Shown in pieces: positions 1 through 32,466 of a stretch of DNA of 32,466 nucleotides. Numbering within the stretch: position 1 is the first letter of the stretch; every line of letters begins with the position of its first letter. The stretch is from Bacteroidales bacterium (GTDB taxonomy: Bacteria > Bacteroidota > Bacteroidia > Bacteroidales > PWNQ01): contig JAIPAE010000015.1 in assembly GCA_021740245.1 (NCBI GenBank), forward strand, positions 1 to 32,466. The letters are read 5' to 3'. Both the position numbers and the translations under genes were made by a program. The notes under the pieces are model-generated. The model was not told the origin of the DNA, did no database searches, and saw nothing but the letters and a program-made list of their open reading frames with translations.

Positions 1-40
1 GTGATATCCGGGGCTAACGGTGAGTTCTTAAGACACGAAC

Positions 41-76
41 AAAAAAACGCCGGAGTAAAGGTCTTACTCCGGCGTT
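41..76 (-). terminator. Factor-independent terminator of the 2-oxoacid oxidoreductase operon
   Basis: A perfect 13-bp inverted repeat (46-58 with 64-76, loop 59-63) is followed, on the minus strand, by a run of T (plus-strand A at 41-47). It lies about 20 bp past the stop of the gamma-subunit gene. The GC-rich stem plus U-tract is a classical intrinsic terminator and marks the end of the leftward operon. The stem is flanked by A on the left only, so it works best for leftward transcription. Confidence 0.9.
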
Positions 77-97
77 GATATTTATCTTCAAGTTATT

Positions 98-649
98 CTA
101 TAATTTCTGAATTTCCTGAACGATCTCCAGTCCGCGATGGATGGCTTTTTCGTTATCAGGGATCATATGGTGATAACGCTTCGGCAGTGATTTTTTCAGA
201 CCTAAGACCACATCATCCATATGCACCAGGTCTTTTACTTTAAGATAAGCACCCAGTACGATCATGTTAAAGACTTTTGCCATACCGATCTTCGAAGCTT
301 CATCTGTAGCATCAACACGATAAATATTGATATCTTTTCGTTCCGGATGACGCCTAATACCGTTACCGTCATAAAGCATTAGTCCACCAGGCTTGATCTC
401 GTTTTCGAATTTATCCATCGATTGCTGGTTCAGGATGATACCCGTATCAAAGGTGCTCAGGATAGGCGAAGATATCCGTTCATCACTGATGATCACCGTT
501 ACGTTGGCAGTACCGCCACGCATTTCCGGGCCGTAGGAGGGCATCCAGGATACTTCCTTGTCCTGCATCATGGCAGAATAGGCAAGAATCTTGCCCATGG
601 AAAGTACGCCTTGTCCACCAAAACCGGCTATGATTATTTCTTCAGTCAT
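98..649 (-). CDS. 2-oxoacid:ferredoxin oxidoreductase, gamma subunit
   Basis: This 183-residue protein matches the gamma subunit (catalytic gamma domain family) of pyruvate/2-oxoacid ferredoxin oxidoreductases. The N-terminal IIIAGFGGQGV glycine-rich motif (about residues 5-15) and the PSYGPEMRGGTANVTV segment (about 37-52) are diagnostic. With the alpha and beta subunits it forms the cytoplasmic enzyme that oxidatively decarboxylates a 2-oxoacid to acyl-CoA and reduces ferredoxin. It is the last gene of a four-gene operon, 28 bp after the beta gene, and is followed by an intrinsic terminator. Length is normal for a free-standing gamma subunit. The sequence does not decide whether the substrate is 2-oxoglutarate or branched-chain 2-oxoacids. 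Confidence 0.9.
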   Translation of the reverse strand: MTEEIIIAGFGGQGVLSMGKILAYSAMMQDKEVSWMPSYGPEMRGGTANVTVIISDERISSPILSTFDTGIILNQQSMDKFENEIKPGGLMLYDGNGIRRHPERKDINIYRVDATDEASKIGMAKVFNMIVLGAYLKVKDLVHMDDVVLGLKKSLPKRYHHMIPDNEKAIHRGLEIVQEIQKL

Positions 650-677
650 TGTTTCGATTTTTTTGGTTTAACGTCGA

Positions 678-1442
678 TTATTTTTCCTCAGGCACTTTAA
701 TGTCACCCAATGGATAAAAGGGGAACATATTATTCTCCATCCACTCATTGGCCTTGGTCGGGGTCATTTTCCAGCCGGAGTTACAGTTAGATACGATTTC
801 CACAAACTGTGTTCCTTTTTTCTCTTGTTGATACTGGAAAGCCTTTTTCAATGCTTTTTTAGCCTTTCTGACTTTGCCTGGTTTGTGAACAGCCTGACGG
901 GTAACGTAATAGGTTCCCGGGAGCTGAGCGACCAGCTCGGTCATCTTCAATGGGTTTCCCATCATCTTAAGATCACGACCGTATGGTGATGTGGAGGACT
1001 TCATGCCTTCCAGTGTGGTTGGTGCCATCTGACCTCCTGTCATGCCGTAAATACCGTTATTTACAAATACGATCACGATATTTTCACCACGGTTACAGGC
1101 ATGTATTGTTTCTGCTGTTCCGATGGCTGCAAGGTCGCCGTCACCCTGATATGTGAATACTGCATGATCAGGATACAGACGCGCAATGGCCGTAGCTAAT
1201 GCAGGTGCACGACCGTGTGCCGCTTCCTGAAAGTCTACATTAAAATAATCATACGCCAAAACAGAACAACCTACTGGAGCTATGCCAATTGTTTTATGCT
1301 GTATGTCAAGCTCTTCGATGATTTCGGCAACCAGACGATGCGCTGTACCGTGTCCACAACCCGGACAATAGTGCAGCACCTTGTCGGTCATTACCTTGCT
1401 TTTCTGATATACTAAATTTTCAGGTTTTTTGATATCTTCCAT
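678..1442 (-). CDS. 2-oxoacid:ferredoxin oxidoreductase, beta (thiamine-diphosphate) subunit
   Basis: A 254-residue beta subunit that binds thiamine diphosphate. It shows the N-terminal YCPGCGHG motif (about residues 25-32) and the ThDP/Mg motif GDGDLAAIGTAE followed by VNNGIYGMTGGQM (about 100-140). Its role is to form the hydroxyalkyl-ThDP intermediate from the 2-oxoacid. It starts 2 bp after the alpha stop, so the two are almost certainly translationally coupled. Length fits the VOR/KOR class of four-subunit enzymes rather than the single-chain pyruvate:ferredoxin oxidoreductase (about 1,200 residues). No cluster-binding domain is fused; the iron-sulfur clusters are supplied by the small ferredoxin-like gene upstream. 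Confidence 0.92.
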   Translation of the reverse strand: MEDIKKPENLVYQKSKVMTDKVLHYCPGCGHGTAHRLVAEIIEELDIQHKTIGIAPVGCSVLAYDYFNVDFQEAAHGRAPALATAIARLYPDHAVFTYQGDGDLAAIGTAETIHACNRGENIVIVFVNNGIYGMTGGQMAPTTLEGMKSSTSPYGRDLKMMGNPLKMTELVAQLPGTYYVTRQAVHKPGKVRKAKKALKKAFQYQQEKKGTQFVEIVSNCNSGWKMTPTKANEWMENNMFPFYPLGDIKVPEEK

Positions 1443-1444
1443 GA

Positions 1445-2530
1445 TTAACCTCCTATGAAATTTTTTTGTACCGCTTCCACAATTTCATTAGCTGAAGGGA
1501 TAATACCTCCCAGCCGGCCAAAATGTTCTGCAGGTACTTTTCCGTTTACAGCCAGCCTGACATCTTCTATCATCTGTCCGGCACTCATTTCTACTGAGAG
1601 TATACCTTTCACCTGTCCGGCCATCTCATGTAGTTTCTTTACAGGGAAGGGGAACAATGTGATGGGGCGTAACAGGCCCAGCTTAATACCGTTTTCACGC
1701 GCCTGTCTTACGGCTTTTTGAGCTATTCTGGAGCTGGTCCCGTATGCAACGAGTAAAAATTCCGCATCTTCACACATAATTTCTTCATAGCGTACTTCTT
1801 TTTCTTCCAGCTCCCGGTATTTGGCTTGTATTTTGTGATTTACTTTTTCTTGCTTGGCAGCATCCAGCTCTAACGAGGTGATCACATTGTGGTCTCGATC
1901 CGGACTTTTGCCATATGTTGCCCATGGGCATTGTTTGATAAGTTCTTCCATAGTACGGCGTGACTTTTCTTCAGTCAGTTCTACTTTTTCCATCATCTGT
2001 CCAATCGCTCCATCAGACAATATCATCGCCGGGTTTCTGTATTTAAATGCCAGGTCGAAACCAAGCTCAACAAAGTCATACATTTCCTGTACTGAAGAAG
2101 GTGCCAGTGTGATGAGTTTATAATCGCCGTGGCCACCACCTTTAACAGCCTGGAAATAATCGGACTGCCCGGGTTGGATAGTACCTAGTCCGGGGCCGCC
2201 GCGTACGACGTTTAATACTAAACAGGGCAGCTCTGCTCCTGCAATATAGGAAAGTCCTTCCTGCTTCAAACTGATACCAGGAGAAGATGAAGAGGTCATG
2301 GCCATTTTGCCGGCTCCGGCTGCTCCGTAAACCATGTTGATGGCAGCAATTTCACTCTCAGCCTGTAAAACAACCATGCCTGTGCGTTCATGTGGCTTTT
2401 CGGACATCAAATGCTCCATTACTTCACTCTGCGGTGTAATGGGATATCCGAAATATCCATCGGCCCCGGCACGAATTGCAGCCTCTGCCACAGCTTCGTT
2501 ACCTTTCATTAATCGGAGTTCTTTTTTCAT
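1445..2530 (-). CDS. vorB: 2-oxoacid:ferredoxin oxidoreductase, alpha subunit (VorB/KorA type)
   Basis: A 361-residue alpha subunit. The N-terminal domain carries the GYFGYPITPQSEVME signature (about residues 26-40), then QAESEIAAINMVYGAAGAG and TSSSSPGISLKQEGL, typical of the pyrimidine-binding domain. The C-terminal half (about 255-350) is the transketolase-C-like domain. Alpha subunits of this length in Bacteroidota are usually called VorB (3-methyl-2-oxobutanoate:ferredoxin oxidoreductase), but KorA of 2-oxoglutarate oxidoreductase is very similar, so substrate is uncertain. It sits between the ferredoxin-like subunit (25-bp gap) and the beta subunit (2-bp gap). The operon would give reduced ferredoxin and acyl-CoA, consistent with an anaerobic or low-oxygen lifestyle. 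Confidence 0.88.
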   Translation of the reverse strand: MKKELRLMKGNEAVAEAAIRAGADGYFGYPITPQSEVMEHLMSEKPHERTGMVVLQAESEIAAINMVYGAAGAGKMAMTSSSSPGISLKQEGLSYIAGAELPCLVLNVVRGGPGLGTIQPGQSDYFQAVKGGGHGDYKLITLAPSSVQEMYDFVELGFDLAFKYRNPAMILSDGAIGQMMEKVELTEEKSRRTMEELIKQCPWATYGKSPDRDHNVITSLELDAAKQEKVNHKIQAKYRELEEKEVRYEEIMCEDAEFLLVAYGTSSRIAQKAVRQARENGIKLGLLRPITLFPFPVKKLHEMAGQVKGILSVEMSAGQMIEDVRLAVNGKVPAEHFGRLGGIIPSANEIVEAVQKNFIGG

Positions 2531-2555
2531 GCCTTAAGATATTTTTTGATTTTTT

Positions 2556-2780
2556 TTAACTGATTTTTTTCTTGTAAACGGTGATCACACCATCCGGACA
2601 AACAACAGCACAATTGGCACAGCCAATACACGCGTCATTTTGCTTAATGGCATAGTGAAATCCTTTCGCGTTTACTTCTTTTGACATCGTAATTGTGTCT
2701 GTCGGACATGCTGATAAACATACCTCGCAGCCCTTACAGCGCTCTATATCAACTACTATGTCGCCTTTTGCTTTAGCCAT
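2556..2780 (-). CDS. 2 x [4Fe-4S] ferredoxin-like subunit of the 2-oxoacid oxidoreductase
   Basis: A 74-residue dicluster ferredoxin. Two CxxCxxCxxxCP motifs are visible: CKGCEVCLSACP (about residues 15-26) and CIGCANCAVVCP (about 51-62). It is the delta subunit that passes electrons from the ThDP site to free ferredoxin. It is the first gene of the operon, and a candidate promoter lies about 60 bp upstream. Although a 4Fe-4S protein of this size could be a free ferredoxin, the operon position ahead of alpha, beta and gamma makes the subunit role nearly certain. Confidence 0.93.
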   Translation of the reverse strand: MAKAKGDIVVDIERCKGCEVCLSACPTDTITMSKEVNAKGFHYAIKQNDACIGCANCAVVCPDGVITVYKKKIS

Positions 2781-2836
2781 ATCACTAAATCTCTTTATAT
2801 GATTATTACTACTTTATTAGGTGTATTTACACAGCA

Positions 2837-2844
2837 CGAAAGTA
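2837..2844 (-). promoter_or_regulatory. Candidate -7 element of the 2-oxoacid oxidoreductase operon
   Basis: On the minus strand the sequence reads TACTTTCG, one base off the Bacteroidota -7 consensus TAnnTTTG, about 57 bp before the ferredoxin-subunit ATG. The same octamer occurs ahead of the saccharopine-dehydrogenase-like gene at 5623. No clear -33 TTG is seen at the expected distance, so the call is moderate. Confidence 0.4.
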
Positions 2845-2948
2845 GCAAAAAAATCCGGATTTTATCTTTTACTCAGTATAAATTGCACAGATTTAGCTAT
2901 AGCTATTGCTTTCATGGGTATTTTGTGTGATGCGATGTTGCGGATTGC

Positions 2949-3011
2949 GAATTACGGATTATGAATTACGGATTATGAATTACGAATTACGAATTATGAA
3001 TTACGAATTTC
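2949..3011. repeat. Tandem 7-bp repeat, unit GAATTAC
   Basis: Nine consecutive 7-bp units lie here: GAATTAC, GGATTAT, GAATTAC, GGATTAT, GAATTAC, GAATTAC, GAATTAT, GAATTAC and a decayed GAATTTC. The period is uniform although two positions vary. The array is in the 379-bp gap between the divergent oxidoreductase operon start and the 3' end of the TIGR02757 gene. An open frame runs through it (2906-3109) only because of the repeat; it is not a gene. Three more units of the same heptamer occur at 5395-5415. Confidence 0.9.
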
Positions 3012-3097
3012 CTTTGCGAATAAGAATATACGAAATCCGCGTTAATTGGTGTGTAATTATCGAACTTAATGTCAACCATATTTATGAATGGACAAAA

Positions 3098-3141
3098 CTT
3101 GAACCTTAAACCTTGAACCTTAAACCTCGAACCTTAAACCT
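3098..3141. repeat. Tandem 14-bp repeat, three copies
   Basis: Three head-to-tail copies of a 14-bp unit CTTGAACCTTAAAC occur at 3098-3111, 3112-3125 and 3126-3139; the third has one change (CTC for CTT). The array ends 18 bp before the stop codon of the TIGR02757 gene. The rest of the 2781-3159 gap holds the heptamer array and AT-rich sequence with no gene that can be supported. Confidence 0.9.
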
Positions 3142-3159
3142 GATTCGTTCCGGACCAGG

Positions 3160-3927
3160 CTATAACTTTTCAAACACGCCGGTTCCGAATAGTGCGTAGT
3201 CATACTTCACCGGATCTTCCGGGTCGAATTTTTTTAGATTTTCCGTTACTTCTTCAACGGCTTTCCAGTCATTGATATTTCGGCTTAGTAACCCTAATTC
3301 CCGTGCAATGTGTGCTGAGTGAATGTCCAGCGGTAAATACAGAGCAGAAGGTGGTATCATTTTCCACAAACCAAAGTCCACACCAAATTCATCTTTTCTT
3401 ACCATCCAACGTAAAAACATGTTCAAACGATTGGCCGTGCTCCCTTTTAACGGATCAGCAATATGTTTCTCCGTACGTTTTTCATGTGGCATGCTAAAAA
3501 ATTCCTGTTTGAATTTTGATAAGGCCATTGCCATTCCATCTGATTTGACATATATGGTTTGGAAAAAACTACCTAATGTATCATGGTTTTTAAAAATATG
3601 TTGCAGTACTTTTACAAAATACCGGCAGTCGGTACTATTGAATGTGCGGTGTGCAAAATGATCAAAAACGGCCAGGTCCTTTTCTTCTGCTTGCTTTATG
3701 AATACAAAAGGCTGCATATCCATGCGTTCTAAAAGCTCTCTGGATTTCTTTATGATCGTGGCACGTTGCCCCCACGAAAAAACTGCTGAGAAAAAACCAG
3801 CAATTTCTATGTCTTGCTGATCATTAAACAAATGTGGAATTTGCACCGGGTCGTGTTTTATAAAGGATGATTGATTGTATTGCCTCACTTTGGCTTCCAG
3901 AAATTCTTTTAGTTCCTCTGTTTGCAT
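3160..3927 (-). CDS. TIGR02757 family protein (unknown function)
   Basis: A 255-residue protein recognised as the conserved TIGR02757/DUF2400 family, common in Bacteroidota and some epsilonproteobacteria. Visible family features are the HDPVQIPHLF segment near residue 26, EIAGFFSAVFSWGQRATIIKK (helical, about 41-61, described here only by position for its length), and PLDIHSAHIARELGLLSR near residue 210. Function is unknown; the fold is helical and has been compared with helix-hairpin-helix DNA-repair proteins, which is only a suggestion. The start at 3927 (MQTEEL...) is preferred over an upstream ATG at 3951 because a perfect -7 promoter element overlaps the extra codons. Confidence 0.8.
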   Translation of the reverse strand: MQTEELKEFLEAKVRQYNQSSFIKHDPVQIPHLFNDQQDIEIAGFFSAVFSWGQRATIIKKSRELLERMDMQPFVFIKQAEEKDLAVFDHFAHRTFNSTDCRYFVKVLQHIFKNHDTLGSFFQTIYVKSDGMAMALSKFKQEFFSMPHEKRTEKHIADPLKGSTANRLNMFLRWMVRKDEFGVDFGLWKMIPPSALYLPLDIHSAHIARELGLLSRNINDWKAVEEVTENLKKFDPEDPVKYDYALFGTGVFEKL

Positions 3928-3931
3928 TGGA

Positions 3932-3939
3932 CAAAGATA
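3932..3939 (-). promoter_or_regulatory. Exact -7 element; transcript would be (almost) leaderless
   Basis: On the minus strand the octamer TATCTTTG matches TAnnTTTG exactly and ends 4 bp before the ATG at 3927. Transcription would begin at or within a few bases of the start codon, giving a leaderless or nearly leaderless mRNA for the TIGR02757 gene. No good -33 TTG is seen at 19-21 bp, which lowers confidence. Confidence 0.5.
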
Positions 3940-3986
3940 GATAATCTGCAAAATAGCTCAGATATCAAATAGAGTGATATCCCTGT

Positions 3987-4502
3987 TTACTTTGTGTCAA
4001 TTTGATTTTGTTTAATATTCTCAAATATCTCATACACCACCGGACATATTGCTGTATTTTTAATTGAAACATCCAGTGCCTGATAGAACTTTATGCGATC
4101 GGTTAATGGATAGTCACGACAGGAGCGGGGGCGATGGTTGTAGATGCTGCAATAGTTGTCTTTTCCCAGAAAAGGGCACGGCTGCTCCCGGAATACGTAA
4201 TCATCATCTTCATCGAAGCTAAAATACTGTTCTATAAGCTTTGAGGGCTTTTTTTTCAGATGTTTTGCTATACGGTTAATATCCTGGTAAGTGATAATCG
4301 GGCTGATGGATTTACAACAATTGGCACATTCCAGGCAATCCGCTTCTTCAAACTTCCTGTGATGTAATTGATGCACGATATCATCCAGGTTGCGGGTATT
4401 CAGTTGTTTTAGTTTTTTTACCAGATTTTTGTTGGCCTTTTTTTGCCGTGCAGCCTTTTCTTTAAGTTGTTTTGCGCTGAAATCACGGGTAATCCGCCCC
4501 AT
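3987..4502 (-). CDS. YkgJ-type cysteine-cluster protein
   Basis: A 171-residue protein with the CxxCxxCC signature of the YkgJ (putative zinc- or iron-chelating) family: CLECANCCKS at about residues 56-65, followed by CPFLGKDNYCSIYNHRPRSC (about 106-125), which supplies more conserved cysteines. The N-terminal 50 residues are very rich in lysine and probably helical. Metal binding is a family prediction; the biological role is not known. Its ATG overlaps the stop of the TerB/DnaJ gene by one base (TGATG), so the two are translationally coupled and probably cotranscribed. Confidence 0.82.
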   Translation of the reverse strand: MGRITRDFSAKQLKEKAARQKKANKNLVKKLKQLNTRNLDDIVHQLHHRKFEEADCLECANCCKSISPIITYQDINRIAKHLKKKPSKLIEQYFSFDEDDDYVFREQPCPFLGKDNYCSIYNHRPRSCRDYPLTDRIKFYQALDVSIKNTAICPVVYEIFENIKQNQIDTK

Positions 4503-5248
4503 CAGCTTTTTCCTCTTTGCTTTTTGATCTGTTCATAAGCAGCGCTGATCTTCTGAAATTTTTCTTTTGCTGCTTTTTGGACATCCTCACCAAGATGGCT
4601 TACCTTATCCGGATGATATTTTACGGCCATTTTGCGATATGCCTTTTTGACATCATCCATAGAGGCAGCAGGGTCAACTTCCAGAATTTTATAGGCACTG
4701 TCTGTTTCCTTAACAAACATTGCTTTGATGGAATTGAAATCAGTATTGCTGATTCCCATTCCTCTTGCTATCGTTTTTAAAAGACTGACTTCGGACTGAA
4801 CAACTTCGCCATCGGATTGAGCAATACCAAAAAGATAATGCATGAGCTGAAGCCGGGAGGAGTAATCCATATTCATCCGTATCTGGGTGGATACATCATA
4901 AACCGGTACTTCCTGCTGCAGGATCTCACGCAGAATTTGTAATTGTTCCGTTGCTTGTTCCTTACCAAACTGCCGGATAAAAAACTGCTTTACATAATCC
5001 AGCTCGGAGCGTTTTACTTTATTATCCGCTTTCATAATAGCTGCTGTTAGCACCAATAAGCTCATACTAAAGTCTCCACGCCCTGTCCTGCGTCCTTGGC
5101 CTTGTTGTTGCGGATCACCCTGTACAACATAATCACCGCTTTGCATATTGTCATACATGGAACCAAATACAAATCCCAGTATTGCTCCTATCGGCCCCCC
5201 AAAAGCCCAGCCAAGGCCTCCTCCTATCCATTTGCCGTATTTTGCCAT
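4502..5248 (-). CDS. TerB-like/DnaJ-domain protein (DjlA-like)
   Basis: A 248-residue protein with three parts: a glycine-rich hydrophobic N terminus (about 1-33; [19 protein letters not shown]) that may contact the membrane, a central TerB-like helical domain (about 55-165), and a C-terminal J domain (about 180-245) with the HPD tripeptide in [11 protein letters not shown]. This architecture is that of DjlA-type co-chaperones, which stimulate DnaK through the J domain. Compared with E. coli DjlA the N-terminal anchor is short and glycine-rich rather than a clear single transmembrane helix. It is the first gene of a two-gene unit with the YkgJ-type protein. Confidence 0.85.
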
Positions 5249-5394
5249 AATTCTCTGTTTTAAACAACAAAATTACGAAAATCATTTAAAACATTGTTCC
5301 GGATGTAGACAGAACTTCTAAATATAACCGGTAGTTTTAACAGTCCACTTTACTTTGTTTATAGAATCACGCAAATTTGCTTGTTGTGGGATGC

Positions 5395-5536
5395 GAATTA
5401 CGAATTATGAATTATACGAGTTGAGGAGTGATGATGCGTTGATGCGACTTAGAGACATAGAGACGAAGAGAACTAAGAGACTTTAGCGAACGTAGCGACT
5501 TGAGCGACTTCGGCGATGATGCGTTTATGCGATGAT
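5395..5536. repeat. Mosaic of short tandem repeats
   Basis: The 417-bp gap between two divergent genes contains a patchwork of short repeats: three GAATTAC/T heptamers (5395-5415), GATGCG-type units (about 5432-5448 and 5516-5535), AGAGAC/GAAGAG units (about 5451-5485), and GCGAACGTAGCGACTTGAGCGA-like units given here by position (about 5488-5511). The same classes of unit, in a similar order, recur at 12381-12520. No ORF or RNA gene can be supported in 5249-5665. Confidence 0.8.
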
Positions 5537-5553
5537 CCCGACCGCAGGTCGGG
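5537..5553. repeat. Short perfect palindrome (7-bp stem, 3-base loop)
   Basis: CCCGACC-GCA-GGTCGGG forms a perfect GC-rich hairpin of 17 bp. It is not followed by a T-run on either strand, so it is not a standard terminator; it sits at the edge of the repeat mosaic and resembles the small dispersed palindromes common in Bacteroidota intergenic DNA. Confidence 0.75.
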
Positions 5554-5622
5554 TTCAATCACATTCTGCATTTATAGGCTAAAATAATTCATAGACTTTT
5601 TTTTATAATTCATTAATTTTTT

Positions 5623-5630
5623 TACTTTCG
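5623..5630 (+). promoter_or_regulatory. Candidate -7 element of the saccharopine-dehydrogenase-like gene
   Basis: TACTTTCG, one mismatch to TAnnTTTG, 35 bp before the ATG at 5666. The upstream flank is T-rich with no clean TTG at 19-21 bp. Confidence 0.4.
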
Positions 5631-5665
5631 CCTTGATGAACTACCATTAATAAATCGTTTACTTT

Positions 5666-7003
5666 ATGAATAAAATTCTTATCCTTGGAGCAGGAATGTC
5701 TTCATCAACATTGATCCGATACTTGCTGGATCATTCCTGTGAATATGACTGGAAAATTACAGTAGGTGATAAAGATGCTGAATTAGCTAATTCAAAGATC
5801 AATGGACATGAAAATGCTATAGCCGTTGAATTTGATATTTTTGATGAAGGAAGTCGCCGGAAGCTGATTGGCGAACACGATGTTGTGGTATCTATGCTAC
5901 CTGCCCGCATGCATCCATTAGTAGCGAATGATTGCGTTATATTGAAGAAGCACATGGTGACAGCTTCATATGTTTCCAAAGAAGTAAAAGAACTGGATCA
6001 GAAAGCTCGCGAAAGTGGCATCGTCATGTTAAATGAATTAGGTGTTGATCCGGGTATCGACCATATGTCAGCCATGAAACTGGTTGATGATATTCGCAAC
6101 AAAGGAGGAAAGATACTTTTATTTAAATCATCTACCGGTGGACTGATAGCTCCTGAATACGATACGAACCCATGGAATTACAAGTTTACATGGAACCCCC
6201 GAAATGTTGTGCTTGCAGGGCAGGGGACATCTATGTTTATCCGTAACGGGCGCTATAAATACATTCCGTATCACAAACTTTTTGGTCGTGTTGAGAAAAC
6301 TACAGTTTTGGATTATGGCGAGTTTGAGGTTTATCCTAACCGCGATTCATTGAAATATCGTGAAATATATGGCTTACAGGATATCCCCACTATTTTCAGG
6401 GGGACTCTGCGCCGCCCGGGATTCTGTAAAGCGTGGGATATTTTTGTGCAACTGGGAATGACGGACGATAATTATCAAATGCAGGATGTAGAATCCATGA
6501 CTTGGAGACAGTTTATCAATAGTTTTCTGCGTTATGAGCCAAAGACTAATGTGGAGGATAAACTGTGTGATTATTTGGGATTGGACCCTGATGGTGAGGT
6601 TATGCAAAAGCTGAAATGGCTTGGTATATTTGATGATAAGCCCGTGGGCTTGAATACAGGTTCTCCGGCTCAGATACTTCAAAAGCTGTTGGAAGATAAA
6701 TGGATGTTGGAACCCGGTGATAAGGATATGATTGCTATGCAACACAAAATAGAATATGAAATAGATGGCAAACGCAGGCTCATTACTTCTTCCATGGCAA
6801 CCATCGGTCAGGATGCGCCGCATACGGCGATGTCTGTTACTGTCGGAACTCCTGTTGCTATTGCCGTTAAGCTTTTACTGGCCGGTAAGATCAATTTGAA
6901 AGGCGTTCATATTCCTATTAAACCGGAATTGTACAGCCCGATTTTAAAAGAACTGGAAGATGCCGGAATTCGTTTTGTAGATGAAGAAACAGAAGTAGAA
7001 TAA
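5666..7003 (+). CDS. Saccharopine dehydrogenase-like oxidoreductase
   Basis: A 445-residue protein of the saccharopine dehydrogenase/reductase family. A Rossmann motif opens it (ILILGAGMSSSTLIRYL, about residues 4-20) and VVVSMLPARMHPLVANDC (about 73-90) is the typical continuation. NELGVDPGIDHMSAMKLVDD (about 127-146) and SSTGGLIAPEYDTNPWNYKF (about 162-181) are family signatures of the saccharopine reductase (glutamate-forming) type. Predicted role: NAD(P)-dependent interconversion involving saccharopine in lysine metabolism, or a related carboxy-amine dehydrogenase. No LKR, lysine or polyamine gene lies nearby, so the substrate is inferred from family only. It stands alone, with its own promoter candidate. 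Confidence 0.85.
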   Translation: MNKILILGAGMSSSTLIRYLLDHSCEYDWKITVGDKDAELANSKINGHENAIAVEFDIFDEGSRRKLIGEHDVVVSMLPARMHPLVANDCVILKKHMVTASYVSKEVKELDQKARESGIVMLNELGVDPGIDHMSAMKLVDDIRNKGGKILLFKSSTGGLIAPEYDTNPWNYKFTWNPRNVVLAGQGTSMFIRNGRYKYIPYHKLFGRVEKTTVLDYGEFEVYPNRDSLKYREIYGLQDIPTIFRGTLRRPGFCKAWDIFVQLGMTDDNYQMQDVESMTWRQFINSFLRYEPKTNVEDKLCDYLGLDPDGEVMQKLKWLGIFDDKPVGLNTGSPAQILQKLLEDKWMLEPGDKDMIAMQHKIEYEIDGKRRLITSSMATIGQDAPHTAMSVTVGTPVAIAVKLLLAGKINLKGVHIPIKPELYSPILKELEDAGIRFVDEETEVE

Positions 7004-7031
7004 CAGCTACTGACATTCATATATTCCGATC

Positions 7032-7125
7032 AGCCGAATTTGTAATTCGACTGCTAAACATTGTCAAATACGAAAAGTAAAATGCGTATATAGTTACAAA
7101 ATAAAGATGAATTACAAATTCAGCT
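7032..7125. repeat. Inverted repeat between convergent genes
   Basis: Two 17-bp arms, 7032-7048 (AGCCGAATTTGTAATTC) and 7109-7125, are inverted copies with one mismatch, separated by 60 bp. Each arm is itself a small palindrome (GAATT-TGT-AATTC). The element lies between the convergent ends of the saccharopine-dehydrogenase-like gene and the membrane protein gene. It has the form of a REP- or MITE-like element; it lacks the GC stem and T-run of an intrinsic terminator, though it could impede transcription from both sides. Confidence 0.6.
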
Positions 7126-7141
7126 TATCATTTATAAAAAG

Positions 7142-7879
7142 CTAAGCAAGCATCTTTCGTGATCCAAGATAAAAGATATATGCTGCTATGGCCATAAAGG
7201 TATGACTGATGTCATAATGGTTAAACCATTGGCTGATACCGGTCTCTGTCATATAGAATAATGCGCCTACTGCAGCAAAGGCAACTCCGTATAAAAAAAG
7301 TTTGCTTCCCTCATCTTTTGTCCGAAGCCAGGCATATCCCTGCAATCCAAGGACAACAAACATCAGTCCGTAACCGGAATGTATTTCAACGTAGCGGAAA
7401 TTTAAAGTGGCAAGCGTAATGGCCATGAAAGTCAATAGTTCTATCATGTTGATAATCTTAAAGGTGCTTCCAATGGCTGGTTTAACTACAGGTCGTACTT
7501 GCTCGATGGCGGCTCGCTCTACAAACATTATTGACAGCATACTGGTTATCCACCCGGGAAGCTTCCAGGCGTATGCAGGTTCGTGCGATTGGAAAAATGG
7601 GATGGCTTCGATTATGTTATCTACCCATTGCGGATTACTCCAGGTGCTATCAAAGTGCCAGAGAAAAGCATGGCCGATTAAACCACCCGTCGCCGTAGCT
7701 ATGAACATTAAAAAAAAATAAGACAGTAAATAACGCTTTAACTTACTGCGATGAGGAATCTGTAAAAGCTTAATAAATGCATATAAACAAACGGCAGCTA
7801 CTAACAGATCAGTGATTACGGTGACTGGTTCATTTACCTGAAGTCCGAACAGATCTATAGCGGGTTGGGTTAAATCCAT
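7142..7879 (-). CDS. Multi-pass membrane protein, unknown function
   Basis: A 245-residue integral membrane protein with about seven hydrophobic segments (roughly residues 18-40, 50-72, 105-122, 140-160, 163-182, 192-212 and 222-240). Conserved-looking polar positions within or near membrane segments include GHAFLWHF (about 69-76) and HYDISHTF (about 221-228). The seven-helix plan and histidines near the C terminus recall the CREST (alkaline-ceramidase-like) superfamily, but I cannot confirm this. It is the last gene of a three-gene unit, 3 bp after the second CoA-binding-fold gene, so it may act with those proteins. Confidence 0.7.
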   Translation of the reverse strand: MDLTQPAIDLFGLQVNEPVTVITDLLVAAVCLYAFIKLLQIPHRSKLKRYLLSYFFLMFIATATGGLIGHAFLWHFDSTWSNPQWVDNIIEAIPFFQSHEPAYAWKLPGWITSMLSIMFVERAAIEQVRPVVKPAIGSTFKIINMIELLTFMAITLATLNFRYVEIHSGYGLMFVVLGLQGYAWLRTKDEGSKLFLYGVAFAAVGALFYMTETGISQWFNHYDISHTFMAIAAYIFYLGSRKMLA

Positions 7880-7882
7880 AGA

Positions 7883-8251
7883 TTAAAATCGGTTTGATGA
7901 AAGCATTAAAATTGTACATTCATACAAAATTTCTATGCCTTTTGTTTTGGCTTTATCAATTAATTCTTCATTTTCTGCTCCCGGATTAAAAATGATGCGT
8001 TTGGGTGTGGAAGCCATTATATAAGGTATCCAGTTTTTCTGACGTTCGGCACGGAGATAAATAACAACAGTATGAACCGGTTCAGGATTTGTTTCATGGG
8101 TTATAATAGGTGTATTTTCCACATTTCCTTCACGGATACCGACAGGTCGTATGGAATGCCCTTTTTGTAGTAGTTTTTGACATACTTTATATGCCCTTTT
8201 GGATGGATCGGGACTTACGCCTAACACCATTGTTTTTTTCGATTCAAGCAT
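7883..8251 (-). CDS. CoA-binding domain protein (YccU-like), copy 2
   Basis: A 122-residue single-domain protein of the CoA_binding (Rossmann-like) family. It shows TMVLGVSPDPSKRAYKVCQ (about residues 7-25) and the C-terminal signature RIIFNPGAENEELIDKAKTK (about 85-104). It is clearly a paralogue of the next gene upstream; both share the RIIFNPGxENEEL motif and end with a CTIxML segment. Family members are thought to bind CoA or a nucleotide, with unknown function. It begins 1 bp after the stop of its paralogue. Although homologous, the two copies have diverged widely, arguing for an old duplication. Confidence 0.82.
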   Translation of the reverse strand: MLESKKTMVLGVSPDPSKRAYKVCQKLLQKGHSIRPVGIREGNVENTPIITHETNPEPVHTVVIYLRAERQKNWIPYIMASTPKRIIFNPGAENEELIDKAKTKGIEILYECTILMLSSNRF

Positions 8252-8252
8252 A

Positions 8253-8618
8253 TTAGAAGATTCCCTGGTTTAACATGAATATGGTGCAGGCTTTTAATGT
8301 TTCTATATCATTTTCTTTTGCACGTTTCTCCAGTTCTTCATTTTCTGTACCCGGATTAAAGATGATGCGCCGTGGCTTTAAAGCCAGAATAGAATCGTAG
8401 TACGTTTTTTGATTTGCTTTACCCAGATATAAAGTAATTGTATCTACATCCTTCAACTCTTCAGGTATTTGTCTTAAAATCTCGATACTTTGAACAATAC
8501 CCTGACGGTTTCCGACTGCAGTAACTGTGTGGCCATATTCCAGTAATGTTTTTAAAGCAATATTGGAATAACGGTATGTTTTTAAACTGGCTCCCAGCAC
8601 TAAAACATGCTCTTTCAT
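8253..8618 (-). CDS. CoA-binding domain protein (YccU-like), copy 1
   Basis: A 121-residue CoA_binding-fold protein: VLVLGASLKTYRYSNIALKT (about residues 5-24) contains the nucleotide-binding loop, and RIIFNPGTENEELEKRAKEN (about 84-103) is the family C-terminal signature. It is the first gene of the three-gene unit (copy 1, copy 2, membrane protein) and has an exact -7 promoter element 18 bp upstream. Function is unknown beyond the fold; the tandem arrangement suggests that the two products may form a heterodimer. Confidence 0.82.
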   Translation of the reverse strand: MKEHVLVLGASLKTYRYSNIALKTLLEYGHTVTAVGNRQGIVQSIEILRQIPEELKDVDTITLYLGKANQKTYYDSILALKPRRIIFNPGTENEELEKRAKENDIETLKACTIFMLNQGIF

Positions 8619-8636
8619 TGATTATGATTTTTTTTA

Positions 8637-8644
8637 CAAAGATA
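8637..8644 (-). promoter_or_regulatory. Exact -7 promoter element for the CoA-binding pair
   Basis: TATCTTTG on the minus strand, an exact TAnnTTTG match, 18 bp before the ATG at 8618. No clear TTG is present 19-21 bp further upstream. Confidence 0.55.
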
Positions 8645-8739
8645 ATACATCGGATTAAACACATATTGAATTGTTTGAACAAAACACAACTGACAAAAAG
8701 ACAGTAAGTTAAATCCAATGAATGACATTAAGGCAGGGG

Positions 8740-8771
8740 TTGCTTTATTTTTTTGGCTGGCAGATTCTTTG
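8740..8771 (+). promoter_or_regulatory. Candidate clpB promoter
   Basis: A TTG at 8740-8742 is followed after 21 bp by ATTCTTTG (8764-8771), which keeps the TTTG half of the Bacteroidota -7 element but not the TA. It ends 29 bp before the preferred clpB ATG. The overlap with a possible upstream reading-frame extension supports the later start. Weak evidence. Confidence 0.3.
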
Positions 8772-8800
8772 CAGCAGGGAATGTAAAAAAGATAATAATA

Positions 8801-11398
8801 ATGGACATAAATAAACTAACAATAAAATCGCAACAGGCACTTAATAAAGCCGGGGAAATAGCCGGGGCTAATGATCATCAGGCTATTGAAAATGCCCACT
8901 TGTTGAAAGCATTGTTTTCGGAAGACCAAAGCATGATCACATTTCTTTTAAAAAAAACTGGTGTGAATGATGAAAACATCCGGAAAGCTCTGGACAAGGT
9001 CATTGAATCTTTGCCGAAAGTTTCAGGTGGTGAGCAGTATATTTCCCGGGATTTGAATAAGACACTTCAGAAAGCACAACAAATTGTAAGTAAGGGAGAA
9101 GATGAATATATTGCCCTTGAGCATTTATTACTGGCAATGCTTGAAGGGAATGATGATACGGCAGTGCTATTAAAGGACAGTGGTGTTTCCCGGAAAGACC
9201 TGGAAATGGCCATTGCGGATATGCGTAAAGGCTCAAAAGTCCAGAGCCAGACGGCGGAAGATACTTATCGTTCGCTGGATCGCTATGCCAACAATTTAAA
9301 TGAAATGGCGCGTACCAATAAGCTGGACCCGGTCATTGGTCGCGATGACGAAATAAGACGTGTGTTGCAGATATTATCGCGCAGAACCAAGAATAATCCT
9401 GTATTAGTTGGTGAGGCCGGGGTTGGTAAAACAGCTATTGCTGAAGGCATTGCACACCGTATTATTGATGGTGATGTTCCGGAAAATTTGAAAAACAGGG
9501 TGATTTATTCCCTTGATATGGGTGCTTTGATCGCTGGTGCTAAATACAAAGGTGAGTTTGAGGAACGTTTGAAAAGTGTCGTGAAGGAAGTAATCGCTTC
9601 CGAAGGAGAAGTGATTCTGTTTATCGATGAGATACATACTTTGGTTGGAGCAGGAGCCAGCGGCCAGGGTGCAATGGATGCTGCGAATATTCTGAAACCT
9701 GCACTGGCCAGGGGCGAATTGAGAGCTGTAGGTGCTACAACACTGAAAGAATATCAAAAATACTTTGAACAGGATAAAGCCCTGGAGCGGAGGTTTCAGA
9801 AAGTTAATGTGGAAGAACCGGATGTGCAGGATGCTATTGCCATTCTGCGTGGTTTGAAAAACCGTTACGAATCACATCATCAGGTGCGTATTTTGGATGA
9901 TGCGGTTATTTCTGCTGTTCAGCTTTCAGATCGGTACATTACCGACCGTCACCTACCGGATAAGGCTATTGACCTGATCGATGAAGCAGCTTCCAAATTG
10001 CGCCTTGAAATTAACTCTATCCCCGAAGAGCTGGACGAAGTGGAAAGGGAAATTCGACAGCTTGAAATTGCCAAAGAGGCGTTTAAGCGCGAAAAAAATA
10101 CTGAAAAACTTAAAGAAGCTGAAGAAGAACTGGCTAACCTTATTGAGAAGAAAAATGAAGTTAAATCACAATGGCAAGCCGAGAAAAATCTGGTTGATAA
10201 AGTCCAACAGAAGAAAAAAGTTATAGAACAGCTTCAGCATGAAGCAAATGAAGCCGAACGTATAGGCGATTATGGCCGGGTTGCTGAATTAAGGTATGGT
10301 AAGATCAAGGAAACCGAAGAACAATTGAGAGATGCACAAAAAGAACTTCAGAAGATGCAAGCCAATGGCTCTATTATCAATGAAGAGGTTGGTTCGGATG
10401 AGATTGCTGATGTAGTTTCCCGATGGACCGGGATACCGGTAAGTAAGATGTTGCAAAGTGAAAGGGAAAAATTGTTGCAACTGGAAGAGGAGCTGCACAA
10501 GCGTGTTGTAGGACAGGATGAAGCTATTAATGCTGTTTCTGATGCAATACGCCGAAGCCGTGCAGGTTTGCAGGATCAAAGACGTCCCGTTGGATCATTT
10601 ATCTTTCTGGGATCAACCGGTGTTGGTAAAACTGAATTGGCCAGGGCTTTAGCTGAATTTCTATTTGATGATGAAAACAATATGGTTCGTATCGATATGT
10701 CGGAATATCAAGAACGTCATGCTGTTTCACGATTGATAGGTGCACCACCCGGATATGTTGGCTATGAAGAATCAGGCCAACTGACCGAAGCTGTGCGCCG
10801 GAAACCTTATTCCGTCATTCTGCTCGATGAAATAGAAAAAGCACATTCGGACACCTTTAATATCTTGCTGCAGGTTCTGGAAGATGGACAATTGACAGAT
10901 AACAAAGGCCGTAAAGCTGATTTTAAAAATGCAATTGTTATCATGACCTCTAATATCGGTTCACACCTGATTATGGAAAACCTTCAGGGCTTGAATGAGG
11001 AAAACCGGGAAAAAGTGCTCGTGGATACACAGGCGCAGGTTTTTGAATATCTCAGGAAATCCATAAAACCAGAGTTCCTGAACCGAATTGATGATATTAT
11101 CATGTTTACACCACTTACTCAAAGTCAAATTTATGACATTGTCCGATTGCAAACGGATATTGTGAAAAATATGCTCAAAGTTAATAATATTGACCTTGAA
11201 ATTACTGAAGAGGCAGTGAAGTTGATCGGTGAGATGGGTTATGACCCGCAGTATGGAGCAAGACCGGTCAAACGCGTTGTGCAGCGAATGATGCTGAATG
11301 AACTGTCCCGGATGATACTTGCCAACAAAGTAGATAAAAACTATCCGGTTGTTATTGATGCAAAAGATGGAGAATTGATTTTTAAAAATCGTGATTAA
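8801..11398 (+). CDS. clpB: ClpB disaggregase (Hsp100 AAA+ ATPase)
   Basis: 865 residues, the full length of ClpB. In order: N domain with two Clp_N repeats (about 5-145), first AAA+ module with Walker [14 protein letters not shown] (about 204-216) and Walker [10 protein letters not shown], a coiled-coil middle domain (about 400-525), second AAA+ module with Walker [14 protein letters not shown] (about 602-614) and Walker [12 protein letters not shown], and the C-terminal small domain ending near [11 protein letters not shown]. It rescues aggregated proteins with DnaK. The start at 8801 ([14 protein letters not shown]) is chosen because it matches the family N terminus; an in-frame ATG at 8753 would add 16 unlikely residues and overlap the candidate promoter. 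Intact, and followed by a terminator. Confidence 0.97.
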
Positions 11399-11430
11399 TT
11401 TATGAACTATATAAAATGTTAATTGTTTTT

Positions 11431-11470
11431 AAGGCAGTAGCGCCATAGTAGTTGCTGCCTTTTTATTTTT
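11431..11470 (+). terminator. Intrinsic terminator after clpB
   Basis: An 11-bp stem with two G:U pairs, 11431-11441 (AAGGCAGTAGC) against 11451-11461, is followed by TTTTATTTTT. It lies 33 bp after the clpB stop and only about 20 bp before the MscS start, so the channel gene needs either read-through or a promoter overlapping the hairpin. Confidence 0.8.
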
Positions 11471-11490
11471 AAAAACCCAAATACAAAGTT

Positions 11491-12315
11491 ATGGATATGA
11501 ATAATTTAGCTGATAAAGCAGTAGAGCTTGTTCTGGTTTATGGGCCAAAGCTTTTGCTGGCAATCATTACCCTGATTATTGGTTTATGGTTGATCAGACT
11601 GTTTACCAAAAAATTAAGTAAGTCTTTTGAGAAACGTGAAGTTGATGCTTCAATCAGAAAGTTTTTATTGTCATTAATTGGAATTACACTGAAAATTATG
11701 CTGGTAATCAGTGTAGTAAGTATGGTAGGAGTACAGTTAACTTCATTCATTGCAATTTTAGGTGCAGCAGGTTTGGCTATTGGTATGGCCTTATCCGGAA
11801 CTTTGCAGAATTTTGCAGGTGGTGTTGTTATCCTCTTGTTGAAACCTTTTAAGGTGGGTGAATTCATCGAAGCCCAGGGACATATGGGTACAGTGGAAGA
11901 AATACAGATATTCAATACGGTATTAAAAACCCCGGCTAATCAGGTTGTATTTATTCCCAACGGAGGACTGTCAACATCTTCTGTTATTAACTATTCCCGC
12001 GAAAACACACGGCGTATGGATCTTACATTTGGAATTTCTTATGCAGATGATATTGACAAGGCAAGAAAGATAATTCAAGAGGTTATACAGGATGATAAGC
12101 GTATTTTATCAGAACCTGCTGAACCCATGATCGCTGTACAAAACCTTAATGACAGCTCTGTAGATTTGCTGTTAAGGCTATGGCTTACCAATGAGGATTA
12201 CTGGAACTTTTTTTGGGAAATAAGAGAAAAAGTGAAAAAAGCTTTTGATGAAAAGGGAATTTCAATACCTTTCCCACAAACCGATGTGCATGTTTTTCAA
12301 CAAAATAACAATTAA
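11491..12315 (+). CDS. Small-conductance mechanosensitive channel (MscS family)
   Basis: 274 residues, close to E. coli MscS. Three membrane helices are visible: TM1 about 17-40, TM2 about 60-82, and pore-lining TM3 about 86-115 with the alanine/glycine-rich ILGAAGLAIGMALSGTLQNF (about 89-108) characteristic of the family. The cytoplasmic beta domain follows: KVGEFIEAQGHMGTVEEI (about 122-139) and VVFIPNGGLSTSSVINYSRE (about 152-171). Its role is to release solutes on hypo-osmotic shock. It lies after the clpB terminator without a clear promoter of its own. Its closeness to a possible glycine-betaine pathway is noted but may be chance. Confidence 0.92.
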   Translation: MDMNNLADKAVELVLVYGPKLLLAIITLIIGLWLIRLFTKKLSKSFEKREVDASIRKFLLSLIGITLKIMLVISVVSMVGVQLTSFIAILGAAGLAIGMALSGTLQNFAGGVVILLLKPFKVGEFIEAQGHMGTVEEIQIFNTVLKTPANQVVFIPNGGLSTSSVINYSRENTRRMDLTFGISYADDIDKARKIIQEVIQDDKRILSEPAEPMIAVQNLNDSSVDLLLRLWLTNEDYWNFFWEIREKVKKAFDEKGISIPFPQTDVHVFQQNNN

Positions 12316-12380
12316 AGATGAAACGAACATGAATTTTAGCATTCTAAAATACACACACGCGGATGATTAAATGGCGTAAT

Positions 12381-12557
12381 GAGTAATGCGATGATGTGAT
12401 GATGCGATGATGTGATGATGCGAGAGGGCGAACGAAGCGACTAAAGCGACTAAAGCGACTTAAGCGAACGAAGAGACGAAGAGGCGAAGAGACTGAGAGA
12501 CTGAGAGACTGAGAGAAACAACAAACAAACACAGAACACCGAACAACGAACACCGAG
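12381..12557. repeat. Mosaic of short tandem repeats
   Basis: Several short arrays follow one another: alternating 8-bp units ATGATGTG/ATGATGCG (about 12389-12422), GCGACTAAA-type 9-bp units (about 12437-12463), GAGACGAAGAGGCGAAGA-like units (about 12472-12490), three 8-bp GACTGAGA units (12491-12514), then an AC-rich stretch with GAACACCGAACAACGAACAC (about 12534-12553). An open frame on the minus strand here encodes only low-complexity peptide and is rejected. The order of unit types parallels that at 5395-5536. Confidence 0.85.
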
Positions 12558-12572
12558 CAATATTATAAACAG

Positions 12573-13481
12573 ATGAAAAAAGTAACATTATTATTCGTTA
12601 GCTTATTAATAGTTTCTTTGACTTTCAGCCAGGAGGAAACTAAAAATGACACCGTTCAGGGCCCCTGGAAAACTGGTGCTAAAACATTACTGAATTTTAG
12701 CCAGGTGTCCTTAACCAATTGGGCGGCAGGAGGTGAAAACTCAATCTCCGGCAACTTTTTGGGAAATGTGTTTGCCAATTACAAAAAGGGAAACGCACAA
12801 TGGGATAATAGCCTTGATGTATCTTATGGCCTTATGAGACAAGGGCAGGATGAACTAATTAAAACCGATGATAAACTGGAACTTACCTCGAAATATGGTC
12901 GAAAAGCTTTTATGAATAATAAAAACTGGTATTACAGTGCTATGTTTTCTTTTAGAACTCAGTTTGGGGAAGGATTCGATTATCCTAACGATTCAGTAAA
13001 GATATCTGATTTTATGTCTCCCGGCTATTTCATGCTGGCTATTGGTATGGATTATAATCCGAATGACTTTTTTTCGGCTTCTGCTTCTCCGATGACTGGA
13101 AAAGTGACGATTGTCAATGATCAAAAACTGGCTGATAAAGGTGCCTTTGGTGTAAAACCCGGTGAAAATTTAAGATATGAGTTTGGAGGATTCATTAAAT
13201 TTATGTTTAAAAAGGAAATATGGGAAAATGTGGAGTTGAACACTAAACTGGAATTGTTTTCTAATTATTTCAATAATCCGCAAAATATTGATGTGAACTG
13301 GGAGATGCTTATCTCAATGAAAGTCAATGATTACCTTTCGGCATCACTCAATACTAACCTGATTTATGATGATGATGTGAATGTTCATATCGATGAAAAT
13401 GATGATGGTATAGTTGATACTGTCGGACCCAGAACACAATTTAAGGAAATGCTTGGTATAGGCCTTACTTTCAGCTTTTAA
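12573..13481 (+). CDS. DUF3078 family exported protein (probable outer-membrane beta-barrel)
   Basis: 302 residues starting with a clear signal peptide (MKKVTLLFVSLLIVSLTFS, cleavage before QEE). The body matches the DUF3078 family seen almost only in Bacteroidota: WKTGAKTLLNFSQVSLTNWA (about 32-51), AAGGENSISGN, and alternating polar/aromatic strands through to a C terminus ending in phenylalanine (GIGLTFSF), as outer-membrane barrels do. Function is unknown. It has no obvious partner; the next gene is convergent, with 9 bp between the two stops. Confidence 0.82.
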   Translation: MKKVTLLFVSLLIVSLTFSQEETKNDTVQGPWKTGAKTLLNFSQVSLTNWAAGGENSISGNFLGNVFANYKKGNAQWDNSLDVSYGLMRQGQDELIKTDDKLELTSKYGRKAFMNNKNWYYSAMFSFRTQFGEGFDYPNDSVKISDFMSPGYFMLAIGMDYNPNDFFSASASPMTGKVTIVNDQKLADKGAFGVKPGENLRYEFGGFIKFMFKKEIWENVELNTKLELFSNYFNNPQNIDVNWEMLISMKVNDYLSASLNTNLIYDDDVNVHIDENDDGIVDTVGPRTQFKEMLGIGLTFSF

Positions 13482-13490
13482 AGTTAGTTG

Positions 13491-14024
13491 TTATAATCTT
13501 ATCATAAAGCCTGTGCGAAATACCGGGTTGCTGTATGGTGTTTCAATAGTCTCATTTATATTGTATAGTAACATAAGGTAAGCATAGGCTTTTCTGCTGA
13601 ACCATTGTTTGTATCCGGCTCCGAATAAAATATTTTCAGAGGTTATATGCGAAATATTTCTGGACATATCATACCCTTCGTAGCTCAGGTATTCAAGCTC
13701 ACCATAGCCGTAAAAGCTGTCATAAATATCATGCTGTAAAAATAATCGCCCTCCTAACATACTGGTGGAATAATCCCGGTCATAACGCTGATCCCGAAAG
13801 TATTTGTAAGTCCCGCCAATACCGGCAGCAAAATGCTCCGTTATTCGGTAACCAACTTTCGGGCTTACTTCTACAAATGTAATAGTCCCGAACTGAAGAC
13901 CCAGACCTCCGCCTACCAATACCCGGTCAGTTAATGCAGCTTTTTCTTTATTCGTCTGATTTAATTGCGCCGTTAGGCCCTGATAAACAAATAGCAATAA
14001 AATAAATATAACAGCCCTATGCAT
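13491..14024 (-). CDS. Small outer-membrane beta-barrel-like protein
   Basis: 177 residues with an N-terminal signal peptide (about 1-19, cleavage after GLTA). The mature part has alternating hydrophobic strands rich in glycine and tyrosine (VLVGGGLGLQFGTITFVEVS, about 35-54; GIGGTYKYFRDQRYDRDYST; FRTGFMIRL at the C terminus). This pattern fits an eight-strand outer-membrane barrel of the OmpW/OmpA-N type, without allowing family assignment. It may be monocistronic and points toward the DUF3078 gene; the two stops are 9 bp apart with no terminator between them. Confidence 0.65.
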   Translation of the reverse strand: MHRAVIFILLLFVYQGLTAQLNQTNKEKAALTDRVLVGGGLGLQFGTITFVEVSPKVGYRITEHFAAGIGGTYKYFRDQRYDRDYSTSMLGGRLFLQHDIYDSFYGYGELEYLSYEGYDMSRNISHITSENILFGAGYKQWFSRKAYAYLMLLYNINETIETPYSNPVFRTGFMIRL

Positions 14025-14194
14025 AAGAATTAGATTTATATTACAAGTTTTAACGCAATTATAAATGATTTTGTTTTACCAGGTCAATATTTTAGCTTTT
14101 GATATACAAATTCGATATAAATAAACTGATTCGCCAAAGAAGTATAGCCTTCCATCAGTAGAGTGATCACGTGGAATATTTTCATAACCTTCTA

Positions 14195-14688
14195 TTATAT
14201 ATGTTCATACATGGAAAATATTTTTTCTTCGTGGGAAATGTTTTCTCCTTTGATCTCTTTGCTATAGACCATATCATAAACTAACTTCATTATTTCATGA
14301 TGCTACTCTAATGCAACCATTAACTCAATTGCCCTTTTGCTTGTGGGTTGCTTTTTTTTCCTACATTCGACACCTGATTAATAATTTTTACAAATAAAGT
14401 AAGTTGGTTGATAAACTGTTTTTTTACACTAATCTTCTTTCGAATTTTTTATCGGATAAAAGGTTTTATTGCCTGTATTGTATAATCCTGGTATGTTAAT
14501 CCGCTGATTTTTTCTTTTAGGAGATCAACCAATTGGTATGACTCTTTTAAGCAGTCCCATACTAATGAATTATTAGTTGGGTGAAGAAGGTTGGCTTCAA
14601 CTACATAGCTGTCTTATATGATACTTTTAAGGTCTTCTATGCTTGCTACTATAGCCAGCTTGTTTAATTCAAACATTAATTTTTGCAT
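14195..14688 (-). pseudogene. Decayed transposase fragment
   Basis: Translating the minus strand gives stretches of a DDE transposase broken by stops. From 14688 a first part ends at TAA (14616-14614); in the same frame follows DSYVVEANLLHPTNNSLVWD, like the D-x-TVVE-N-x-H-x-PTD motif of ISNCY/IS1182-like transposases; further on, after another stop and a frame change, HEEKIFSMYEH resembles the downstream HEEKIFSIFEPHTEW region. The order is that of intact transposases. At least three in-frame stops and one frameshift are present and the N and C termini are missing, so it is a relic. It fills most of the 771-bp gap 14025-14795; the remaining part, 14025-14194, holds nothing I can identify. 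Confidence 0.7.
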
Positions 14689-14709
14689 GTGTGTCTGATT
14701 GATAATAAC

Positions 14710-14737
14710 AAAAAAACCCGGTTAGTTTATAACCGGG
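14710..14737 (-). terminator. Intrinsic terminator after metK
   Basis: A perfect 8-bp stem CCCGGTTA (14717-14724) / TAACCGGG (14730-14737) with a 5-base loop is followed on the minus strand by seven T (plus-strand A at 14710-14716). It lies about 60 bp beyond the metK stop and closes the long leftward operon. A weaker 5-bp hairpin lies right behind the metK stop (14777-14791). An 11-bp inverted repeat (14668-14678 and 14749-14759) encloses the terminator. Confidence 0.88.
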
Positions 14738-14795
14738 CTATTCAAAACTAATGTTTGAATGTTATAAAGGAAAAATACCTGACCAGCAGGTTTTA

Positions 14796-16061
14796 TTATA
14801 AGGCTTCCTTTAGTTTATCCACATAGTTGGTTTTTTCCCATGTAAAGAGTTCAACTTCTTTATGTTCATTATTTTTAAAAACAATTTTTTTTGCTGGTTG
14901 TCTCCCCATGTGTCCATATGCAGCAGTTTCTTCAAAAATTGGATTTTTAAGTCCGAATCTCTGGATAATAGCAAAAGGACGAAGGTCAAAAATGTCATTA
15001 ACAATTTCAGATAATTCTGAGTCAGAATGTTTAACTTTTTTCCCTGCAGTTCGTACATAAATTCCTACTGGTTCAGCTACTCCAATAGCATATGCCAGTT
15101 GTACTTCTGCTTCGTCACAAATATCTGCAGCGACAAGGTTTTTGGCAATATGACGCGCTGCGTATGCTGCAGACCGATCTACTTTTGATGCATCTTTACC
15201 TGAAAAAGCACCACCTCCATGTGCTCCTCTACCGCCGTATGTGTCGACTATTATTTTACGGCCTGTAAGACCTGTATCTCCATGGGGGCCACCTATGACA
15301 AATTTTCCTGTGGGGTTTACAAATAAACGAAAATCTTTGTCGAAAAACTTTTGGATTTCCTTAGGATATTGTTCTTTAACTCTTGGTATAAGAATATTGA
15401 TAATATCCGTTTCAATTTTACTCAGCATTTCTTTTTCTGCTTTTTCCGAAGCTTCTGCTGTATCATATTCTGGTTTGATAAATTCTTCATGCTGAGTTGA
15501 AACCACAATTGTATCTATTCTGAGGGGATTGCCATCATCATCATATTCTAATGTTACCTGTGATTTTGAATCTGGACATAAATAAGGCATTAATCCATCT
15601 TTGCGTCTTATTCGAGCTAATTCTGCCACTAATTTATGAGCAATATCTACCGGAAGTGGCATTAAATTTTCGGTTTGCTTTGAAGCGTATCCGAACATCA
15701 TACCCTGGTCGCCCGCACCTTGATTTTCCGGGTCTTCACGTTCAACTCCCTGATTGATATCCGGTGATTGTTCCTGAATAGAAGTCAGGACGCCACAGGA
15801 ATCAGCATCGAATTTGTATTCAGGTTTTGTATATCCAATTCTGCGAATTACATGTCGAGCGATTGTTTGAACGTCAACGTATGCATTGGTTTTAACTTCA
15901 CCACCAACGATGCATAGGCCTGTAGTAACTAATGTTTCGCAGGCACATTTAGAATCTGGGTCCTGCTTTAAAAGTTCATCCAGAATTGCATCTGATATTT
16001 GGTCTGCAACTTTATCAGGATGGCCTTCTGATACTGATTCTGATGTGAAATAATATGACAT
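14796..16061 (-). CDS. metK: S-adenosylmethionine synthetase
   Basis: 421 residues, standard for MetK. Family motifs are visible: [19 protein letters not shown] (about 6-24), the [12 protein letters not shown] methionine/ATP loop (about 117-128), and [20 protein letters not shown] (about 266-285) with the P-loop-like GGGAFSGKD. It makes SAM from methionine and ATP in the cytoplasm. The start at 16061 ([10 protein letters not shown]) matches the family; an in-frame ATG at 16130 would add 23 residues overlapping ahcY and is rejected. It is the last gene of the operon, 19 bp after ahcY. In this context it would turn methionine from MetH into SAM for the neighbouring methyltransferase. Confidence 0.96.
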
Positions 16062-16080
16062 TGTAATTATTTTTTTTTGA

Positions 16081-17505
16081 TTAATATCTGTAATGTTCTG
16101 GTTTATGTGGTCCGTCTTGAGGAACACCAATATATTCTGCCTGGCTTTGGCTTAGCTTTGTCAGACTAACATTTAGATGTTTCAGGTGAGCTAAGGCCAC
16201 TTCTTCATCTAATTTTTTAGGTAATCGATAAACTTTGTTTTCGTGTTTGTTTTTCCAAAGTTCAATTTGTGCAAGAACCTGATTCGCAAATGAATTGCTC
16301 ATTACAAATGAAGAATGTCCTGTTGCACATCCAAGATTTACAAGACGTCCGCCGGCTAGCAATATTATGGAATGCCCATCAGGAAAGATATATTCATCTA
16401 CCTGGGGTTTTATATTGCGTTTTTTGATATCACTGCGTTCTTCAAGTTTTTCTACCTGGATTTCATTATCAAAATGTCCAATGTTGCAAACAATGGATTT
16501 GTCTTTCATCTTCTCCATTTGCTCAACTGTAATGACTTCTTTATTTCCGGTAGCGGTAACATAGATGTCTCCATGTGGGAGTAATTGTTCCAGTGTTTTG
16601 ACTTCGAAGCCTTCCATGGAAGCTTGCAAAGCACAGATGGGATCAGTTTCAGTAACTGAAACTTTAGCCCCGAATGCATTTAAGCCTTCAGCACAACCTT
16701 TGCCAACACCACCGAAACCGCAAACCACTGCACTTTTGCCTGCAATCATGATATCTGTTGCTCGTTTTAACCCATCAATTAAAGATTCACGATTACCGTA
16801 ATTATTATCAAATTTTGATTTTGTAACAGAGTCATTTACGTTAATAGCTGGAAACAAAAGAGAGCCGTCGTTTTCACGGATGTATAATCTATTTACTCCG
16901 GTAGTTGTTTCTTCTGATGTTCCACGGATTTCTTTTACAGCTTTATGCCATTTCTGCTTATCATAACTTAAAATTTGTTTTAATTTACGAATTAAAGCTT
17001 GTTCGTCCCAGGCTTCAGCATCACGGTCAAGTATAGTTGGATTTTCTTCTGCTTCATAACCGTGAGTTACCATTAATGTAGCATCTCCTCCATCATCAAC
17101 AATAATTGTTGGTCCTTTATCACCGGGAAATGATAATGCCTGAGCTGTGCACCACCAATATTCATCAAGTGTTTCTCCTTTCCAGGCAAATACTGGGACA
17201 CCAGTGGTTGCGATGGCCGCAGCAGCTTCGTCCTGTGTGGAGTAGATATTGCAGCTCGCCCAGCGCACATCTGCTCCCAATGCTGTCAGCGTTTCAATCA
17301 AAACTGCAGTTTGCACTGTCATGTGGAGTGAACCTGTAATGCGCGCTCCTTTTAATGGTTGTTCTTTTCCATACTTTTTTCTTAATTCAATCATTCCCGG
17401 CATTTCATGTTCTGCCAGTTCAATTTGTTTGCGACCCTCATCGGCAAGCTTAATATCTTTTACCTTGTAGGCCATGTTGCTGTCAATCTTTTCTAAATCA
17501 ATCAT
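16081..17505 (-). CDS. ahcY: S-adenosylhomocysteine hydrolase
   Basis: 474 residues, typical of the bacterial enzyme. Signatures include [20 protein letters not shown] (about 53-72), the NAD-binding [13 protein letters not shown] (about 267-279), [15 protein letters not shown], and the conserved C-terminal HYRY. It hydrolyses S-adenosylhomocysteine to adenosine and homocysteine with bound NAD. A second start at codon 11 ([10 protein letters not shown]) matches many homologues equally well, so the true N terminus may be 10 residues shorter. It sits 27 bp after the SDMT-like gene and 19 bp before metK. Removing SAH both prevents product inhibition of the methyltransferase and regenerates the homocysteine that MetH needs. 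Confidence 0.96.
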
Positions 17506-17532
17506 AATAGTGTATCTATTTTATTATTATTA

Positions 17533-18369
17533 TTATTTTTTAAAATGAAAAATTCCCCAGGTTAAATTTCCTTCTTTACCACCATTAACCCAATTCTGGA
17601 GTCCTGTTTTCATATTTTGTATATATTGGTCGGAAACATGGTCTTTTATTTTATCCATGTTTTCTTCTGTTTCCCGCAATACTTTGGCGTAATGATTAGA
17701 TAATTGTTCTGGCATTTCTTTGAAATCAATAAAATTTAAGCCATATTCAAGGGCTTTGGATTTGTAAAATTCCGGGCTACCCAATGAGGATAATTGAATG
17801 CGTTCATAAATTGGTTGAAGCACCTCTTTATTGCAGTTATAGGTTTGCATGGGGTCAGTAAAAACCATGTCACCACCTGGTTTTAATACCCGGGCAGCTT
17901 CTTTAATAGTTTGTTCCCGTTCTCCACTATGTAAAATAGCGTCCTGCGACCAAACTATATCAAATGTATTATCTTTAAAAGGAATATCTTCAAAACTTCC
18001 GTCAATTACATCAATTTTATCGTCAAGCCCTTGCTGTTTATTGAGTTTGCAACCATATTCATTTTCTACTTCACTGAGGTTTATTACTGTTACATGGCAT
18101 CCGAATTTTTTTACCAGATGCCTGGCGCTGCCGGAAAAACCACCACCTAAATCAATGACTTTTGTGTTTTTGTTAATTTGTTCAGGGTAATTACTCATTT
18201 CATCAATAGTCCGACGACTGGCAAAAAAGATATCGTCTTCCAATGAGTCATATATCCCAAGATGCAAATCTTCACCGCCCCAGATCATGGAATAGAAATT
18301 TTGTGCATCTTTACTGTTGTAATAATTCCTGGCTGTTTCTACGACTTCTGAATAAGTTTTCTCAGTCAT
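17533..18369 (-). CDS. SAM-dependent sarcosine/dimethylglycine N-methyltransferase-like
   Basis: 278 residues, the size of bacterial sarcosine/dimethylglycine N-methyltransferases (SDMT). It has a class I fold with SAM motif I VIDLGGGFSGSA (about 71-82), motif II region DGSFEDIPF (about 123-131), and the family-specific blocks WGGEDLHLGIY (about 30-40), WSQDAILHSGER (about 140-151) and, at the C terminus, MKTGLQNWVNGGKEGNLTWG (about 253-272). These blocks are shared with the SDMTs of halophiles that convert sarcosine and dimethylglycine to glycine betaine. The substrate is inferred; no glycine/sarcosine methyltransferase (GSMT) partner is in the window, so dimethylglycine alone or another amine is possible. 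Placed next to ahcY, as expected for a SAM-consuming step. Confidence 0.8.
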   Translation of the reverse strand: MTEKTYSEVVETARNYYNSKDAQNFYSMIWGGEDLHLGIYDSLEDDIFFASRRTIDEMSNYPEQINKNTKVIDLGGGFSGSARHLVKKFGCHVTVINLSEVENEYGCKLNKQQGLDDKIDVIDGSFEDIPFKDNTFDIVWSQDAILHSGEREQTIKEAARVLKPGGDMVFTDPMQTYNCNKEVLQPIYERIQLSSLGSPEFYKSKALEYGLNFIDFKEMPEQLSNHYAKVLRETEENMDKIKDHVSDQYIQNMKTGLQNWVNGGKEGNLTWGIFHFKK

Positions 18370-18394
18370 AAAATCCTTTCTGTTTTAATGGTTA

Positions 18395-19198
18395 TTATTT
18401 ATTAAAATCGAATAATCCGTTTCTATATGCTTCAACATAATTCATACAATAATCATCTTTCCCTATCAATGTTTCAGCAGCTACAATATTTGCCATCATA
18501 CGTTGATCCATTGGGTTAAGTATTGCAGAATCTAGACCTTTAGTGATGGCCATGGACATAAAAACCTGGTTGGCAAATTGGCGCTTTGGGATTCCGTAGG
18601 AAATATTGGATAAACCACATATTGTGTGAACACCTTCATATTGTTCTGTTATGGCTTCAATCGTTTTCAAAAATTCATTACCAAGATGATTTCCTGAGCC
18701 TATTGGGTGAACCAAAGGATCGACATAAATATTTCCTGGCTTTACATTGTTTTGAACTAGACTATTGATGAGTTTATCTGCTATTTTTAGTCTGTCTTCC
18801 TTTGTATAAGGCATTCCTTCATCACTCATACAAAGCGCAATGATTTTTGCATCAGTGCCTTTCAAAATGGGTAGTATCGCATTGTATCGCTCAGATTCAA
18901 GTGAAATTGAATTGATCATCGGAGTGCCTTTATGTATTTTTAATGCTTCTTCTACAACTTTTGGATCCGGACTGTCAATGCAGCAAGGTGTATCAAGAGT
19001 TTCCTGTACTGTTTCAACCAACCAGTTCATATAATCGGTTTCTTTACCGACAAAGATACCGGCATTAACATCTATAAAATCTGCTCCATGCTCATGTTGT
19101 TCTTTAGCTACTTTTGCGATGACATCGCGATTTTTTTCTTTAATATCATCACGAATTTTTTTTCTGCTGGCATTGATTAGTTCGCCTACTATTCGCAT
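18395..19198 (-). CDS. Methyltetrahydrofolate:corrinoid methyltransferase (MtgA/AcsE/MtrH-like)
   Basis: 267 residues forming a single pterin-binding TIM barrel, as in AcsE, MtgA and MtrH. Visible motifs: GELIN near the N terminus, DVNAG (43-47), CCIDSPDPKVVEEAL (about 72-86), INSIS (95-99), DPLVHPIGSG (160-169), CGLSNISYGIPKRQ (about 194-207) and AILNPMD (about 225-231). Family members move a methyl group between a corrinoid protein and (methyl)tetrahydrofolate; MtgA does so in glycine-betaine demethylation. Its neighbours (corrinoid protein, two MttB-family proteins) fit the MtgA role. Direction is not shown by the sequence. The gap to the DUF1638 gene is 9 bp and to the SDMT-like gene 25 bp. 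Confidence 0.9.
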   Translation of the reverse strand: MRIVGELINASRKKIRDDIKEKNRDVIAKVAKEQHEHGADFIDVNAGIFVGKETDYMNWLVETVQETLDTPCCIDSPDPKVVEEALKIHKGTPMINSISLESERYNAILPILKGTDAKIIALCMSDEGMPYTKEDRLKIADKLINSLVQNNVKPGNIYVDPLVHPIGSGNHLGNEFLKTIEAITEQYEGVHTICGLSNISYGIPKRQFANQVFMSMAITKGLDSAILNPMDQRMMANIVAAETLIGKDDYCMNYVEAYRNGLFDFNK

Positions 19199-19207
19199 AA
19201 TTTTCTC

Positions 19208-19882
19208 CTATTTTAAAAAATGTGATTGTTTACTTTTTTCACCAGGATTTAAAATGACAAATTCCTTTTTTTTGTAAGGGCCATTAATGATTTTATTCAA
19301 CAATACAGTAGACCCTTCTATTTCAATAAATTTTTTATTGAAAAATTGTGCATTTTCTATTGCTATATTTCTGTAATAATCAGAGTCTCCGGTGTGATTG
19401 TTGATAAATGCAATATATTTGTAATTTTTGATTTCAGTGTCCATAGCTTCTTTAGCCATGTCGTATCCGACTCGTTTCGTGTATTCGTTGTTTACCAGTC
19501 CTAACGGATCTTTCTGATTGATAATCCAGTTTCTTGTAAGATAATATGTACCTGGAAGTTCTTGAAACAGTTTATAATAGTGCATTATTCCGCCGAGATA
19601 AATACCAATACAATCATGTAATTTGGGAATAATTAAACATGTACCTGGTGCTTTTAAACCAACAGTGCCATTAGAGCACAGCCCATATCCCAAAACGATC
19701 ATTTTAGTGTTGTGAGCAGCATTATTAATAGCTGTTTGCAATCGTTCTGTTAGTTTTTTAGGTTGCCTGTGTAGTGACTGTGGCATGAATTTTAGCTCAA
19801 TATCATCCTGGCCGGAATGTAAATTTTCCAGTTCGGCCTTGATACTTCCACATGCTATTATGGTTTTTTTAATTTTTTTCAT
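19208..19882 (-). CDS. DUF1638 family protein
   Basis: 224 residues with the DUF1638 core: ACGSIKAELENL (about 11-22), LHRQPKKLTERLQ (about 37-49) and LGYGLCSNGTVGLKAPGT (about 64-81), then IPKLHDCIGIYLGG (about 86-99). The conserved cysteines in GLCSNG and HDC could bind a metal. Family function is unknown, but members are often encoded beside corrinoid methyltransferases in methanogens and anaerobes. Its ATG overlaps the stop of the HyuA-like gene (ATGA), so the two are translationally coupled and likely work together. A role in corrinoid handling or methyltransferase maturation is inference only. Confidence 0.85.
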   Translation of the reverse strand: MKKIKKTIIACGSIKAELENLHSGQDDIELKFMPQSLHRQPKKLTERLQTAINNAAHNTKMIVLGYGLCSNGTVGLKAPGTCLIIPKLHDCIGIYLGGIMHYYKLFQELPGTYYLTRNWIINQKDPLGLVNNEYTKRVGYDMAKEAMDTEIKNYKYIAFINNHTGDSDYYRNIAIENAQFFNKKFIEIEGSTVLLNKIINGPYKKKEFVILNPGEKSKQSHFLK

Positions 19883-21888
19883 GAATTGATCGTTTCAACG
19901 TATTCAGAAATCTTTGGATTACCTGCTGATCGTGCTGTGAATCTTGTTAAGGAGCCTTCGACGTGCTTTTTAACCTCAGTATAAGGATCATTACTGCCGG
20001 CTTTTAGGGTTGCTTCCCTGGCTAATACATGAGCTTTAGCTTCAGCTGCTTCGCAAGCTTTTTCGTAGGTATCATAGTTTTCGGTTTGTGAATTGTATTT
20101 TAGTTGATAAGTGTAATGTTCTCCATCATCGCGGATGAAAACTATAGCTTCACGAGTTTCTGAAACTGAACCGGAAACGGCTCCAACTGCATTGGCAACT
20201 TCTGAATATTTTGGCAAATAACATTTTGTATTTATAAGACGTGCAGCGTCTTTCATAAAATGACGGGCAGGAGCTCCACTACCGATAATCGGAATTTTGC
20301 TGGTCATATCTAATGATAATAAATCACTATGGTGATACAAGATTTCTTTTAAAAGCCAACGCCCCCATTTTCCATCGATTCTTCCTGGCATATCTGACTT
20401 ATTCGTTGCACTTCCTGCCATGAAGAGTAAAACTTCTTCGATAAGCCGGTCTTCAAGGGCATCAAAAACTTTTTCAATTAATTCTTTTGTGGAAAGATTG
20501 AATAATTTGCTAAAAGCTGTTGTTGCTATATCAGCAGCTTCTTTGTCCCATAAACTTATATTACCGTTTGAATGTAATAAGTCAGTACTGTTAAGGAAAG
20601 AACATTCCACAAAGCCTTGCCGGATTAGTTCATGCATCTTCAGATGTTCCGGATGGCAAACGTGAAATTTGTCTATTAACAACGAAAGTTGTTGTGGTTC
20701 TCTAATTTCTTCAATAATAGCTTTCTGTTGTTGATCTAATTGATTCAAGGAATGTTCATCCAGTGGTTGATGAAGGTGCCAGAATTCTAAATCATGCAGG
20801 CTTTTCAATTTTTGAAAGTTGTTTTTTTCCAACTCCTTTAAAGTTTCTTTGATATACGGATAATAACTGGATATTTGCGATAAAGCGCGCACTCTGTCAG
20901 GGCCGATAACTGGCTTCATAGTATTATTAGTTAACTCGATTCTGCTGTCACAACCCAGGCTGATCGTGCGAATACTGGCTGCTTCTACTGCTGTTTCCGT
21001 GTCTCCGACTTTTGCTCCTGACTCCGAAACAACAACTCGAGAATTTTCCACAAGGGCCATATCTGTCGTAGTACTACCCATATCGATTACCAATGACTTG
21101 TTGATATCAGAAGATAGAAATTTTCCCCCAATAGCACTTGCGGCAGGTCCCGACAATACACTCTCAACAGGTTTTTGCAAAGCTTCTTCATATGGCATAA
21201 GCGTCCCGTCTCCCCTTACTACCATTATTGGAGCTTCTATTTTTAATTCTTTTATAGAATAGCTGACAGATTGTAAAAAATCTTGCATAACAGGAACTAA
21301 TGAGGCATTTATAGATGCTGTTGCAGCCCGTTTTACTGAATTTAGTTTCGTCGAAAGTTGATGTCCCATTACAACAGGTAAGCCAGATTCTTCAGAAATA
21401 ATATCAAAGGCTTGTTTTTCATGAGTTGGATTAAGCGGACTAAAATACCCGGAAACAGCTACTGCATCAACTAAATCTTTTTTATCACTAATCCATTTTC
21501 TAACTGCAGCCTTATCTAATGGTTCGATCTGTGTCCCCTGGGCGTTATGCCCTCCTTTGATATAAGTTAAATCTGTTGTTGCAAAATCAGATTCTAATCC
21601 ATAATTCTTAACTAGTGCAGGTTTATAACCGATCAACAACAAGGCAACCTTTCTGGCTTTTTCTTCAGCAATACTATTAGTGGCCAGAGTACTGGATATA
21701 CCCACTAGTTTAATGTTACAATCAATCGGAATTGTTAGCTTTTGAAGAACTTTAATGACACCTTGCTTTAAATCCTTACGTGTAGTTAAACTCTTCGCTG
21801 CTGAAATTACTTCACGATTAGCGTAATCTAACAGTACACCATCCGTAAATGTTCCGCCTGTATCTATCCCTATAAGGTACCGATTCAT
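19879..21888 (-). CDS. Hydantoinase/oxoprolinase (HyuA)-like ASKHA ATPase
   Basis: 669 residues, close to HyuA size. The N-terminal phosphate loop IGIDTGGTFTDGVLLD (6-21) and the second phosphate motif VIDMGSTTTDMALVENS (267-283), with VRGDG (224-228) and SGPAAS (246-251) between, define the hydantoinase-A/oxoprolinase branch of the actin-like ATPases. Cysteines are few and do not form a [2Fe-2S] or [4Fe-4S] motif, so it is not a classic RACo (which has an N-terminal ferredoxin domain) or RamA. No HyuB partner follows, arguing against a true hydantoinase. Its position among corrinoid methyltransferases suggests ATP-driven reductive activation or remodelling of the corrinoid protein; this is inference. 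Confidence 0.82.
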   Translation of the reverse strand: MNRYLIGIDTGGTFTDGVLLDYANREVISAAKSLTTRKDLKQGVIKVLQKLTIPIDCNIKLVGISSTLATNSIAEEKARKVALLLIGYKPALVKNYGLESDFATTDLTYIKGGHNAQGTQIEPLDKAAVRKWISDKKDLVDAVAVSGYFSPLNPTHEKQAFDIISEESGLPVVMGHQLSTKLNSVKRAATASINASLVPVMQDFLQSVSYSIKELKIEAPIMVVRGDGTLMPYEEALQKPVESVLSGPAASAIGGKFLSSDINKSLVIDMGSTTTDMALVENSRVVVSESGAKVGDTETAVEAASIRTISLGCDSRIELTNNTMKPVIGPDRVRALSQISSYYPYIKETLKELEKNNFQKLKSLHDLEFWHLHQPLDEHSLNQLDQQQKAIIEEIREPQQLSLLIDKFHVCHPEHLKMHELIRQGFVECSFLNSTDLLHSNGNISLWDKEAADIATTAFSKLFNLSTKELIEKVFDALEDRLIEEVLLFMAGSATNKSDMPGRIDGKWGRWLLKEILYHHSDLLSLDMTSKIPIIGSGAPARHFMKDAARLINTKCYLPKYSEVANAVGAVSGSVSETREAIVFIRDDGEHYTYQLKYNSQTENYDTYEKACEAAEAKAHVLAREATLKAGSNDPYTEVKKHVEGSLTRFTARSAGNPKISEYVETINS

Positions 21889-21983
21889 GATAGTGTAATT
21901 TTTTTTTGATTATTTGCTAAAAATGGATTGTATTAAAATTGATATTTTTCAGGGTATCGTTTTAACCTGTATTAAGGCAGTGT

Positions 21984-22012
21984 AAAATTTAAATCAGAAG
22001 GAAGACACCAAA
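21984..22012 (-). promoter_or_regulatory. Weak candidate internal promoter ahead of the HyuA-like gene
   Basis: The longest gap inside the operon is 219 bp (21889-22107). On the minus strand it contains TTTG (22012-22009), 17 bp, then TAAATTTT (21991-21984), seven of eight matches to TAnnTTTG. Spacing is two bases short of usual. If real, it would let the HyuA-to-metK genes be expressed without the MttB genes. No ORF or relic is evident in the gap. Confidence 0.25.
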
Positions 22013-22107
22013 AGGTTTAGATTTTGAATGGATGTAGCTGTCGAAGTTGCCACAGGGTGATATTTCTTCTGAAACTATCGTATTTTCAAAAACTATTTAT
22101 TCACGAG

Positions 22108-23586
22108 TCATGACTCCGGATCATTTTTTATTCTTACTTCAGCTTCCTGAAGGATTTTTTCAATTTCCTGATCAGCATTTTCGGGGACTTCATTGTTAGG
22201 ACCTTCATAATTATCGATTAAATTTCTTGTTTTTTCAATAATCCGGTCTTTCATGGTTTTTTGCCCTTTTTCCTGCCAGCTTTCATAACTGTTGCGGTCC
22301 ATCAGAGTTGGCTGCCAGTGTTTTCGGAACCATTTCATAGTGTGGTCTTCATATAAATAATGACCTCCTGAACCAACATTTTTAATGACATCTACAGCAA
22401 GAGTTTCTTCATTTACTTCTATTCCTGCTTCAATTATTCTGGCCATACCAATCAGCTCATCAGCCATAACTGCCTGGAAAATATCACCAGTCATTCCACT
22501 TTCTGTATATCCATTGTCGTGCACGAAATTTGCACCGCTCATCATTGCTGCATTAATGGAAAGTGCTGCTTCCATTGCAGATTGTATATCCATTTTTTTT
22601 GTATCAGTACATCCGGATTGAGAGTACATAGGGAGGCCACAATAGTGGACGACTTCCGTATGAGCAGCGCTAAGTAAGCTTAGCTCCGGGGCTCCATAAG
22701 AATAAATGGAGTTACGCATATCTAGGATTGACTGGACACCTCCAATAATAACACTGGTGCCGGGGGATATTAGCTGGGAAGCAATTACACCAACCATGGA
22801 TTCGGAAAGTGCTACAACAAGCTGCCCTGCATGAGTTGCGGGTACAGTTCCACCACCAATGGCACAAGGGCTGTAAACCTGGGGTATTCTATTCTCCGCA
22901 CAATACATGCATTTGTCAATAGCATGAAAATCACTTACAAGTGGCGAGATGGGTTCCCCATAAAAAATATAATTGGGTCTGTGTCTAAATTCTTCTTCAC
23001 CACCAGCCATAGCAATCGCCATACGGTGAATATCTCTGCAGCCATTGCGTGTGAATGACCAGCTCATAATAGGTGTAGTAGTATTGCGAACCATATCAGC
23101 AAATTCATAGACATCAGCTAAACCATTAGAAACATCACTAATGGAACCTAATGATTGTACATAGCCCATATTGGGTAATGCATCGCATACTCGAGCTACG
23201 GTTGAAGCATCTTTTCTAATGTAGGGACGACGTTCCAGCGTATCAGGGTCTATAAAATTTGGAGGTGTTGGTCCCGGACCAAAATAACTGCGGTCTTTTT
23301 CAATTGTTATTTTTTTAGATTCATCTCCGTTCCATGGAAATACTTCCGTTACAGGAGGAACAGTTGCCAGTGCATTTGTAATTACTTCGGAAGGAAAAAA
23401 TACTTTTATTCCATCAACCTTGCATCCGGCCTTTTTAAAAAGTTCTCTTGCTCCTTCGTGGTGTACATTTGCACCGGTATATTGTAATGTCCGCAGCATT
23501 CCATTATAAATTCTTTCTTTTTGATTATCAGAAAGAATTTGAAAATGTGGAGTTTGTTGTATACTGTAATTTGTTCTTGTACTCAT
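22108..23586 (-). CDS. MttB-family (non-pyrrolysine) methyltransferase, copy 2
   Basis: 492 residues of the trimethylamine methyltransferase (MttB) superfamily. Motifs: YGEPISPLVSDFHAIDK, YSYGAPELSLLSAAHTEV, SQSGCTDTKKMD, SGANFVHDNGYTESGMTGD and GSGGHYLYEDHTMKWFRKHW. No in-frame amber codon occurs, so the pyrrolysine of true MttB is absent, as in MtgB, MtpB and MtcB, which demethylate glycine betaine, proline betaine and carnitine. Substrate cannot be told from sequence by eye. The start at 23586 (MSTRTNYSIQ) is chosen because the following sequence then aligns with copy 1; an upstream ATG at 23628 would overlap copy 1 by 29 bp. The two copies are clear but distant paralogues, and copy 2 lies 13 bp after copy 1. 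Confidence 0.88.
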   Translation of the reverse strand: MSTRTNYSIQQTPHFQILSDNQKERIYNGMLRTLQYTGANVHHEGARELFKKAGCKVDGIKVFFPSEVITNALATVPPVTEVFPWNGDESKKITIEKDRSYFGPGPTPPNFIDPDTLERRPYIRKDASTVARVCDALPNMGYVQSLGSISDVSNGLADVYEFADMVRNTTTPIMSWSFTRNGCRDIHRMAIAMAGGEEEFRHRPNYIFYGEPISPLVSDFHAIDKCMYCAENRIPQVYSPCAIGGGTVPATHAGQLVVALSESMVGVIASQLISPGTSVIIGGVQSILDMRNSIYSYGAPELSLLSAAHTEVVHYCGLPMYSQSGCTDTKKMDIQSAMEAALSINAAMMSGANFVHDNGYTESGMTGDIFQAVMADELIGMARIIEAGIEVNEETLAVDVIKNVGSGGHYLYEDHTMKWFRKHWQPTLMDRNSYESWQEKGQKTMKDRIIEKTRNLIDNYEGPNNEVPENADQEIEKILQEAEVRIKNDPES

Positions 23587-23599
23587 GGTTAAATTTGTT

Positions 23600-25048
23600 T
23601 TAGGCATGACGCTTATCTGCATCGTCACAAATTTTCTTTAATTCTTGTTTAAGTTCTTGTGTCATCTGTTTGGGTTGATAATTGTCTAACAGGTCCTGAG
23701 TTCGTTCTTTAACTCTGTCACCCATTGTTTTAGATCCATTTGCAACCCAGGTTTCATAGTCGCTTCGGTCTTGTAGGTCAGGTAAATACCATTCTTTCCA
23801 ATGATTAAATGTGTGATCTGTAGTTACATATTCTCCACCAGGGCCTTGCTTTTCAATCAGCTCAAGAGCAAGATGATCATCATCAGTGTTGATCCCTTTA
23901 CCAAATTGCTTCACCAGACCCATCATTTCCTGATTTAGAACAAGACTTTCCAATGATGCATTGGTGCCATGATCAATATATCCAACATCATGAATCAGAT
24001 TGGCTCCTGAGAGATATGAGTAGAACAAACTCGTCATTTGCTCAGCGGCAGCTTGTTCATCAAGGATTTTGGAATCAGAACAGCCTCCGGTACTAAACAT
24101 AATCAGGTTGAGCCATTTTGAAATATCTGTATTAGCGGCAGAAGCCAGAGATAATTCAGGCGCACCATATGAATATGTTGACATTTTCATATCAAGCAAT
24201 GTGGTTACACCGCCCATTATTAAAGGCATACCCGGGTTTTTAAGATGGCAAAGTACAGAGGCAAGTAGTGTTTCAGCCAGTGATTGTACAAGCATTCCGG
24301 CCATAGTTGCCGGTGCTGTTGCTCCAGAACTTGGACAGGGAGTGTACATAGCCGGGATTTTCTTTTCTGCAGCAAATAGTAATTTTTCTACAGCAGTTCT
24401 GTCGTTTTTCAATGGCGAAATGGGTTCGATATAAGCTACAAATAAGGGATTGAGACGAAACTCCTCTTCTCCTCCCTGGATAAGGCATCCCATTTTCCAT
24501 AAATCCTCGAGACCTTCACCATCAACACTTGTTACAACCATTGGCTTTGTATTGTTTTCAACCATTGCCATAAATTGGTGGCGGTCATATGTTTGCGGGT
24601 TTGGCGCGTCACCTACAATACCATGAGACATTAAAAAATCATAATGAGAGAGAGCATCAACTAATTTTCCAGCATTTTTTACATCTTGATATCGTGTTCT
24701 TCTGCGCTCTCCTGTTTCTCTATCGTAGGTAAATGGTAAGTCAGAGCCTGTACCAAAGGCAACAGTATCTTTTTGGAGTGATAATAGATTTTTTTTATCC
24801 CTTCCGCGGAGTGTTATTTTGCGAGGGTAAAAGTTTAATGCTTCTTCCACCATAAAAGGAGGAATTCTTACAGTATTTCCATTAACTACTGCATTGCTGT
24901 TTTTAAATAGAGTAAGCGCCTCTTCATGAAATATTTGCCCACCTGTTTGTTCAAGAACTTCCAGCGACGCAAAAAAAATCTGTTCAATTTGATCTTCTGA
25001 AAGTACTTTAAACTGTGTGCTTTTATTAATTTGTTGGTTAATTTTCAT
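23600..25048 (-). CDS. MttB-family (non-pyrrolysine) methyltransferase, copy 1
   Basis: 482 residues, an MttB-superfamily TIM-barrel methyltransferase. Signatures: YIEPISPLKNDRTAVEKLLF, STYSYGAPELSLASAANTD, FSTGGCSDSKILDEQAAAEQ, SGANLIHDVGYIDHGT and GPGGEYVTTDHTFNHWKEWY. There is no in-frame TAG, so it belongs to the non-pyrrolysine (MtgB-like) group that removes a methyl from a quaternary amine and passes it to a cognate corrinoid protein. It lies 60 bp downstream of that corrinoid protein gene. The duplication of MttB genes with one corrinoid protein suggests two substrates sharing a carrier, or a hetero-oligomer. Glycine betaine is a reasonable but unproven substrate. Confidence 0.9.
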   Translation of the reverse strand: MKINQQINKSTQFKVLSEDQIEQIFFASLEVLEQTGGQIFHEEALTLFKNSNAVVNGNTVRIPPFMVEEALNFYPRKITLRGRDKKNLLSLQKDTVAFGTGSDLPFTYDRETGERRRTRYQDVKNAGKLVDALSHYDFLMSHGIVGDAPNPQTYDRHQFMAMVENNTKPMVVTSVDGEGLEDLWKMGCLIQGGEEEFRLNPLFVAYIEPISPLKNDRTAVEKLLFAAEKKIPAMYTPCPSSGATAPATMAGMLVQSLAETLLASVLCHLKNPGMPLIMGGVTTLLDMKMSTYSYGAPELSLASAANTDISKWLNLIMFSTGGCSDSKILDEQAAAEQMTSLFYSYLSGANLIHDVGYIDHGTNASLESLVLNQEMMGLVKQFGKGINTDDDHLALELIEKQGPGGEYVTTDHTFNHWKEWYLPDLQDRSDYETWVANGSKTMGDRVKERTQDLLDNYQPKQMTQELKQELKKICDDADKRHA

Positions 25049-25108
25049 TTGAAAAGTTTTTAAGATTTTAGAGTCGGATATAGCAAAATTCCGAAAATAA
25101 ATAGAATG

Positions 25109-25756
25109 TTAGCTATTGTTTTGAGCAAAATATTGTTTCGTTAACTCAACAGCAGAACCTGCGTTTGGAGCATATAAGTCGGCACCTATTTCATCAGCAA
25201 ACTCTTTAGTTACTGGAGCACCACCGATTATTACAGCCATTTCATCTCGGATTCCTGATTCCTTCAGAGAATTTATTACTTCGCCCATACGTGGCATAGT
25301 CGTCGTTAGTAAGGCAGACATACCAAGAACATCAGGTTTGTGTTCAATGGCAGCATTTACAAATGCTTCATTGGGCTGGTCAATTCCAATATTTAGTACC
25401 TCATAACCAGCGCCTTCAAACATCATCCCTGCCAGATCCTTACCTATATCATGCAGGTCACCGGCTACGGTTCCAAGTACCATTTTTCCTGCACTACCCA
25501 TATCGTCTTTGGATAGATGTGGTCTTAAAATGTCCATAGCCTTACTCATTGCTTTAGCAGAACGTAAAACTTCTGGCATAAACATATCCCCATTGCGCCA
25601 AAGTTGACCTACTTTATCCATACCCGGCAATAAACCTTTGTTTAATAATATTGCGGGTTCTGTGCCAGTTTCAATTGCCTGGTTAGTTTGTTCCTGTAAT
25701 TGTTCTATTTGCCCTTTTGTAATTAATTCGCTTATTCTTTCAAAATCGATATTCAT
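25109..25756 (-). CDS. Corrinoid (B12-binding) methyl carrier protein
   Basis: 215 residues with the two-domain plan of methyltransferase corrinoid proteins (MtgC/MttC-like). The helical cap is about 1-88; the B12-binding Rossmann domain follows with VAGDLHDIGKDLAGMMFEG (about 97-115), where His102 would be the lower cobalt ligand (DxHxxG), then SALLTTTMPRM (about 147-157) and GGAPVTKEFADEIGADLYAP. The cap also carries the MPEVLRSAKAM segment seen in MetH. It accepts a methyl from the MttB-family enzymes and hands it to the MtgA-like protein. It is 30 bp from metF and 60 bp from MttB copy 1. Confidence 0.93.
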   Translation of the reverse strand: MNIDFERISELITKGQIEQLQEQTNQAIETGTEPAILLNKGLLPGMDKVGQLWRNGDMFMPEVLRSAKAMSKAMDILRPHLSKDDMGSAGKMVLGTVAGDLHDIGKDLAGMMFEGAGYEVLNIGIDQPNEAFVNAAIEHKPDVLGMSALLTTTMPRMGEVINSLKESGIRDEMAVIIGGAPVTKEFADEIGADLYAPNAGSAVELTKQYFAQNNS

Positions 25757-25786
25757 AATTTTTTATTTTTTATTTTTATTTATTAT

Positions 25787-26704
25787 TTACGGTACATGCG
25801 GTGTAAAGCTTTCCTTATATTTTTCATTTAATTCTTCATGTCCTTTAGAAAGATTTTCATACAAGTCAACTGCTGCTCTGGAACGGTTCAACGTATAAAA
25901 GTGAATGCCTGGTGCACCGTTGTCAAGTAAATCAGAGCATTGTCGTATAGCCAGATCAAGCCCAATTTTGTAAACTTCCTTTGGTTTATCTTTATTTGGT
26001 TCCAGCTTTTCCTGAAACGACTTGGGAATAGATGCTCCGGAGATTTCAGAAAATTTCTTTATTTGTTTAAAGGAGTTAATTGGAATTATTCCTGGAATTA
26101 TTCGGCATTTTATTCCTTTTTGCTCAGCCTTATTGACAAATTCCCAATAATACTTATTGTTAAAAAACATCTGAGTAATAAAAAAATCTGCTCCTGCATC
26201 AGCTTTTATTCTGAGATTTATTAGGTCCTCTTCCATACTTGGCGCTTCCTTATGTTTTTCAGGATAGGCACCGGCACCAATGCAAAAGTTATACCTTTCT
26301 CTAACAAAGCGAATAAGGTCACTGGCATAATCGATACCATCAGGGTTTGGTGGACACTTTTTCTTAATATCTGGCGGGTCTCCTCGTAACAACATCACAT
26401 TTTCAATGCCCATATCTTGAAGTGTTCGCATATCATAGGCGATCTTCTCATGTGTGGCATTTACACAAGTATAATGTGCCATACAGTTAAAATCCAGGTT
26501 GTTGTGAAAAAGATCAACAACATCGAAAGAGTTGTCTCTTGATGAACCACCCGCCCCGTAGGTTACACTGACAAAAGAAGGCTGCAGTTTCATTAACTGG
26601 CCTGCGTTTATTCCAAATCTAATTGCATTATGCAAGTCTTTAGGCGGGAAAAATTCAAACGAGAATGTTTTTTTGTTTTTTTTGAAAACATCAGTAATCT
26701 TCAT
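25787..26704 (-). CDS. metF: 5,10-Methylenetetrahydrofolate reductase
   Basis: 305 residues, typical of bacterial MetF. The N-terminal FSFEFFPPK (about 14-22) with the catalytic glutamate, VTYGAGGSSRDNS (about 48-60), NVMLLRGDPP (about 101-110) and DFFITQMFFNN (about 173-183) identify the FAD-binding TIM barrel. It interconverts 5,10-methylene-THF and 5-methyl-THF. It lies between metH (23-bp gap) and the corrinoid protein (30-bp gap). In a methyl-group catabolic setting it could run in the oxidative direction, as in acetogens, with ferredoxin-coupled partners; no MetV is seen beside it, so the ordinary biosynthetic direction is equally possible. Confidence 0.95.
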   Translation of the reverse strand: MKITDVFKKNKKTFSFEFFPPKDLHNAIRFGINAGQLMKLQPSFVSVTYGAGGSSRDNSFDVVDLFHNNLDFNCMAHYTCVNATHEKIAYDMRTLQDMGIENVMLLRGDPPDIKKKCPPNPDGIDYASDLIRFVRERYNFCIGAGAYPEKHKEAPSMEEDLINLRIKADAGADFFITQMFFNNKYYWEFVNKAEQKGIKCRIIPGIIPINSFKQIKKFSEISGASIPKSFQEKLEPNKDKPKEVYKIGLDLAIRQCSDLLDNGAPGIHFYTLNRSRAAVDLYENLSKGHEELNEKYKESFTPHVP

Positions 26705-26727
26705 AAAAAATATTATGATTTTTAGGT

Positions 26728-29700
26728 TTATTTATTTGTATTGTAATTAAGAATAGGCCTGAACAATAATTCCACTTGTTCTGTGGATATGTTCTGGCGT
26801 TTTGCATAATCTTGAACCTGGTCTTTAGATATCTTGCCAAGATTGAAATATCTGGATTGAGGCAGAGAAAAATAAAAACCACAAACCGAGCTTGCAGGAT
26901 GCATAGAATAGCTTTCAGTTAGTTTTATACCTATGTTTTTTTCGACATCCATCAAACTAAAAATTTCTTTTTTCAAACTGTGATCCGGGCAAGCGGGATA
27001 TCCAGGTGATGGCCTGATTCCGCTGTAGTTTTGTTTCATTAATGTTTCATTATTTGACTGCTCTGCTTTACTGTATCCCCAGTATTTGCTTCTCACATCT
27101 TGATGTAGAAGCTCAGACATTGCTTCTGTCAAACGGTCTGCAATAAGACGGAACATTATACTGTTATAACTATCACCTTGTTGTTTGAATTTCTCGATAT
27201 ATTTTTCGCCTCCGAATCCGGCACTAGCTGCAAAGGTTCCGATATAATCTTTGGTGCCGGAATTAACAGGTGCAATGTAATCGCTTAACGAGAAAAAATA
27301 AGGGTTCGAATTATTGTTTTTTTGTTGACGCAGCATTGGTAGTGTTGTTCGGATATTTTGACGGTTTTCATTTGTAAATAACAGTATGTCATCACTTTTC
27401 CCGGCTGCCGGATAGATACCTAATATCGCTCTTGCCTCAAGTTTATCATGTTCAATTATATCAGCAAGCATCTCCTTGGCTTCTGCAAAAAGTCGCCTGG
27501 CCTCAGACCCTTTTTTATTTTGTTCTTCTAAAATCCTGGGAAATTTTCCCTTTAGACCCCAGGCATAAAAAAACATCTGCCAGTCAATGTGCGGTTCTAT
27601 TTGTTTTAATTTATATCGGATAATTTTGTTCTGATTTAATAAATGTGGTTTTATGGGAGTATGTTTCTTGAAGTCAATTTGATAGGGTTGTTTACGGGCT
27701 TCATTTAATGATTTGTAATGAGCACTTTTACCAGCTTTGTTGTCATATTCTGTTTTTATCCAAAATTGTTTTTTTTGGATATCTTTTTTAAATTCTGTAG
27801 AATTATTACTAAAAAGTTGGTTTATCAAATGTGTACTTTGAGAGGCGTCTCCACCACGTAGTACCAGTCCCGAATAAACAGGGGCAATTATTACTGCTGT
27901 ATGTATTTCTGATGTAGTTGCCCCACCCAGAATTAAAGGGACTCGAAATTTATTGGCTTCCATTTTTTCAGCTAATTCCTGCATATAATTAAGTGAAGGT
28001 GTTATCAACCCACTAACCCCTACAACATCGGGTTGGTGTTTTTTTATTGCGTTAATTATTGTGTCATTGCTAACCATGACTCCCAGGTCAATAATTTCGT
28101 AATTATTGCAGCTTAATACTAGTGCAAGAATGTTTTTACCTATGTCGTGAACATCGCCCTTAACTGTTGCAAGGAGGATTTTACCTTTAGCTTTTGCATT
28201 CTGTACTTTGTTTTCTTTTTCTATATAAGGCATTAAATAGTTAACAGCTTGTTTCATAGTGCGTGCTGTTTTAACCACTTGTGGTAAAAACATCTCACCT
28301 TTTTCAAATAGGTTGCCAACTACGGCCATCCCTTCCATTAAAGGTCCTTCGATAATATTTAGGGTATTCGTAAAAGTATCGCGCAATAAGTCAAGGTCAT
28401 AAGTTAGATATCTTGTTTCTCCATGTATGACTGCCTTGATAATACGTTCCTCTGGATTGAGTTTTAGCCATTCACTTGTAGGTTTAGAATTTTTGTTTGT
28501 GGTTGTTGAGTATTTTTTACCTGCCTCTAACAGCTTTTCTGTTGCAGTGTTGTCCTTGTTTAGCAGAACATTTTCAACTCTATTTCTAAGTTCAATTGGA
28601 ATTTCTTTGTATGGAGTAATTTTTGACGGGTTGATAATTGCGAAATCTAATCCTGCCTTTGCTGTTAAATGGACGAAGACAGAGTTCATGGCATCCCTTA
28701 CTGCCGTATTCCCTCTGAAAGAAAATGAAACATTGCTTATTCCTCCGCTGACTTTGGCATGTGGTAGATTGTTTTTTATCCAACGGGTTGCTTTAATAAA
28801 GTCAACTGCATAATTGTTGTGTTCTTCAATACCGGTAGCTACTGTGAGTACATTTGGGTCAAATATGATGTTTTCAGGTGGGAAATTTATAGCTTCAGTA
28901 AGTAACTTATAGCTTCTTAAGCAAATTTGTTTTTTTCGTCCAAAGGTATCTGCTTGTCCGTTTTCGTCAAAAGCCATGACAACCACGGCAGCTCCATAAT
29001 CTTTTAAAATTGCAGCATGCTGTAAAAATTCATTTTCACCTTCTTTCAGGCTGATTGAATTGATTATTGGTTTGCCGGTTACATTTTTTAAACCTTCATG
29101 AAGTATCGAAAAGTTTGAAGAATCTAACATTAATGGGCAAGAATTGATTTTAGGATCAGAAGCCAGTAACCGCAGAAATCTCACCATTGCTTTTTTACCA
29201 TCTATCATGGCTTCATCCATGTTAATATTCAGCATTTGTGCGCCATTTTCAATTTGCTCTTTAGCAATCTCAAGGGCTTCTTCATATTTCTCTTCTTTAA
29301 TAAGTCTGAGAAATTTCTTTGAACCCATTACATTAGTTCTTTCTCCAATTTTAATATATGATAAAGAATCAGAAACATTCAATTCATCCAGCCCACTAAG
29401 TATTGTTTTTATAACCTTTTGCGGTTTTTTGCGTGGTGAATATTTTTTTGCTGTTTTACTGATTTCTCTGATGTGTTCAGGTTTGCTTCCGCAACATCCA
29501 CCAATAATATTTACGAGACCATTTTTGCAGTACGATTCAACTTCTTTTGCCATAGAATAAGGCGACTGTTCATATTCTCCTAATTCATTCGGAAGACCGG
29601 CATTAGGGTGTGCACTAAGGAAAAAGTGTGACTTATCTGCTAATTTTTTAAGTTGTATTTCAAGATGTTTCGCTCCAAATGCGCAATTCATTCCTAATAT

Positions 29701-30420
29701 TGGCAGCGGAAGATCAGATATAGTAGAAAGAAAGGCTTCAATCGACTGTCCAGTTAACATTCTTCCCTTAGTGTCATTTATAGTAAAAGAAACCATAATA
29801 GGAAATTTGTGTCCAGTCGAATTCATTAATGTTTTTATAGCTTGTATGGCTGCTTTTGCATTAAGAGTATCAAAAATTGTTTCAATCAGAAAGATATCTA
29901 CACCTCCATCCCATAATCCTTTAGCTTGCTCATAATAAGTTTCAAAAAGTTCATTAAATGTGACATCACGATATCCTGGGTCCTCTACACTTGGCGAGAT
30001 AGAAGCCGATTTGTTCGTAGGTCCAATTACACCTGCGACAAACTTTTGTTGTGTGGTGGGTTGAAAGGAGTGTATTGCTTCTCTGGCTATTTCAGCGGCT
30101 TTTTTGTTAAGATCGTAAACATGGGTTTCTAACCCATAATCAGACATCGAGATAGCATTTGCATTAAATGTGTTTGTTTCTATAATATCAGCACCAGCAG
30201 TTAAGTATGCCTGGTGAATTTCTTTAATAATATCAGATTGAGTAAAGTTAAGCAGCTCATTGTTACCTTTTTGGTCAATTGCTTCCGTTTTAAAGCGCTC
30301 GCCTCTGTATTGATCTTCTGTAAGGTTATAGGTTTGTATCATTGTTCCCATTGCCCCATCCAATACTAAAATTTCTTTTTGTAACAGGTTTATCAACTTA
30401 TTATATATCTGATCGTTCAT
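26728..30420 (-). CDS. metH: Cobalamin-dependent methionine synthase, full length
   Basis: 1,230 residues with all four MetH modules. (1) Homocysteine domain about 5-330 with zinc ligands Cys246 (GMNCAFGA) and Cys309/Cys310 (GGCCGSKPEH). (2) Methyl-THF (pterin) domain about 355-630 with MLNINMDEAMIDG and PIINSISLKEG. (3) B12 domain: cap about 655-745, then the cobalt-ligating His758 in KGDVHDIGKNIL. (4) SAM-binding reactivation domain about 905-1230 with RPSPGYPACPDHSL and HPASSVCGFYFSLP. It transfers methyl from methyl-THF to homocysteine. It is the first gene of the operon. Because this full-length enzyme carries its own reactivation domain, it does not need the ASKHA protein. Visibly AT-rich compared with clpB. 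Confidence 0.97.
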   Translation of the reverse strand: MNDQIYNKLINLLQKEILVLDGAMGTMIQTYNLTEDQYRGERFKTEAIDQKGNNELLNFTQSDIIKEIHQAYLTAGADIIETNTFNANAISMSDYGLETHVYDLNKKAAEIAREAIHSFQPTTQQKFVAGVIGPTNKSASISPSVEDPGYRDVTFNELFETYYEQAKGLWDGGVDIFLIETIFDTLNAKAAIQAIKTLMNSTGHKFPIMVSFTINDTKGRMLTGQSIEAFLSTISDLPLPILGMNCAFGAKHLEIQLKKLADKSHFFLSAHPNAGLPNELGEYEQSPYSMAKEVESYCKNGLVNIIGGCCGSKPEHIREISKTAKKYSPRKKPQKVIKTILSGLDELNVSDSLSYIKIGERTNVMGSKKFLRLIKEEKYEEALEIAKEQIENGAQMLNINMDEAMIDGKKAMVRFLRLLASDPKINSCPLMLDSSNFSILHEGLKNVTGKPIINSISLKEGENEFLQHAAILKDYGAAVVVMAFDENGQADTFGRKKQICLRSYKLLTEAINFPPENIIFDPNVLTVATGIEEHNNYAVDFIKATRWIKNNLPHAKVSGGISNVSFSFRGNTAVRDAMNSVFVHLTAKAGLDFAIINPSKITPYKEIPIELRNRVENVLLNKDNTATEKLLEAGKKYSTTTNKNSKPTSEWLKLNPEERIIKAVIHGETRYLTYDLDLLRDTFTNTLNIIEGPLMEGMAVVGNLFEKGEMFLPQVVKTARTMKQAVNYLMPYIEKENKVQNAKAKGKILLATVKGDVHDIGKNILALVLSCNNYEIIDLGVMVSNDTIINAIKKHQPDVVGVSGLITPSLNYMQELAEKMEANKFRVPLILGGATTSEIHTAVIIAPVYSGLVLRGGDASQSTHLINQLFSNNSTEFKKDIQKKQFWIKTEYDNKAGKSAHYKSLNEARKQPYQIDFKKHTPIKPHLLNQNKIIRYKLKQIEPHIDWQMFFYAWGLKGKFPRILEEQNKKGSEARRLFAEAKEMLADIIEHDKLEARAILGIYPAAGKSDDILLFTNENRQNIRTTLPMLRQQKNNNSNPYFFSLSDYIAPVNSGTKDYIGTFAASAGFGGEKYIEKFKQQGDSYNSIMFRLIADRLTEAMSELLHQDVRSKYWGYSKAEQSNNETLMKQNYSGIRPSPGYPACPDHSLKKEIFSLMDVEKNIGIKLTESYSMHPASSVCGFYFSLPQSRYFNLGKISKDQVQDYAKRQNISTEQVELLFRPILNYNTNK

Positions 30421-30569
30421 TTCTCTAATAATATATTTTAATATTGAAAATATATTTAATTTATGTTTGATCTTTAATGTTTAATTAGTGCAAAAAATAA
30501 TATTAATTGCATATTAAATATTTATTACTCTATAGATTGTGTTATTTTATATCCGGTGGTGATCTTAAT

Positions 30570-30606
30570 TGCTTATTGTATTCATATAAAAACCAGTAAA
30601 TAAGCA
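30570..30606 (-). promoter_or_regulatory. Hairpin in the metH leader RNA
   Basis: On the transcribed (minus) strand TGCTTATT and AATAAGCA form a perfect 8-bp stem with a 21-base loop. It sits about 150 nt upstream of the metH ATG, inside the leader predicted from the promoter at 30647-30677. The leader also has two GC-richer islands (near 30551-30563 and 30624-30636) in otherwise AT-rich DNA. I do not recognise SAM-I, SAM-II, THF or cobalamin riboswitch cores, so only a structured leader is claimed. Confidence 0.35.
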
Positions 30607-30646
30607 TATAAAATCGTAAATAGCCTTTCGACCTTAAAATGTTCTG

Positions 30647-30677
30647 CAAGTATATTAATCTTAAATTACATAACAAA
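30647..30677 (-). promoter_or_regulatory. Candidate promoter of the metH-to-metK operon
   Basis: On the minus strand TTTG (30677-30674) is followed after 19 bp by TATACTTG (30654-30647), seven of eight matches to TAnnTTTG. Spacing is right for Bacteroidota. Transcription would start near 30642 and give a leader of about 220 nt before metH. Confidence 0.5.
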
Positions 30678-31090
30678 GTTTTATTGATGGTAATCATTAA
30701 ATAATAAAATTAAGTCTATAAAGACCATAAAAACAATTGATTAAAATATTATTAGTTGTAAAAATATAAAAATATACAATAAATATAATAAATAATATAT
30801 AAATAAATAAGAGCCATATAATATTGTTGAGTAGTAAGGGAGGGCAATTTTAAGAATGATTCTAAATTAGGTTAATTTTTGTAATTTGATATACGTCTTT
30901 ATAAATAGGTAATACAAGGTATATTTTTGATTTAATTTGTTTTTTGTATGAAAAATATTTGTTTGGATTATTCCTTAAGTTGATTGTTGGTTTCTGTGGC
31001 TGCATGAAAAAAAATGCATTTTTGAAAATTATTAAAAACCACTGTAAAACAGTAATATAGAATAATATGTAAAAAATATAATTTAAAATA
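30678..31090. other. AT-rich intergenic stretch without recognisable genes
   Basis: The middle of the 952-bp divergent region 30421-31372 is extremely AT-rich, with long runs of A, T and AATA. It has no ORF, tRNA, CRISPR or strong hairpin that I can support. It separates the leftward metH promoter candidate from the rightward DUF6580-like promoter. Confidence 0.7.
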
Positions 31091-31122
31091 TTTGTTTACT
31101 TATATTATTCAATATACATTTG
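31091..31122 (+). promoter_or_regulatory. Promoter of the DUF6580-like gene
   Basis: TTTG at 31091-31094, 20 bp, then TACATTTG at 31115-31122, an exact -7 match with ideal spacing. It predicts transcription from about 31127 and hence a leader of about 245 nt before the ATG at 31373. Confidence 0.7.
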
Positions 31123-31126
31123 CGCG

Positions 31127-31372
31127 CACTATTTTGAAATATAAAAGGACATCCTATTATGAGGTTATGGATTTATCCTTTGGAGATATTCCAAAAAGGG
31201 AAAAATTGATAACTATTTTTTATCGGGAAGCAATAAGAAAATTAGTTTCGTTTTAATTAAAAGCTGAGTTTTTTGATTGCTGATTTTTGAAAAGAATAAA
31301 TAAGATTGGAATTATAGAAAATATAAAATATAAAAAAAAATCACATTTTTAAATAAATAATTATAGTTAATT
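31127..31372 (+). other. Long 5' leader of the DUF6580-like gene
   Basis: The predicted leader opens with a nested hairpin: AAAGGA (31144-31149) pairs with TCCTTT (31176-31181), and inside it ATCC (31151-31154) pairs with GGAT (31169-31172). A second pairing, AGCAAT with ATTGCT, is possible around 31232-31283. A short frame of 16 codons (31158-31208, MRLWIYPLEIFQKGKN) lies in it, without clear evidence of translation. No B12-box or other known riboswitch core is recognised. Its length alone suggests post-transcriptional control. Confidence 0.35.
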
Positions 31373-31960
31373 ATGTTAAAGAAAAATCTATTAAAATTAA
31401 ACAGAACAAAAACTTTAAAATTTATTTTGCCAATTACATTAGTAATATTGGCATCTGTAACCAGGTTAATTCCACATCCTGGAAACTTTACACCAATAAT
31501 CGCTATTGGGTTATATGGTGCCAGTAAATTCAGTAAAAACAAAATTTTTGCATTTATTGTGCCTTTGTTTGCTATGTTGCTTTCTGATGTCTTTATTAAT
31601 AAGATTATGTTAGGTAATTGGACATTGCTATATGAAGGTGTACTTTTTAATTATGCTGCTATTATTGGTGTTGTTTTGATGAGTACCTTTATTTACAATA
31701 AAAAAGGATCATCTTTTCGAAAAACTTCAGTTTCTATTTTTTCAGGAAACTTTTTGTTTTACCTGATTTCAAATTTTGGAGTTTTTATGAGCTTTTCAAT
31801 CTATCCTGGTACTTTTCAGGGCTTAGCTGCTGCTTATATAGCTGGCTTACCTTTTTTAATAAACCAGTTAGTTGCCACAATAGTTTGGAGTGGTGTGCTT
31901 TTTGGTGCTGATTATATGTTTGCAAAATATAGTTTTAAGAGTGAAAAGGCGATCGTATAA
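31373..31960 (+). CDS. DUF6580-like multi-pass membrane protein (possible ECF S-component-like transporter)
   Basis: 195 residues with about five to six hydrophobic segments (roughly 17-35, 40-50, 60-77, 90-105, 120-142, 160-182). RLIPHPGNFTPIIAIGLYGA (about 31-50) and FAMLLSDVFI (about 66-75) recall the DUF6580 family of Bacteroidota, which resembles vitamin-uptake S components and is often found with cobalamin genes. If so, it could help supply a vitamin to the B12-dependent operon next door; this is inference. It is transcribed away from metH and stands alone. The codon usage is AT-rich like metH. Confidence 0.65.
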   Translation: MLKKNLLKLNRTKTLKFILPITLVILASVTRLIPHPGNFTPIIAIGLYGASKFSKNKIFAFIVPLFAMLLSDVFINKIMLGNWTLLYEGVLFNYAAIIGVVLMSTFIYNKKGSSFRKTSVSIFSGNFLFYLISNFGVFMSFSIYPGTFQGLAAAYIAGLPFLINQLVATIVWSGVLFGADYMFAKYSFKSEKAIV

Positions 31961-32219
31961 TATAATTAAGAGTCTGTCCATAAAGTCATTTTTTAGTTCA
32001 TGTTGTTGGGTTTCCAGGTCAGACCGTTATTTATGATTTTTTTTTCGAAGTATTTAAAATTAAGGAGTCATCGTAAAGGCGGATGGCTGGTTTAAAAATT
32101 GTAATTTCAAAATCGCTATAATTGTATTATTTGAATTCGGTTAAGTTACGAAAGATAAACACATAACATTTACGTTTGCAATGAGATAAAAAAAAGTTTC
32201 AATATTTGTGTAAAATTTC
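31961..32219. other. Intergenic stretch before the tandem promoters
   Basis: No gene is visible. The sequence GAGTCTGTCCATAAAGTC at about 31969-31986 resembles the terminal inverted repeats of some Bacteroidota insertion sequences, but no matching opposite end or transposase is present. The remainder is AT-rich with no stem that I would call. Confidence 0.5.
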
Positions 32220-32251
32220 TTGTTAGTTCCGATAAAAAATATTTATCTTTG
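32220..32251 (+). promoter_or_regulatory. Strong promoter P1, first of a tandem pair
   Basis: TTG at 32220-32222, 21 bp, then TATCTTTG at 32244-32251, an exact -7 element. Both the -33 flank (TTGTTA) and the downstream flank (GCACCCGCTT) are near copies of those in P2. This form is typical of stable-RNA promoters in Bacteroidota. Confidence 0.75.
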
Positions 32252-32398
32252 CACCCGCTTAAGGCGAAAAGTTCGTTGAGAATTCTGCAAAGAAAGACAT
32301 AATTAGCGATAAATTGAAAAGGATTAGGGATAGATAAGATATAAATCGCAGTTTTAAAAGCTTTTAAAATAAAAAGTATTTTTTTTTCAAAAAAGTAC

Positions 32399-32428
32399 TT
32401 GTTAAGAACAAAAAAGGTTTTATCTTTG
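32399..32428 (+). promoter_or_regulatory. Strong promoter P2, second of a tandem pair
   Basis: TTG at 32399-32401, 19 bp, then TATCTTTG at 32421-32428, exact. It shares TTGTTA and TTATCTTTGCA-N2-CGCTT with P1, 177 bp upstream. The sequence ends 38 bp later, before any product can be seen; an rRNA or tRNA operon is expected on the right. Confidence 0.75.
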
Positions 32429-32466
32429 CATTCGCTTTTCGGGAGGCTGTTTAAAGCTTCAAAAAA

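Follow-up and report, generated by a model that had tools for sequence, protein, structure and literature searches.

The window analyzed here, a 32,466-nucleotide stretch of a Bacteroidales genome (G000), carries an operon-like run of genes on the minus strand in the order metH, metF, mtgC, mttB, mttB, hyuA, DUF1638, mtgA, a sarcosine/dimethylglycine methyltransferase-like gene, sahH, and metK. Methionine synthase MetH (26728–30420), which has its own activation domain (PF02965, residues 938–1210), and methylene-H4F reductase MetF (25787–26704; PF02219) precede an MtgC-type corrinoid protein (25109–25756; PF02310/PF02607), the presumed client of the gene pair discussed below, for which the best NCBIfam match was MtgC_2 at 228 bits, under its cut-off of 370. 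The two MttB-family methyltransferases (23600–25048 and 22108–23628; both PF06253) are encoded in open frames without a pyrrolysine stop codon. Beyond the HyuA-like ATPase and the DUF1638 protein lie an MtgA-type methyl-H4F:corrinoid methyltransferase (18395–19198; NF005719, 347 bits), a sarcosine/dimethylglycine N-methyltransferase-like protein (17533–18369; NF041675, 369 bits, under its cut-off of 550), S-adenosylhomocysteine hydrolase SahH (16081–17505; named from sequence reading and conserved in the operon), and methionine adenosyltransferase MetK (14796–16130; TIGR01034, 516 bits). A demethylation set of the quaternary-amine type (MttB, MtgC, and MtgA) and a full SAM cycle (MetF, MetH, MetK, and SahH) are thus found together at 14796–30420, such that a single operon holds both directions of methylation, and with the sarcosine/dimethylglycine methyltransferase-like gene it could serve glycine betaine synthesis or recycling. 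Rfam PYLIS_3, the pyrrolysine insertion element of mttB, matches 23983–24082 on the minus strand, a stretch of the first MttB gene in which the frame is not interrupted by a stop codon; further matches were found in L028 and in L018 and L034, which come from one genome. No cobalamin riboswitch was detected in the window at gathering score; one is present near the operon of a Bacteroidales relative (L028:3384–3613, minus strand).

The gene pair of interest consists of an ASKHA ATPase of 669 amino acids (hyuA; 19879–21888, minus strand) and a DUF1638 protein of 224 amino acids (19208–19882, minus strand). A previous sequence-only reading of the window had described these as an overlapping pair, and both open reading frames, their Pfam domains, and the ATGA shared by the hyuA stop and the DUF1638 start (19879–19882) were confirmed. 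The overlap suggests that the two genes are translationally coupled, and the same 4-nt overlap occurs in six related loci (L023, L025, L026, L027, L028, and L031). The gene order of the window recurs, either complete or clipped by contig ends, in Bacteroidota MAGs from the same genus, the same order, and beyond, in which HyuA is 50–73% identical to the window protein; this degree of conservation across relatives rules out a chance neighborhood. Many of these MAGs have sediment or Great-Salt-Lake-like record labels, from which the habitat is interpreted.

HyuA matches Hydant_A_N (117.6 bits, E 7e-34) and Hydantoinase_A (100.2 bits, E 2e-28) above the cut-offs, with MutL as a weak further Pfam match. 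The ATP motifs are intact (DTGGTFTD at 9–16, DMGSTTTD at 269–276, and GxGAP at 536–540), and G11, G12, T13, T15, D16, D269, G271, T273, T274, D276, and G538 are invariant across 77 HyuA sequences. HyuA has no match to PF14574, the C-terminal ASKHA domain of RACo, and neither HyuA nor DUF1638 matches a ferredoxin-family or Fe-S domain in Pfam or the MetH-type activation domain PF02965. The earlier description of HyuA as lacking Fe-S cysteines holds in so far as the sequence has no CxxC ferredoxin motif, but the protein has six cysteines, three of which (C313, C429, and C612) are invariant in the Bacteroidota clade (16 rows, 59% mean identity). The HyuA tree unites these 16 rows with support (SH-aLRT 98) and nests them in a larger group with Opitutales and Hydrogenedentota (SH-aLRT 100). 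Only the Bacteroidota group has C429, while C313 and C612 are common to the larger group, whose Opitutales and Hydrogenedentota members bear RACo. Only 19 invariant HyuA columns are diagnostic of the clade and three of these are cysteines, a proportion for which a simple hypergeometric test gives 4e-4, a value that ignores relatedness and the fact that the cysteines had been examined first.

The AlphaFold2 model of HyuA (mean pLDDT 90.9) is closest in fold to the acetone carboxylase beta subunit (Z 28.4, 520 aligned residues, rmsd 4.2) and not to RACo, and the HMM match to solved structures ends near residue 335. The hydantoinase, 5-oxoprolinase, and caprolactamase HyuA proteins and acetone carboxylase beta belong to the same sequence family and fold as the window protein, and the closeness to acetone carboxylase beta and caprolactamase alpha would fit an ordinary ATP-dependent enzyme acting on a small molecule (a lactam, hydantoin, or similar) that feeds the methyltransferase pathway, with the adjacency to DUF1638 a matter of operon packing. 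Relatives at 30–33% identity without corrinoid genes or an annotated HyuB nearby are in keeping with such an enzyme. Against it, HyuB (PF02538), with which HyuA is paired in the known HyuAB enzymes, was missing from G000, in line with the earlier reading of the window, and from 20 of 21 other genomes searched, the exception being an Opitutales genome, making the known HyuAB chemistry unlikely for HyuA; further, the link between HyuA and the MttB/corrinoid genes persists across phyla. A small-molecule enzyme is for these reasons considered quite improbable. Mobile elements offered little additional context, as viral contigs contained no HyuA relative, plasmid relatives of HyuA reached only ~30–33% identity in unrelated contexts, and a single query returned no DUF1638 match on plasmids.

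The DUF1638 protein matches PF07796 over nearly the entire profile (E 7e-37, 127.1 bits; residues 32–198, profile positions 1–160 of 161). The conserved cysteines noted previously are real: C11, C69, and C91 are invariant in 43 sequences, as are H38 and W119. Residue 89 is a histidine in the window clade and an aspartate elsewhere, and H89 tracks the larger HyuA group (Bacteroidota, Opitutales, and Hydrogenedentota). In the AlphaFold2 model (pLDDT 95.3), strands 1 to 4 are each followed, at the C-terminal end, by one of C11, H38, C69, and C91, so that these four candidate ligands could lie on one edge of the sheet and may form a shared metal or cluster site. Sequence searches identified no solved relatives, and the structural matches were weak and Rossmann-like only (best, aspartate racemase; Z 7.3, 99 residues, rmsd 3.1), and were not used.

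It should be noted that a connection between DUF1638 and corrinoid reactivation is already published and is not new to this analysis. In Phaeobacter, the fitness pattern of the split methionine synthase correlates with those of two genes, one for DUF1638 (PGA1_c13340) and one for a RamA-like DUF4445 protein; methionine rescues mutants of both, and the two families have a common phylogenetic profile in the Alphaproteobacteria, though no specific function was offered (Price et al. 2018, PLoS Genet, PMC5764234). The same DUF1638 assignment is used in a 2025 PNAS paper (PMC12478193). The gene contexts recovered here agree with that role: in L127 the DUF1638 and RACo genes have a 4-nt overlap, in L126 they are adjacent, and in L128 and L129 DUF1638 is accompanied by RACo, MtgA, and MtgC; of 58 DUF1638 hits in the HyuA genomes, 17 lie ≤10 kb from a RACo. 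A natural fusion of 540 amino acids (L021:15429–17051), with a UroD/MtaA-type methyltransferase-like start and a DUF1638 end, follows a corrinoid protein gene in a genome (G090) that is 98% complete and without RACo.

The distribution of RACo/RamA was determined with PF14574, the C-terminal domain, for which the Methanosarcina acetivorans control was positive. From the genomes behind 80 HyuA loci, 50 were searched, comprising 16 from the Bacteroidota (including G001, G002, and G042, and one titled Balneolales) and 34 from other groups. No match was found in G000, which is weak evidence on its own given a completeness of 66.6%, or in the same-genus genomes G001 (89% complete) and G002 (92%) and the same-order genome G042 (97%). 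The absence of RamA and RACo that had been read from the window thus extends to these genomes and to 14 of the 16 Bacteroidota carriers overall. Both of the Bacteroidota carriers with a RACo have it away from the hyuA operon (L109 and L110), adjoining URO-D and homocysteine-methyltransferase genes in G104 and without a nearby corrinoid gene in G109. DUF1638 is present in 15 of the 16 Bacteroidota carriers and in 43 of all 50 genomes. Conversely, all 34 carriers outside of the Bacteroidota (Chloroflexi, Desulfobacterales, Opitutales, Hydrogenedentota, and Eggerthellaceae) have RACo, often in the same operon as HyuA. The co-occurrence of the pair with a missing RACo, proposed previously as a check, is therefore seen within the Bacteroidota lineage and fails outside of it (0 of 34 without RACo), and the idea that HyuA and DUF1638 are in general a RACo split in two, or that HyuA replaces RACo everywhere, was rejected. 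Outside of the Bacteroidota, this constant co-occurrence implies a role for HyuA other than RACo replacement, most likely as a companion of MttB.

The sequence-only reading of reactivators in the window also requires a correction, as the MetH of the window has a B12 activation domain of its own. This raises the prospect that MtgC is reactivated in the manner of MetH, by the activation domain of the operon MetH or a stand-alone relative with flavodoxin and SAM, leaving HyuA and DUF1638 out of the reduction. Two MetH genes are present in each of G001 and G042, and in G320, where RACo is absent, the MttB gene overlaps a stand-alone Met_synt_B12-like gene of 238 amino acids, with a similar gene near another corrinoid protein in G414. 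However, searches of G001, G002, and G042 gave no stand-alone Met_synt_B12-like gene, the operons of L026–L028 have no metH beside them, and in known systems the MetH activation domain acts intramolecularly, within its own chain. Reactivation of this type is judged unlikely for the window, though it is a serious competitor to the main explanation. The stand-alone genes, which contain part of PF02965 and sit next to MttB/corrinoid genes (L108:8849–9565 in G320 and L134:5822–6517 in G414), represent a possible third reactivation route in RACo-less Bacteroidota, and a weak PF02965-like stand-alone gene also follows RACo in an Opitutales locus (L035). Both G320 and G414 belong to the Bacteroidota and possess MttB-MtgC without RACo and without an MttB-linked HyuA (G414 has an unlinked HyuA-family gene), indicating that the absence of RACo does not require HyuA; the expectation that HyuA is obligatory in MttB-bearing Bacteroidota genomes devoid of RACo was rejected accordingly.

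The position of HyuA relative to its neighbors allows for two interpretations. In a genome of the same order (G009), a methanol-methyltransferase operon reads corrinoid protein-mtaB-ramA-DUF1638, in which RamA scores 755 bits to TIGR04270, over the cut-off, and its stop overlaps the DUF1638 start as taATG. HyuA in the window operon holds the slot that RamA has in G009. Across several phyla, the gene immediately before HyuA encodes an MttB in 53 of 66 cases, and DUF1638 is its neighbor in 16. The usual order in the Anaerolineae is mtgC-mttB-mtgC-DUF1638-mttB-hyuA-gntR-RACo, so HyuA, DUF1638, and RACo coexist there. A second HyuA paralog occurs downstream of RACo in the Anaerolineae operons L053, L057, L064, and L088, with a transporter-like gene between the two (EamA in L064). 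The gene of ~215 amino acids that follows HyuA in the Chloroflexi was considered as a divergent DUF1638 and rejected, as it looks from its sequence to be a GntR/FCD regulator; in those operons, a gene of similar size matches the GntR/FCD families.

These arrangements could mean that HyuA is an accessory to MttB, for example an ATP-dependent assembly, substrate-activating, or gating factor, with DUF1638 as the only one of the two to act in reactivation, together with a separate reductase. Consistent with an accessory are the placement directly after MttB in several phyla, the second HyuA alongside RACo in the same Anaerolineae operon, and the split methionine-synthase-like operons with RACo and DUF1638 that are without HyuA (L128 and L129), and this alternative is a possibility to be taken seriously, if a doubtful one. 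An MttB accessory does not predict the coupling of HyuA to DUF1638 in the Bacteroidota, the missing RACo, or the new invariant cysteines. Combined, the presence of HyuA in the RamA position next to DUF1638, the lack of RACo, and the clade cysteines suggest that HyuA took over as the ATPase. As the RACo-poor carriers are one lineage, this association counts as about one event, and the coincidences that favor a take-over may all belong to it.

The best explanation for the window's clade, held tentatively and with reservation, is that HyuA and DUF1638 reactivate the corrinoid protein, acting as the maintenance module of the MttB/MtgC/MtgA operon. The earlier proposal of a corrinoid-activation module is supported for the DUF1638 half by published genetics, while for the HyuA half the support is positional and specific to the Bacteroidota. 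DUF1638, elsewhere a partner of RACo/RamA, would serve on the corrinoid side, an assignment supported by gene coupling in the window and by the genetics from a different phylum. HyuA, a companion of MttB operons in other phyla, would have taken over as the ATP-driven component in the RACo-less Bacteroidota. Under this proposal the two proteins would interact physically, and HyuA would bind and hydrolyze ATP to bring about a conformational change through which Co(II)-MtgC, the putative client, accepts an electron or, alternatively, a damaged corrinoid is exchanged. The C11/H38/C69/C91 site of DUF1638 would hold the metal, cluster, or thiols used, and C313, C429, and C612 of HyuA perhaps do so as well. 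A stronger version, that in salt- and soda-lake Bacteroidota a HyuA-family ATPase with three clade cysteines replaced RACo/RamA and with DUF1638 constitutes a further corrinoid reductive activator, with ATPase and metal site on separate chains, is more speculative and on balance unlikely.

Several known systems bear comparison with the proposed module. RACo, RamA, and AcsV (PF14574, TIGR04270, and NF040756), like HyuA, are ASKHA ATPases of corrinoid methyltransferase operons that are coupled to or adjoin DUF1638, whereas HyuA is without PF14574 and without a ferredoxin domain and co-occurs with RACo outside of the Bacteroidota. The DUF1638 proteins of Phaeobacter (PGA1_c13340) and Ruegeria (SPO2162), whose published mutants behave in fitness assays like those of methionine synthase and a RamA-like gene (PMC5764234, PMC12478193), are in the same family (PF07796) as the window protein, which differs in having HyuA and not a RamA-like protein as its partner and H89 in place of D89. 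Unlike the hydantoinase, 5-oxoprolinase, and caprolactamase HyuA proteins, the window HyuA has no HyuB and is found in MttB operons. The archerases and diol-dehydratase reactivases (HgdC and DdrA) belong to the ASKHA ATPases and power low-potential reduction or the exchange of cofactors, and though they are among the structural hits for HyuA (1hux, Z 17.4; 2d0o, Z 15.3), they are different families and the likeness is limited to the ASKHA core. A figure legend for the glycine betaine clusters of strain DCMF places a HydA (hydantoinase) gene among MttB/MtgA-type clusters, and the passages found propose no function and draw no link to DUF1638 or to RACo loss (PMC9768040); this HydA is likened to the window HyuA by gene name and cluster setting. 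A search of open-licence papers turned up no description of HyuA exchanged for RamA in combination with a missing RACo and lineage-specific cysteines, and these are the elements new to this analysis, along with the putative role of HyuA in reactivation.

To our knowledge, all corrinoid methyltransferases need a return route from Co(II). The present lineage, with a different ATPase coupled to DUF1638 and with RACo missing, offers a natural two-component system for separating the role of DUF1638 from that of RACo, and may bring to light a new type of ATP-driven reductant. The HyuA gene that accompanies MttB operons in several phyla gains a first testable hypothesis for its function.
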